Source: Treponema sp. (GTDB taxonomy: Bacteria; Spirochaetota; Spirochaetia; Treponematales; Breznakiellaceae). Taken from it: DNA of 53,123 nt. Shown piece after piece: positions 1-53,123 of this stretch (its first letter is position 1; each line of letters begins with the position of its first letter). The position numbers and the translations under genes are program-made. The notes below the pieces were generated by a model that worked only from the letters and a program-made list of their open reading frames with translations, had not been told where the DNA came from and did no database searches. Where the stretch lies: the NCBI GenBank assembly GCA_009787775.1, contig WQSQ01000003.1, positions 1-53,123 of the forward strand, read 5' to 3'.

Positions 1-115
1 GCATTGGTGTGAGATCGCGTCAAGCATTGGTGTGAGATCGCGTCAAGCATTGGTGTGAGATCGCGTCAAGCATTGGTGTGGGATCGCGTCAAGCATTGGT
101 GCGGGATCGCGTCAA
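1..115. repeat. Five tandem copies of a 23-bp unit, cut by window edge
   Basis: Five consecutive 23-bp units start at 1, 24, 47, 70 and 93. The first three are identical, the fourth differs by one base and the fifth by two. Each unit holds a 20-bp imperfect palindrome, TTGGTGTGAGATCGCGTCAA, centred on GATC and able to pair if G-T pairs are allowed, followed by GCA. The array begins at base 1, so it probably continues to the left. It lies downstream of the secreted-protein gene that ends at 189. Function unknown; the short fixed period with no unique spacers excludes CRISPR. Confidence 0.9.
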
Positions 116-188
116 GGCTTGCGCAGTCCGTTGTACAAGTCTATTCTGTACCGGAATAAGAGTCTATTTCAGCCTGTAATATGAAGCC

Positions 189-1202
189 CTACTGGTACAT
201 GATGATGTAGGGGCGCGGGTTAAGCGCGTAGACTTCGGCTGGCGTCATCAGGGGGGTATCGTAGCCTGCGCCGGGTATTCCAAGATTGTAAAAAAGTTTA
301 AAGGATTTTATGGGCATGTTTACTGCCCGCGCGTTGTAAGCGTAAGTATTTCGTTTTATATTTGGAGAGCCGAACCCGTCCGAGCAGTGTATCAGTCTGA
401 CTCTGTTAAAATCGGTTCTTACATCAATGCGGTCTCTAATCATTACCTGGTTAAATTGATGAATTACCAGCATACGCTCACCCGGTATATTGTTTTCTAT
501 TATATAGTCTTCCATTACCTGCTGCGCAAGAATAATCTCATTAGCCGTGACATGGCCTATTTCTTCCATCGGTCTTGTTGTCCGCCATTCAGGATCCAGG
601 GCAAGGTGTACATTGGGGTAGCGCAGATACGGCAGCATTCTTCTGAGCGAGTCTATAGGATCATAGCGCCCTATTTGATGGTCTATAAAAACAAGAATAT
701 CATTTTTCAGTCCGTAATCAATGTAACGCATAAGAATGTCATTTGCGAGTATTCCGATCTCGCCGCGCGGCCAGACAGTTCCGTATATCAGGTAAAAGGC
801 CTTTTTTACTTTACGTCCTCCGCTTACAGCTTCATATTCCGCCGCAAGCGCCGTAAGCATCTGATCCAGTTCTTCAATCGAATGGCGTCCCAAAATGCCC
901 ATATTGCGCGAATTGGGATGGCCGTAATACGCGAGTATATCGTTATTAAGCAGAAAAGAAATCTGATATTCCGTCATTTGATTGATTTTTTCCGCTTCTT
1001 CCTTTGTGTAAACCCAGTAGAGGCGGGAGTTTTCCGCTTTTTTCCAGTTGTTTATTGTTTCCGTAAAAAGCATATGCGGAAAAACCGGCGCATTCTGATT
1101 GAATACGTCAATATCCGGCATAACCGCCGCATGCAGCTGCATAACAGAGCATAAAAGCACCGGTAAAATCAGACTATTGGAGATGCTTTTTTTCGGCAGC
1201 AT
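189..1202 (-). CDS. Secreted protein of unknown function
   Basis: A 337-residue protein with a clear signal peptide: a basic start (MLPKK), a hydrophobic stretch to about residue 22, and a likely cleavage near LHA-A. It is therefore probably periplasmic or surface-exposed. The mature part contains YYGHPNSRNMGILG (about 90-105), LDPEWR (about 200) and LVIHQF (about 245). Together these loosely recall a family of secreted proteins of unknown role, possibly with a TIM-barrel-like fold; that is recollection, not a search result. No catalytic site can be named. There is no Shine-Dalgarno site before the ATG, but the signal peptide supports the start. It stands alone, upstream of the 23-bp array in its own direction. 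Confidence 0.75.
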   Translation of the reverse strand: MLPKKSISNSLILPVLLCSVMQLHAAVMPDIDVFNQNAPVFPHMLFTETINNWKKAENSRLYWVYTKEEAEKINQMTEYQISFLLNNDILAYYGHPNSRNMGILGRHSIEELDQMLTALAAEYEAVSGGRKVKKAFYLIYGTVWPRGEIGILANDILMRYIDYGLKNDILVFIDHQIGRYDPIDSLRRMLPYLRYPNVHLALDPEWRTTRPMEEIGHVTANEIILAQQVMEDYIIENNIPGERMLVIHQFNQVMIRDRIDVRTDFNRVRLIHCSDGFGSPNIKRNTYAYNARAVNMPIKSFKLFYNLGIPGAGYDTPLMTPAEVYALNPRPYIIMYQ

Positions 1203-1267
1203 ATTGTTTAAATTTCGGCATCCGGCGCATGATATATAAATATTTAAAGATGTAATGTTTTAATACT

Positions 1268-1292
1268 ACTAACCGAGTTTTGCAAGCGGCTA
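1268..1292. repeat. Dispersed 25-bp repeat, copy 1
   Basis: These 25 bases, beginning ACTAACCGAG and ending AAGCGGCTA, recur exactly and in the same orientation at 30728-30752. Both copies are intergenic. An exact 25-base match within 53 kb is not expected by chance, so this is probably part of a dispersed extragenic element. The sub-string AACCGAGTTT also occurs in the repeat-like gap near 40545. Confidence 0.8.
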
Positions 1293-1325
1293 TGATTTGT
1301 ACATAATTAATGATAGGGCGTAATG

Positions 1326-2180
1326 TCATAACCAGAGATGAATTTTATGCAATTTTGTGCAGATAAACCATGTCCCGAATATCAGCATGGATATGCCCGG
1401 CAGCGGCCCTGCCCAGTTATCGGTATTCAGAAGGATATGTCTCCCTGCAAGTACAAGCATGATTCCAATTGCGACATGGATATATCCCCTTGAGTCATGG
1501 TTTCTAGCCGTAATCAGGAAACTTACTGTTGTTGTAATAAAAACAACCAGTTCAATTCCCCTGAATATTGAGCCAAAACCTGTAATTATGTTAATTCCGG
1601 TATCCCAGTTTAACACATCAATTGGAACGCTGATTGTAATTATCATGGCTGCGATAATCATTGTAAAGATAACATAACGTATCTTTTGCACTTCCAGCCC
1701 GGCTGAACAAATGCTGGCGGCAAACAGGGAAAAGACGCCGAAAAATCTTGCAAAAAGCAGTATCTGCGATGATGTTCGTATGTAAACTGAGGAAAAACTA
1801 TAGATTAAATGCAGCGGTAAAATAAGCCGGATAACTTCAAATGACAATGAAATTATAAAAATGGCAATATATAGTATTTCCGGGGCTGATGTCCGTTCAA
1901 AAAAGTAATATATCAGTATCATTCCTGTCAATGAAAATACGGATAATACTGCCAGCGATGCGTGAACAGCATAATAATCTTTTTCCAGAAAACGGCTGGT
2001 TAAAGCATGAAAAACACTCGAAGGGCGCTGGGTCATTTCTTCCAGGCGAAGATATAAATTGCTGTCTGTATCCTGATAACCGGGAATTATAATAACAGAA
2101 GCGGCGGTTATTAAAAGCACACAAACAGCGCAAAAGGCAATTCCCGCCTTAAAGAATATATTTCTTTCAGAAAGAGTCAT
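1326..2180 (-). CDS. Multi-spanning membrane protein of unknown function
   Basis: A 284-residue integral membrane protein. An N-terminal helix (about 10-33) is followed by a roughly 40-residue loop and then about seven hydrophobic helices (about 70-92, 98-120, 138-160, 166-188, 206-226, 232-250, 256-275). One anchor, an external loop and seven helices recall the sensor half of 7TM-DISM proteins, but there is no C-terminal signalling domain, so no function is claimed. The start is preceded by AAAGG about 9 bases upstream. It is encoded on the same strand as the secreted protein at 189-1202, 123 bases away. Confidence 0.7.
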   Translation of the reverse strand: MTLSERNIFFKAGIAFCAVCVLLITAASVIIIPGYQDTDSNLYLRLEEMTQRPSSVFHALTSRFLEKDYYAVHASLAVLSVFSLTGMILIYYFFERTSAPEILYIAIFIISLSFEVIRLILPLHLIYSFSSVYIRTSSQILLFARFFGVFSLFAASICSAGLEVQKIRYVIFTMIIAAMIITISVPIDVLNWDTGINIITGFGSIFRGIELVVFITTTVSFLITARNHDSRGYIHVAIGIMLVLAGRHILLNTDNWAGPLPGISMLIFGTWFICTKLHKIHLWL

Positions 2181-2321
2181 TTTTACAACCTTTTTGCCGT
2201 AAACGCCTTAATTTTCAGTTAGCTGAATATAAAACGCTGTTTCATGAAGTGTACAACGGCAGGTTGTTTTCCTCAAGACAGAAAATGAAATTCCGATAAT
2301 TAGAGGGTTAAGGGGAACTCT

Positions 2322-3023
2322 ATGTTATTGAAAAAAAATGTAATTGTGTTTATATTAATTCGCTTAACATGCGTTTCTGCTTTATGGTCCGGAGATACTG
2401 CTGTATTTGTTGATTTGGGGTTTTCTCCTGACGGCAGGACTTACATGTTCGGACAGCATGGTGTCTTATCGCCGTCTTTGCAGCCCTGGGCTGATTTATA
2501 TATAGTGGACGTTGCCAGTAATAATTTTGTTCAAAACGGCAGAATCAGCCACACCCAAACTGCGGCAATAAGAGCCGGACAGGACGGTTCTGGTATCCTT
2601 CATCAGCTTGTTTCCGGCAATGCAGGCCTTACAAGCCGTTATAACATTAACTTCCAGAATCAGGGGTTGCCGCTCTATATCTCGAGAGAGGAAAACCCTT
2701 CTTCCAGCGGCGAGAGAGTTGCTTTCCGCGATTTTCTGTCTGGAAACAGTTATTCAGCCCGGTTAATTCCGACAATAACGGGGTCAGGACAGAATGTAAG
2801 CTCCAGATTTCATATAATGCTGGAAGTTACATCAGCCAATGGTCAGGTTAAAAACTATACCGTAGGCACTCCCTCGCTGGTTCGCCAGCGGATTGCCCAA
2901 TATAATATTAAGAGGGTTCTGATTGACTCAAGCGGCAGTTCTATTGTCTTTATCATTGAAATGAGGCGTGCGGCGGAAAACGGGTTTGATATAAGGTATA
3001 TGGCGGAGACCGTCAGGCTTTAG
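2322..3023 (+). CDS. Secreted protein, DUF2259-like
   Basis: A 233-residue protein with an N-terminal signal peptide ending near SALWSG. The motif VDLGFSPDGRTYMFGQHG (about 31-48), the conserved-looking YIVDVASNNF and the overall length fit my recollection of DUF2259, a family of predicted secreted proteins. No enzymatic role is known to me. The start is supported by a strong AAGGGGAA ribosome-binding site. It is a single gene, ending in a strong hairpin terminator shared with the convergent pyrophosphatase gene. Confidence 0.65.
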   Translation: MLLKKNVIVFILIRLTCVSALWSGDTAVFVDLGFSPDGRTYMFGQHGVLSPSLQPWADLYIVDVASNNFVQNGRISHTQTAAIRAGQDGSGILHQLVSGNAGLTSRYNINFQNQGLPLYISREENPSSSGERVAFRDFLSGNSYSARLIPTITGSGQNVSSRFHIMLEVTSANGQVKNYTVGTPSLVRQRIAQYNIKRVLIDSSGSSIVFIIEMRRAAENGFDIRYMAETVRL

Positions 3024-3054
3024 TACTGTTTAACTAAAATTGTTCCAAAAACAC

Positions 3055-3081
3055 AAAAAGCCGCGGCAGCCGCGGCTTTTT
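3055..3081. terminator. Bidirectional intrinsic terminator
   Basis: A perfect 13-bp stem AAAAAGCCGCGGC / GCCGCGGCTTTTT with a one-base centre lies between the convergent genes ending at 3023 (+) and 3113 (-). The GC core flanked by A-tracts and T-tracts allows termination in both directions. Confidence 0.9.
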
Positions 3082-3112
3082 GTTATTGGTTTAAATTAAT
3101 TCCGCTTTCTTT

Positions 3113-5311
3113 TTACAGAAGCGAAAGCGCGGCTGTTACGCCGATAAATACTATCGAAACCGTACAAGAAACGGTAATTACATTATTGAATGAGGGGCCG
3201 GCTGTATCTTTTAACGGATCGCCGACTGTATCGCCTATAACTGCCGCTTTGTGGTTTGGGCTGCCTTTTCCGCCGAACTTGCCGCCTTCTATGTGCTTTT
3301 TGGCGTTGTCCCACGCGCCGCCAGAGTTCAGCATAAATACCGCCATCGCGAAACCTGTCACGATAATACCCGCAAGATATCCGACAACACCCGCGGCGCC
3401 CAGAATAAGACCGCTGATAATCGGGCCGAGAATAACCAAAACGGCGGGAGCAATCATTTCCTTTAAGGCGCCGCGCATACAGATGTCAACGCATGTTGCG
3501 TAATCCGCGTCCGCTTTCCCTTCCATAAGACCGAGAATTTCCCTGAACTGGCGCCTGACTTCCATTACGATGCTCTGCGCCGCCCGTTGTACAGCTGACA
3601 TACAAAGCGCCGCGAACAGTAATACCACAGCAGAACCGATAAAGAAACCGACCAGAACAGGCGGATTTGTGATGGCTAAATTCATCGCCGGTTTTCCGAC
3701 ACTTGCTAACTGAATATTTGCGATATTCACATAGGAGACCAGAAGCGCAAGACCTGTGAAGGCATTGGAAGCAATCGCAAAGCCTTTTCCTGTTGCCGCT
3801 GTTGTATTGCCAAGCGCGTCAAGAGCGTCTGTGCGTTCCCGTACTTTTTCTTCCAGTTTCGCCATCTGCGCGATGCCGCCGGCATTATCCGCGACAGGGC
3901 CGAATGCGTCGGTTGCCAGAATGATGGCGTTTGTAGCGAGCATGGCTACCGCGGCAAGCCCGATGCCGTAAAGGCCGACATTGTAATTGAGACTGATAAA
4001 ATCGGCAAGCGGCATACTGCCGTCAAAAAAAACTTCCGGTTTCAGGAATTTGACTCCGCCTGAAACAATAAAACTCAGTAAAGCGGCGCCAGAAACAGTG
4101 ATAATCGGGCCTGCTGTGGATTTCATACCAAGCGACAAGCCGCCGATAATCAGCGGCGCGGCTCCGGATTCGCTTGAAGCGGCAAGCTCGCGCGTCGGCT
4201 TACTGGCATCCGATGTGTAATACTCTGTAAAAAGACTTACAATGAAACCTGCGATAATACCGATAAGAACCGCTCCGTATATACCCCAGGCGTTCTGAGC
4301 CATTGTAGAACCTGCCGGAGCGTTATTTGCGATATACATGATAAGAGGCAGAGTCGCTACAGCAGCGATACCGCCTGCTATATAAACGCCTCTTCGCAGT
4401 GAGTTAAGAAGGGACAATTGATTTGTATTCTCTTTTGTCCGCACAAAGAATGTTCCGATTATAGATGAGAGAATTCCTACGACAGATATAATAATCGGCA
4501 GCATAAATCCGGCAATGCCGTATCCCGCGGCAAAACTGATTGCGATAGTCGCCACTAATGAATTCGAATTTGACTCATGAAGGTCTGCGCCCATACCGGC
4601 GACATCGCCGACATTGTCGCCGACATTATCCGCGATAACAGCCGGGTTTCTCGGATCATCCTCAGGGATACCCGCTTCGACTTTGCCTACAAGGTCAGCG
4701 CCGACATCGGCTGCTTTTGTAAAGATACCGCCGCCGACACGCGCGAAAACCGCGACAACAGCGACGCCCATTCCAAAAGTGACCATAGTTTGAGCTATCA
4801 TTGCGTCTTCAACCTTAAACGCGTATTTTAAAAGCATATACCATACTGTGATTTCCAGAATGGCTAGCCCGTTTACAATAAAGCCCATTACAGACCCGGA
4901 TGAAAACGCTACACGGAGCGCTTTGTTAAGACTCTCGCTTGCGGCGAACGCGGTGCGGGCATTCGCGTTAGTCGATACTTTTAGACCGACAAATCCGCAG
5001 AGCGCCGTAAAAAAACCGCCTGTTATAAAGGCGAATGGAGTAAACGGATTGATAAAGCCCCGCTCCCTGCCTGTTAATAAAGGGATATACGCAAGCGCGG
5101 CAAGAACAACAAACATAACGGCCAGAAAAACTGCGACAGTGCCGTACTGCCGTTTCATAAAAGCGTTCGCGCCTTCGCGGATGGCTTTCGCGATTTTCTT
5201 CATTACATCGGTGCCTTCCGGGAATTTGATAACCTTGCGGGCCATTATGAAAGCGAAAAAAAGCGACGCGGCGGCGCCTACATAGCCTACCCAAAACAAA
5301 TTTTCAACCAT
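3113..5311 (-). CDS. hppA: Membrane-bound ion-pumping pyrophosphatase
   Basis: This 732-residue integral membrane enzyme hydrolyses cytoplasmic PPi and pumps H+ and/or Na+. The substrate site is visible: DVGADLVGKVE (about 202-212), DNVGDNVGD (about 228-236) and GDTVGDPLKD (about 693-702). At about residue 501 the sequence is GNTTAATGKG. Alanine where K+-independent enzymes carry lysine marks the K+-dependent subfamily. Sequence by eye does not settle H+ versus Na+ specificity. I chose the ATG at 5311 because it has GAGGGG about 8 bases upstream; the longer frame to 5383 runs into the promoter. In a fermenter this enzyme saves energy from biosynthetic PPi. Confidence 0.95.
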   Translation of the reverse strand: MVENLFWVGYVGAAASLFFAFIMARKVIKFPEGTDVMKKIAKAIREGANAFMKRQYGTVAVFLAVMFVVLAALAYIPLLTGRERGFINPFTPFAFITGGFFTALCGFVGLKVSTNANARTAFAASESLNKALRVAFSSGSVMGFIVNGLAILEITVWYMLLKYAFKVEDAMIAQTMVTFGMGVAVVAVFARVGGGIFTKAADVGADLVGKVEAGIPEDDPRNPAVIADNVGDNVGDVAGMGADLHESNSNSLVATIAISFAAGYGIAGFMLPIIISVVGILSSIIGTFFVRTKENTNQLSLLNSLRRGVYIAGGIAAVATLPLIMYIANNAPAGSTMAQNAWGIYGAVLIGIIAGFIVSLFTEYYTSDASKPTRELAASSESGAAPLIIGGLSLGMKSTAGPIITVSGAALLSFIVSGGVKFLKPEVFFDGSMPLADFISLNYNVGLYGIGLAAVAMLATNAIILATDAFGPVADNAGGIAQMAKLEEKVRERTDALDALGNTTAATGKGFAIASNAFTGLALLVSYVNIANIQLASVGKPAMNLAITNPPVLVGFFIGSAVVLLFAALCMSAVQRAAQSIVMEVRRQFREILGLMEGKADADYATCVDICMRGALKEMIAPAVLVILGPIISGLILGAAGVVGYLAGIIVTGFAMAVFMLNSGGAWDNAKKHIEGGKFGGKGSPNHKAAVIGDTVGDPLKDTAGPSFNNVITVSCTVSIVFIGVTAALSLL

Positions 5312-5354
5312 TTTATACCCCTCTTGAATAATTAATAGAGAACCAAATCGATTC

Positions 5355-5383
5355 ATTTGAACAAAAATAGGAAAAAATGTCAA
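5355..5383 (-). promoter_or_regulatory. Sigma70-type promoter of hppA
   Basis: On the minus strand TTGACA (5378-5383) is separated by 17 bases from TCAAAT (5355-5360), about 45 bases before the hppA start. The -35 is perfect and the -10 matches 4 of 6. Confidence 0.55.
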
Positions 5384-5491
5384 TTAGGCATCTATTACAT
5401 GCGCTGTATCTAGCGCCGCCTTTTATGTATAACGCTATATATGGTATAGGCAGCTGTCACCTTTTTTCTTTATTTTTACACGGTTCGATAT

Positions 5492-5497
5492 TATACT
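5492..5497 (+). promoter_or_regulatory. -10 hexamer 6 bases before an ATG (leaderless candidate)
   Basis: TATACT ends 6 bases before the ATG at 5504, so transcription would begin at or next to the start codon. No Shine-Dalgarno sequence lies between them. The -35 region (about 5469, TTTATT) is poor. Confidence 0.45.
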
Positions 5498-5503
5498 GTT
5501 TTT

Positions 5504-6916
5504 ATGAACGCAGGATTTTATTCACTCGGCGCTGCCGAAGAGGTTACAGGTTCCAAGCATGTGCTTGAGATTGACGGGCAAAGCTATCTGATTGATTGCG
5601 GCGCATTTCAGGGATCAAGAGCCGAAGCAGAGCGCAAAAACAGGGAATTTGGCATTGCACATGATCGTATAGAAGGCGTTATATTGACGCACGGGCATCT
5701 TGATCACTGCGGAATCCTGCCGCTTCTTGCAAAACGCGGCTATAACGGAAATATTTACGCAACACCGGCGACAAGAGACATCGCCAGTCTTATTATGATG
5801 GATTCGGCAAACATTCAGGCGCGGGACGCAGCTTACTTACAGAGCCAGGCGAAGAAAAAGGGTGAAAAGTTCGACTGGACTCCCCTATTTAACGAACATG
5901 ACGCGATAAAAGCTGTCAGCCAGACAGTCGGAGTGTCTTACAATAGACCCATGTTCATCGGGGACGGAGTAAGCCTTGAGTTTTATGACGCGGGCCATAT
6001 TCTCGGCTCTGCAATGGCTTCGATAAAAGTAAAAAAAGGCGGCAAAGAACTGAATATCCTTGCCACAGGAGACCTTGGCCGCAAGGGAAAGCCTATCATC
6101 CGCAATCCGGCAATCCCTGAGACAGCCCCGGATTATATCATCCTGGAAAGTACATACGGTGACAGGCGGCATGACTCAACAGACGAAGCAATCGGCAAAC
6201 TTACTGACATTGCGGGAAAAACCGTGGAAAAAAAAGGTAAAATATTAATTCCCGCGTTCGCCATAGAACGCACGCAGGAGCTTGTTTTTTACTTCCATCT
6301 TCTTGTTGATAAAGGCATAATTCCCGAAGTGCCGATTTATGTCGATTCGCCGATGGCGACCAACGCGACAACAATTTTTCAGCTGCACCCTGAATGTTAC
6401 GGCGAGGAAATAAAAGAGGCTTTTATCAAACACCATAAAAACCCGTTCGGCTTTAACAGCCTTCACTTTACAACCAGCGTTCAGGAATCAAAAGATTTAA
6501 ACGATCGCAAAGGCCCTCTGATAATTATTTCAGCTGACGGAATGTGCGAAGCAGGCCGTATCCAGCATCATTTAATACACAACATCAGCGATCCCAATAC
6601 AACAATCATGACGGTGGGCTACATGGCGGAAAATACCTTGGGCAGACGCATCCGCAACAGAGAGGGCGAAGTGAAAATACACGGCGACTGGTTCAAGGTA
6701 AGAGCGCAGGTAGAAGAGATAAACGCGTTCAGCGCCCACGCCGACTATTTTGAAATGCTTGAATGGCTTAAAGCAGTCGATACATCAAAATTAAAAGGAA
6801 TCTTCCTTGTACACGGCGAAAAGAAAGCTCAGGCCTTTATAAAGAAATATCTTGAGGAAAACGGCTTCCCAAATGTGCAGATTGTGAAGTACGGCCAAAC
6901 ATATGAGCTTAATTAG
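5504..6916 (+). CDS. Metallo-beta-lactamase / beta-CASP RNA-processing nuclease
   Basis: A 470-residue protein of the CPSF73/RNase J-like superfamily. The N-terminal metallo-beta-lactamase fold carries THGHLDH (62-68), the Zn-binding motif, followed by AGHILGSA (about 160) and ATGDLG (about 190). A beta-CASP insert spans roughly 200-380, and a C-terminal FSAHADYFE (about 412-420) supplies the last metal histidine. It probably cuts RNA; an alternative is another beta-CASP activity, and the substrate is unknown. The family's usual N-terminus (short beta-strand then GAAxEVTGS) confirms the start. Its TAG stop shares a G with the GTG start of folC, so the two are translationally coupled. Confidence 0.85.
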   Translation: MNAGFYSLGAAEEVTGSKHVLEIDGQSYLIDCGAFQGSRAEAERKNREFGIAHDRIEGVILTHGHLDHCGILPLLAKRGYNGNIYATPATRDIASLIMMDSANIQARDAAYLQSQAKKKGEKFDWTPLFNEHDAIKAVSQTVGVSYNRPMFIGDGVSLEFYDAGHILGSAMASIKVKKGGKELNILATGDLGRKGKPIIRNPAIPETAPDYIILESTYGDRRHDSTDEAIGKLTDIAGKTVEKKGKILIPAFAIERTQELVFYFHLLVDKGIIPEVPIYVDSPMATNATTIFQLHPECYGEEIKEAFIKHHKNPFGFNSLHFTTSVQESKDLNDRKGPLIIISADGMCEAGRIQHHLIHNISDPNTTIMTVGYMAENTLGRRIRNREGEVKIHGDWFKVRAQVEEINAFSAHADYFEMLEWLKAVDTSKLKGIFLVHGEKKAQAFIKKYLEENGFPNVQIVKYGQTYELN

Positions 6917-8352
6917 TGGCAGTTAATTTCACGTCGTCCGCGGAAGTTTTCAAATGGTTATCAAATTTTATCAATCTTGAAAAAGGGCAAAAGCCGAAAA
7001 GTTTCCGTATAGACAGAATGGAGGCGCTTTCGTTTCTTTCCGGTAATCCGCACAAGTGCGCGCCTTCTGTTCACATCGCCGGTTCCAAGGGGAAAGGCTC
7101 TGTAACAAGCATGATTGCTTCAATACTGACTGCCTCCGGTTACCGCGCCGCCCGTTATATGTCTCCGCACGTAGCTGACATCCGTGAGCGTATCTGCCTG
7201 GACGGCACATTCTTCAGCGAAGACATTTACCGCCTTGCTGGAGACGAACTGCGCGATATTACCGAAACCCGTCTTCGCGCCTCAAACCTTCCGCCAGCCG
7301 CAGCTGCTCTTTTCGACGCAAACACGCCTGACGGCTGCGAGCCGACATACTGGGAACTGCTGACGCTCTATTTCTTTCTGTGCGCCCGTTACGCGAAATG
7401 CGATATTTTAGTAGTGGAAACAGGTCTTGGCGGCCGTCTGGATTCCACAAATATTCTCGATCCATTGGTCAGCGTAATAACATTAATCGAACTTGAACAC
7501 ACAAATTTTCTCGGCGGTACAATTGCGCAAATAGCGGGGGAGAAAGCCGGAATAATCAAACGCGGCAGACCGCTTGTCCTCGCCGGACAGCGCGCTGACG
7601 CGCTGGAAGTGTTCAGGAAGAAAGCGCGGGAAACAGAAAGCCCCCTTTATTACCTTCCGGAAACCGCCGAAATCACAAATATTGACATAACCGCGCGCGG
7701 CACCGATTTCCGCCTCGCTTTTAGTGAGATCTTCGGGCAGCCGAAAATCCTTAACCTTTCAATTCCCATCCCCGGAAAAGTGCAGGCCGAAAACGCAGCT
7801 CTCGCCGTTACCGCCCTGGAAGTCATATCGAAAGAACTCTCGCGCAGCAGCGTTAAAGCCGTCGTTCGTGAACCGCGCGTCAGCATTAATGATGAAGCCG
7901 TCCGGCGCGGGCTAATCAATCTTAGAATACCGGGACGATTCGAGAGGATATCAGACGATCCGCCCTTCATCATTGACGGTGCCCATACGCCCGAGAGCCT
8001 CGCCCATTGCGTTGAGACATTCCGCCTGCTTTACGGTGAAAGCGGTGTGTTGATTTTCGGATGCGCCGCTGACAAGGACGCGCGTGCAATGGCGCGTACG
8101 GCGCATCAGTTCTTCACCATGATAATCATCACAACTCCCGGGACATTCAAGACAAGTGTACCGGAACAAGTTTTTGAGGCATTTTCAGAAGCTGCCGGAG
8201 AGGGGAAAGTCTTGCTGGTCAAAGATACGCGGGACGCAGTCAAGCAGGCGCTGAACACCGCGCAGGGGAACAGACATCCGCTCCTCGGGACAGGCTCCTT
8301 TTATCTCGTGTCGGAAATCAGGAAGCTGATGGAAGACCGCGTAAACCTTTAG
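6916..8352 (+). CDS. folC: Folylpolyglutamate / dihydrofolate synthase
   Basis: A 478-residue Mur-ligase-family enzyme that adds glutamate to folates (and, in bifunctional forms, to dihydropteroate) using ATP. The P-loop is GSKGKGSV (56-63). SPHVADIRERI and VVETGLGGRLDSTN follow, then the ligase C-terminal part with IIDGAHTPES. It starts with GTG at 6916, sharing one base with the previous stop codon, with no independent ribosome-binding site. Length is at the upper end for FolC (usual about 420-450). No other folate gene is in the window. Confidence 0.9.
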   Translation: MAVNFTSSAEVFKWLSNFINLEKGQKPKSFRIDRMEALSFLSGNPHKCAPSVHIAGSKGKGSVTSMIASILTASGYRAARYMSPHVADIRERICLDGTFFSEDIYRLAGDELRDITETRLRASNLPPAAAALFDANTPDGCEPTYWELLTLYFFLCARYAKCDILVVETGLGGRLDSTNILDPLVSVITLIELEHTNFLGGTIAQIAGEKAGIIKRGRPLVLAGQRADALEVFRKKARETESPLYYLPETAEITNIDITARGTDFRLAFSEIFGQPKILNLSIPIPGKVQAENAALAVTALEVISKELSRSSVKAVVREPRVSINDEAVRRGLINLRIPGRFERISDDPPFIIDGAHTPESLAHCVETFRLLYGESGVLIFGCAADKDARAMARTAHQFFTMIIITTPGTFKTSVPEQVFEAFSEAAGEGKVLLVKDTRDAVKQALNTAQGNRHPLLGTGSFYLVSEIRKLMEDRVNL

Positions 8353-8419
8353 AAGCAAAACATACAGCGCAAATACTCTCCTCCGCCGCTTTTGAACAAT
8401 TCCACGGCAGGTTTACCGC

Positions 8420-11400
8420 TTATTCCGCTTTGCTTGCTGCTTTTTTCTCCATCCTTTTTTCAAGCATCATGTACACGACGGGGATAAAAAACAGTGTGAT
8501 AAAGGTGGAGCTGAAAAGGCCTCCGAAGATGCTCTGCCCCAGGGGAGCGTATATTTCCGAGCCTTCGCCTGTTGCGAGCGAAAGGGGGATAACGGCGAAC
8601 AGCGTTGTTATGGTTGTCATAAGGATGGGTTTGAGGCGGGAGACTGCGCCTGAGATCACTGCTTCTTCCAGAGGAAGGCCGTACTTGTCGCGGAGCAGAT
8701 TGGTGTAGCTTATAAGAATAATGGCGTTGTTCACGACAAGCCCTGCCAGCGTTATTATACCCAAAAGGGAGATAAGGTTAAGCGAGGAGCTAAAAAGAAG
8801 AAGCCCGCCTGTTACGCCGATTAACGTAAAGGGAATGGAGGACATAACAAGCAGCGGCTGAGTAAAGCGCTCGAACTGGATGACCATCACGGCGTAAATA
8901 AGGAAGATCGAAACGGCGAGAATGATAATTAAGGAGCGGAACGAGGAGAGCATTTCAGCGGCGGTTCCGCCCAGTTCCCAGCTTGCTCCTGGCGCGATGC
9001 CCTTTTCGTTCAAAAGCGTTTCCAAAAGGCGCGTGCTTTCGCGGACATTGGGGTCTTTAAGGCTTGCGCTTACCGTAATTGAGCGGGATTTGTTCCTGTG
9101 GTTTATTTGGGACAACGTCTCCTCAATGTCAAGGCCGGCAAAAACAGCGTAGGAAACCTGTCCGCCTGTCGCTGTGTTAATGCCAAGGGAATAGAGAACG
9201 TCGTCGGGAACGCCTGCGCCGCTCAGATTAGTGCGAAGTTCTATCGGATAGTTTTTTCCGGGCCCGTAAAAAGTGCCGAGAGATATACCGTTAAACACAA
9301 TTCGGTTCGTCAGAGCCGCCTGATAGGAAGAAAGCCCCAAAAGACCCATATATTGATGAAGGAGGCGCGCGTTCATCTCGCGCTGGTTAAACCTGATGTT
9401 TACGTCCGCGCTCGCGACATTCGGATCCTGCAGCATGTACTGCCTGACCTGCTGCGAAGCGGTTATTACAGTGTCAATATCCGTTCCGTATACATTAACG
9501 ACAAGCCCTTCTCCTCCCGTCGCCATCGAAAGAAGATTCGATAAGCCTCCGTTGCTGAAATCAGCCTGCGCGTCTGGTATCATCCTTCTGATTTTGTCCT
9601 GAAGCTCGTTTACAATTTCAACAACATGCCTTCTGCCTGACGGATGGCTTCTCTCCCTGAGCCTTTTAAGCTTGATAATTCCGTAGGCGCGGTTGGGTTC
9701 GCTTCCCATATCAAACGCGCCCGATTGCCCGACTGTAAAGTAAGAAGCCTCAATTTCGCCGGGTATAATGCCGCGGATGGTTTTTTCAAGAAGGATGACT
9801 TTTTCGTGCGTCATTTCAAGCGTGTAGCCGCCCGGCGTCTCGACGCTTACGGCAATCTCAGCCATGTCTGTCTGCGGGAGAAACTCAAAGCCCAAAAGGC
9901 GCAGCGAAAATATACTCACCGCAAACAGAATTAATGTCCCGAGAATAAATGAAAACCTGTTGTTAAGCGCGCCTTCAAGAAGTTTCCTGTAGCCTCCGTT
10001 AAGGCTCTCCATGAACTTTTCCACGGGAACGGAGATTCTTTTACCGATGCCGCCTTCTTTTTCTTTTTTAAGAAAAACAGAACAAAGAAAGGGAATGACG
10101 ACAATCGCGGCGAGTATCGAGAAAAAGATCGCGAAGATAATTGTCCACGCGACATCTTTCAGGATGACCCCGGCAAGGCCGGTTAAGAAAAGAACGGGAA
10201 TAAAAGCTGCCAGAGTTGTAGTCATTGAGGCAATCAGAGCCTGGCCTGTCTCCTGAACGCCGATGGAAGCTGCATCGGAAGCGCTTATATCGCCTTTGTT
10301 AAAATGGCGCTGGATCATTTCCAGTACAACAATGGACGCATCAATCACCATTCCTATTGCGGTCGTTATTCCTCCGAGCGTAACAAGGTCAAGACTTGAA
10401 CCTTTAATCCAAAGAGCAAGCAGGGTAAAAAGAATTGAAAGCGGAATTGAAAAACTTATCATCAATGTCGTGCTTGTGTTGTGCAAAAAGATGAACAGAA
10501 CCAAGACCGCCAAAAACGCTCCCAGCGCGGCGGAGCGAAGAACAGAGTCTATCGACATGGATATATTAACAGCATCATCGTTGATGTAAGTAAACGACAG
10601 TACACCGCCGTATTCCCGTTCCATGTTCTCCAGAAAGGAGCGCACTTCACGGCTTATTAAAACCGCGTCCCCTGACTGCAGTTTTGTAACGGAAACAGCC
10701 AGGGAATCTTCTCCCCCTGATACCACATAGCTTGTTCTGCGGTTTTCCTTTATTTCTATATCAGCGGCATCTTTAAGCCTGATAAACCGGCCGTCCTTGT
10801 AGGCGATGACCTGATCCTCAAAATCCTGAACGGAAGAGAACCTGCCGTCTGTTCTAATGTTAAGATTGTACCCCTGATATACGCCGTCTCCGCCGGGAAG
10901 CGAAAGATTCGCTGCGGGAAGTATCTGCGCGATGTCAAGAAGGGAGATTCCAAGAGCGCTAAGACGGTCAAGGTCGGCATTGATTTCCAGAATGTCGTTT
11001 GAACCACCTCTCATCCTGACATTGGCGACTCCGGGAATGCGGGATAACGCCGGAATGATTTCGTCATTGCAAAGAGCGGATAAATCGCCTCTGCCGCTCT
11101 CTCCGTTTGCACCGATGATGATGTTCATCATGGGAAGTTCGGCCGTGCTATACTGTAGAATGACTGGAGGAGCGGGAAGATCGGAGGGAAGATTTCCCAT
11201 TGCGCTGTTTATTTTTTCCCTTATTTCATAAAGCCTGTCCTGTGCGCTTTCGTTATAACTGAGCTGCAGTTCGATGACAGACACAGAATTTCTGGAAGTA
11301 GAAGTCATCAGGTTAAGACCCGAAAGAGTGCCGAGCGCTTCTTCCAAAGGATTTGTAATTTCTCTTTCAATGTCGGCGGGCCCGACTCCGGGCCATGTTG

Positions 11401-11545
11401 TTATAACAACGAGTGTCGGCATGGCCATATCGGCGATAAGGCTTCGCCTCAAATTAAAGACTGACATGATGCCGAACACAAAAAGGATTACAAGAAGCAT
11501 CATTATTATCTTGGGATGTCTTATGGCGAAGTCCGCGATTTTCAT
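8420..11545 (-). CDS. RND-family efflux transporter permease
   Basis: A 1041-residue inner-membrane pump of the AcrB/MexB (HAE1) superfamily. It begins with MKIADFAIRHPKIIMM and has the standard RND layout: helix 1, a periplasmic porter domain, helices 2-6 (about 330-490), a second porter and docking domain, and the last helices (about 860-1030). GIVVDASIVVLE-like text is present as GMVIDASIVVLEMIQRH, the helix-4 region of the proton relay. It exports amphipathic compounds with an adaptor and an outer-membrane channel; substrate unknown. It starts 2 bases after the adaptor's stop codon with no clear ribosome-binding site, implying coupling. No TolC-like channel lies in the window. Confidence 0.92.
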   Translation of the reverse strand: MKIADFAIRHPKIIMMLLVILFVFGIMSVFNLRRSLIADMAMPTLVVITTWPGVGPADIEREITNPLEEALGTLSGLNLMTSTSRNSVSVIELQLSYNESAQDRLYEIREKINSAMGNLPSDLPAPPVILQYSTAELPMMNIIIGANGESGRGDLSALCNDEIIPALSRIPGVANVRMRGGSNDILEINADLDRLSALGISLLDIAQILPAANLSLPGGDGVYQGYNLNIRTDGRFSSVQDFEDQVIAYKDGRFIRLKDAADIEIKENRRTSYVVSGGEDSLAVSVTKLQSGDAVLISREVRSFLENMEREYGGVLSFTYINDDAVNISMSIDSVLRSAALGAFLAVLVLFIFLHNTSTTLMISFSIPLSILFTLLALWIKGSSLDLVTLGGITTAIGMVIDASIVVLEMIQRHFNKGDISASDAASIGVQETGQALIASMTTTLAAFIPVLFLTGLAGVILKDVAWTIIFAIFFSILAAIVVIPFLCSVFLKKEKEGGIGKRISVPVEKFMESLNGGYRKLLEGALNNRFSFILGTLILFAVSIFSLRLLGFEFLPQTDMAEIAVSVETPGGYTLEMTHEKVILLEKTIRGIIPGEIEASYFTVGQSGAFDMGSEPNRAYGIIKLKRLRERSHPSGRRHVVEIVNELQDKIRRMIPDAQADFSNGGLSNLLSMATGGEGLVVNVYGTDIDTVITASQQVRQYMLQDPNVASADVNIRFNQREMNARLLHQYMGLLGLSSYQAALTNRIVFNGISLGTFYGPGKNYPIELRTNLSGAGVPDDVLYSLGINTATGGQVSYAVFAGLDIEETLSQINHRNKSRSITVSASLKDPNVRESTRLLETLLNEKGIAPGASWELGGTAAEMLSSFRSLIIILAVSIFLIYAVMVIQFERFTQPLLVMSSIPFTLIGVTGGLLLFSSSLNLISLLGIITLAGLVVNNAIILISYTNLLRDKYGLPLEEAVISGAVSRLKPILMTTITTLFAVIPLSLATGEGSEIYAPLGQSIFGGLFSSTFITLFFIPVVYMMLEKRMEKKAASKAE

Positions 11546-11547
11546 TT

Positions 11548-12627
11548 TTAGGGTGCCTGCGCTTCGGAGAGAATATTGACGCGTTGTCCCGCGCTTATAA
11601 AATGCTGCCCTTCAAATATAAATATTCTGTCATGATACTCCGCAGGTATTTGAAAATAATCGTTATTTGAAAACTCCAAAGTAATTTCCGTCGGCTGCGC
11701 TGTCCCGCTCTGCGTTACATACCAAAGCCTGTTTCCCGATGTTAAAGCCCTGAACGGAAGGTAATAAACATCGTCCCTTTTCTCAAGGGTAAAAATCACG
11801 TTTACAAACATGCCTGGGCGCAGTCCGGATGCGGCTCCCCTTGGGATTTCATACTCAACGATAAAGCTCCTGTTCTCGGGGGATACGTAAGGTGCGAGGC
11901 TTAACGGCCTCAGAATGAAGGATGTTTCTCCCAATGCCGGCGATTGAAGGCGCACAGGCATTGTCCGCCAGTTATCCGCGAAAAACCTGTAATGAATTTC
12001 CGGAATCGCGGCCTTTATCCTAAGGTCGCCGAGATCGCCAAGCGTGACAAGAGGCGTTCCTGCCGCGACAAGGCCGCCTTCCGCCGCGTGGCGCATAAGA
12101 ACAGTCGCGTTTATGGGAGCGCGGATTCTTGTATAGTCCATATTTAGCTGCGCAAGTTCATACTGCGCTCTGGCTACGTCAAAAGCCATTCTGGCTTCTT
12201 CATAATTTTGGCGGGATACTCCCTGACTCTGATAAAGCTCGCTTATCATTTCATATGTTGAGCTTGCCGTCGTGTAGGCCGACTGGGCCTGGCTGAATGT
12301 AAGTTCATGAGGAGCAGAGTCCACTATTGCCAGAATCTGGCCTTCGGTTACCGTATCGCCTGCTTTTACACCAAGCATGATAAGCGTGCCTCCCGTGCGG
12401 GGAACCACAGTAATAAGGCGGCCAGTTTCCACATGACTTGTTATTCGCAGTGTTTTTTCAAGGCTGCCGAGAGCCGGTCTTATTGTTATAACAGGAGCCA
12501 TAAATTCATCTGCTGTTATACTTTCTCTGCGGATTACAAGAAAAACTACTACCGCAAAGAGAAACGCGAGGGCTGCGAAGATTACGAATTTGGCAAGTGA
12601 ATGTCTGTTTTTACCCAGGGAGTTCAT
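11548..12627 (-). CDS. RND efflux periplasmic adaptor (membrane fusion protein)
   Basis: A 359-residue adaptor anchored by one N-terminal helix (about 15-34, VIFAALAFLFAVVVFLV). It has the usual order: lipoyl half (ITVVPRTGGTLIMLGVKAGDTVTEGQILAIVD), a short helical hairpin (about 120-160), the second lipoyl half (INATVLMRHAAEGGLVAAGTPLVTLGD), then beta-barrel domains. It links the RND pump to an outer-membrane channel. The frame is open to 12705, but I chose the ATG at 12627: a good promoter (TTCACA, 16 bases, TATAAT) ends 9 bases before it. No Shine-Dalgarno site is present. The start is moderately certain. Confidence 0.88.
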   Translation of the reverse strand: MNSLGKNRHSLAKFVIFAALAFLFAVVVFLVIRRESITADEFMAPVITIRPALGSLEKTLRITSHVETGRLITVVPRTGGTLIMLGVKAGDTVTEGQILAIVDSAPHELTFSQAQSAYTTASSTYEMISELYQSQGVSRQNYEEARMAFDVARAQYELAQLNMDYTRIRAPINATVLMRHAAEGGLVAAGTPLVTLGDLGDLRIKAAIPEIHYRFFADNWRTMPVRLQSPALGETSFILRPLSLAPYVSPENRSFIVEYEIPRGAASGLRPGMFVNVIFTLEKRDDVYYLPFRALTSGNRLWYVTQSGTAQPTEITLEFSNNDYFQIPAEYHDRIFIFEGQHFISAGQRVNILSEAQAP

Positions 12628-12636
12628 TAATTTAGC

Positions 12637-12664
12637 ATTATAACTTATTCCTTTATTTTGTGAA
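12637..12664 (-). promoter_or_regulatory. Promoter of the RND pump operon
   Basis: On the minus strand TTCACA (12659-12664), a 16-base spacer and a perfect TATAAT (12637-12642). The -10 ends only 9 bases before the chosen ATG, so the leader would be about 2-3 bases long. Confidence 0.5.
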
Positions 12665-12768
12665 ATGCAATAAAGCCGGGTATTTATTATTTGAGTTTTT
12701 CCCAAAAACGCAAACTTGAGGTTTGACTGTCTGTAGCAGCATTTGGCTGTAATTTATCCGCTGAGTTA

Positions 12769-12792
12769 TTTCTAAAATTTCAGTTTTAGAAA
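12769..12792 (-). terminator. Possible terminator after the ricT-like gene
   Basis: A perfect 9-bp A/T-rich stem TTTCTAAAA / TTTTAGAAA with a 6-base loop lies about 35 bases beyond the stop at 12827 on the minus strand. The stem has little GC and no clean T-tract, so the call is weak. Confidence 0.3.
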
Positions 12793-12826
12793 ACTTCTGC
12801 ATTACAGATTAATTGCTTCCTGCTCA

Positions 12827-13783
12827 TTATTTCTCATTCGCTTTTATTCTCCAGTAATTGTCATTGCGTTCAAATTGGCAGGCAGGAACGGAAATTTGCC
12901 TGCCGTCATCGTGGGCCATTTTTATATGGCAGGTGATGGGATTTACTTCGATGACTTTCCAGTATTCATTTTCGTGGTGTATCCGCATTCCTTCCTGCGG
13001 GAGATTACGCTGCTGTTCGCTGTAAAACCCGTATTCATAAAAAAGACAGCATAAAAGCCTTCCGCAAGGGCCGGAAATTTTTACGGAATTAAGTGAAAGT
13101 TTTTGATCCTTTGCCATTTTGATGGAAACAGGCTTAAGTTTATCTGATACGCAATGACAGCAATAACCTCTTCCGCAGACTCCAAGGCCTCCGACAACCC
13201 TTGCCTCGTCGCGCACGCCTATCTGGCGCAGTTCAATGCGCATTTTAAAAACACTGACAAGGTCTTTAACCAGCTCGCGGAAATCCACCCTGTTTTCGGC
13301 GGTAAAGAAGAAAAGGATTTTCGGTTCTTCTAAAAGATAATGCACCATAACAAGTTTCATTTCCAGCTTATGGTTTTCGATTTTCCTTCTGCATATATCA
13401 AAAGCATCAGTTTCGAGCCTGCTGTTGTTGCGCGATTTATTAATATCTTCTGGAGCGGCAATCCTTACAATCCAGGCTATTTCTGAAACAGGAGGAAGCT
13501 TGCCGCGGACAGAACCGATTACCTGCGCAAGATCGCGTCCATAGCGGGTAGGCACAATAACCATTGTATCAGGGCTGAGGTTATCTTCACGGTAAACAGC
13601 GAGAAAAGTTTCCTGGGAATACAATAGTCTTAACCTGTAGATTGGGGTATCGGGAGCAATTGATTCAATACCGGCATCGGCACCTGTTATGACATTATGT
13701 TCTTGAAATTTCGCATCGCTGCGATCGTCTTCAAGAGAAGAGATATCATCATCTATATTTTCATATTCATTGTAATCGCTCAC
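12827..13783 (-). CDS. PSP1-domain protein, RicT/YaaT-like
   Basis: A 318-residue protein with a PSP1 C-terminal domain and the cysteine pattern of RicT (YaaT): CGRGYCCHC (about 206-214) and CGRLLCC (about 242-248). In Bacillus subtilis RicT with RicA and RicF forms an Fe-S complex that affects RNase Y and mRNA maturation; that role is known there and inferred here. The N-terminal 40 residues are acidic and probably disordered. The start is GTG, with AGGA 8-10 bases upstream. It follows the YaaR-like gene by 9 bases, as the last gene of the M23-bactofilin cluster. Confidence 0.85.
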   Translation of the reverse strand: MSDYNEYENIDDDISSLEDDRSDAKFQEHNVITGADAGIESIAPDTPIYRLRLLYSQETFLAVYREDNLSPDTMVIVPTRYGRDLAQVIGSVRGKLPPVSEIAWIVRIAAPEDINKSRNNSRLETDAFDICRRKIENHKLEMKLVMVHYLLEEPKILFFFTAENRVDFRELVKDLVSVFKMRIELRQIGVRDEARVVGGLGVCGRGYCCHCVSDKLKPVSIKMAKDQKLSLNSVKISGPCGRLLCCLFYEYGFYSEQQRNLPQEGMRIHHENEYWKVIEVNPITCHIKMAHDDGRQISVPACQFERNDNYWRIKANEK

Positions 13784-13792
13784 TTGCTTATC

Positions 13793-14341
13793 CTACTGTA
13801 GTAAGTCTATCAGAAGACCTTTAATTTCCTCAAGACGTGAAACCAGCTCCATCTGGTACTTTTGATTAGACAGGAGCATTGCGGCAAGATCGTCAAGTTT
13901 TTTATCGATAATAGATATCTTTGTATGAAGTTTTCCCTTGTCCGCGCCGGGAGCAGAGCGCTTTCCCTTAAAACCAGGTTTAAATTTATTAGGAAGGCCT
14001 TCTTCATAATCCAGCGAGTAACTGTTCTGCACTACATAATTAATAAAGCTGCGTACCGCCTGTTTATAGCGCATAATCTCTTCGGGGAGCGGGCGGTTTT
14101 TCAATACATCACCTGCATCGCGTACTTCGTCCATTAATGCGTCTACTGTGTCATCTGATACAGGGAGGTTTGCAAGAGGACCAAGTTCATCTGCGGTTTT
14201 TCCCCGCAGGCTGTCAAACAAAGACGAAAATTCAGTTTTACCGCCGCGATTTATATTCCTGGTTTTTTTATCGTCTTTAACCTGAGCGTATGCTGCGGGA
14301 TTCATATAAAAGGAAGTATCAGTTCCGTCTATTTTAGCCAT
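13793..14341 (-). CDS. YaaR-like (DUF327) protein
   Basis: A 182-residue soluble, helix-rich protein. FSSLFDSLRG (about 39), a central region with RYKQAVRSFINYVVQNSYSLD (about 93-113) and a C-terminal helical segment IDKKLDDLAAMLL match the YaaR/DUF327 family as I know it; molecular function unknown. I chose the ATG at 14341, whose first eight bases (ATGGCTAA) overlap the end of the bactofilin gene, implying coupled translation. The longer frame to 14425 would overlap bactofilin by about 90 bases. In Firmicutes yaaR also lies near yaaT, so the pairing with the RicT-like gene is meaningful. Confidence 0.75.
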   Translation of the reverse strand: MAKIDGTDTSFYMNPAAYAQVKDDKKTRNINRGGKTEFSSLFDSLRGKTADELGPLANLPVSDDTVDALMDEVRDAGDVLKNRPLPEEIMRYKQAVRSFINYVVQNSYSLDYEEGLPNKFKPGFKGKRSAPGADKGKLHTKISIIDKKLDDLAAMLLSNQKYQMELVSRLEEIKGLLIDLLQ

Positions 14342-14765
14342 AAGTTTTTTGGAAAACAGGTAATGCCGATTTAATACCCTGTGCGTCGCGGTACTCTGAC
14401 ATGGTTTTTTGCCAGATGTCATCACCGGGACAAACAGCTACTTTACCATTGATAAAACAGCCGTCATCAGCTTGAATGCGGCGGGTGATTATATCTCCCA
14501 TAATAATTGCGGTAGAGAGAATAACTAAATGCCCGTCAGAAATAACATTACCGTAAACAACTCCGCCTATTGTAACATTTGTACCTGATACATTGCCTTT
14601 TACTCTGGCACGTTCTCCAATAACAACCTTGCCTTTAGCGCGGATATCCCCGCGAATGCTTCCATCAATACGTGTAAAACCTCCAGCTTCAATATCGCCT
14701 GATAGGCTGGTATTAGGTCCTATAATAGTGTTAATGGAATAATCGTTGTTTTTATCCTGAGCCAT
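14334..14765 (-). CDS. Bactofilin (polymer-forming cytoskeletal protein)
   Basis: A 143-residue protein dominated by a DUF583 right-handed beta-helix (about 14-115) with regular short repeats such as GDIEAGGFTRIDGSIRGDIRAKGKV. Bactofilins assemble into non-polar filaments at the membrane without nucleotide and recruit cell-wall enzymes; they affect curvature or helicity in Helicobacter and Leptospira. The neighbouring M23 peptidase gene is the classic partner, so a role in cell shape is likely. The C-terminal tail (about 115-143) is not beta-helical. Start supported by GGTAGCCTATG spacing and by family length. Confidence 0.9.
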   Translation of the reverse strand: MAQDKNNDYSINTIIGPNTSLSGDIEAGGFTRIDGSIRGDIRAKGKVVIGERARVKGNVSGTNVTIGGVVYGNVISDGHLVILSTAIIMGDIITRRIQADDGCFINGKVAVCPGDDIWQKTMSEYRDAQGIKSALPVFQKTYG

Positions 14766-14896
14766 AGGCTACCTTTATTAAAAAACGTATATGTAATTAT
14801 AACCTTGTCTATGCGTATAAAAAAGGGGAAATCCGGCATCTCTTACAAATATAGCAACTTTGAAGCGCAGATTCGGAAGTCCACAAATATCATTTG

Positions 14897-15931
14897 TCAG
14901 CGTACCTGTCTGGACAAACTGGAACGAATTGTAATGTATCTGTATGGATCCACAACATCGGAACCGATGTGAACTTCATAATGAAGGTGAGGACCGGTTG
15001 AAATACCCGTACTCCCGATATAGCCGATTATTCCGCCTTGTTGAACACGCTGCCCGACCTGTACATTGGGACGAAGCAAATGCGCATAACGGGTATAGTA
15101 CCCGTGTTTGTGCCTGATAATCACATAGTTGCCGTAGTCATAAACATATTCGACAGTAACAACCTGTCCATCTGCGGCGGCAATTACTGGGTCGCCGGAG
15201 CGATAAGTGGAAATATCAATTCCTCTGTGAATATGCCATTGACCGTGAATCGGGTGAATGTTCTGCCCAAAAAACATTGTAATATTGCCGATTCCGCCCC
15301 GAACAGGCCAAATACTGGGTATTTCTGTTAAAAGAGCGCTTTGCGAGTCAAGAAGGCTGCCGATTTCCATAATTGGCTCTACAGACTGAGAAAGGTACAT
15401 GGAAAGCTGCCTGATCTCATCGACCTCCCGTATAAGACCGTCAGGTTTTTCGTTTATACCTATAATGGAGCTTAAATCGCCGGTTGTGTTCTGTGAAAGA
15501 TTACTGTTGTTACTGTTAATACCCAGCGCTCTGAAAACACTGGAAAGAGCGCTTTGAAAATTACGGGCTTCCCTGAGAAGCAGCGCTGTTTCATCACGCA
15601 TCTGATCAAGAGAAGCCTGTGTTTCCCGCAGCCTACTGTCATAATTTCCTGATGAATAAATGGGATTGCTGTAAGATGAGCCTACCCAGTAAATAGCTCC
15701 CAAAATACCGAAGACTACTAAAATAAAACAGGAAATTGATAAGATAGTGACCTGTAGATTATAAACTTTCTTTTCTGAATGAGGAACAAAAACGATCGTA
15801 AAACGTTTTGTTAAAATACGGCCAAAAACTTTAAAAACATTTAAAATAAACTTGCCAAAAACATACAAAGAATCCTTAACTTTTTGTACAAATTTATTTT
15901 CTATGCGTTTATATTCATGAACTGATGCCAT
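14897..15931 (-). CDS. M23 (LytM) family peptidase, membrane-anchored
   Basis: A 344-residue protein with a cytoplasmic basic N-terminus, one membrane helix (about 62-85), a coiled-coil-like stretch (about 98-130) and a C-terminal LytM domain. Zn ligands are present: HRGID (H235, D239) and HLHYEVH (H315, H317), so the enzyme should be active against peptidoglycan cross-bridges. It acts in the periplasm. GGGGAG precedes the ATG. It heads the cluster with bactofilin (131 bases downstream), YaaR-like and RicT-like genes and has its own near-perfect promoter. Confidence 0.92.
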   Translation of the reverse strand: MASVHEYKRIENKFVQKVKDSLYVFGKFILNVFKVFGRILTKRFTIVFVPHSEKKVYNLQVTILSISCFILVVFGILGAIYWVGSSYSNPIYSSGNYDSRLRETQASLDQMRDETALLLREARNFQSALSSVFRALGINSNNSNLSQNTTGDLSSIIGINEKPDGLIREVDEIRQLSMYLSQSVEPIMEIGSLLDSQSALLTEIPSIWPVRGGIGNITMFFGQNIHPIHGQWHIHRGIDISTYRSGDPVIAAADGQVVTVEYVYDYGNYVIIRHKHGYYTRYAHLLRPNVQVGQRVQQGGIIGYIGSTGISTGPHLHYEVHIGSDVVDPYRYITIRSSLSRQVR

Positions 15932-15957
15932 TAACTCTCCCCACCAAGTACTTCCTC

Positions 15958-15986
15958 ATTCTATCAACTTGAAAAATTAATGTCAA
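15958..15986 (-). promoter_or_regulatory. Promoter of the M23-bactofilin cluster
   Basis: Minus strand: perfect TTGACA (15981-15986), 17-base spacer, TAGAAT (15958-15963), 27 bases before the M23 peptidase start. Confidence 0.7.
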
Positions 15987-16110
15987 TAATAAATAAAAAA
16001 ACTGCCGATTCTATACCCAAATGTTAAAATACGCAAATAAAATAATTGCAAAATTTTACTTTTTATGTTTATGTATCGTTAATTTTTATTTATCCCCATA
16101 CTTTTGGCTT

Positions 16111-16644
16111 TTAAACAGCATCAAAACCTGATTGTATAGCCTTAATATTCATTGGAATATATTGATGTTTATCAGCTGAAAAAAACCTTTTCAATATACC
16201 TTCAATGTCGGCAAATTTTAATGCTTTTGTTAGCTTTGCCATAGCGCCAAATGCCACCATGTTGGCAAAAAGCACATTTCCAACCTGTTCAGCAATACCT
16301 GATGCTTCAAATTTAATAACTTTTAGGTCATTTCGTACAGGGTTTTCCTTTACCAGAGTTGAATTTATTAATATTAAACCATTGGTTTTTAAAATTTTCT
16401 CGCATAGGGGAAGCGAATCAATATTCATTACCAAGGCTGAATCTGGAGTAGTAACAAGAGGGCTTGCAATTTCTTCATCAGAAATGATTACACTCGCTCT
16501 GGCGATACCGCCTCGTTTTTCAGCGCCATAAAACGGGAAGAAAGTAACATTTTTCCCTTCCTTCATGGCAAAATAAACCCATAGCTGACCTAGAGAGATG
16601 ATCCCCTGCCCGCCGAATCCTGCAAAAAATGATTTTTCTGTCAT
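16111..16644 (-). CDS. 2-oxoacid:ferredoxin oxidoreductase, gamma subunit
   Basis: A 177-residue gamma (Rossmann-like) subunit with the hallmark GFGGQGIISLGQL (about 8-20) and GGIARASVIISDEEI (about 44-58). With the alpha, beta and ferredoxin subunits it oxidatively decarboxylates a 2-oxoacid to acyl-CoA while reducing ferredoxin. Whether the substrate is 2-oxoglutarate (Kor) or a branched-chain 2-oxoacid (Vor) cannot be told by eye. It is the last gene, overlapping the beta subunit gene by 4 bases. Confidence 0.88.
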   Translation of the reverse strand: MTEKSFFAGFGGQGIISLGQLWVYFAMKEGKNVTFFPFYGAEKRGGIARASVIISDEEIASPLVTTPDSALVMNIDSLPLCEKILKTNGLILINSTLVKENPVRNDLKVIKFEASGIAEQVGNVLFANMVAFGAMAKLTKALKFADIEGILKRFFSADKHQYIPMNIKAIQSGFDAV

Positions 16645-17438
16645 TTGGAACCTCCTGTTGAATGCGGTGCAGGGAGCTTAGTATTGATATCAGAGTTTAA
16701 ATTATTCTTTACTTCGCCTAAAGGAAATACAGGTATCATGTTTTTTTCCAGCCATTCAACTGCCTGTATAGGTTCCATTGTCCAGTTAGTGGGACAGGGA
16801 GAGAGAATTTCAACCATTGTGTTTCCGATTCCGGCCATCTGCGCTTCAAACGCTTTTTTAATGTACTGTCTTGTTTTGCGGATATTAGCGGCATTATTTA
16901 CAGCTCCTCTTGCCAGATAGCGTGTTCCATCCAGAGTTGCAAGAAGCTCCGCAACCCTAATCGGGTAGCCCATTCCGGCAGTGTCCGCGTCCCGGCCATT
17001 AGGAGCAGTCGCTGCTTTTTGACCAATTAATGTAGTAGGTGCCATCTGTCCGCCTGTCATTCCATAAATAGCGTTGTTAACAAAGATTGTTGTAAACTTT
17101 TCTGCTCTGTTGGCAGCGTGAATCATTTCCGCAGTTCCAATTGCTGCCATATCACCGTCTCCCTGATAACAGATAACAAGATGATCAGGATGAACGCGTT
17201 TTATGCCGGTTGCTGCAGCGGGAGTGCGTCCGTGCGGCGGCTGTACAGAATCGAAATCAAAATATAAATCTGCCCAAATTGAACAGCCTACAGGATGGGT
17301 AATTACTGTTCTATCCCGAAGATTCATTTCATCAATGACTTCGCAAATTATACGGTGAATTATCCCATGTCCGCAGCCGCCGCAGTACTTTGTTTGAATT
17401 TTTTTTAAGCATTTCGGGTATCCCGATATCTTTTTCAT
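16641..17438 (-). CDS. 2-oxoacid:ferredoxin oxidoreductase, beta (TPP-binding) subunit
   Basis: A 265-residue thiamine-pyrophosphate subunit. CGGCGHG (about 19-25) is the expected N-terminal cluster-and-TPP motif; GDGDMAAIG (about 94-102) and NNAIYGMTGGQMAPTT (about 121-136) form the Mg-TPP motif. It forms the catalytic heart with the alpha subunit. Both gene ends overlap their neighbours by 4 bases (ATGA-type), so the four subunits are translated together. Confidence 0.92.
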   Translation of the reverse strand: MKKISGYPKCLKKIQTKYCGGCGHGIIHRIICEVIDEMNLRDRTVITHPVGCSIWADLYFDFDSVQPPHGRTPAAATGIKRVHPDHLVICYQGDGDMAAIGTAEMIHAANRAEKFTTIFVNNAIYGMTGGQMAPTTLIGQKAATAPNGRDADTAGMGYPIRVAELLATLDGTRYLARGAVNNAANIRKTRQYIKKAFEAQMAGIGNTMVEILSPCPTNWTMEPIQAVEWLEKNMIPVFPLGEVKNNLNSDINTKLPAPHSTGGSK

Positions 17439-18496
17439 TTTTTTAATATATCCTTTACTTTCGCAAACACTTCTTCTTCGGTGGGAATCACACCGCCCGA
17501 ATGAGCCAAAAGATGAATATCAAACTGTGATTTTACGTAATATGCGGAAAGCTTTACATCTTCAACCAGTTGTCCTTCAGACATTTCCACTGTTAAAACA
17601 GGGCAGCAAATTTTATTTCCCAGCTGTTCATAAGGGAAAGGCCATAATGTAACAGGCCTGAAAATGCCAAGTTTAATACCTTCTTTTTTAGCATGTTTCT
17701 GCGCACCGAGGCAAACTCTTGCGCAAGTGCCGTAAGCTACCATAACAAGATCAGCGCACGAACAATCAGTTTCTTCAAAGCGTATCTCAGATTTTTCTAT
17801 TGTCTTATAACGAATAAAACGCTGCTTTGTTTTAGCCTCAAGTAATTCAGGTACAAGTTCAATTGATGTGATGTGTACCGCTTCTTTACCGTGTCTTTCG
17901 GCGCAGCCTCCTGCCGACCATTCATATTTGGAAGCTTTTTTATCAGGAGGCAGTATGCAGCTTTCCATCATCTGTCCGATCATTCCGTCGGCATGAAGGA
18001 TTACAGGAAGACGGTATTTATCGGCCAGATCAAATGCGAGATAGGTCAAATCCGCACATTCCTGTACACTCTTCGGCGCAAGTACAATACACTTGTAATC
18101 ACCATGACCGCCGCCGCGTGTTGATTGAAAATAATCGCTTTGAGCAGGAGCAATATTGCCAAGTCCCGGTCCGCCTCGGCATATATTTGCAATTACCAGC
18201 GGTACATCTGCACCTGCAGCATAAGAAATTCCTTCCTGCTTAAGACTAATTCCCGGGCTGGAAGAACTTGTCATAGCTCTTACTCCTGCGCAGGCAGCTC
18301 CGTAAACCATGATAATTGCAGCTGTTTCGCTTTCTGCCTGGATGAAAATCCTCCCGCGGGAGAGCATGTGTTTTGCCATATAGGCAGGTATTTCATTCTG
18401 AGGAGTTATCGGATATCCAAAATACGCGCCGCAGCCAGCTCTTATTGCGGCCTCTGCGATTGCGTCGTTTCCTTTCATTAAAACTTTTTCGCTCAT
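17435..18496 (-). CDS. 2-oxoacid:ferredoxin oxidoreductase, alpha subunit
   Basis: A 353-residue pyrimidine-binding subunit. GNDAIAEAAIRAGCGAYFGYPITPQNEI (split around 9-36) and SSSPGISLKQEGI (about 77-89) are typical. The length fits the four-subunit Kor/Vor type rather than pyruvate oxidoreductase alpha subunits. It overlaps the ferredoxin-like gene upstream and the beta subunit downstream by 4 bases each. Substrate assignment (2-oxoglutarate or 2-oxoisovalerate) remains open. Confidence 0.9.
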   Translation of the reverse strand: MSEKVLMKGNDAIAEAAIRAGCGAYFGYPITPQNEIPAYMAKHMLSRGRIFIQAESETAAIIMVYGAACAGVRAMTSSSSPGISLKQEGISYAAGADVPLVIANICRGGPGLGNIAPAQSDYFQSTRGGGHGDYKCIVLAPKSVQECADLTYLAFDLADKYRLPVILHADGMIGQMMESCILPPDKKASKYEWSAGGCAERHGKEAVHITSIELVPELLEAKTKQRFIRYKTIEKSEIRFEETDCSCADLVMVAYGTCARVCLGAQKHAKKEGIKLGIFRPVTLWPFPYEQLGNKICCPVLTVEMSEGQLVEDVKLSAYYVKSQFDIHLLAHSGGVIPTEEEVFAKVKDILKK

Positions 18497-18717
18497 TTAT
18501 CCCCCAGCTCAAAAACCTCGATGCAGACATCGGGACAGACTTCGTAGCAGTTGCCGCATGCGATGCATTTTTCTGCGTCTACGGCTTTTACAGGATATGA
18601 GCCTGATGAATTCATCACGGTTTCTGCTTCCAGTATTTTTAACGGACATGCACGAATACATAAATAGCATCCTTTACACATCTCGCGATCAATTGTAATT
18701 TTTCCTTTCCTTGCCAT
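18493..18717 (-). CDS. 2-oxoacid:ferredoxin oxidoreductase, delta (2[4Fe-4S]) subunit
   Basis: A 74-residue ferredoxin-like subunit with two cluster motifs: CKGCYLCIRACP (about 13-24) and CIACGNCYEVCP (about 51-62). It passes electrons from the catalytic subunits to free ferredoxin. I chose the ATG at 18717, which has GAGGAA 5 bases upstream; the longer frame to 18765 runs through the promoter. It is the first gene of the four-gene operon. Confidence 0.92.
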   Translation of the reverse strand: MARKGKITIDREMCKGCYLCIRACPLKILEAETVMNSSGSYPVKAVDAEKCIACGNCYEVCPDVCIEVFELGDK

Positions 18718-18741
18718 GTTTTCCTCGACTTTACGCACCTT

Positions 18742-18770
18742 AGTATAAAGAAAATCAAATAGCATATCAA
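18742..18770 (-). promoter_or_regulatory. Promoter of the 2-oxoacid oxidoreductase operon
   Basis: Minus strand TTGATA (18765-18770), 17-base spacer, TATACT (18742-18747), 24 bases before the first gene. It lies back to back with the xylB promoter. Confidence 0.65.
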
Positions 18771-18786
18771 GTTAAAGGTAAAAAAG

Positions 18787-18815
18787 TAGACAATTGATAC
18801 ATACTGCAATATAAT
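18787..18815 (+). promoter_or_regulatory. Promoter of xylB-xylA
   Basis: TAGACA (18787-18792), 17-base spacer, perfect TATAAT (18810-18815); AGGAGG follows at 18829-18834 before the ATG at 18843. The leader is only about 20 bases, leaving little room for a leader-based switch. Confidence 0.7.
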
Positions 18816-18842
18816 GTGTGGAACCATTAGGAGGAGCAGTGT

Positions 18843-20324
18843 ATGCAGACTGTTTGCGGAATTGATCTTGGAACCCAAAGCTGTAAACTGATAATTTATG
18901 ATTTTGAAAAAACAAAAATTATCGCTCAATCTTCGTTTCCGGTGGAGATAATCGTTGAAAATGACGGAACAAGAGAGCAGAAAACCGAGTGGTATGATGA
19001 TGTATTAAAAAAATGTTTTGATAAGATCGATAAAAAAACCAAATCGACAATTGCGGCAATCGGCGTTTCAGGGCAGCAGCACGGATTTGTTCCGTTGGAT
19101 GAAAATGGAAAACCTGTATACAATGTTAAATTGTGGTGCGATACTTCAACAGCCAATGAATGCGAGGAAATAACAAAAGCGGCCGGAGGCGAAATAAAAC
19201 TTATCGAAAAAACAGGGCTTCCCATGCGTCCTGGTTATACTGCACCAAAAGTCCTGTGGCTAAAAGAACACAAGCCGTCTCTCTTTAAAAAATTACGGCA
19301 TATCCTTCTTCCACACAACTACATCAATTTCCTTTTAACAGGAGAGTATTGGGCGGAGTACGGCGACGCTTCGGGAACAGCTCTCTTTGATGTAAGAGAA
19401 CGCAAATGGTCATCTGAAGTCTGTAAATATATTTCAGCAGATGTTGAAAGTTATCTTCCACAACTCGCGTCTTCCGAGAAAGCAGCAGGAGTTGTTAACA
19501 GGGAAGCGGCAGAAATTTATGGTTTGCTTGAAGGGACATTGGTTTCTTCAGGAGGCGGCGATAACATGATGAGCGCGATCGGCACAGGCGCTGTCCGCGA
19601 CGGATTTTTAACGATGAGCCTTGGCACATCAGGCACACTTTTTGGTTTTTCCAAAAAACCTGTAGTTGATCCGTCAGGGGATCTTGCCGCCTTTTGTTCT
19701 TCTTCAGGAGGCTGGCTGCCTCTTCTCTGTACAATGAACTGTACCGTAGCAAGCGAAGAGATGCGCAGCCTTCTGGGATTTGATGTTAAATCCTTCGATG
19801 CGGAAGCCGCGAAATCTCCGATCGGCGCGGACGGCATCGCTGTTCTTCCGTTTTTTAACGGAGAGAGAACACCCAATCTTCCGAATGGAAGAGCGAGCAT
19901 TAACGGAATTACCGCCGCAAATTTTAATAAACAGAACCTTGCCCGCGCGTCTTTGGAATCGGCAATCTTCGGGATGAGGATCGGCCTTGATGGTTTTAAA
20001 TCGCTCGGTTTTAAACCTAAAGAAATCCGCCTGACAGGCGGAGGAGCGAAAAGCGCAATCTGGCAGAGCATTGCAGCCAACGTTACAAATGTTCCTGTGC
20101 GCATTCTTGAAGGCTCGGAAGCCGCCGCGATGGGAGGTGCGATTCAGGCGCTGTGGTGTCTTGAAAATCATGAAGGGAAAAAGACTTCCATTGAGGGTCT
20201 GGCAGACAAGCATGTCACGCTGGGCGCGGCGATAAAACCGGATAAAAAGAGCGTTGATAAATATAATGAGGCATACGCTGTATATTCAAAGTATCTTGGG
20301 GCATTAAGCCCTTTATACAGATAA
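18843..20324 (+). CDS. xylB: Xylulokinase
   Basis: A 493-residue FGGY-family kinase that phosphorylates D-xylulose to xylulose 5-phosphate. The N-terminal ATPase fold begins GIDLGTQSCKL (6-16). GVSGQQHGF (about 74-82) is the xylulokinase signature around the sugar-binding site. SLGTSGTLFGFS (about 260) and the C-terminal LTGGGAKSAIWQ (about 397-408) bind ATP. Length is typical. AGGAGG precedes the ATG. It is cotranscribed with xylA, which starts 39 bases further on; the gene order B then A is less common than A then B. Confidence 0.95.
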   Translation: MQTVCGIDLGTQSCKLIIYDFEKTKIIAQSSFPVEIIVENDGTREQKTEWYDDVLKKCFDKIDKKTKSTIAAIGVSGQQHGFVPLDENGKPVYNVKLWCDTSTANECEEITKAAGGEIKLIEKTGLPMRPGYTAPKVLWLKEHKPSLFKKLRHILLPHNYINFLLTGEYWAEYGDASGTALFDVRERKWSSEVCKYISADVESYLPQLASSEKAAGVVNREAAEIYGLLEGTLVSSGGGDNMMSAIGTGAVRDGFLTMSLGTSGTLFGFSKKPVVDPSGDLAAFCSSSGGWLPLLCTMNCTVASEEMRSLLGFDVKSFDAEAAKSPIGADGIAVLPFFNGERTPNLPNGRASINGITAANFNKQNLARASLESAIFGMRIGLDGFKSLGFKPKEIRLTGGGAKSAIWQSIAANVTNVPVRILEGSEAAAMGGAIQALWCLENHEGKKTSIEGLADKHVTLGAAIKPDKKSVDKYNEAYAVYSKYLGALSPLYR

Positions 20325-20363
20325 AACCCGGTTGAGGTTTTAAATAACATATGGAGGCTGACT

Positions 20364-21713
20364 ATGGCAAATTGTTACGTAGGGGCGAAAGAGTATTTCC
20401 CCGGTATCCAGAAGATTAAATACGAAGGACCTAAAAGTAAAAATCCCTTGGCATTCAAGTATTACGACGCTGATAAAGTAATCGGCGGGAAAAAGATGAA
20501 GGATCATCTTCGCTTCGCTATTGCATATTGGCACAGTTTTTGTGCGGACGGCGCGGATCCTTTCGGTTCCGGTACGCACATTTTCCCATGGAATGTAGAC
20601 GCAAAAAACCCGATGGACGCGGCCGAAAAGAAAATGGACGCAGCCTTTGAGTTCATCACAAAAATTGGCGCAGAATACTACGCGTTTCACGACAGGGACA
20701 TGGCTCCGGAAGGCGCAACTCCGGCGGAGAGCGAAAAAAACCTGATGACATTAACCGCGAAAGCGAAAAACCTCCAGGCTCAAACTGGCGTTAAACTTCT
20801 TTGGGGAACCGCGAATGTTTTCAGTAGCCCGCGCTTTATGAACGGAGCCGCGACCAATCCCGAGTTTGGAGTAGTAGCGCTCGCCGCTACACAGGTAAAA
20901 GCCGCGATTGACGCCACAATAGAGCTTGGAGGAGCGGGCTACACTTTCTGGGGCGGCCGTGAAGGATACATGAGCTTACTTAACACAGACCTAAAAAGGG
21001 AAAAAGACAACCTTGCCAGATTTCTTACAATGGCGCGTGATTATGCCCGCAAACAGGGATTTAAAGGTGTGTTTTATATTGAGCCGAAACCGATGGAACC
21101 GACAAAACATCAATATGATTTTGACACAGAAACAGTTATTGGATTCTTGCGCAACTATGGTCTTGATAAGGATTTCCGCATGAATATTGAAGCAAATCAC
21201 GCTGAGCTTGCAGGTCATGATTTTTTCCATGAACTTGAAACAGCTGCCGCAGCCGGTTTCTTCGGATCTGTAGACGCAAACCGTGGCGACTTTATTAACG
21301 GCTGGGACACAGACCAGTTCCCGATGAGCTATTATGAAACCGCTTTAGCCATGTACACAATTTTAAAAATCGGCGGTTTTACAACAGGCGGCCTTAACTT
21401 TGATTCCAAAATACGCCGTAATTCAATTGACCCTGCTGATCTTTTTATCGCACATGTCGGCGGCATGGATACATTCGCTGTCGGTTTACAGGTCGCCCAG
21501 CGCATTATCGACGACAAGGTTATTCCGGACTTTGTAAAAGATCGTTACGCGTCATTTGACTCAGGCGACGGGGTCAAATTTACAAAAGGCGAGCTGACAC
21601 TTGAACAGCTTTCGAAAATCGGAACAGACGCCGGTTATGGAAAAACCGGTATAACAAGCGGCAAGCAGGAATATCTTGAGAATGTATTGAACAGCTACCT
21701 GTTGGGACTTTAA
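20364..21713 (+). CDS. xylA: Xylose isomerase
   Basis: A 449-residue class II (long) xylose isomerase that converts D-xylose to D-xylulose. Active-site and metal motifs are visible: [10 protein letters not shown] (about 105-114), [10 protein letters not shown] (about 193-202), [13 protein letters not shown] (about 239-251), [17 protein letters not shown] (about 274-290) and the late [11 protein letters not shown] (about 355). GGAGG lies about 8 bases before the ATG. A strong terminator follows the stop codon. No xylose transporter or XylR-type regulator is in the immediate neighbourhood. Confidence 0.97.
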
Positions 21714-21733
21714 TAAGCAGCAAATATTATTAA

Positions 21734-21760
21734 GCCTCCGGTAAATCCGGAGGCTTTTTT
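21734..21760 (+). terminator. Intrinsic terminator of the xyl operon
   Basis: An 8-bp GC-rich stem GCCTCCGG / CCGGAGGC with a 5-base loop is followed by TTTTTT, 20 bases after the xylA stop codon. It may also serve the convergent gene ending at 21762. Confidence 0.9.
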
Positions 21761-21761
21761 A

Positions 21762-23027
21762 TTAATAATAGTAACTGGCGCGGACATTGCCGCTTAATGT
21801 GACATACAACATAATGCTGAAAGGTTTTATATCATTCCTTGCATCTTTAAAAGCTGTTTTATAATAACCGTTGCCAAATGCCATTGGAAGCGCGAAATAT
21901 ATTTCCAAATTCTGAAAAGGAGTTATTCTGATACCTGGAACAATGCTGAATGAATCATCGCCGTAAAGAAATCTTGTGAATAAACGTAGGTTCCCCCATC
22001 CGTCAAACCGGTATAGCAGATTAACTGCCGCATTAATTCCGCCAAGAAACGGGGTTGTTCCGATTAATTCATAATCTGTTTCAGGTTTAAAAAGTAACGA
22101 TCTTCCTTCTCTGTTATAGAAAAATTCAGCGTTTACATCAAGTTTATTATTAATAAAGGATCTGAGAAAACCAAGATTAAAGGCAAAACTGACTTCTTTA
22201 TCGGTATGTGTGTTAAAAGCGGCAAGCCACTCATTATAAACTTCAAAATCCCAAAGAGTGGTTTTCACGGACAAAAATGCGCGCGTAGCCATTTCCTTCT
22301 GGTAAAAAGCGCCAAAATTAAAATCAGCCCATTGTAAAGCAAGATTGTATTTCCCTCCAAATCCAATTGAATCTATACTGAGATTTTTACCTGCGGCAAT
22401 ATCTGATCTTGTTTGAGCTAAAAGCTGAAGGCCGCCAACTCCAACAGGCACATCAAGCCTAATTAAATATGAAGGACCGGAAGGTCCGTTGTCTGGAATA
22501 CGCGATAACAAATTTGTGAAACTGAAATTAGTTGAAATTCCCCATTTTTGTTCTGCTTTTCCTGCGCGAAGAAAAACTTTATCCAGAAAATTATAATCAA
22601 AAAAGAAATTACCCAGGCTGATATATGGAAATGTACCTGGAATAGCAAAATTAATAACGCTTTGGACGCGGAAAGCATCGGAAATTCTTGCATTTATTCC
22701 GATCGCAGAACTCATTTTTATCGCCGGTGCCCATGTAAAATTTCCGCTTGAGTTTTGTTCCCATGGATAATAATCAACCCACCCCGGGTTAACCGTTCCC
22801 CTGAATGCATAGGAAAAATCAAATTCAAGCCCGCGCCTTCTTAAACTCTGAACAACCGAAACAGTTTCTGTTTTCGGTGTTTCTTCCTGCGCGGGAGTTT
22901 CAGCAGACGGCTCACCAAAAATTGAATCAATAGAATCAAAATCTATATCAATTAAGTCAACATTCTGAGTTGAGACAAAAACGAACGAGAAACCCAGTAA
23001 AAAAATAAAAAAAAACAATTTCTTCAT
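21762..23027 (-). CDS. Predicted outer-membrane beta-barrel protein of a Lol-like operon
   Basis: A 421-residue exported protein with a signal peptide (MKKLFFFIFLLGFSFVFVSTQN). An acidic low-complexity linker with DIDFDSIDSIFG and a P/E/T-rich stretch covers about 23-60. The rest is rich in alternating hydrophobic and aromatic strands, such as FDFSYAFRG and FALPMAFGNGYY, and the protein ends in aromatic residues (SYYY), as outer-membrane barrels do. Family not recognised. It is the last gene of the ABC/LolA-like operon, overlapping the preceding gene by 4 bases, so it may be the outer-membrane partner or cargo of that system. Confidence 0.65.
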   Translation of the reverse strand: MKKLFFFIFLLGFSFVFVSTQNVDLIDIDFDSIDSIFGEPSAETPAQEETPKTETVSVVQSLRRRGLEFDFSYAFRGTVNPGWVDYYPWEQNSSGNFTWAPAIKMSSAIGINARISDAFRVQSVINFAIPGTFPYISLGNFFFDYNFLDKVFLRAGKAEQKWGISTNFSFTNLLSRIPDNGPSGPSYLIRLDVPVGVGGLQLLAQTRSDIAAGKNLSIDSIGFGGKYNLALQWADFNFGAFYQKEMATRAFLSVKTTLWDFEVYNEWLAAFNTHTDKEVSFAFNLGFLRSFINNKLDVNAEFFYNREGRSLLFKPETDYELIGTTPFLGGINAAVNLLYRFDGWGNLRLFTRFLYGDDSFSIVPGIRITPFQNLEIYFALPMAFGNGYYKTAFKDARNDIKPFSIMLYVTLSGNVRASYYY

Positions 23028-23806
23028 CTGCTTACAGATTCCAAAAAGGTTTGAGAGAAGACTGAATCTGCTATTCTGCTGAACGAAGGTCTGTTAATGG
23101 TTATTTGAGTGCGTTCATTGACGAAAACACCGTTTATTGTAGCGCCTCTCAACGTTTCAACATACATAAGCTGCCTTGGAACATAACGGGTGTCAATCTG
23201 ATAATAATCTGCAATCACTGTTGTCCTAAGAAGTTGTCCCGAAAGACTGTAATCTTCTGCTTTGCGTAATAAATTGTCATCTGTGCTAATCCACACCTTC
23301 ATTATGGGATATTCAACTTCATTTGTTACAGCCTCAAGGTTTAATACCCTGCAGTTGAAACGGCCTAATTGTTCATTAAAACCGGAAACCACCCTGTAAT
23401 CCTGCGCAAGAGTAGATCTGGTAAAATCAGAGTTTCTTGCATTAGTATTCTGAAAACGGCTGGAACTGCTTGTAGTGTTGAATCTGCGGCTTTCCGGATC
23501 ATAAAACCAGAGGGTATTTCCTTCCTTAAGATAACCTTGTCCTCTGCTGATTAACGGTTCCATAATGATGATTACATATTGTTCCCGCGAATCGCGGCGA
23601 AAAACACCCGCGACAGTAGTAGAACGCGATTGCCCAGGTCTGTCCTGAACAATGACATACTCCGCCTGAAAATCAGTGTTTAAATAGCTTACTGTCGCAT
23701 CAACTCTTGTTAGCAATTCCTGATCCGGGTTTGACATTCGCGTTTGCGCCCAAAGCTCTGTTAATATAATAAAGCATGATAAAATAATGAATATTATCTT
23801 TTTCAT
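23024..23806 (-). CDS. LolA-like periplasmic protein (TP0789 family)
   Basis: A 260-residue secreted protein (signal peptide to about residue 20, LTELWAQ). It matches the outer-membrane lipoprotein-sorting (COG2834) family and especially the treponemal TP0789 type: LWFYDPESRRFNTTSS (about 101), SDFTRSTLAQDYRV (about 124) and a C-terminal VFSQTFLESV. LolA-like folds carry lipids or lipoproteins across the periplasm. It overlaps both neighbours by 4 bases, between an FtsX-like permease and the predicted barrel, which supports a carrier role. Confidence 0.85.
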   Translation of the reverse strand: MKKIIFIILSCFIILTELWAQTRMSNPDQELLTRVDATVSYLNTDFQAEYVIVQDRPGQSRSTTVAGVFRRDSREQYVIIIMEPLISRGQGYLKEGNTLWFYDPESRRFNTTSSSSRFQNTNARNSDFTRSTLAQDYRVVSGFNEQLGRFNCRVLNLEAVTNEVEYPIMKVWISTDDNLLRKAEDYSLSGQLLRTTVIADYYQIDTRYVPRQLMYVETLRGATINGVFVNERTQITINRPSFSRIADSVFSQTFLESVSR

Positions 23807-25083
23807 AATGGTTCTCCAGATAAAAGAGACGGCAGTTTCTTTTTTGAAGCGCGTAACGAAGGAAGTACAGCCGCTGCCGCAAGAATTAACAATGTAGATA
23901 TTATATTTATTATAATTGTATTCGGTAAATATAACGGCGAAAGCTTTCCGTTCTTTAAAAATATTTCAAAACTGGGAAACCATGAAAACGAAATAAACGA
24001 AGCTATAACATTTAAAATCAAAGCGAATAAAAATCCTGCCAGCAGAGATATAATACCAAGAATAATGATTTCAGTCCAGAGAACCGCCCTTAAATCACCA
24101 CTCAAAAAACCAATGGCTCTCATAATACCCATTTCCTTTGCCCGCTCATGAAGTATCAGGCGATATGTTACAGACGCGCTTGCAAAAATAATTATAAGCA
24201 TCAGACTGTAAAGAAAGTATGTAATCAAATTCATCGCATCCAGTAAATCGGAAACATCCGATAAATTAACCGGCAATGTAAGAAGATAGACTTTATCGCC
24301 CGGTCCTCTGTCCAATCCATCCCTGTCGTAAACCAGGGGTCCGATGTCTAATTTATCAGAAAGTATACTCTGTAATATTCTGCGATTTCTTTCAGCAGCC
24401 GAAGGATTCTCAAAAAAGAACCCAATAGCAGAACAATCAGCATCATTGTAAAGTAACAATCGGTTAAGGCTTAATCTGGAAATATATACTTTATAATAAC
24501 CGAATATCGAAGCGTCATTAACAATGCCTTTAACAATGAACCGGCCGGTATTTTTTTGCCGGTTTTCATTTGTTTCCAGAATAATACTGTCTCCGACTGC
24601 CGCTCCCAATTGCTCGGCGACCGGAGATGAAAGAATGATGCTATCGTCATCCAAAAAAGACTTTACAGGAAAAGAAAAATCCATTCTGGAAAATAAACGC
24701 TCTTCATTTTCCCAATCGCTGCCGATTACATATTTTAATGTGAGCGCGTTTCCGTTAAAATAAATAACACCTCTATTGTAGTAAAGAGTTCTCATTACTG
24801 TATACTTTGGACTGATTCCGGATAAACTAACCGCTTCCATTATCGAGGAGATTACGGGAGATTGCATCTGAAAATATCTGCCGTATCCGACAGCGATAAT
24901 GTCTCCCGCATAATGCGATTGAGCGGTGATATAAACATTATCGTACATTCCATCTTTAGTTGAAGTAATAAAAGAAACAACCGCGAAACAAAACACCAGG
25001 GCTATTAACAGGAAACCGTAACGGCGTCTGTAACGGTAAAGATATTTAGCGCCAAGCCTGAATAGCATTAAGACTTTTTCCAT
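23803..25083 (-). CDS. FtsX-like ABC transporter permease (second)
   Basis: A 426-residue MacB/LolC-type permease: helix 1 (about 22-40), a periplasmic domain of about 230 residues, then three C-terminal helices (about 285-310, 335-360, 385-405). The FtsX-type segment KEMGIMRAIGFLSGDLRAVLW (split, about 318-338) sits between helices 2 and 3. With the paired permease and ATPase it should extract or move a lipid or lipoprotein substrate at the inner membrane. The gap to the upstream permease is 1 base; the downstream gene overlaps by 4. Confidence 0.88.
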   Translation of the reverse strand: MEKVLMLFRLGAKYLYRYRRRYGFLLIALVFCFAVVSFITSTKDGMYDNVYITAQSHYAGDIIAVGYGRYFQMQSPVISSIMEAVSLSGISPKYTVMRTLYYNRGVIYFNGNALTLKYVIGSDWENEERLFSRMDFSFPVKSFLDDDSIILSSPVAEQLGAAVGDSIILETNENRQKNTGRFIVKGIVNDASIFGYYKVYISRLSLNRLLLYNDADCSAIGFFFENPSAAERNRRILQSILSDKLDIGPLVYDRDGLDRGPGDKVYLLTLPVNLSDVSDLLDAMNLITYFLYSLMLIIIFASASVTYRLILHERAKEMGIMRAIGFLSGDLRAVLWTEIIILGIISLLAGFLFALILNVIASFISFSWFPSFEIFLKNGKLSPLYLPNTIIINIISTLLILAAAAVLPSLRASKKKLPSLLSGEPL

Positions 25084-25084
25084 A

Positions 25085-26542
25085 TTATCCCTGCCTCACC
25101 GCTTCCACAGGCTCAATCCGAAGGGTAACATTAATCGGATAAATTGACACGACAATTCCCAGAATTACGGCCAAAAAAAACGAAACAGCCGCAACCTTCG
25201 GAATAAAATCAAGAGTCAGTATCTGCCCGCCTAAAAAAGAGGCAATCAATTCATTAGGGATGCTGAAAGCCAGTGCGTTAATCCATTTTATAAAAAGAAA
25301 GCCTATACCTATTCCGGCAGCGCCGGAAAAAACCGATAAAATAATATTTTCCTGAAGAACAAGAGAACTGATGTAAAGGTCAGAAGAACCTATTGCTCGT
25401 AGTGTGCCGATTTCCCTTGTTCTCCTGAAAACAGAAATTAATAGTATATTAATTACAGTTATTACGCCGGTAGCGCATATAAGCAGCATTCCGGCGTTAA
25501 ATAAGACCTGAACCAGTAAAAGCAAAATCGCCGAAGTTCCTACAGAAGTCCGCCAATCAACAGCGGTAACGCCGTAGGGTTCAATTTTTTTATTAATGGA
25601 TCTTATAAACGATGCCGGCGAAACATTATCCTCAAGATCAATGATGATAAAATTCCAGTCGCCGCCTGCCAGATTAATATCACCAGCGGAAGGGGATTCA
25701 GCTAACCAGCCAATCAGAAAATCAACAGAAAAATCTTCTTCATCATCCCGCTGAAAAAAAGAGGATTCCATGCTAAATATATCATCGATGTCCAATGATA
25801 AAAGCTGCGCCGCTTCATGCTGCGTATTGCTGTAGCTTGTTTCCTGCGGCGCAGCGACCTGAATTGAGTTCAGTACTCTTGCTGTTTGGGGATCAATAAT
25901 GATAATCTCGTTCATAAACAAGCCGGGATTCTGATAACTAAAAATACCGACAAGAGGGACTTCCCTTATTTTAAAACCAAAATCGCTTCCTGATGTAAAA
26001 AGAAGAGGATCTCCGATCCTCGGGTATATGCCGGTTTCCCCCTGTATTCTCCGTGCGCGATCGGAAGTGATCATGGCGCCGTATTCGCTTTCGTATAACA
26101 TGCGTCCTTCTTCAAGAATAACGCCTGGAAACACGGAAAAATAAGTGGACGCATCCACTCCGCAAAGCAAAGCCGGAGATCGGACTCCCAATAAATCAAG
26201 ATAGGCTTTTCCAGACACCTGGCTTGTTATTCCTGCTATTCCGCTTTCGGCGCGGACTATCTCCATTACTGTGTCATAAGCGGGAAATACCGGAATAATA
26301 AAAAACTCGTCGATAACAGGCGTGTTTGCGCCGAAAAGATTCATGCTCACATCAGCTTTTTTCTGAATCATTACATCGCCGGTAAGGCTTTTTATAAAAG
26401 CATCATGAAGGCTTAAGTTGGATCTTTCTATCATGCTGTTTCCCATAAAAAAGATGAAAACAATTACGGTAATAAGAAGGATTACAATCGCGTTGTTCTT
26501 TTTGTTTTTTACAATGTTGCGAAGAGCCAGAAAAAAGACCAT
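25085..26542 (-). CDS. FtsX-like ABC transporter permease (first)
   Basis: A 485-residue permease of the same family as its neighbour but longer in the periplasmic part (about 40-345). Helix 1 is about 15-35, and the three C-terminal helices lie at about 350-375, 400-430 and 445-470. RTREIGTLRAIGSSDLYIS (about 380-398) is the FtsX signature. A heterodimer of two different permeases with one ATPase mirrors LolC/LolE with LolD. It starts 2 bases after the ATPase stop codon. Confidence 0.88.
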   Translation of the reverse strand: MVFFLALRNIVKNKKNNAIVILLITVIVFIFFMGNSMIERSNLSLHDAFIKSLTGDVMIQKKADVSMNLFGANTPVIDEFFIIPVFPAYDTVMEIVRAESGIAGITSQVSGKAYLDLLGVRSPALLCGVDASTYFSVFPGVILEEGRMLYESEYGAMITSDRARRIQGETGIYPRIGDPLLFTSGSDFGFKIREVPLVGIFSYQNPGLFMNEIIIIDPQTARVLNSIQVAAPQETSYSNTQHEAAQLLSLDIDDIFSMESSFFQRDDEEDFSVDFLIGWLAESPSAGDINLAGGDWNFIIIDLEDNVSPASFIRSINKKIEPYGVTAVDWRTSVGTSAILLLLVQVLFNAGMLLICATGVITVINILLISVFRRTREIGTLRAIGSSDLYISSLVLQENIILSVFSGAAGIGIGFLFIKWINALAFSIPNELIASFLGGQILTLDFIPKVAAVSFFLAVILGIVVSIYPINVTLRIEPVEAVRQG

Positions 26543-26544
26543 CG

Positions 26545-27264
26545 CTACCTCTGCACATCTAAAGAAGTGTTCACAGCGTTTACTGTGTACTCTGATTTAA
26601 CAAGTCCATCCTGAAGGAAAACAATATGATCCGCCATTTTCCAGATATCAGGATCATGCGTAGAAAATATAAAGGTGGTTTTCTCATTATGATTAATTTT
26701 TTTCATCAGGTTTAAAACAATCTCGCCGGTTTCCGAGTCAAGGTTGGCGGTAGGCTCATCCGCGATAACAATCCTAGGGCTTGTAACGAGAGCGCGCGCA
26801 ATCGCGACACGCTGCTGCTGACCCCCCGAAAGCTCCGCTGGAACATGTTTATGCCGATCCGACAGTCCGACTTCCTCAAGGAGATAATTCACCTTTTCTT
26901 TACGTTTTGATTTATTACCGCCTTTTCCGGAAATAATAAGGGGAAGTTCCACGTTTTCATAAACATTTAAAACAGGCAACAGGTTAAATGACTGAAACAC
27001 ATACCCAAGAAGCTCGCGCCTAATCCGCGCAAGTTCCCTGCGGTTCTGCCGTTTAATCTCATGGCCGTCAAGAATAAGGCTTCCTTCGTTAAAACTGTCA
27101 ATTAATCCGATGATATTCATCAATGTGGTCTTGCCGGAACCGGAAGGCCCCGCTATTGACAAAAACTCACCTTCGGTAATATCAAGGCTTACGCCCTTAA
27201 GCGCCTGCACTTCAAACTTACCCATTGGATATACTTTATGGAGATTTTTTATGGAAACGATCAT
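26545..27264 (-). CDS. ABC transporter ATPase, LolD/MacB type
   Basis: A 239-residue ATPase with Walker [10 protein letters not shown] (39-47), Q-loop [11 protein letters not shown] (about 89-99), signature LSGGQQQR (about 144-151), Walker [13 protein letters not shown] (about 160-171) and H-loop FSTHD. The spacing and ADEPTANLD place it in the LolD/MacB/FtsE group that drives FtsX-like permeases. It is the first gene of the five-gene operon and has its own promoter. Confidence 0.93.
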
Positions 27265-27293
27265 TAAGCGCCCTTTTATACGTATATTACTAC

Positions 27294-27322
27294 AATATAT
27301 CTGCTTATTAAGGCATTTTCAA
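27294..27322 (-). promoter_or_regulatory. Promoter of the Lol-like operon
   Basis: Minus strand TTGAAA (27317-27322), 17-base spacer, TATATT (27294-27299), 29 bases before the ATPase start and just after the aminotransferase stop codon. Confidence 0.55.
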
Positions 27323-27353
27323 GACAAAGCAATGATTCTGCCAAGACATTGCC

Positions 27354-28481
27354 CTAACTGCAGCTGTTTATCAGCGCATCACACACAATATCAACTTGTT
27401 CGATTGTCATGTCAGGATAAAGCGGCAATGTAAGCTCATGATCGCTGACATATTCCGCTTTCGGCGCGGGATTAATTATATCCCTGTACGCACTAAACCC
27501 GCGAACCGCGGGATAATGGATGCTTGTCTGTATTCCTTCCTGCTTCATTAATTCAATTACTGAAGCTCTGTCTGCTTTACCGGAAAGCAATACCGGCATT
27601 ATATGGAAGTTTGCCTTTCCGCGCGTAAAGCGCCTGAAAGGTATTGAGATTAGCGGGTGTCCGTCCAGCCGTCTGTAGTAATGTTCAACCAGTATCCTTC
27701 TTTTTTCATTTGCTTCGCTGAGTTTCGCCAGTTGAACAAGCCCGATGGCGGAATTGGTTTCTGTTAGACGGTAATTAAAACCGGCGGACACAACATCGTA
27801 AGATACCGCCCTTCCTTTATAGCGGTCAAAGGATTGAACAGACATACCGTGAGAACGGAGGTGTTTCAGCTTTTCATACAGTTCATCGCCGCGCGTTACT
27901 ACCATGCCGCCTTCGCCGACCGCTATGTTCTTGTTCGCGAAGAAACTGAAAGCGGATATATCGCCGAACGTACCGAGAGGCCGCCCGCAATAGTCGGCTC
28001 CGGGAGTATGAGCGCAGTCCTCAACAAGAAGAAGCCCGTGCCTGGCGCAAACGCCGGTAATGCGCTCCATATCACATGCAAAGCCTGCATAGTGGACAAT
28101 CATAACGGCTTTAGTTTTTTCTGTTATGTGCGCTTCAATGTCATCGGGGTCAGCGGACCAGTCTTCCATCGACGTAATGTCAGACAGAACATTTTCCGCC
28201 CCGGTCATTTGGGTAACATTCTGATCGGCGATAAATGTAAGGGCGGGCGTTATAACCTCATCTCCTTTTCCGATGCCGCATGCCAAAAGCGCCATGTGCA
28301 GAGCCGCCGTACAGTTTGCAACAGCGAGGCTTTTCGCGCCGTTTCCAAGGAAATCAGAAAAAGCGGCTTCAAAGGCATAAGTCTTTGAGCTGATTGTAAG
28401 CCAGCCTGAATCAAGCACTTCCTTGACCGCTTGATATTCCCTTTCGTCATAATTAATTTTGTGAAGCTGTACACGCCACAT
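27354..28481 (-). CDS. DegT/DnrJ/EryC1/StrS-family aminotransferase
   Basis: A 375-residue PLP enzyme that typically transfers an amino group to a nucleotide-linked keto-sugar for surface polysaccharides. Visible are the PLP-phosphate site NCTAALHMALLA (about 57), the Asp of LLVEDCAHTPG (about 150-160) and the Schiff-base lysine in FSFFANKNIAVGEGG (about 180-194). ArnB- or PseC-like roles are possible; the sugar cannot be told. I chose the ATG at 28481. The same frame runs open to 28991, but that part is antisense to the aldolase gene and does not resemble the family. No Shine-Dalgarno site; a -10-like TATAGT lies 10 bases upstream. Confidence 0.88.
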   Translation of the reverse strand: MWRVQLHKINYDEREYQAVKEVLDSGWLTISSKTYAFEAAFSDFLGNGAKSLAVANCTAALHMALLACGIGKGDEVITPALTFIADQNVTQMTGAENVLSDITSMEDWSADPDDIEAHITEKTKAVMIVHYAGFACDMERITGVCARHGLLLVEDCAHTPGADYCGRPLGTFGDISAFSFFANKNIAVGEGGMVVTRGDELYEKLKHLRSHGMSVQSFDRYKGRAVSYDVVSAGFNYRLTETNSAIGLVQLAKLSEANEKRRILVEHYYRRLDGHPLISIPFRRFTRGKANFHIMPVLLSGKADRASVIELMKQEGIQTSIHYPAVRGFSAYRDIINPAPKAEYVSDHELTLPLYPDMTIEQVDIVCDALINSCS

Positions 28482-28539
28482 AGCTGTTATAACTATATCA
28501 AAAAATATATACTGGTTCCATATATTGCAGGGAGAAGTT

Positions 28540-29202
28540 ATGAAATTAACAATGCCAAAGGAAGTCCAGGATGAAATCGCGAAGCAGGGAATCATCGCGG
28601 TTTTGGAAATAGAATCGGAAAGCAGCGCGGTACCGCTTGCCAAAGCTCTTCTTGACGGGGGCATTACCGTAATTGAGCTTGCGCTGCGCACTAAAGCGGC
28701 TTTCCCGTCAATTTCGCTGATCGCGGACGAACTGCCGCAAATGTACATAGGGATCGGGACTGTTATCGAACCTGGACAGGCGCAAAGTGTAAAGAAAATA
28801 AAAGGCGTGCGTTTTGCCGTTTCTCCGGGCATAAACGTCGGTATAGTAAAGGAAGCAATAGAGGCGGACTTACCCTTCGCCCCCGGGATAGCGACACCAA
28901 GCGAACTGGAGCTGGCAGTCTCTCTTTGCTGCCGTACTGTTAAATTATTCCCTGTTGAAAGCATGGGAGGGCTTAAGTACCTTAAAAGCATTAACGGCCC
29001 CTACAATCATCTGGGCATTAAATATATCCCGCTGGGAGGCGTCACCGCCGATAACCTCGCAAGTTACGCCGGTTTCGCTCCGGTGCTTGCAGTCGGCGGA
29101 AGCTGGATAGCAACAAAGGAACTGATAAGCGCGCAGAACTGGAAGGAGATAACAAGGAGAGCAAGGGAAGCGAAGGACATTTGGGATAAAAACCGCGTGT
29201 AA
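28540..29202 (+). CDS. eda: KDPG/KHG aldolase
   Basis: A 220-residue aldolase that splits 2-keto-3-deoxy-6-phosphogluconate (and/or 4-hydroxy-2-oxoglutarate) into pyruvate and an aldehyde. It has LLDGGITVIELALRTKAA with the catalytic Glu (about 38-55), GIGTVIEPGQA, FAVSPGIN, the Schiff-base lysine in TVKLFPVE (about 133-140), IPLGGVTADN and AVGGSWIA. I chose the ATG at 28540 with GGGAG just upstream; an in-frame TTG at 28525 is less likely. It is divergent from the aminotransferase. No Entner-Doudoroff dehydratase lies nearby, so a role in uronate use is equally possible. Confidence 0.9.
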   Translation: MKLTMPKEVQDEIAKQGIIAVLEIESESSAVPLAKALLDGGITVIELALRTKAAFPSISLIADELPQMYIGIGTVIEPGQAQSVKKIKGVRFAVSPGINVGIVKEAIEADLPFAPGIATPSELELAVSLCCRTVKLFPVESMGGLKYLKSINGPYNHLGIKYIPLGGVTADNLASYAGFAPVLAVGGSWIATKELISAQNWKEITRRAREAKDIWDKNRV

Positions 29203-29459
29203 CTCGCATAAACCCTTCTTTAAGGGGTGCGCTCTTTAATGAAGTTGTTTAATAACCGAAGTTATCGGACAACACTAATATTAATGGGCGAGCCAAATGG
29301 TCCAAACTGACTCTGCTATATGCTCGAACTCAAGTAAAGTCTCATGACACATATGTTCATCTAAGGGCGCAGATCTGAAGCGTAATCAGCGGATGCATCA
29401 TAAAGCGAGCAACAAAGCATATATATAAGACTAAAAGCGTAACGCTCTGTCGGCTCTGA
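29203..29459. other. Gap without an intact gene after eda
   Basis: No open frame of convincing length. A weak hairpin (ACCCTT / AAGGGGT with one G-T pair, 29212-29228) directly follows eda and may end its transcript. The rest could hold further remains of the regulator recognised from 29460 on, but I could not align any of it with confidence. Confidence 0.5.
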
Positions 29460-29685
29460 TTGAGCAACGAGACCGAATTACTGCAGGCAATCGACAGCAT
29501 CCTCAGCGGAGAAATCTATATTTACCAAACGTGAAATGCAAATCATTAATCTGATAAAAAGAAATAAGACCAACAAACAAATCGCAATCGAACTCAGGTT
29601 GAGTATCCGCACTATAGAAAATCATATCAGTAATGTTTACTACAAGACCGGAACTAAAGACAGACAGGAATTAATGGAACTGTAA
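29460..29685 (+). pseudogene. Decayed NarL/FixJ (LuxR-HTH) response regulator
   Basis: Two adjacent reading frames together encode the end of a NarL-type response regulator. One frame (from 29460) reads LSNETELLQAIDSILSGEIYI, the usual end of the receiver and linker. It soon stops at TGA, while the next frame (from 29521) continues with FTKREMQIINLIKRNKTNKQ and RLSIRTIENHISNVYYKTG, a complete LuxR helix-turn-helix ending at TAA 29683-29685. At least one frameshift separates them, and no receiver domain or start codon survives upstream. It is therefore a truncated, frameshifted remnant. A short product from an internal ATG (29536) is possible but unlikely to matter. Confidence 0.75.
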
Positions 29686-29739
29686 ACATGTTACGCGCCT
29701 TTTTAAAGAGCTGCCGGATGATGTTTTATCCTGATGCTT

Positions 29740-29843
29740 GTGTCCTGTAATATTCGGTTATCAATATAACAATACGCGTTAATTCCTTATTGCATAAGGA
29801 ATTAACTTAACTTTCATTGTGTCATTTGAATATTACAGGACAC
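29740..29843. repeat. Nested inverted repeat at the 3' end of the Rpn gene
   Basis: A perfect 16-bp inverted repeat (29740-29755, GTGTCCTGTAATATTC, and 29828-29843) encloses a perfect 13-bp hairpin with a 3-base loop (29778-29806). The right outer arm lies inside the end of the Rpn coding region, and the inner hairpin begins 8 bases past its stop codon. It may act as terminator or be the scar or end of a mobile element. Confidence 0.85.
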
Positions 29844-30020
29844 TAGAGAGCTGACTCTTTCAACAGAGAGCTCAGTTGCCATTGCAATATCATTGATAGG
29901 CATTCCCATTCTAATAAGATTACGCGCAGTTTCTTCGCGGCCTTCCTCGCGTATTTCCTCAAGTGCTTCCTGAAACCTTATTTCGATTATCTCTTCCATG
30001 CTGGGTTCTTCTGTCAACAT
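29814..30020 (-). CDS. Possible in-gene short Rpn product (RpnS-like)
   Basis: Within the Rpn gene, GGAGGT (30028-30033 on the minus strand) lies 7 bases before an in-frame ATG at 30020. This is a better ribosome-binding site than that of the full gene. It would give a 68-residue protein, MLTEEPSMEE... to the normal stop codon, made of the charged helix and the HTH-like end without the nuclease. In E. coli, in-gene short Rpn products of this design neutralise the full-length toxic protein; the same role here is inference. Confidence 0.55.
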   Translation of the reverse strand: MLTEEPSMEEIIEIRFQEALEEIREEGREETARNLIRMGMPINDIAMATELSVERVSSLVSCNIQMTQ

Positions 30021-30677
30021 ATTGATTACCTCCGAAGAATTGTCCTTTAGAAACTGTACGAGTACATCATTGCCTATACAGTATTTTATCGCGGCTTTTA
30101 CAGATTCTTCAAGCGATAATTCTTTTCGGTACTCCCGTATCTTGGCGATGAAGATACTGTAACCGTCGAGGTTTCTGCTTCTTTCAAGCATCTGCGGATT
30201 ACGCCCATGGTTAATGTTATAGACATGCGCTACCAGTTCCAGTGACTCAATTGATTGTCCTTTAATATTCATGAAGGCGTCAGAAAGACTGAGTTTCTTA
30301 TAATCGGGAAATTGATCTACTCCGTTGTAAAGAACTATAAACTCAGGAGCGGGTATTTTTACAAGTTTCTTTTGGTAAAGTCTCTCCCTTTCAATTATTT
30401 TCTCGTATACACGTCCGATATACATAAGCATCCTAATCGGGATGTTATTATTAATCGTTGACTGGTGCTCTATTAATACTACAAGCTGGTCATTTATTGT
30501 AAACGATACATCGTTTAGCTGTCCCATGAAAAGGACATCAGATAAAGTGTTAATGCAGATAACAGCGTCCTTTGGAATATCAACGCCTTCTATAGCTGAG
30601 TACAGTTCTCTCAATGTTTCCGGATCGCTGAAAAGAGTCGAGAAAACGCTGGCTTTGTGTTTTGTATTAACGCACAT
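29814..30677 (-). CDS. Rpn-family PD-(D/E)XK nuclease / transposase-like protein
   Basis: A 287-residue protein of the Rpn (YhgA-like, recombination-promoting nuclease) family. The nuclease core is MGQLNDVSFTIN followed by VVLIEHQSTINNNIPIRMLMY (split, about 50-85), giving the Asp and the Glu-x-Gln motif. The C-terminal part holds a charged helix rich in EEGREE and a small helix-turn-helix-like end (GMPINDIAMATELSVERV). In E. coli such proteins are toxic nucleases linked to phage defence. I chose the ATG at 30677, which has GGAG 6 bases upstream; the ATG at 30689 has none. A second, stronger start lies inside the gene (see the entry at 29814-30020). Confidence 0.85.
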   Translation of the reverse strand: MCVNTKHKASVFSTLFSDPETLRELYSAIEGVDIPKDAVICINTLSDVLFMGQLNDVSFTINDQLVVLIEHQSTINNNIPIRMLMYIGRVYEKIIERERLYQKKLVKIPAPEFIVLYNGVDQFPDYKKLSLSDAFMNIKGQSIESLELVAHVYNINHGRNPQMLERSRNLDGYSIFIAKIREYRKELSLEESVKAAIKYCIGNDVLVQFLKDNSSEVINMLTEEPSMEEIIEIRFQEALEEIREEGREETARNLIRMGMPINDIAMATELSVERVSSLVSCNIQMTQ

Positions 30678-30727
30678 AAAAATCTCCATAAATAAGGATT
30701 AACCGCAGCATCGAACCAAAGGTTCGC

Positions 30728-30752
30728 ACTAACCGAGTTTTGCAAGCGGCTA
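30728..30752. repeat. Dispersed 25-bp repeat, copy 2
   Basis: Exact match to 1268-1292 in the same orientation, 50 bases upstream of the Rpn start. It directly follows a small hairpin CGAACC-AAA-GGTTCG (30712-30726). Its last 7 bases (GCGGCTA, 30746-30752) are also the left arm of a larger inverted repeat whose right arm is TAGCCGC at 30834-30840, with a second nested pair GCTGTTTT (30790-30797) / AAAACAGC (30824-30831). Confidence 0.8.
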
Positions 30753-30872
30753 CTTCACAAGAAAGCTTCCCTATATATGGGTTGAAAACGCTGTTTTGCA
30801 TGACTGAAAAAGAACAGTTTACAAAAACAGCTTTAGCCGCCCAAATCCATCTTTAGGCCGTTTAAGCCATTC

Positions 30873-30901
30873 TGGACTTTTATTAAAAAACCTGTTACCA
30901 T
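30873..30901 (+). promoter_or_regulatory. Candidate promoter of thrS
   Basis: TGGACT (30873-30878), 17-base spacer, TACCAT (30896-30901), ending 7 bases before the ATG. Each hexamer matches consensus at 4 of 6. If used, the mRNA would be leaderless or nearly so; no Shine-Dalgarno site is present. Confidence 0.35.
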
Positions 30902-30908
30902 TCCCGGC

Positions 30909-32693
30909 ATGTCAGAAAACAATCAAAGCGAAAAGCTGGCAGCCAGCCAAAGGCTGGCAGTGATCCGCCACTCGGTCAGTCATGTTATGGCGCAGGCGGT
31001 TGTAAAACTTTTTCCAGGAACAAAGACCGCAATAGGTCCTGCCGTTGAAAACGGTTTTTTTTATGACTTTTTACTGCCGCGCCCCATAACATCCGATGAC
31101 CTTGCCGTTATCGAAGTCGAAATGAAGAAAATCATCGACAGCCGCCATGATTTTATTAAAGTGACAATGAGCCGAAACGAAGCCTTGACACGTTTTGCGG
31201 CTGAACAATTTAAAACCGAATTAATTAACGAACTTCCTCCTATGGAGGAGATAACAATCTACGAAAACCGCAGTACTGACGGTGCTGTTCAATGGGCCGA
31301 CCTTTGCAGGGGGCCGCATGTTGCCAATACGAGGGAGATAAACTCCGCGGCTTTTAAGCTGCAAAGTATCGCCGGTGCCTACTGGAGAGGCGATGAGAAA
31401 AGGGCGATGCTCACCCGCGTTTATGGAACAGCATGGGAAAATCCCAAAGACCTTAAAGCTCATCTTGCCTTTCTGGAAGAAATTGAAAAGAGGGATCACC
31501 GCAGGGTCGGCAAAGAGATGGATTTATATTCAATCCACGAGGAAGCCGGAGCGGGACTTATTTACTGGCATCCCAACGGCGGCAGGATGAGGGTCGCCAT
31601 CGAGGATTTCTGGCGCAAGGAACATTACCGCAATGGCTACGAGATACTTTATACGCCCCATATCGGCAAAAGCTGGCTGTGGGAAACATCGGGACACCTC
31701 GGCTTTTACAAGGAAAACATGTACAGCCCGATGAAGATTGATGAGCAGAATTATTATATCAAGCCGATGAACTGTCCTTTTCACCTTTTAATCTACAATA
31801 ACAAGGGACATTCCTACCGCGACCTGCCGCTGCGGTGGGCGGAGCTCGGAACCGTATACCGATACGAGCGCTCAGGCGTTTTGCACGGTCTTCTGCGCGT
31901 ACGCGGTTTTACCCAGGATGACGCGCATATAATCTGCACGCCCGAACAGATGGAAGGCGAGATTCGAGAAGTGCTGCGCTTCAGTTTAAGTATTTGGAAG
32001 GTTTTCGGCTTTAAGGACATCAAGGCGTACCTTGCCACAAAACCAGAAGGCAGCGTCGGCGAGCAGAAAAAATGGGACGACGCGCTGGAGAGCCTTCGCA
32101 GGGCGATTGACGCGGAAGGCCTTCCCTACGAAATGGACGAAGGAGGCGGCGCTTTCTACGGCCCCAAGATCGATCTTAAAATAAAAGATGCGCTTGGACG
32201 CGAATGGCAGATGTCTACCATTCAATTCGATTTTAACGAGCCTGAACTTTTTAACCTCACCTATGTTGATACTGACGGTCAGCACAAACGTCCGTACATG
32301 ATTCACCGCGCTCTTTTGGGCAGCTTTGAACGTTTCTTCGGTGTTCTAATTGAGCACTTCGGCGGCGCGTTCCCTGTCTGGATTGCTCCCGAACAGGCGG
32401 CTGTAATTCCCGTCTCGGAAGTGTTCAGCGATTACGCGAAAAAGACTGCCGCGGAATTAAAGGCATGCGGCTTGCGCGTAACGGCGGAATTGAACGATGA
32501 CCGCATGAACGCGAAGATACGCAATTGCCAGACTCGGAAGATTCCATACATGCTTGTCGCAGGCCAGAGGGAAGCTGATGAAGGCACTGTATCAATCCGT
32601 CTTCGGGACGGCAGGCAATTACCCGCGATGAAGACTGAGGATTTCGCGTCATATGCTCTTGAAAAAATTGAAAGCAGGTCGCTTGAATTATAA
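30909..32693 (+). CDS. thrS: Threonyl-tRNA synthetase without TGS domain
   Basis: A 594-residue class II synthetase that charges tRNA-Thr. The protein starts almost directly with the editing domain (HSVSHVMAQAV, about 21-31, bearing the HxxxH motif; later DLCRGPHV). It therefore lacks the roughly 60-residue TGS domain of E. coli ThrRS (about 640 residues). The catalytic core shows TSGHLGFYKENMY, the Zn-ligand cysteine in MNCPFHL, the Arg of RVRGFTQDDAHI and MIHRALLGSFERF. The anticodon-binding domain (about 495-594) follows. The start has no Shine-Dalgarno site. It overlaps or adjoins the next gene and may be cotranscribed with it. Confidence 0.96.
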   Translation: MSENNQSEKLAASQRLAVIRHSVSHVMAQAVVKLFPGTKTAIGPAVENGFFYDFLLPRPITSDDLAVIEVEMKKIIDSRHDFIKVTMSRNEALTRFAAEQFKTELINELPPMEEITIYENRSTDGAVQWADLCRGPHVANTREINSAAFKLQSIAGAYWRGDEKRAMLTRVYGTAWENPKDLKAHLAFLEEIEKRDHRRVGKEMDLYSIHEEAGAGLIYWHPNGGRMRVAIEDFWRKEHYRNGYEILYTPHIGKSWLWETSGHLGFYKENMYSPMKIDEQNYYIKPMNCPFHLLIYNNKGHSYRDLPLRWAELGTVYRYERSGVLHGLLRVRGFTQDDAHIICTPEQMEGEIREVLRFSLSIWKVFGFKDIKAYLATKPEGSVGEQKKWDDALESLRRAIDAEGLPYEMDEGGGAFYGPKIDLKIKDALGREWQMSTIQFDFNEPELFNLTYVDTDGQHKRPYMIHRALLGSFERFFGVLIEHFGGAFPVWIAPEQAAVIPVSEVFSDYAKKTAAELKACGLRVTAELNDDRMNAKIRNCQTRKIPYMLVAGQREADEGTVSIRLRDGRQLPAMKTEDFASYALEKIESRSLEL

Positions 32694-32694
32694 C

Positions 32695-33978
32695 GTGAAA
32701 CATTTATCGTTATTAATTGCTTTACTGCTTCTTTTATTTCCAATTGGTTCATGTTCTTCAAAACCTGTTAATGTTCTGCCTGACGGCAGGTATATCCCCG
32801 CGGACTTTGCCGGGGTTGTTCATGCTGGTATGACAAATACTGCAGAAGAGTTCGATCTTATCAATCATATGGGCATCAAATGGATACTTCACACATTTAA
32901 CTGGAGCAGCATAGAGCCCGAGCAGGGCCAGTGGGATTTTTCGCGTTACGAAACATTTGTTGATAACGCGCAGGCTGACAATATAAAAGTTATCGGGGTG
33001 CTGGCTTATGATGTTCACTGGATTTTTGAAGAAGGCGAAAGGAGCAGATATATCCCTTCCGATAAAATCCCTGAATTCTGCAATTATGCCCGAAAGACTG
33101 CGGAGTATTTCAAGGGAAGGGTAGACGCTTGGTGCATCTGGAATGAGCCTAATACTTCACGTTTCTGGACAGGAACAGATGTAGAATTTTATGAGCTGAC
33201 CCGGCAGGCGGCGGACGCTGTAAGGGAAGCTGACAGCGATGTGATTCTTCTTGCCGGTGCTTTTAACCGCGGATATTTCGGACTGCCCGAAAAATTAATA
33301 AGAGGTCTCTTTGAATCAGGCGCGATGGAAAAAGTTGACGGAATAGCTTTTCATCCGTACGAACTGAACGCAGTGCGCTCAATACGGCTTTACGATAAAT
33401 TTATTAAAATAGTGGATGAATACGGCTTTAAAGACAAAATCTGGGTAACGGAGATGGGGTTTCCCACCGGCGGAAAGCTGCCGACTAAAATCAAGGAAGA
33501 AAGATTCCCTGAAATGGTAATTAAATCTTTCGCTCATCTTGCCGCCGCCGGATCTCAGTTTGTTTTGTGGTACCAGCTGTTTGATCCTCTGGAACGTGAC
33601 GCTGATGATTCAGAAGATTTTTTCGGCCTTGTACGAAGCCGCGGGGATTATACATCCAAAGCGGCAGAGGCGTTTCGTTTATGCGCTTTATATATGCCTG
33701 ACACAATTTGTTATGTGCTAACAGACGGCCTTCCAGGATCAATACGCGCGTTTTGGTTTAAGGGAGAAGATAAAAGCGCACTGGTACTCTGGAAAGAGGG
33801 ATTGGGAATAAAAAAGATAAACATACAGCTGCCCGGAACAGATCATCTTCTGCACGATATTGTTACAGGAAACAAGATCGCTTTGCCTTCTGAAAATGTA
33901 ATAAATGCCGGAAATGAACCTGTATTTATTACATATTGCGGCAAAAGCGAAGAAAAACCGGCAGTGAGAGCATATTAA
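32695..33978 (+). CDS. Glycoside-hydrolase-like lipoprotein (TIM barrel, clan A type)
   Basis: A predicted lipoprotein of about 427 residues. The hydrophobic signal segment ends in PIGSC, a relaxed spirochaetal lipobox, so it is anchored on the periplasmic or outer surface. The body looks like a clan-A glycoside hydrolase (GH39/GH5-like): WNEPN carries the likely acid/base Glu (about 145) and WVTEMGFPT the likely nucleophile (about 245), with HTFNWSSIEPEQGQWDFSRY near the start. Substrate unknown. I give the GTG at 32695, two bases after the thrS stop; an in-frame ATG at 32653 inside thrS is an alternative. Neither has a clear ribosome-binding site. Confidence 0.8.
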   Translation: MKHLSLLIALLLLLFPIGSCSSKPVNVLPDGRYIPADFAGVVHAGMTNTAEEFDLINHMGIKWILHTFNWSSIEPEQGQWDFSRYETFVDNAQADNIKVIGVLAYDVHWIFEEGERSRYIPSDKIPEFCNYARKTAEYFKGRVDAWCIWNEPNTSRFWTGTDVEFYELTRQAADAVREADSDVILLAGAFNRGYFGLPEKLIRGLFESGAMEKVDGIAFHPYELNAVRSIRLYDKFIKIVDEYGFKDKIWVTEMGFPTGGKLPTKIKEERFPEMVIKSFAHLAAAGSQFVLWYQLFDPLERDADDSEDFFGLVRSRGDYTSKAAEAFRLCALYMPDTICYVLTDGLPGSIRAFWFKGEDKSALVLWKEGLGIKKINIQLPGTDHLLHDIVTGNKIALPSENVINAGNEPVFITYCGKSEEKPAVRAY

Positions 33979-34061
33979 ACTACGCTAAGTACGAATTCCC
34001 TTGACGTTTTCTGCAAATTTTCTATTTTATAATTATTGGTACTATATTAATAACACCAATC

Positions 34062-34114
34062 AGTGTCTGTCTATAAAGCAACCGGCATTATGAGCAGACA
34101 CTAATTAGCTAATT
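34062..34114. promoter_or_regulatory. Palindromic sites before the DeoR-type gene (possible operator)
   Basis: Two symmetric elements lie upstream of the regulator gene: AGTGTCTG (34062-34069) with its inverse CAGACACT (34095-34102), and the perfect 12-bp palindrome AATTAGCTAATT (34103-34114) directly before the GGAGG site. TTGACG at 34001 with TATTTT (34023-34028, 16-base spacer) is a possible promoter just before them. Autoregulation is a reasonable guess. Confidence 0.4.
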
Positions 34115-34126
34115 TGGAGGGACTCA

Positions 34127-34963
34127 ATGAATGACAGAGTTGTCAGAATTATGGAATTTCTGGTGAACAACGATAAGGCAGAAGTAAATATACTTGCAGA
34201 ATTATTGGATGTTTCCCGTGTGACACTTAGAAAAGATTTGGATAAACTTGAAAAATCAGGTATTATAAAACGGCATCACGGTTACGCCAGCCTTGAAGGC
34301 GCTGATGACACAAGCAAAAGAATTGCGTTTTGTTATCCGATAAAACGCAGAATAGCCAAATCTGCCGCGCAGATTGTAGAAGACGGCGAAACAGTGATGA
34401 TTGAATCAGGTTCATGCTGTACATTACTGGCAGAAGAACTGGCGTCGATGCATAAAAATATCACAATTATTACTAATTCACTGTTTGTTGCAAATTTTAT
34501 CCGCAATTTCAGAAACATTAAAATAATAATGCTTGGCGGATATTTCCAGCCGGAATCCCAGGTATTGGTCGGGTCTATTGTTACAAAGTATGCCAGGAAT
34601 TTCTTTATTGACAAGTTATTTATAGGCGCTGATGGTTTTATTCAGGATCAGGGATTTACAGGCAGAGATTATCTCCGCGTTGAAACAGTAATGGGACTTG
34701 TAAGATGCGTTAATAAAGTCTACATCTTAACTGAAGCTGCAAAATTTAAACGCCGCGGAGCATATAATCTGATTCAATTTAACAAACTTACTGGTGTTAT
34801 CACAAATGATGATATTCCAATAGAAGCTGAATCTTCTATGCTTAAAAATAATGTTAAGGTTCTAAAAGTCCCTTCAGTTGATGAAAAACAAAAATTGTAT
34901 CAGTTCCCGGGATTGCCTCCGATAAATAAGGAAAAGGAGCGGGGAACCGGGAATGGCTATTGA
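34127..34963 (+). CDS. DeoR-family transcriptional regulator
   Basis: A 278-residue regulator. The N-terminal winged HTH covers about 1-57 (LAELLDVSRVTLRKDLDKLEKSGIIKRHHG), and the C-terminal DeoR-type sugar-phosphate sensor domain includes GETVMIESGSC (about 86-96) and DKLFIGADGF (about 163-172). Such proteins repress sugar-use genes until a phosphorylated intermediate binds. GGAGG lies 8 bases before the ATG. The target is not evident: upstream is the glycosidase-like lipoprotein, downstream the convergent lysS, so it may act on itself or on distant genes. Confidence 0.9.
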   Translation: MNDRVVRIMEFLVNNDKAEVNILAELLDVSRVTLRKDLDKLEKSGIIKRHHGYASLEGADDTSKRIAFCYPIKRRIAKSAAQIVEDGETVMIESGSCCTLLAEELASMHKNITIITNSLFVANFIRNFRNIKIIMLGGYFQPESQVLVGSIVTKYARNFFIDKLFIGADGFIQDQGFTGRDYLRVETVMGLVRCVNKVYILTEAAKFKRRGAYNLIQFNKLTGVITNDDIPIEAESSMLKNNVKVLKVPSVDEKQKLYQFPGLPPINKEKERGTGNGY

Positions 34964-34989
34964 AACGCTTTTTATACTTAGTTGAGGCT

Positions 34990-35016
34990 GTTCCGAGATC
35001 ATCCGGGATTCGGAAC
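34990..35016 (+). terminator. Possible terminator after the DeoR-type gene
   Basis: Hairpin GTTCCGA / TCGGAAC extended by ATC / GAT with one bulge, 27 bases after the stop codon. The tail is not T-rich, so it could instead be a protein-binding site or a weak terminator. Confidence 0.35.
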
Positions 35017-35068
35017 AAGCGTAGTTTTGAACAGCAGTATCCAATCCAGGTCTTCTGTGTCTTTGCGC

Positions 35069-36712
35069 TTAATAATCCTTAAGTATTAAAAGCAATCTTT
35101 CCATGTTTATCGTACGTAAAAAATTAGCAAGACGCGGTCCTTGATCTTTTCCTATCAATGCCTGATATGCCGCGTTAAAAAGCGCTTTTCCGTCAATGCC
35201 TGCTTTTTCTGCCGCCGCGTATATGGCCGAAGCGCATGATTTATCGTCTGTAAATTCTTCAATCTTGCAAATAACATCATCCCGCAGGATTCTTACAGCT
35301 TTTTTTTCAGTATCGGAAAGAGTCCTCCCTGCCTTGCTTCCTGCAGGAAGCAGACGGAAACGAAAGTCATCCGGAGCGCAGTTTTCTACCCAGTATTTGG
35401 CGCATTGCGCCCTTGCTTTTAATGCCGGAAGATTCTGCTTTATCGATTCTTTATCTTTTACAGTGCTGACAGAGCCGGATAAATCCGTAAGAGCTTTGTC
35501 AATATCGCCGTCCGCAATTTGGATCAAATTGCATAAATGGCGGAATGGAACCTGATATGGCTTTTGCTTCTCCGTCTGCGCGCTTTCCAAAGACGGTATT
35601 TCCACGTCAGCGCCTGCCTGTGATAATTCATAAATCCGCTTTTCTTTTTGATATGCCGCTTCATCTTTTGCTGTTTCCATTTTCCAGGCAATACGCTCAG
35701 TCTTGTCATAATCTTCATATATTTTTATAACATCAAGATCAAATGAAATTGTAAACTCTGTATTTGGTCTTGTACCGGCAAACAGATAACGCGTTAGTTC
35801 CGGAGTATAAACCTTCAGCACCTCAGGAAGATCGACTACCTGTCCTTTTGAGCTTGACATTTTACCAGGTGTTCCTTTTAAGCCTATAAAATCATAGCGG
35901 AATGTTACGGGCGCATCCCAATTGTAAACTTCCTTGCACACATGTTTTGCGGTATCAAAACTTCCTCCAGAACTGTGGTGTTCTTTTCCTGCAGGCTCAA
36001 AATCAACCTTCTCGTACTCCCATCTCATTGGCCAGTCAACGCGCCATGTCAGTTTAACACCCTTTGCTTTTTGTATATCAAGCTTCTCTTTGTTCCCGCA
36101 CAATTTACAGTTATAGCTTAAACCCCAGCCGCCGTCCCATTCTTCAATTTCAGTTTCGTCTCTATTGCATTTTTCGCAGAAAACGCTTACAGGCCACCAC
36201 TCTCCCTGGATTTTATGTTCCTCATCGCGGTATTTATCAAGTATGTTTTTGAGTACATCGCGTTTTTCCAACGCTCTGCGGATGCCTTGCGCATAACACG
36301 AAGATTGATACCTCTGCGACTGATATAAATATTCAGGATAAATTCCCACGATTGGCAGCGCGTTTTCAACTTCAACTTCATGATGACGTGCATAGCTGGA
36401 ATCCCTTTCCCAGGGGTCAGGAACCATTGTGATGGGGAGACGCAGGCAGTTTTTTAACTCTTCCTGTTTCGGCATATTTGCGGGGACCTTGCGGAACACA
36501 TCATAATCATCCCATGAATAAATAAAACGCACATTTTTCCCCATATCACGAAGAGCGCGCACAACAAGTTCAACAGAAATAATCTCCCTGAAGTTGCCTA
36601 AATGAACCGTCCCCGACGGAGTTATCCCGGAAGCGCATGTGTAGAGTTCTTTTTCGCCTTTTTCAAAAATAATTTTTGCTGCAGCTTCATCAGCCCAATG
36701 ATTTGTTTTCAT
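35069..36712 (-). CDS. lysS: Class I lysyl-tRNA synthetase
   Basis: A 547-residue class I LysRS, the archaeal type found in spirochaetes and a few other bacteria instead of the usual class II enzyme. The HIGH-like motif is PSGTVHLGN (about 32-40) and the KMSKS-like loop is KMSSSKGQ (about 287-294). A Zn-ribbon with CEKC and CKLCG lies at about 179-207. The C-terminal helical anticodon domain is complete. The start has no Shine-Dalgarno site, but TATAGT lies 6 bases upstream. It is convergent with the DeoR-type gene. Confidence 0.96.
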   Translation of the reverse strand: MKTNHWADEAAAKIIFEKGEKELYTCASGITPSGTVHLGNFREIISVELVVRALRDMGKNVRFIYSWDDYDVFRKVPANMPKQEELKNCLRLPITMVPDPWERDSSYARHHEVEVENALPIVGIYPEYLYQSQRYQSSCYAQGIRRALEKRDVLKNILDKYRDEEHKIQGEWWPVSVFCEKCNRDETEIEEWDGGWGLSYNCKLCGNKEKLDIQKAKGVKLTWRVDWPMRWEYEKVDFEPAGKEHHSSGGSFDTAKHVCKEVYNWDAPVTFRYDFIGLKGTPGKMSSSKGQVVDLPEVLKVYTPELTRYLFAGTRPNTEFTISFDLDVIKIYEDYDKTERIAWKMETAKDEAAYQKEKRIYELSQAGADVEIPSLESAQTEKQKPYQVPFRHLCNLIQIADGDIDKALTDLSGSVSTVKDKESIKQNLPALKARAQCAKYWVENCAPDDFRFRLLPAGSKAGRTLSDTEKKAVRILRDDVICKIEEFTDDKSCASAIYAAAEKAGIDGKALFNAAYQALIGKDQGPRLANFLRTINMERLLLILKDY

Positions 36713-36718
36713 GAAATA

Positions 36719-36748
36719 ACTATAACAAATATATTTCTTTGCTGCCAG
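36719..36748 (-). promoter_or_regulatory. Candidate leaderless promoter of lysS
   Basis: Minus strand CTGGCA (36743-36748), 18-base spacer, TATAGT (36719-36724), then exactly 6 bases to the ATG. It lies partly across the end of the upstream HD gene's intergenic space. Confidence 0.45.
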
Positions 36749-36756
36749 TTCGTATT

Positions 36757-37350
36757 TTACCTGGGGAAATGAACCGCTGCTTCATTCACTTCCGCCTCGC
36801 AGGAACGCATTGCAAGGATTGTTTTTTCGATAAGGGTGTCAAGTTCCCATCCAAGAAGAGCTGCGCCTTTTTCTATGACTTCGCGTGAACATCCTGCGGC
36901 GAAGGCGGGAGTTTTAAATTTCTTTTTTACGGATTTTATTTCCATATCCATTACGCTTTTGGAAGGGCGTATGATTGCGGCTGCCCATATAAGGCCTGTA
37001 AGTTCATCCGAAGCGTAGAGAATTTTTTCCATTTGGTGTTCAGGTTTTATGGTTATGCCTGTAAGACCGTATCCATGACTGCAAACTGCTTTAATCAATT
37101 CCTCGCTGATTCCGGCAGCTTTTAACAGGTCCCAGGCTTTAACGCAGTGCTGATCGGGGAACTGCTCAAAATCAATATCATGAAGAAGCCCTGCTATACT
37201 CCAGAATTCCGAGTTCTCGTTAAAGCCCTGATCCGATGCGTACCACTTCATAACACCTTCCACAGTCAGGGCATGCCGGAGATGAAAGGGATCCTGATTA
37301 TACTGAAGAAGCAGCTCCCACGCCTGTTCTCGGCTGATATTCGCATTCAT
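36757..37350 (-). CDS. HD-domain hydrolase
   Basis: A 197-residue protein with the HD metal-binding pattern: H in DPFHLRHALTVEGVM (about 24-34), HD in AGLLHDIDFEQFPDQH (about 53-68), H in CSHGYG (about 90-95) and D in ASDELTG (about 112-118). It resembles small predicted HD phosphohydrolases (COG2316-like); substrate unknown. The ATG at 37350 follows a promoter-like sequence by 6 bases with no Shine-Dalgarno site. It lies upstream of lysS in the same direction. Confidence 0.85.
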   Translation of the reverse strand: MNANISREQAWELLLQYNQDPFHLRHALTVEGVMKWYASDQGFNENSEFWSIAGLLHDIDFEQFPDQHCVKAWDLLKAAGISEELIKAVCSHGYGLTGITIKPEHQMEKILYASDELTGLIWAAAIIRPSKSVMDMEIKSVKKKFKTPAFAAGCSREVIEKGAALLGWELDTLIEKTILAMRSCEAEVNEAAVHFPR

Positions 37351-37356
37351 GGTTAC

Positions 37357-37385
37357 AGTGTACAGGCAGCGGTAAACAGAGGCAA
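37357..37385 (-). promoter_or_regulatory. Candidate leaderless promoter of the HD gene
   Basis: Minus strand TTGCCT (37380-37385), 17-base spacer, TACACT (37357-37362), then 6 bases (GTAACC) to the ATG at 37350. Confidence 0.45.
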
Positions 37386-37454
37386 GCTGTTTAATAAAAA
37401 TATAAATTTTTGTTATATTGTAACATGCTTATAGAGTTGTGGTTAAATATTTGT

Positions 37455-38201
37455 ATGCAAAGTATTTTTAAACGGCATGAAAAAAAATATATCATTACAA
37501 ATGAACAGAGCGCTGTTTTGCAGGAGAATCTTGCCCGGCATATGATAATTGACCGCTGCGGCGAATACCTTGTACAGAATCTTTATTACGATACGGAGAA
37601 TTGGGATATTATCCGCGAATCAATAGAAAAGCCCCTATATAAAGAAAAACTGCGGCTGCGCTTCTACGGCGATTATAATCCGGAATCACAGGGGTTTCTG
37701 GAACTGAAAAAGAAATATGACGGTATTGTATATAAACGCAGAATCGCTTTTTCTCTGGGCGAAATAAAAAATAAATGTGTCCGGGAAATTGTATCGCAGG
37801 CAGGTTCGCAAATCTCAAGGGAGATTAACTTTTTTCTGAGTAACAGGGAAGTCAGCGAAAAAGTATATATCGCCTATAAAAGAACCGCCTATAACGGGCT
37901 TGATGATCAGTCTCTTCGTGTTTCATTTGACAGGGATATATTCTTTCGCTGCTGTTCATTTGATGAATTTAATCCTGAAGCAGATGTTCATAAGAGATCG
38001 TGTTCCGGTGATGCATGTCAAATTCTCAGTAATAATTGTTTAATAATGGAAATAAAAACCGCTTCTTCAATTCCATTATGGCTTACCGGTTCGTTAAGTG
38101 AAAACAAGGTTTTTCCCGTATCTTTTTCCAAATACGGAACTTGTTTTACCAAACATATACTTAATCGTCAAAACCTGAAGGAGACAGGATATGCAGCTTG
38201 A
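37455..38201 (+). CDS. VTC-domain protein (polyphosphate-polymerase-like)
   Basis: About 248 residues forming a VTC (triphosphate-tunnel) domain. Tunnel-lining basic and acidic motifs are visible: FKRHEKKYIIT (about 5-15), YKEKLRLRFYGD (about 63-74), FLELKKKYDGIVYKRR (about 82-97), LRVSFDRDI (about 157) and LIMEIKT (about 198-204). In yeast Vtc4 this fold makes polyphosphate from ATP; here the activity is inferred. No membrane helix is present. I chose the ATG at 37455 because the family motif starts a few residues in; the frame is open from 37410. It overlaps the DUF4956 gene by 11 bases, a familiar pairing. Confidence 0.85.
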   Translation: MQSIFKRHEKKYIITNEQSAVLQENLARHMIIDRCGEYLVQNLYYDTENWDIIRESIEKPLYKEKLRLRFYGDYNPESQGFLELKKKYDGIVYKRRIAFSLGEIKNKCVREIVSQAGSQISREINFFLSNREVSEKVYIAYKRTAYNGLDDQSLRVSFDRDIFFRCCSFDEFNPEADVHKRSCSGDACQILSNNCLIMEIKTASSIPLWLTGSLSENKVFPVSFSKYGTCFTKHILNRQNLKETGYAA

Positions 38202-38865
38202 TTTCTTTTCCGGCAGTTTAATAAACGGGATTCCGACCCTGTACAGCATGGCTATATGCACAGTATCCTCATTGATATTCGGGCTTGCGGTCGCCGGAAT
38301 TTATATGTTCAGGAATAAATTCAGCCGGAGCATGGCTTTAACACTGGTGCTGCTGCCTGCAATAGTGCAGATTATCATAATGCTTGTTAACGGAAACATC
38401 GGCGTGGGTATCGCTGTAGCGGGAGCGTTTTCCCTTATCCGGTTCCGTTCCATACCGGGCACCGCAAAGGAAATCGGCGCGTTGTTTTTCGCAATGGCTC
38501 TGGGTTTTGTAACAGGACTTGGTTATATTTTTTATGCTTTTGTATTTCTGCTGCTTGTCGGAGGAGCATGGTTGTTATTAACAAAAATATCTTTTGGAGA
38601 TAACGGTAACATCCGCTTTTTGAAAATAAAAATCCCCGAGAATCTTGATTATGAAGGGCTTTTTGATGATATTCTGGACAAATACACTAGCAGCGCTGAA
38701 TTAAAGTCGGTAACAACTACAAACATGGGAAGCCTTTTTGAATTGATGTATATTGTATGTTTAAAACCGTCATTTACGCCAAAGTCGTTTATTGACGAAC
38801 TGCGCTGCCGTAACGGTAATTTAAATATCAGGTTAAGCCGAAACCGCGACGGAGAGGAGTTATAA
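38191..38865 (+). CDS. DUF4956 membrane protein
   Basis: A 224-residue protein with four hydrophobic helices in the first 130 residues (about 16-39, 46-66, 69-86 and 96-130), a conserved-looking NIGVGIAVAGAFSLIRFRSIPGTAKEIG (about 68-95, split across helices) and a soluble C-terminal domain of about 90 residues. This fits DUF4956, which is commonly encoded next to VTC-domain polymerases and may channel or anchor their product. GGAGA precedes the ATG; the gene overlaps the VTC gene by 11 bases and ends 1 base before the next gene. Confidence 0.85.
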   Translation: MQLDFFSGSLINGIPTLYSMAICTVSSLIFGLAVAGIYMFRNKFSRSMALTLVLLPAIVQIIIMLVNGNIGVGIAVAGAFSLIRFRSIPGTAKEIGALFFAMALGFVTGLGYIFYAFVFLLLVGGAWLLLTKISFGDNGNIRFLKIKIPENLDYEGLFDDILDKYTSSAELKSVTTTNMGSLFELMYIVCLKPSFTPKSFIDELRCRNGNLNIRLSRNRDGEEL

Positions 38866-38866
38866 A

Positions 38867-40504
38867 ATGAATAAAATCGAAAAAATTAAATTCATTGCTT
38901 TGTTATTATGCGTATTGATAACGATGATCTGCTGTACCGGCAAAGCATATGCAGCCGGTATTATAAATACACAGTCAACACGCGAGGAGATCGTAGCAAT
39001 CAACGCAAAACAAATCGAATTTACGGATGGTATTGCGCGTATTACCGCCGGGGGGAGATATATCCTTTCCGGTGAACATGAAGGGCAGATTCTTATTGAC
39101 GCTTCCAGAAGAGATCTTGTTCAGTTAATACTTGACGGCGCAACACTTCATAACCCCGGCGGTCAGACAATTTTTGCGCCGCGTTCTCTTGGCGTGGAGC
39201 TAATTCTGGCGGACGGAACAATTAATAATATATCTGACGGCATTTACAATGACGAAGAAAATAATGCCGCAATTTTTGTTCAGCATGATTTGATTATCTC
39301 AGGCGGCGGAACATTGAATGTTACAGGCAATTATCACCACGGCATCCGCGCACAGGATTTTCTTACCATAAACGGCGGAATATTCAATATAACTGCTGTC
39401 GGGGACGCGCTTCGCGGACGGGACGGCGTAATCATTAATGACGGGACATTTACATTGACTGCCGGAGGCGACGGTATTCAGTCAAATAATGATTCAAATC
39501 CCGAATACGGATATATAACTATAAACAACGGTGTATTCGACATTAGAGCCGGAGATGACGGAATACAGGGCGAAACTAATGTCATAATTAACGGCGGAAT
39601 AATAAAAATCTCCGCGGCGGATGACGGCATAACTTCAAACGGGCCGGTTCTTGTAACAGGCGGCGCAATCAATATCGTAAACTGTTATGAAGGAATCGAA
39701 GGGTTAAATGTCACTATAGCCGGAGGAAACCTCAGCATTAACGCAAGGGACGACGGATTAAACGCAAGAGACGGAAACGCTGTCAGGGATTTTCGCGGAA
39801 GGCCGATGATGCGCGGTCCGGCAAATCCGGATATATATGTGCGCATAACAGGCGGGATAATTAACATTTACGCGAGGGGAGACGGAATTGACTCCAATAA
39901 CAATATCTTTCTTGAAGGCGGGACATTGCTTGTAAGCGGCCCGTCCATGGGAATGGAAGGCGCGGTTGATTGTGACGGTACATTTCTGATAACAGGCGGA
40001 GAACTTGTCACAGCCGGAAGCGTAATAAATGTTTCCGGGCGGTCAACCCAGCCGTTTATTTATATTACATATAATCAGCAGCTTCCAGCGGGGACAATTA
40101 TTGAAATGAGGGACGCAAATAATAATGTGCTCTTAAATTACGCGGCTCTTACCTCATTCAGGATGTCAGCGTTTACATCTTCGGATTTTATTATCGGAAA
40201 TACTTATTCTGTATTTATTAATGATCAGAAAACGGCGGATGTGACACCTGGCAGTATTATCACAAGTCTTGGCGGGGGAAATACCATGATGGGAAGAGGC
40301 GGATTTGGCGGAGGAACCAATCCCGGTGATTCCGGCCTCTGGGGCAATCTCGGCATTAATCCCCGCGATTTTCCTGATTTCCCCGAAATGCCCAATCCCG
40401 GTGATTTTCGCAATATGCCGAATCTTCCCGATATGCCTAATCCAGGCGATTTTGGAAGAAACAGGCGCATGGAACAGATGGCGCCTCCATCCACGCGTCT
40501 TTGA
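38867..40504 (+). CDS. Cthe_2159-like secreted beta-helix protein
   Basis: A 545-residue exported protein with a signal peptide (cleavage near KAYA-A, about 29). The body is a repetitive parallel beta-helix with many Asn-Gly-Gly turns: DGATLHNPGG, INGGIFNITA, INDGTFTLTAGGDGIQS, INGGIIKISAADDGI. This fits the Cthe_2159 family, a calcium-binding, polysaccharide-binding fold known from Clostridium thermocellum. The C-terminal 80 residues are low-complexity with repeated PNPGDF and PDFPEMP. It probably sits at the cell surface and binds plant polysaccharide. GGAG precedes the ATG; cotranscribed with the VTC and DUF4956 genes. Confidence 0.85.
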   Translation: MNKIEKIKFIALLLCVLITMICCTGKAYAAGIINTQSTREEIVAINAKQIEFTDGIARITAGGRYILSGEHEGQILIDASRRDLVQLILDGATLHNPGGQTIFAPRSLGVELILADGTINNISDGIYNDEENNAAIFVQHDLIISGGGTLNVTGNYHHGIRAQDFLTINGGIFNITAVGDALRGRDGVIINDGTFTLTAGGDGIQSNNDSNPEYGYITINNGVFDIRAGDDGIQGETNVIINGGIIKISAADDGITSNGPVLVTGGAINIVNCYEGIEGLNVTIAGGNLSINARDDGLNARDGNAVRDFRGRPMMRGPANPDIYVRITGGIINIYARGDGIDSNNNIFLEGGTLLVSGPSMGMEGAVDCDGTFLITGGELVTAGSVINVSGRSTQPFIYITYNQQLPAGTIIEMRDANNNVLLNYAALTSFRMSAFTSSDFIIGNTYSVFINDQKTADVTPGSIITSLGGGNTMMGRGGFGGGTNPGDSGLWGNLGINPRDFPDFPEMPNPGDFRNMPNLPDMPNPGDFGRNRRMEQMAPPSTRL

Positions 40505-40520
40505 TTGACAAGCGAAGTGA

Positions 40521-40600
40521 GGGTCGGCGTATCCATTGGATACGAACCGAGTTTACTCGGGCATGACCGAACGAGCGCAGTCACCGAAGGGTATGATACT
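40521..40600. repeat. Intergenic block of small palindromes
   Basis: Directly after the beta-helix gene lies a block with three perfect small palindromes: GTATCCATTGGATAC (40529-40543), CCGAGTTTACTCGG (40547-40560) and GTATGATAC (40591-40599). It also has the imperfect direct pair GCGAAGTGA / GCGCAGTCA. It shares AACCGAGTTT with the 25-bp dispersed repeats, and looks like an extragenic palindromic element. It may double as a transcription end. Confidence 0.5.
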
Positions 40601-40661
40601 CTTCATTATTCAATACGAAGGTTGCGCTTTTGGGAGAAGCTTCTTTGAATTTCCAAACCTT

Positions 40662-41792
40662 TCAGGACAGTGTTTCATGCGTTTCCTTTAACTGCTTTAT
40701 AATCGGAAGCTTCTGCGGACATTTTCCTTCGCACGTTCCGCAGGCGGTGCACTTTGACGCGTCCGCTGTTTTTATCCAGCTAAAGCCGTTACTCGCTTCG
40801 TTATACGCTTTTTTTGCGTGTTCAGTCAGACCATAAATGCGGTGTCTGTTCATGATTTCAAACAGGTAAGGAATATCAATCCCCGCAGGGCATGGTTTAC
40901 AGTAATTGCAGCCGGTGCAGTAAAGCTGCGCGAGTTTTTTGTTTTCTTCCATCATGGCTTTAATGTGTTTAAGCTCTTCTTCCGTCAGATGTCCCGTTCG
41001 TGATGCGACATCAAAATTTTCTGTCAGCATCTTTTTATTTTCCATGCCGGATAACGCGATATCCACATTTTCATTCGCAAGAACAAAGCGCATGGCCATT
41101 TCCGCGGTGCTGACTCTCGCGCTGCCCATGTCTTTTAACAGCCCTTGGATTTTTTCACTCGGCGCTCCGAGCCTTCCGCCGCCGACAGGCCCCATTACCA
41201 CAGTGCCGAGTCCTTTTGATTTCGCGTAAGCGATGTTTTCTTCGTTTGAGCGATCGAGCATGTTGTATTGAACAAGAGTCGATTCAAAGAATCCCGAATC
41301 AACAATTTTTTTGTAATTCTCCGCGCTGTCATGAAACGAAAAAGAAATATGCTTAATCAATCCCTGATCTTTTGCTTTTAGCGCCGCTTCCATTGGGCCG
41401 AATTTTAAACCCTGCCAGCTTTCAAAACTTTTCAGCGAGATGCCCCAAAAATGATAAAAGTCTATATAGTCAACATCAAGCTGTTTCAATGATTTTTCCA
41501 GCCGCTGTATCCAGTGATCCCCGTCATTGTCTTCGATTGGATTTTTTGTTGAAAGATAAACCTTGTCGCGGTATCCCTTAAGCGCCCTGCCGACAGCGAT
41601 TTCGCTTTGTTTCTCGCAGTAAAGCGGAGCGGTATCGACATAGTTCACTCCCATATCAAAAGCCTGCTGCATCAGCGGAACTGCCAGATCGTAGTCTGTA
41701 TCTTTTGTACCTTCTATCCTTGGCAGCCGCATAGCGCCGAAACCAAGAGCGGAAACCTTCGCACCTGTGTTTCCGAATTTTTTATATATCAT
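40662..41792 (-). CDS. Aldo/keto reductase with C-terminal Fe-S domain
   Basis: A 376-residue fusion. The N-terminal aldo/keto reductase barrel starts FGNTGAKVSALGFGAMRLP, with catalytic-type residues in NYVDTAPLYCEK (Asp, Tyr), STKNP (Lys) and YHFWG (His). The C-terminal part (about 285-376) carries CTGCNYCKPCP and CTACGTCEGKCP, two clusters of ferredoxin type. This pairing is common in anaerobes and suggests a ferredoxin-coupled oxidoreductase; substrate unknown. AGGAGA precedes the ATG. It is encoded 70 bases downstream of the cellobiose phosphorylase gene in the same direction. Confidence 0.92.
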   Translation of the reverse strand: MIYKKFGNTGAKVSALGFGAMRLPRIEGTKDTDYDLAVPLMQQAFDMGVNYVDTAPLYCEKQSEIAVGRALKGYRDKVYLSTKNPIEDNDGDHWIQRLEKSLKQLDVDYIDFYHFWGISLKSFESWQGLKFGPMEAALKAKDQGLIKHISFSFHDSAENYKKIVDSGFFESTLVQYNMLDRSNEENIAYAKSKGLGTVVMGPVGGGRLGAPSEKIQGLLKDMGSARVSTAEMAMRFVLANENVDIALSGMENKKMLTENFDVASRTGHLTEEELKHIKAMMEENKKLAQLYCTGCNYCKPCPAGIDIPYLFEIMNRHRIYGLTEHAKKAYNEASNGFSWIKTADASKCTACGTCEGKCPQKLPIIKQLKETHETLS

Positions 41793-41861
41793 TTAAATCT
41801 CCTTTTAATTAATCTCATATAAATCCCGCGCAGACGCGGAGAACGCAGAGATATAATCAAA

Positions 41862-44255
41862 TTACATTTCCAGCACTACTTCATTCTCCGATTTAAGTAT
41901 TGAAGCGGGAATATAACTGTCTTTCATCGCTTCTCCGTTGACTGTCAGTTTCCGGCAGCCGCATTCTTTTCCTTCACTGTTATTAACTTTTATGTTAAGT
42001 TTGCATCCGCGGAAAACTTTTTCCATTGTAAATGATTTCCATCCTGAGGGGATTGAAGGCGACAGGAGAAGACCGTCAATATCAGGTCTTAGTCCCAAAA
42101 TTCCTTCCACACAGCCGACCATGACCGTGCTTGCGGTTCCTGTAAGCCAGTGAACATGACTGCGTCCTTCAAACGGACTGTCCGAGCTTTCTGTAAATTG
42201 GGAGTAAACATACGGCTCCACAAGGCGCGTATCCGCTATTCCGTTTTGAGCGGCAGGGCAGCTTTCAAGGTAATATTCAAGTGCGCGTCCGCCCCGTCCA
42301 AGAAGAGCTTCCGCGAGAATCAGCCAGCCCTGAGACTGCAGGAAGATGCCGCCGTTTTCTTTTGTAGACGGATTAAAGAGAAGCGCAAGAGCGCCGTCGA
42401 ACGCGTGTTTTACATAGGATGGAGCCATAAGGCGCGCGCCGTATTTTGTGTTTAGTTCTTTATATACTAAATCGAGTATTGCTTTGCTTCGCGTGTCATC
42501 GGCGAAACCGGAAATTACCGCCCAGCTTTGCGGATTAAGCCACATGCTTGCTTCCGGATCGCCTGCTTTGCCGACTGTCATATCGTTTTCCGTGATGCCG
42601 CGTACAAACCGGTCCTTGTCCCAGCATTTATCTTCCATTATTTTTCCAAAACGCGCTTTGAGCTCCTCCATCTGCTTTTCTGCTGTGGAATCTTTTTTGT
42701 GTTTAGAAAAACGGATCATAATATCGAACGCATAATAAAGCTGCATTGCGACAAAAACAGACACTCCGTTTGCGCCTAACCTTAGACAGTCGTTCCAGTC
42801 GGCATGAAGCCCTGCGGGAAGCCCGTGAATGCCCAAATGGTTAAGCGAAAAATCGATCGCTTTCTTTAGATGATTAAACAGCGTATCCTGTCCTTTATCG
42901 GCGTACGGAATAATTTCGTCCAAAAGCGCGGTATTGCCTGTTTCCGATATGTATTTCCATACTGTCGGGAAAAGCCACAGCGCGTCGTCGGCGCGGTATG
43001 AGGGGTGGCCCGTTCCCTGTTTGTAGGAATTATCTTCCGGTTTATCTTCGTGTCCGGGATTGTGGTTAAACTTTACAAGCGGAAGAGCGCCGCCGTGGCT
43101 GACCTGCCCTGAAATCATAAACTTGATTTTATCAAGGGCCATTTCCGGATCCAGATGGATGATGCCCTGAATATCCTGAACCGTGTCGCGGTAACCGTAA
43201 CCGTTCCGCTGTCCGCAGTAAATAAGGGAAGCGGCGCGCGACCAGATAAACGTAATAAAACACTGATACGCGTTCCATGTGCCTATCATGCTGTTAAAGT
43301 TATCATCAGGAGTTGTTACTTTCAGGTTATCAAGTTTTTTGTGCCAATATGTCTTTAGCTCTGCGATTTCGCGTTCGGGAAGAGAAGCGTCTTCATAACG
43401 GGCGATAAGCTCCTTTGCCTGCGACTCACGTTTTTGCCCAAGCAGGAAGGCAAACTCCGCGCTTTGGCCTGGAGCAAGCTCCATTGCTGTATGAAGAGCG
43501 CCGCACGGGTTCATGTTGTAGTTAAGCGTACCGTCAAGTCTGCCGTTTTCCACAGAGACGGGGTTTCTGTAATCATGATAACTGCCCAGAAACTTCGCTC
43601 TGTCCCCGCAGTAACTTGCGGCTTTCGCTCCCGCAAGGCCGAAGAAGCGTGTCTCAACGCGGCTTTCGTTGACCGCGTTCAAACAGTTTTCATTTATTGT
43701 CTGTAATATAAATTTTTCCTTAAAGTAAGTGCGGGTAATAAACTGAGTATATTGAAGATTAACCTGATCCTGTTCATAAAAACTTTCGCATGTAAACTCG
43801 GCATAGCCAAAACATGAGATTTTCCGCGGTTTTGATCCCTTGTTGGTTACCTTCACTTTCCAGACTTCATGTTCAGCGCCGTGCGGCACATAATATAGAG
43901 CCTGCGACTGTATACCGCTGTACTCTGCTTCGATTACGGTATAACCAGTACCGTGGCGGCAGACCGATTTATACTGATCCAGCGGTTTCCCGACAGGCTG
44001 CCAGGAGGCTGACCAGTAATCATTATTTTCGTCATCGCGCAGATAGATGTAGCGGCCTGGTTTATCCTGCTCGTTAAAACGGTAACGGATTATTCTTCCC
44101 GCGGCCCCGCTTTTTACAAAGCTGTAACCGCCCGCGTTGTTTGAAATAATCGCTCCGTAAGCCGGAGATCCAAGGTAATTCGCCCAGGGAGCGGGCGTAT
44201 CCGGCCTGTCTATAACATATTCCCTCTGTATATGATCAAAATAGCCATATTTCAT
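41862..44255 (-). CDS. GH94 cellobiose phosphorylase
   Basis: A 797-residue glycoside phosphorylase that splits cellobiose with phosphate into glucose 1-phosphate and glucose, saving one ATP. It starts MKYGYFDHIQREYVIDRPDTPAPWANYLG, as cytosolic GH94 enzymes do, with no signal peptide. HADWNDCLRLG (about 483-493) contains the catalytic Asp, and AVISGFADDTRS and HWLTGTASTVMVG are typical later motifs. Length fits cellobiose phosphorylase (about 800-810). Other GH94 specificities (e.g. chitobiose) are less likely but not excluded. GGGGG precedes the ATG, and the gene has its own promoter. Confidence 0.92.
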   Translation of the reverse strand: MKYGYFDHIQREYVIDRPDTPAPWANYLGSPAYGAIISNNAGGYSFVKSGAAGRIIRYRFNEQDKPGRYIYLRDDENNDYWSASWQPVGKPLDQYKSVCRHGTGYTVIEAEYSGIQSQALYYVPHGAEHEVWKVKVTNKGSKPRKISCFGYAEFTCESFYEQDQVNLQYTQFITRTYFKEKFILQTINENCLNAVNESRVETRFFGLAGAKAASYCGDRAKFLGSYHDYRNPVSVENGRLDGTLNYNMNPCGALHTAMELAPGQSAEFAFLLGQKRESQAKELIARYEDASLPEREIAELKTYWHKKLDNLKVTTPDDNFNSMIGTWNAYQCFITFIWSRAASLIYCGQRNGYGYRDTVQDIQGIIHLDPEMALDKIKFMISGQVSHGGALPLVKFNHNPGHEDKPEDNSYKQGTGHPSYRADDALWLFPTVWKYISETGNTALLDEIIPYADKGQDTLFNHLKKAIDFSLNHLGIHGLPAGLHADWNDCLRLGANGVSVFVAMQLYYAFDIMIRFSKHKKDSTAEKQMEELKARFGKIMEDKCWDKDRFVRGITENDMTVGKAGDPEASMWLNPQSWAVISGFADDTRSKAILDLVYKELNTKYGARLMAPSYVKHAFDGALALLFNPSTKENGGIFLQSQGWLILAEALLGRGGRALEYYLESCPAAQNGIADTRLVEPYVYSQFTESSDSPFEGRSHVHWLTGTASTVMVGCVEGILGLRPDIDGLLLSPSIPSGWKSFTMEKVFRGCKLNIKVNNSEGKECGCRKLTVNGEAMKDSYIPASILKSENEVVLEM

Positions 44256-44282
44256 AATAACCCCCGTTTTACTGATTAAGGT

Positions 44283-44311
44283 ATTATACTAGGCATACAC
44301 ATTTTTATCCA
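44283..44311 (-). promoter_or_regulatory. Promoter of the GH94 gene
   Basis: Minus strand TGGATA (44306-44311), 17-base spacer, perfect TATAAT (44283-44288), 27 bases before the ATG. Confidence 0.6.
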
Positions 44312-44463
44312 GTTTATTGTAAAATAAACACAGCGAACAGGCGGGAGTACAACGTAATGAGACAGAGCGTTTCTTCCGCGGAATAAAATCTTTCAGATTT
44401 AAGGTATTTTCTCGCATCGTTCCATGGTATTCTGATACAAAGTTCCTGCCTTAACCTATATAC

Positions 44464-44641
44464 CACTTTAGTCCATAGTGAAACTACACTTTAGCCTATA
44501 GTAATATGTCACTATAGACTGTAGTTAATGTTCACTATAGGCTAAAGTGAACTATCACTATAGTCTATAGTGGAATATCACTTTAGGCTATAGTGACAGC
44601 TTACTATAGGCTGAATGATGAACCTAGTCAAAGGCTGAATA
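44464..44641. repeat. Array of eight 17-bp palindromes on an exact 23-bp period
   Basis: Units start at 44464, 44487, 44510, 44533, 44556, 44579 and 44602, exactly 23 bases apart, with a degenerate eighth at 44625. The consensus is CACTWTAGNCTATAGTG; the unit at 44556-44572 is a perfect palindrome around its centre base. Spacers are 6 bases, A/T-rich and different from each other. Units 2 and 4 are close to reverse complements of each other. The last two units decay. Not CRISPR: repeats are palindromic and spacers too short. It lies between the nifJ terminator and the GH94 promoter. Confidence 0.9.
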
Positions 44642-44780
44642 AGACGCCTGTTAACGCTTAAACTGCCTGTTGTATCAGCCAAGTCTTGACGCGCCTGCTC
44701 TTTAAACCTGGTTCCTGGAACCTAAGCGTACCATGCTATTGTTTTGTCCATGTGTTGCCACCAGCAGTTCGTGATAAGGT

Positions 44781-44834
44781 AAAAAAAATCGGGGGTAATA
44801 GTCCGTAAGCAATTACATTACGAACTATTACCCC
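44781..44834 (-). terminator. Intrinsic terminator of nifJ
   Basis: Arms GGGGTAATAGT (44792-44802) and ACTATTACCCC (44824-44834) form an 11-bp stem with an inner CGTAA / TTACG stem. On the minus strand the hairpin is followed by a run of eight T (44781-44788). It starts 16 bases after the nifJ stop codon. Confidence 0.9.
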
Positions 44835-44850
44835 TGTCCCAATCCTCAGT

Positions 44851-47800
44851 TTAGAACGGTCTTTCAGATAAATACTTGTACTCTTTCCAGATGCGCTCCG
44901 CCTGTTTTTTCGCTTTTGCCAGCAGCATGTCGGCGCGCGCCGGGTCTGCGGCTTTAAGGCTCTTAAAGCGGACTTCCTTATACATGAAGTCCTCAATTGC
45001 AGTGGTTGCTTCTTTACTGTCAAGCTGGAAGGGGTTCTTGCCCTGATCTTTAAGGCGCGGGTCGTACCGGTAGAGCGGCCAGAGTCCGCTTGTGACGGCG
45101 GCTTTGCCCTGTTCAAGACCCTTGCTCATGTCGATACCGTGGTTGATACAATGCGAGTAAGCGATGATGAGTGACGGGCCGTCGTAAGATTCAGCTTCAC
45201 GGAAAGCCCTGATTGCCTTATTCATGTCCGCGCCGAGAGAAATCTTCGCAACATATACATAACCGTAGCTCATTGCTATCGCGCCGAGGTCTTTTTTGAC
45301 AACATCTTTTCCCGCGTACGCGAACTTCGCAATTGCGCCTACAGGTGTTGATTTTGACATCTGACCGCCTGTGTTGGAATATACTTCCGTATCCAGACAG
45401 AGCAGGTTAACGTTTTTACCGGAAGCGAGAACATGATCCAGTCCGCCGAACCCGATATCATAAGCCCAGCCGTCTCCGCCGAAGCCCCACACCGATCTCT
45501 TAATAAAGTGGTCGGCAAGAGAGAGCAGCATTTTCGCTGTCGGGCTGTTATTCCCCTTAAGCGCGGCTTTAAGCTCGCAAACATTTTTATGCTGTTCATT
45601 GATGGCGGCATCGTCAGCCTGTGCATTTGCAAGCAGTTTGTCTATGATCGCAGCGGCGATACCTTCATCTTTTGCTTTGGCAGCCATTTCGCGGGCATGA
45701 ACAGCCAGCTTGTCGCTCGTAAGCCTGAAGCCAAGAGCGAACTCCGCGGCGTCTTCAAAGAGCGAGTTTGACCACACAGGACCTCTTCCTTCGGCGTTTT
45801 TACAATAAGGCGTTGTCGGCAGGTTTCCGCCGTAGATAGATGAACAGCCTGTGGCGTTGGCGATTAAAGCTCTGTCTCCGAAAAGCTGCGACATAAGTTT
45901 TACATAGGGCGTTTCGCCGCAGCCGCCGCAGGCGCCTGAGAATTCAAACAGCGGGCGTTTATACGCAAGAGCTTTTGGATTATTAAGATCGCCTGCTGCC
46001 GGTGTTTCAGGAAGGCTCAGGAAATATTCCCAAACAGCAGCCTGTTCAGTGTGGAATACAGGATCATCCGCATAAGACTTCCTTGAAAGAGCAGCTGGTT
46101 TTCCTGCATCCTTCGACATCGGACAAATATTAATACATAGCCCGCAGACGCCTGAGTCCATGCAGTCTTGGCAGGAAATCGCGAGTGTTGCTTTTAAGCC
46201 GTCTGCCGGTTTTGGTTTAATTGCCGCTGATTTGAAACCTTTCGGCGCTTTGGCGGCATCGGCATCACTTACGTTTTTCATGCGGATACAGCCATGCGGG
46301 CAAACCACAGAACAATTACCGCACTGTATGCAAACATCGGGGTTCCAAACAGGAACAAGCTCCGCGACTGAACGTTTTTCATACTGGGTTGTCGCCGTCG
46401 GGAATGTTCCGTCTTCCGGGATTTTACTGACAGGCAGTAAATCACCGTTCTGGAACGATACAGCGCCAAGCGTTTCCTTAATCCATTTATCTTTTGCTGT
46501 GGCAAACGGCTCTTTCATATGATGGCTGCCGTCAACAGCGGTATATTTTACTTCTTTGACCGCTCCCAATGCCGCATCTACCGTTTTATAGTTCTTTTCT
46601 ACAACATCCGCGCCCTTTTTACCGTAAGATTTTTTAATGTGTTCTTTCATCAGGCTGACAGCTTCGGTTTCCTGCAGTACGCCGGAAATCTTAAAGTAAG
46701 CCGCCTGCATAACAGTATTTATGCGGTTGCCCATTCCGGTATTGCGTGCGATTTCCGCGGCGTTAATGACATAAAATTTAAGCTTCTTGTCAATGATTTT
46801 TTTCTGAACTTCAACAGGTATTTCTTTCCATACATCAGCCGCGTCGAACGGGCTGTTAAGAAGGAACGTTCCGCCTTCTTTAATACTCTTGAGCATGTCA
46901 TACATTTCCATGTAGGCGAACTTATGACAGGCAAGGAAGTCAGCGGCATTGATAAGGTAAGGTCTTCTGATTTTATTTTTACCGAAGCGAAGATGCGAAA
47001 CTGTAAAACCGCCTGATTTCTTGGAGTCGTAAGAGAAATATGCCTGACAGTTAAGCTCCGGCTTTGCTTCGCTGATGATCTTAATTGAGTTTTTGTTCGC
47101 GCCGACAGTTCCGTCAGAGCCGAGACCGTAGAACAGCGCTTCATTCATGCCTTCTTCGGTAATGAAGAAATTATGATCATAATCAAGGCTCTTGCCAAGA
47201 ACATCATCTTTAATGCCGACAATGAAGTTTGCGATTTTTTTACCTGATAAGTTGTCAAAAACAGATTTCGCCATTGAGGGGGTAAACTCTTTTGAACCGA
47301 GGCCGTAGCGTCCGCCGAGAATTAAAGGATTAGCGCTGAACTCGCCTGCGGCCTGCATTTCTGCGACAGCAGTGCGGACATCTTCATAAAGAGGTTCGCC
47401 GAGTGAGCCAGGCTCTTTTGTGCGATCCAGAACCGCAATTGATTTTACAGATGCCGGCAATGCTTTTACAAATAATTTCGCATCGAACGGGCGGAAGAGG
47501 CGCACTTTAACCAAACCGGTTTTTTCGCCTTTACTGTTCAGATAATCGATTGTTTCTTCAACAGTGTCAGCGCCGGAACCCATGATGATAATAACCTTCT
47601 CTGCGTCTTTCGCGCCGTGATAATCAAATATTTTATATTGGCGCCCTGACAGTTTTGCGAATTTATCCATTTCCGCCTGAACAATGGCTGCGGTTTTTTC
47701 GTAATATTTGTTAACGCCTTCCCGGCCCTGGAAATAAGTATCAGGGTTCTGCGCTGTTCCGCGCATAGTCGGGTTTTCGGGGGTAAGGCCTCTCTTTCGG

Positions 47801-48411
47801 TGTTCAGCTACAAGGTCGTCATCGATCATCTTGTGCATGTCATCGTAGGAAATCTCTTCAATCTTCTGAAGTTCGTGGCTTGTACGGAAGCCGTCAAAGA
47901 AGTGCAGGAATGGCACTCTTGAACGCAGAGTCGAAGCATGCGCGATAAGAGCCAGGTCCATTACTTCCTGAACATTATTCGAGGAGAGCATAGCCCAACC
48001 GGTCTGGCGGCAGGCCATTACATCCTGATGGTCGCCGAAAATGGAAAGACTTGATGTCGCAAGAGCGCGGGCAGATATATGGAATACGGTAGAGGTAAGT
48101 TCACCCGCGATTTTATACATATTGGGAATCATCAGCAATAACCCCTGAGATGCGGTAAATGTAACAGACATTGCGCCTGTTGTAAGCGCTCCGTGTACTG
48201 CTCCTGCCGCTCCCGCTTCTGACTGCAATTCTACGACATCAGGGACAGAACCCCAGATGTTCTTGCGCCCCTGGGCGGAAAACTCATCAGAGAGCTCTCC
48301 CATCGGGCTGGAAGGGGTAATCGGATAAATCGCGATTACTTCGCTGAGCGCGTGGGCAACATGAGCCGCCGCGTTATTACCGTCAATCATTGCAATGATT
48401 TTTTCTGACAT
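44851..48411 (-). CDS. nifJ: Pyruvate:ferredoxin (flavodoxin) oxidoreductase
   Basis: A 1186-residue single-chain enzyme that converts pyruvate and CoA to acetyl-CoA and CO2 while reducing ferredoxin or flavodoxin. Domains in order: alpha-type pyrimidine domain (IYPITPSSPMGE near 28), transketolase-C-like region, gamma-type domain (about 415-615), two [4Fe-4S] motifs (CIQCGNCSVVCP about 690 and CQDCMDSGVCGLCINICP about 745), then the TPP domain (CGGCGETPYVKL, NATGCSSIYGGN and GDGWAYDIGFGG). All key cysteines appear present. Length is typical. GAGGAA precedes the ATG, with a good promoter upstream and a strong terminator downstream. Confidence 0.97.
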   Translation of the reverse strand: MSEKIIAMIDGNNAAAHVAHALSEVIAIYPITPSSPMGELSDEFSAQGRKNIWGSVPDVVELQSEAGAAGAVHGALTTGAMSVTFTASQGLLLMIPNMYKIAGELTSTVFHISARALATSSLSIFGDHQDVMACRQTGWAMLSSNNVQEVMDLALIAHASTLRSRVPFLHFFDGFRTSHELQKIEEISYDDMHKMIDDDLVAEHRKRGLTPENPTMRGTAQNPDTYFQGREGVNKYYEKTAAIVQAEMDKFAKLSGRQYKIFDYHGAKDAEKVIIIMGSGADTVEETIDYLNSKGEKTGLVKVRLFRPFDAKLFVKALPASVKSIAVLDRTKEPGSLGEPLYEDVRTAVAEMQAAGEFSANPLILGGRYGLGSKEFTPSMAKSVFDNLSGKKIANFIVGIKDDVLGKSLDYDHNFFITEEGMNEALFYGLGSDGTVGANKNSIKIISEAKPELNCQAYFSYDSKKSGGFTVSHLRFGKNKIRRPYLINAADFLACHKFAYMEMYDMLKSIKEGGTFLLNSPFDAADVWKEIPVEVQKKIIDKKLKFYVINAAEIARNTGMGNRINTVMQAAYFKISGVLQETEAVSLMKEHIKKSYGKKGADVVEKNYKTVDAALGAVKEVKYTAVDGSHHMKEPFATAKDKWIKETLGAVSFQNGDLLPVSKIPEDGTFPTATTQYEKRSVAELVPVWNPDVCIQCGNCSVVCPHGCIRMKNVSDADAAKAPKGFKSAAIKPKPADGLKATLAISCQDCMDSGVCGLCINICPMSKDAGKPAALSRKSYADDPVFHTEQAAVWEYFLSLPETPAAGDLNNPKALAYKRPLFEFSGACGGCGETPYVKLMSQLFGDRALIANATGCSSIYGGNLPTTPYCKNAEGRGPVWSNSLFEDAAEFALGFRLTSDKLAVHAREMAAKAKDEGIAAAIIDKLLANAQADDAAINEQHKNVCELKAALKGNNSPTAKMLLSLADHFIKRSVWGFGGDGWAYDIGFGGLDHVLASGKNVNLLCLDTEVYSNTGGQMSKSTPVGAIAKFAYAGKDVVKKDLGAIAMSYGYVYVAKISLGADMNKAIRAFREAESYDGPSLIIAYSHCINHGIDMSKGLEQGKAAVTSGLWPLYRYDPRLKDQGKNPFQLDSKEATTAIEDFMYKEVRFKSLKAADPARADMLLAKAKKQAERIWKEYKYLSERPF

Positions 48412-48485
48412 ATTATTCCTCTGCTTTTTGGTAGATATTTTGAAGAAGCTTCATAAAATACGGAATTTCTCCAAACAATGGAAAA

Positions 48486-48514
48486 ATTCTAGCACGGGTT
48501 TTGGGATAATTCAA
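48486..48514 (-). promoter_or_regulatory. Promoter of nifJ
   Basis: Minus strand TTGAAT (48509-48514), 17-base spacer, TAGAAT (48486-48491), about 74 bases before the nifJ ATG. Confidence 0.65.
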
Positions 48515-48586
48515 GTTTTTTTGATAATACGGGTATTAGGTTTATTTTTAATGATTCTCCGTATGTCTCTACCTTCATGCGCCTAC

Positions 48587-48615
48587 TAGCCACTGACTTC
48601 AATATGGGTTATTAT
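48587..48615 (+). promoter_or_regulatory. Candidate leaderless promoter of the first FKBP gene
   Basis: TAGCCA (48587-48592), 17-base spacer, TATTAT (48610-48615), then exactly 6 bases to the ATG at 48622. No Shine-Dalgarno site. Confidence 0.45.
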
Positions 48616-48621
48616 CACAAA

Positions 48622-49359
48622 ATGAAGTATAAAAATTATTTATTAATTGCAATTCTTGCTATTGCGGCTGTTTTTTATGTTGCCTGCGAAAAGGAAGAGA
48701 CTGATCCTTTTTCCGGTATTGAAAACATGAATAAAGACGCATCTTATGCCATGGGAATGAGTATCGGCGCAGACTTAATAAACAACATGATGACTAGCTA
48801 TGTTTATCCGGATCTGGATGAATTCCTGAAAGGCATAAACGATATGATGAAAGGCAGAGAAACGCGGATAGACACAGAAAATGCCATAGAGTTAATTGAA
48901 GCGGCATTTAATTCCATTGCAGGCGCAAGAAATGATATTGCTAAACAGGCTGAAACTGCGTTTCTGACAGAAAATGCCAAAAGAACAGGCATAAATGTTA
49001 CATCAAGCGGCTTGCAGTATGAAATTATAGTTGAAGGAACCGGGCCGAAACCGTCTTTTGAAGACAGCGTACTTGTGCATTACGAAGGAGCGTTTATGGA
49101 CGGCACTATATTTGACAGTTCAATAGAATACGGACAACCGGTCACATTATCATTAAACGATGTTATAGTCGGCTGGAGCGAAGGGATTCAATATATGAAC
49201 GCAGGCAGCCAATACATATTGTACATTCCTTCTGCGCTCGCTTACGGTGAAAGCGGTTATATAAATCCATGGACGGGAGATGTAATAATACCCCCCTATT
49301 CTGCATTAATCTTTATTGTCGAACTTATAGAAATAAACCCCGAAACAGGAGAACTTTGA
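48622..49359 (+). CDS. FKBP-type peptidyl-prolyl isomerase, lipoprotein
   Basis: A 245-residue protein with a lipoprotein signal (FYVAC, about residue 22), so it is membrane-anchored and faces the periplasm. An N-terminal helical dimerisation domain (about 30-125; DASYAMGMSIGADL, as in FkpA/Mip) is followed by an FKBP domain (about 135-240) with VLVHYEGAFMDGTIFDSS, VIVGWSEGIQYMNAG and YIPSALAYGESG. It should speed proline isomerisation in exported proteins. I chose the ATG at 48622, which gives a standard signal; the frame is open from 48577. The stop overlaps the next start (TGATG). Confidence 0.9.
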   Translation: MKYKNYLLIAILAIAAVFYVACEKEETDPFSGIENMNKDASYAMGMSIGADLINNMMTSYVYPDLDEFLKGINDMMKGRETRIDTENAIELIEAAFNSIAGARNDIAKQAETAFLTENAKRTGINVTSSGLQYEIIVEGTGPKPSFEDSVLVHYEGAFMDGTIFDSSIEYGQPVTLSLNDVIVGWSEGIQYMNAGSQYILYIPSALAYGESGYINPWTGDVIIPPYSALIFIVELIEINPETGEL

Positions 49360-50078
49360 TGAAGAAACTTACATTCGTTTTTTGTATATTTTTATGCGTA
49401 ACAGCATTGCATGCGAGAGCCATTCAGGAAGATTACAGAAAAGCTGAAGAAAAATCCCGTTTGAGTTATGCCCTTGGAATGTGGATCGGAATGAATTATG
49501 ACTTGAGTGATTTAGGTCTGGAATTCGACTACACAGCATTAGCCGAAGGTGTCAAAGCAGTAATGGAAAAAGATGTTGAGCCGCAGTTCGGCCAGCAGGA
49601 AGCAATGGAAATTATTGAGACAGCCATTTACAATGCAATGGAAAAAATAGCAGAGGTAAACCGCGCTGCTGAAGAAGAGTATCTATTCAAAAACAGTCAG
49701 CGTTACGGTATACATGTTACGCAAAGCGGCCTTCAGTATGAAATTTTAGCAGAAACTGCCGGTGAAAAACCGCAAAATGATTCAATAGTCAGGGTTCATT
49801 ATTCAGGGTCTTTAACAGACGGCACATTGTTTGACGAATCATACGAAGCGGACGGCGCGTATATTCCGCTTGATATGGTTATTCCCGGCTGGACAGAAGG
49901 AGTAATGCTGATGGGTGTGGGCAGCAAATACCGTTTTTATATACCTTCGAATCTTGCTTACGGAAAAGACGGCATTCAGGGATATGTTCCGGCGTTTTCT
50001 ACATTAATTTTTGATGTAGAGTTACTCGAGATCGTCAATGATGATTCAATGTTTAATCCTTACTACGACTGGGAATAA
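49359..50078 (+). CDS. FKBP-type peptidyl-prolyl isomerase, secreted
   Basis: A 239-residue paralogue of the preceding gene with an ordinary signal peptide (cleavage near LHARA, about 21) and no lipobox cysteine, so it is probably soluble in the periplasm. Helical N-terminal part SRLSYALGMWIGMNYDL (about 35-51), FKBP domain RVHYSGSLTDGTLFDESYE, VIPGWTEGVMLMGVGSKY and YIPSNLAYGKDG. AGGAG lies 7 bases before the ATG, which shares one base with the previous stop. Its 3' end overlaps the convergent phoR by 26 bases. Confidence 0.9.
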   Translation: MKKLTFVFCIFLCVTALHARAIQEDYRKAEEKSRLSYALGMWIGMNYDLSDLGLEFDYTALAEGVKAVMEKDVEPQFGQQEAMEIIETAIYNAMEKIAEVNRAAEEEYLFKNSQRYGIHVTQSGLQYEILAETAGEKPQNDSIVRVHYSGSLTDGTLFDESYEADGAYIPLDMVIPGWTEGVMLMGVGSKYRFYIPSNLAYGKDGIQGYVPAFSTLIFDVELLEIVNDDSMFNPYYDWE

Positions 50079-51870
50079 TAATCCTAAAAACTGATCCTTT
50101 GCCCGCATGACTTTCCGCTTCGGCATTTCCGTTGTGAATAAGCGCGATATGCCGGACGATTGAAAGCCCAAGCCCTGTGCCGCCTTCTTCACGGCTTCTG
50201 GAGCGGTCGACGCGGTAAAACCTTTCAAAGATGCGTTCCTGATGCTCCGCAGGAATCCCAATGCCTTTATCGCGTACTTCAAATATTAAATCTGATTCAT
50301 CGCTCATGAACGCATTAACCCAAATTTTGGATTTAACAGGAGAATATTTTATTCCGTTATCAATCAGATTAATTAATGCTTGAATGATTAGAGAACTGTA
50401 AAGCATTGCGCTTAAATCTTCACCGCAATTGACAATTATTTCAATTTGCTTTTTCCTTGCCTGCGGCTCCACGGACGATACTGCTTCGTTAATCAGCGCG
50501 GCAATTTTACAATCTTCCATATCACGCATGTCAGCCGGGCTTGAGGTGTTTTCAAGGCTGCTAAGCATTAACAAGTCATTGGTAAGATTTTCCATTACTA
50601 TTGCATTCTTGTGAATAATATCAACAAAGTGAATATTTTCTTTAAGCATGTTTTCCGCGTCCAACAAAGTTTCTGAGAATCCCTTGATAAGCTGGATCGG
50701 CGTGCGCAGTTCATGTGATACATTCGCGACAAAATCCTTGCGTATTTTTTCCAGTTTAACAAGGCGCGTAATCTCCTGCAGCACAAGAACAACTCCGCTG
50801 TTGTCATTATCAGTGTTATTGTCCCTGACAAGAGGAGAAGCGTAAACCTGAAAATGCTTAGTGCCTGATAATCCGGCGTGAAACATAAGTTCAGTTTCAA
50901 AAGGAACGCCGGAAGAAACCGCTTTCTTCGCGATATCAGTTAGTTCTGTGGATCGCGTCGCTTCCAGCAATGTCAGCGTATTTTCTTTTAAAATGGGAAC
51001 GTCATTGTTATCCGCAAGATTAAAAATCTCTTTTGCTTTTGGATTTACAAGATGCAGTTTCAAAGAGCCGTCCATTGCGAAAACAGCTTCGGACATTCCG
51101 TTCAGAATGGCTTCCAGCCGGCTGCCTTCGGATTTTGCCTGTTCAAAACGAAGATTAAGCTCCTGTGTCATCGCGCGAAGCGCTTTTTCCATGCTTCGGA
51201 ATTCAGGCGTGACAGGCTCATCTGCTTCAAGTGCGGAAAGAAGCGGCGCGCTTGGCTGAACAATGTTTACAAGCCGGCTGAACGATGCGGAAAGAGAGCG
51301 TGAATACGCAATGATTGCCCAAAAAGCAGCAAGTAAAAAAAGGCAAAAAAAGACAGTGAACGGAATAAAAACGGGAGAAATCCGCGTCCAGAATCCGGGA
51401 ATGGAAATTGAAAGCCTGAATACTCCTATTGTGCCGTTGTTATTAAAGACAGGAAGCGAATAGTAGATACGCCTCATACCGGTGCTAATTGATTCACGCC
51501 GCGAGCTTCCTTCCCTGCCTTCAAGCGCGGCTATTACCTCTTCGCGGTCAATATGATTTACAAGAGCGTCTGTAACATGGGAGTCCCATAAAACATAACC
51601 TGACGGAGCAATCAATGTAAGACGGTAAACATCATCCGCGTCCAACGACAGAAAATTAAAATCCTGATTTTCATCGTTATGTGTAAATATTCCGTTTAGG
51701 CGATCGTTTCCGGCTGCCGCCATTAATGTTTTAGCGGTATTTTCAAGACTTTTCATGTTTATTTCGTAGTAAAAGGAGTTCATAAAAATCAATACAGAAG
51801 CGGTAAAAATTAATGTAAAACCAAGAACAGCGGCGCTTAATGTAATCATGCTTCTATAAAAAATCGTCAC
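50053..51870 (-). CDS. phoR: PhoR-type sensor histidine kinase
   Basis: A 605-residue membrane kinase. Two helices (about 9-31 and 166-189) enclose a periplasmic domain of about 135 residues. Then come a linker/HAMP-like region, a PAS domain (about 250-365), the dimerisation domain with SHELRTP (phospho-acceptor His386) and an ATPase domain with LIDNGIKYS (N box), VRDKGIGIP (G1) and GGTGLGLSIVRH (G2). Next to phoB and phoU it most likely senses phosphate limitation through PhoU and the Pst transporter; the larger periplasmic domain than in E. coli PhoR may add a signal. It overlaps phoB by 4 bases. Confidence 0.92.
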   Translation of the reverse strand: MTIFYRSMITLSAAVLGFTLIFTASVLIFMNSFYYEINMKSLENTAKTLMAAAGNDRLNGIFTHNDENQDFNFLSLDADDVYRLTLIAPSGYVLWDSHVTDALVNHIDREEVIAALEGREGSSRRESISTGMRRIYYSLPVFNNNGTIGVFRLSISIPGFWTRISPVFIPFTVFFCLFLLAAFWAIIAYSRSLSASFSRLVNIVQPSAPLLSALEADEPVTPEFRSMEKALRAMTQELNLRFEQAKSEGSRLEAILNGMSEAVFAMDGSLKLHLVNPKAKEIFNLADNNDVPILKENTLTLLEATRSTELTDIAKKAVSSGVPFETELMFHAGLSGTKHFQVYASPLVRDNNTDNDNSGVVLVLQEITRLVKLEKIRKDFVANVSHELRTPIQLIKGFSETLLDAENMLKENIHFVDIIHKNAIVMENLTNDLLMLSSLENTSSPADMRDMEDCKIAALINEAVSSVEPQARKKQIEIIVNCGEDLSAMLYSSLIIQALINLIDNGIKYSPVKSKIWVNAFMSDESDLIFEVRDKGIGIPAEHQERIFERFYRVDRSRSREEGGTGLGLSIVRHIALIHNGNAEAESHAGKGSVFRIIIPSRSKD

Positions 51871-52589
51871 AGTGCATCTCCCATTCCAGATTCCTCTCCG
51901 GCCGCTTTAAACCGGTAGCCGACTCCGCGGATTGTTTCTATCACGTCTCCTGCACTGCCCAGTTTTTTGCGAAGACCGAGTATCTGCACATCAACAGAAC
52001 GATCCGTTACCGGATAATCAGGCCCATGAATAGCGGCTATTATCCTGTTACGCGAAAATACAATTTCAGGATTGGAAAGAAAAAGTTTTAAAAGCTCAAA
52101 TTCAGTTGCGAAAAGGTCCAGTTCCCTGCCGCTAAGCGATGCGGTATGACGGTCGGCGTCAAGTTTAAGTTCGCCCTGCTGCCAGACATTTACTGAAGAA
52201 GACGGGTCGTCTTCCTCCTGTCTGCGGATAGCGGCGCGGATTCGCGCAATTAATACTTTTGGGCTGTACGGCTTTACAACATAATCATCCGCGCCAAGCT
52301 CAAGCCCTGTAACAATATCAGTTTCTTCGCCTTTTGCCGTTGTCATTATCACCGGCACACTTTTACATTGATCAATTTCTTTTATTTTTTTAAGCGCTTT
52401 CAGGCCGTCCATGCCCGGCAGCATGATATCAAGCAGTATACAGTTTACCCTTTCTGTTTTTAAGATTTTCAATCCCTCTTCACCGGATTTTGCCTGTAAA
52501 AGTTTCCAGCCTTCTTTTGACATTGTATGGGAAAGCAGTTCCTGAATCGCGGGATCATCTTCGATGACAAGAACAGAGGCTTTACTCAT
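51867..52589 (-). CDS. phoB: PhoB-type response regulator
   Basis: A 240-residue OmpR/PhoB-family regulator. The receiver (about 5-120) has the acidic pair ED(D) at 10-12, phospho-acceptor Asp54 in CILLDIMLPGMDG, Thr in VIMTTAKGEE and Lys in YVVKPYSP. The winged-helix DNA-binding domain (about 135-232) ends with RSVDVQILGLRKKLG and IRGVGYRF. It should activate phosphate-starvation genes. It overlaps phoR (4 bases) and phoU (8 bases). Confidence 0.93.
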   Translation of the reverse strand: MSKASVLVIEDDPAIQELLSHTMSKEGWKLLQAKSGEEGLKILKTERVNCILLDIMLPGMDGLKALKKIKEIDQCKSVPVIMTTAKGEETDIVTGLELGADDYVVKPYSPKVLIARIRAAIRRQEEDDPSSSVNVWQQGELKLDADRHTASLSGRELDLFATEFELLKLFLSNPEIVFSRNRIIAAIHGPDYPVTDRSVDVQILGLRKKLGSAGDVIETIRGVGYRFKAAGEESGMGDAL

Positions 52590-53123
52590 TTAATTCCTCA
52601 TGTTTGCCTTCGGCCATATAGATAACAGCTTCGCAGATATTTGTTATGTGATCTCCCAGCCTTTCAAGCTGACCGGATGTATTAAGTATCTGAACCGCGG
52701 TTTTTACAAGAGCCGGATTTTTTTTCATCACCTTTAAAATATTTTCCGTTAACAGTTTGTGTTCGCTGTCAATCATGTTGTCCATAAAAGCGGCTTCCCG
52801 CGCCGCCTGTGAATCCTGCGTCATATAGGCGGAAATCGCCGCGCGGATCATAAGCTGTCCTGTATGCGCCATTTTTTCAAGATGCTCCTGCGCCGAAAAG
52901 GGAGATTCCCTTTTCTTTGAAAGTTTTTTCGCGGCTTTGGCAAGATGCACGGCATGATCGCCTATTCTTTCGATGCTGCCTGTAAGTTTAAAAATTGTTA
53001 CCATCTCGCGGAGATCCCGCGCGACAGGCTGCTGGGTAGCGATTAAAATCGCGGCGTCATCTTCGATTTTATATTGAAGCGCGTCAACTTCGGCGTCATC
53101 GGCGCGCACCTGCGCGGCAAGCT
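52582..53123 (-). CDS. phoU: PhoU phosphate regulator, N-terminus outside the window
   Basis: About 180 residues of PhoU are visible. The reading frame runs through the right edge (LAAQVRADDAEVD...), so roughly the first 40 residues are missing. Two helix bundles each carry the PhoU metal-binding motif: SIERIGDHAVHLAKAA and QLERLGDHITNICEAVIYM near the C-terminus. PhoU links the Pst transporter to PhoR and keeps the system off when phosphate is plentiful. pst genes are probably just to the right. Confidence 0.93.
   Translation of the reverse strand, partial: LAAQVRADDAEVDALQYKIEDDAAILIATQQPVARDLREMVTIFKLTGSIERIGDHAVHLAKAAKKLSKKRESPFSAQEHLEKMAHTGQLMIRAAISAYMTQDSQAAREAAFMDNMIDSEHKLLTENILKVMKKNPALVKTAVQILNTSGQLERLGDHITNICEAVIYMAEGKHEELNE

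Follow-up and report, generated by a model that had tools for sequence, protein, structure and literature searches.

Palindromes at a 23-bp pitch in a Treponema genome: a probable row of binding sites for a dedicated HU/IHF-fold protein

In the ParB/parS, Noc and MatP/matS systems, a gene encoding a DNA-binding protein is accompanied by an adjoining site and by further sites on the chromosome. BIME/REP elements and the neisserial NIME are interspersed, intergenic arrays of palindromes, and C-protein boxes and iterons consist of phased dyads or repeats that are bound by dimers next to a regulator gene. HU proteins are textbook low-preference DNA binders with a weak sequence specificity. Burroughs and colleagues, surveying the HU/IHF clades in 2017, reportedly predicted that the HU-HIG proteins act against mobile elements. 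In Leptospira interrogans, non-coding transposed satellites are listed with repeats of 46, 46, 46 and 69 nt, and also 37 nt (Table 2 of PMC6749651).

The DNA studied here, called the window, is a stretch of 53,123 nucleotides from a Treponema sp. assembly (G000; 2.04 Mb, 109 contigs, 71% complete), which, to judge from the labels of related records, is probably that of a termite-gut treponeme. We found six 17-bp dyads matching CACTWTAGnCTAWAGTG (CACTWTAGNCTAWAGTG) with 1, 1, 2, 0, 0 and 0 mismatches and following each other at a step of exactly 23 bp. Shuffles gave an expectation of 0.44 matches, none of 100 shuffles reached six, and Tandem Repeats Finder reported the same array. A sequence-only reading had described seven units with a degenerate eighth; six good units at 23 bp stand, the seventh is half-decayed, and the place of the supposed eighth, at 44625, lies within a right flank shared by other copies and holds no unit. 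Its observation that the spacers vary between the units was borne out. Two minus-strand ORFs border the array: one of 1186 aa (44851-48411), whose stop faces it, and one of 797 aa (41862-44255), whose start does. The features in the window are the following:

44392..44463, plus strand: left flank common to other copies of the same family, family A (TATTCTGATACAAAGTTCCTGCCTTG and upstream; blastn of flanks, alignment)
44464..44480, no strand: unit 1, 17-bp dyad CACTTTAGTCCATAGTG (pattern match)
44487..44503, no strand: unit 2 (pattern match)
44510..44526, no strand: unit 3 (pattern match)
44533..44549, no strand: unit 4, zero mismatches (pattern match)
44556..44572, no strand: unit 5, zero mismatches (pattern match)
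44579..44595, no strand: unit 6, zero mismatches (pattern match)
44602..44618, no strand: unit 7, left half TACTATAGGCT intact and conserved in other copies, right half decayed
44619..44693, plus strand: right flank common to other family-A copies, containing the supposed eighth unit and ending in TTGACGCG (flank similarity)
1..116, no strand: second array at 23-bp pitch, family C (GCGTCAAGnnTTGGTGT; tandem-repeat scan), a family found beside the HU-like gene of contig C14

At the contig start (window 1-148), the family-C array is followed at position 132 by a half-unit resembling family B, TGTACAAGTCT, in the same 23-bp phase; families C and B meet there in register.

The unit pattern of family A had 137 matches in G000 at up to 2 mismatches, compared to 2 for a reversed control, and two units in tandem had 119 matches compared to none. 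A whole-element search yielded 24 family-A loci on 19 contigs, of which 23, the window among them, were fetched with their flanks. In these the unit-to-unit step was 23 bp in 120/120 cases and the distance from half-site to half-site 8 bp in 109/109. The loci are intergenic: beyond the window, 0/22 fell inside an ORF of at least 70 aa, and an ORF end was overlapped by 2-25 bp at three of the 22. Another dispersed repeat of about 230 bp, apparently non-coding, is found upstream of a few family-A copies (L078 1-438, L084, L069 3522-3753).

To see what the copies retain, we compared ten of them with seven units in register by mean pairwise identity. The outer arm bases scored 0.94, AG/CT 0.95 and the nn bases 0.83; the spacers came to 0.62 and the central base to 0.40, and of the flanks, the left had 0.86 and the right 0.59. 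The copies thus keep ACTnnAG-n-CTnnAGT while the remainder drifts, which argues for selection on the half-site ACTnnAG and is the pattern that sequence-specific recognition of double-stranded dyads would leave. This favours the earlier proposal of selected, fixed-pitch sites for a protein, as opposed to slipped repeats. The related proposal that changes between units mostly keep the two-fold symmetry was not confirmed: among 61 distinct arm pairs from 22 family-A arrays of G000, positions 5 and 13 were complementary in 43%, compared to 53% after shuffling, and hence the variable inner bases are not compensated. A CRISPR array, which would have unique spacers of about 30 bp, was considered as well and rejected: the pitch is 23 bp, and the 6-bp spacers in homologous places resemble one another from copy to copy.

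The exact unit occurred in 36 stretches of a public genome collection, three of them with 23-bp chains (two Treponema records and one Tannerella metagenome assembly) and the rest lone matches. Tandem family-A units were present in 5/196 related genomes, G000 included, and a profile of the element was matched by 9/117. Viral contigs had 0 exact matches to a pattern covering one unit and half of the next; blastn of the array against phages gave none, and against plasmids a single 38-bp match in a Pseudomonas record. A tandem-repeat scan of 381 kb sampled from G000 detected 13 period-23 arrays, all 13 from two further families, B (TGTACnAGnCTnGTACA; 8 arrays) and C (GCGTCAAGnnTTGGTGT, also given as GCGTCAAG..; 5 arrays), a count in which family A is under-represented since the stretches were partly picked to avoid its known arrays. 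Family-B units numbered 59 in G000 at up to 1 mismatch, compared to 1 in the control. Scanning 326 kb from 14 control genomes, which include G047, G066 and G118, later found to carry DUF4469 genes, revealed one period-23 array, in the carrier G047. A further set of sampled stretches was partly chosen on array-bearing contigs. The relatives G041, G064 and G023 contain longer arrays, up to about 46 units, with still other words.

Several other repeats were noted in these scans. In G064, a second 23-bp array (TTGAAACTGGGGTAAGTCAGACC, 14 copies; L102 1616-1932) that is not obviously palindromic adjoins a palindromic one. Long arrays with a period of 21 or 22 bp were seen in G041 (L130 8766-10015, L131, L133), G064 (L122 12984-13251) and G000 (L139 6510-7058); at least one of these carries an open frame throughout, and no link to DUF4469 was noted for them. 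A relation to 23-residue leucine-rich repeats, suggested by 69-bp arrays in L076 and L087, was dropped because no 23-bp sub-period was called there.

Genes with HU-DNA_bdg and DUF4469 domains (PF14848/PF14734) adjoin arrays in three genomes, and for this reason the family was mapped in 29 chosen genomes (8 array-matched, G118 weakly matched and 20 others). It was present in 11 of these: 7/8 array-matched genomes, G118 and 3/20 others (G010, G047, G066). The array-bearing genome lacking a DUF4469 match, G026, is 67% complete; G010 and G066 have the gene and no clear array. Among the 60 gene loci fetched, 39 had a 23-, 46- or 69-bp array within 150 bp, compared to 8/227 and 11/253 other ORFs (at least 150 aa) in array-bearing genomes and 1/220 in controls (Fisher test, 39/60 versus 19/480 other ORFs, 8e-30). 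The other 21 loci had no such array within 150 bp, and 15 still had none within 500 bp with 22-24 bp allowed; some of the array-less loci are fragments or at contig ends and some are not. The search for a co-occurring DNA-binding protein, proposed along with the original observation, therefore led to a gene family linked to 23-bp arrays.

The arrays mostly lie just 3' of the stop codon. Over the 300 bp after the stop, autocorrelation at lag 23 was 0.688 compared to 0.37-0.40 at the other lags listed, and on the 5' side lag 23 gave 0.424; values of at least 0.59 at this lag were obtained in 36/56 DUF4469 loci versus 6/225, 9/248 and 0/215 ORFs. We summarized the gene-array pairs on the 41 loci with a period-23 row from Tandem Repeats Finder within 500 bp. 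Their unit consensuses are palindromic (4.32 versus 2.12 ± 0.21 shuffled), and the pitch is nearly always 23 despite words that differ from gene to gene and are mostly unlike one another: the arms vary among paralogues yet remain complementary, and the commonest 6-mer is a shared centre, AAGGCT, found in 9/41 consensuses (shuffled mean 0.46, maximum 3). Exceptions in pitch are 24 bp at L186 and L263 and 22 bp at L217; L186 shares its words with the 82%-identical L189, which has 23 bp. At L228 (G047), a 26-bp tandem repeat, CGTCATTGCGGGAAGCGCAGTGAACC, separates the gene from its 23-bp array. In G118, a genome in one contig, the single unit tested occurs almost only at its own genes, which means that scatter is not general.

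By profile and predicted fold, the candidate protein of contig C11 in G000 belongs to the proteins with an Ig-like tail of the HU/IHF superfamily (HU-DNA_bdg PF14848, HU-HIG PF18291, DUF4469 PF14734; solved member 4fmr, BVU_2165), its N-terminal domain having a putative HU/IHF fold. It matched PF14734 at E 1.2e-24 and PF14848 at E 2.2e-14, and in an alignment of the 44 longer loci out of the 60, PF14734 was matched by 44/44, PF14848 by 40 and PF18291 by 4. The predicted fold agrees with 4fmr; the match of the predicted model to IHF is modest and outside Foldseek's top 50, and matches to the Ig-like domain of unrelated proteins were excluded as evidence of function.

A second draw from the same phylum, in which 20/149 genomes carry the HU-like family, reproduced the association: 15/27 fresh loci reached 0.59 at lag 23, compared to 15/473 random ORFs (p 1e-13), the 12 misses including distant low-scoring members and also some high-scoring ones. 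Within this set, L266 and L269 have a nearly identical 3' flank. The genome of the Tannerella record has 7 family matches, and all 6 whole genes are followed, beyond the stop codon, by a period-23 array, in one case with a 3' flank of no more than 72 bp; the seventh match, a broken fragment, is outside this 6/6 count. The array words of one of these loci (L255) resemble those of a scattered array in L040. Three Parabacteroides distasonis records, all from one strain, have arrays 3' of the stop at a pitch of 24, 23 and 23 bp. The linkage of gene and array thus holds over many genes and two phyla, Spirochaetota and Bacteroidota.

G000 itself has three DUF4469 genes and three array families, which are paired one to one. 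Within 700 bp of the gene on C11 (G000:C11:22208-22966) there are 9 A half-sites and no B or C, the gene on C14 has 4 C half-sites and 1 A, and the gene on C24 has 6 B half-sites. An A array touches the 5' side of the C11 gene, a B array begins 13 bp past the C24 gene and a C array lies 404 bp upstream of the C14 gene. We therefore take the window array to be a putative scattered site of the C11 protein.

From these sequence comparisons, the units of the array probably serve as consecutive binding sites for a single, dedicated HU/IHF-fold protein, and that the candidate protein binds the array is, in our judgement, quite likely. In each 17-bp unit, two half-sites ACTnnAG would flank an unconstrained central base and together accept one dimer. 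With the fixed pitch of 23 bp, about 2.2 turns, adjacent dimers could line up along almost one face of the helix, touching perhaps via the Ig-like domain, and binding may be cooperative. The conserved centre would then be contacted or bent in the same way by all members, with the arms spelling a private word. The position of an array beside its gene suggests regulation of that gene, and we would give autoregulation an even chance. The scattered arrays suggest chromosomal addressing: through them, the one in the window included, the protein might organise, bridge or locally silence chromosomal sites, a role in chromosome architecture to which we give somewhat less than an even chance. Equally tentative is the wider picture in which every paralogue with the HU fold recognises a palindromic word of its own, set at a pitch of 23 bp that is nearly universal, with a reference array by the gene and copies marking the chromosome; words and proteins would then diversify fast in Spirochaetota and Bacteroidota, and three address books would coexist in G000.

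Close gene pairs (at least 75% DNA identity, n=12) had an array likeness of 14.33 of 18, compared to 11.85 for pairs without gene similarity (p 4e-4). Against the proposed pairing of protein and word, a global correlation failed: over all paralogues, array and protein similarity gave a Mantel r of 0.02 (p 0.31), which indicates that words turn over fast. The main pair alignments begin no more than about 60 bp ahead of the gene and extend to the array or into it; pairs from one genome have additional similar patches beyond these alignments.

Another explanation is that the HU-like protein and its private array form a fast-diversifying self/non-self or selfish system, with the scattered arrays as self marks. 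In its favour are L182/L185, where genes of 82% DNA identity have unlike arrays, L192/L228, from two genera, where gene and array can be aligned but the intervening DNA cannot, and the patchy copy number of the HU-like genes (0-16 per genome). The downstream genes are on the same strand in 35/45 cases, and against a conflict role, the 32 scanned of these 35 contained no recurring nuclease or toxin partner and no phage record searched carries the protein. We regard this explanation as unlikely.

The array could instead be the cargo or terminus of a MITE-like, non-autonomous element of about 300 bp that was spread by a transposase, the palindromes being transposase sites and the HU-like gene incidental. 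In many family-A copies, which lie between unrelated genes and in either orientation, a left flank of roughly 60-93 bp and a right flank of some 100 bp are indeed shared, and several copies are near contig ends. By blastn, the left-flank similarity of the window copy stops 72 bp before the array and its right-flank similarity to L074 and L076 stops 98 bp past unit 6. The ends of similarity vary between copies, however, and no repeat at the ends was recognised by eye; the left flank motif is absent from at least L072, L075, L077, L081 and L086, 30 neighbour proteins scanned in G000 included no transposase, and arrays adjoin HU-like genes in many genomes. The mobile element put forward earlier is partly right in that flanks are shared; terminal inverted repeats or target-site duplications were not established. 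On balance an element of this kind is rather improbable.

Still less probable is a local operator, in which the window array would control a neighbour, the cellobiose phosphorylase or the 1186-aa gene, and the 24 arrays would make up a regulon. The 797-aa ORF, assigned to cellobiose phosphorylase by the sequence-only reading, starts about 210 bp downstream of the array, and four other copies (L070, L071, L072, L083) lie between divergent genes; convergent and tandem positions occur as well, though, and the neighbours are mixed. Those scanned are mostly unrelated housekeeping genes (gyrase B-like, CarD-like, IMPDH, FTHFS, TsaD, FtsJ-like, enolase, CysS, CheA-like) among which no common theme was found, and the 32 genes scanned downstream of HU-like genes have no common family. 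An operator private to the cellobiose phosphorylase gene is disfavoured by the scatter of the units over the genome, which is not bound to one gene.

The units might also be transcribed hairpins (5-bp stem, 7-nt loop) that a protein binds, the HU-like gene's 3' UTR being one example. The window element folds as RNA at -96 kcal/mol (z -7.35), the arms of paralogues differ yet are complementary, and the arrays are mostly 3' of the gene. Against this, the RNAalifold consensus of family A gave a covariation term of +1.6, i.e. no support, with arms that are nearly invariant and do not covary; mRNA-strand mismatches in gene-adjacent arrays were 53 G-T versus 46 A-C, without the bias towards wobble pairs that an RNA would be expected to leave; and copies also lie between divergent genes. 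Neither covariation nor G-U wobbles thus support the hairpins initially considered, and we rate a structured RNA as very improbable. An Rfam scan of 44200-44900 gave 19 matches at E<=5, the best being long microRNA hairpins, and was rejected as evidence of an Rfam family as all were under their gathering scores; no long-hairpin centre stood out. A passive satellite, i.e. a functionless palindrome duplicated in tandem with drift, would suit the near-identical copies of G026 (94% matches, spacers included), but is scarcely credible, and was already disfavoured, in view of arms that are kept in G000 while centre and spacers drift, steps that are all in phase, and arrays that accompany one gene family.

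If dedicated binding by HU/IHF-fold proteins is true, many sharp specificities can arise from the HU fold, the genome itself supplying the sites, and the 41 gene-array pairs would be data at hand for deriving a recognition code. Such binding would provide a concrete function to test for uncharacterised DUF4469/HU-HIG proteins, some of them in culturable gut bacteria, would account for one kind of intergenic satellite so far unexplained in the genomes studied, and suggests that bacteria have an unexplored means of marking their chromosomes. In the literature searched, which left subscription papers mostly outside, nothing tied DUF4469 or its protein group to a DNA site, and a link between gene and array was not found in work on satellites, tandem repeats of termite-gut Treponema, 23-bp repeats, the Leptospira VNTR or the protein group.

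Compared to the described systems, the arrangement resembles ParB/parS, Noc and MatP/matS in having a site beside the gene and more sites over the chromosome, and differs in the HU fold, in longer arrays at a 23-bp pitch and in several paralogues with different words per genome. With BIME/REP and NIME it shares intergenic, dispersed palindromes; it is set apart by its pitch of exactly 23 bp and by the HU-like gene linked to it. The Leptospira interrogans satellites are likewise intergenic transposed families, and 46 and 69 are multiples of 23; the comparison is by description only, and the portions of that article consulted describe no unit palindrome or linked gene (PMC6749651). C-protein boxes and iterons are similar in their phased dyads adjoining a putative regulator gene and differ in having other protein folds and few units that are not scattered. 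Within the HU/IHF group with an Ig-like tail, what distinguishes the present genes is that they own private, phased arrays of palindromes.
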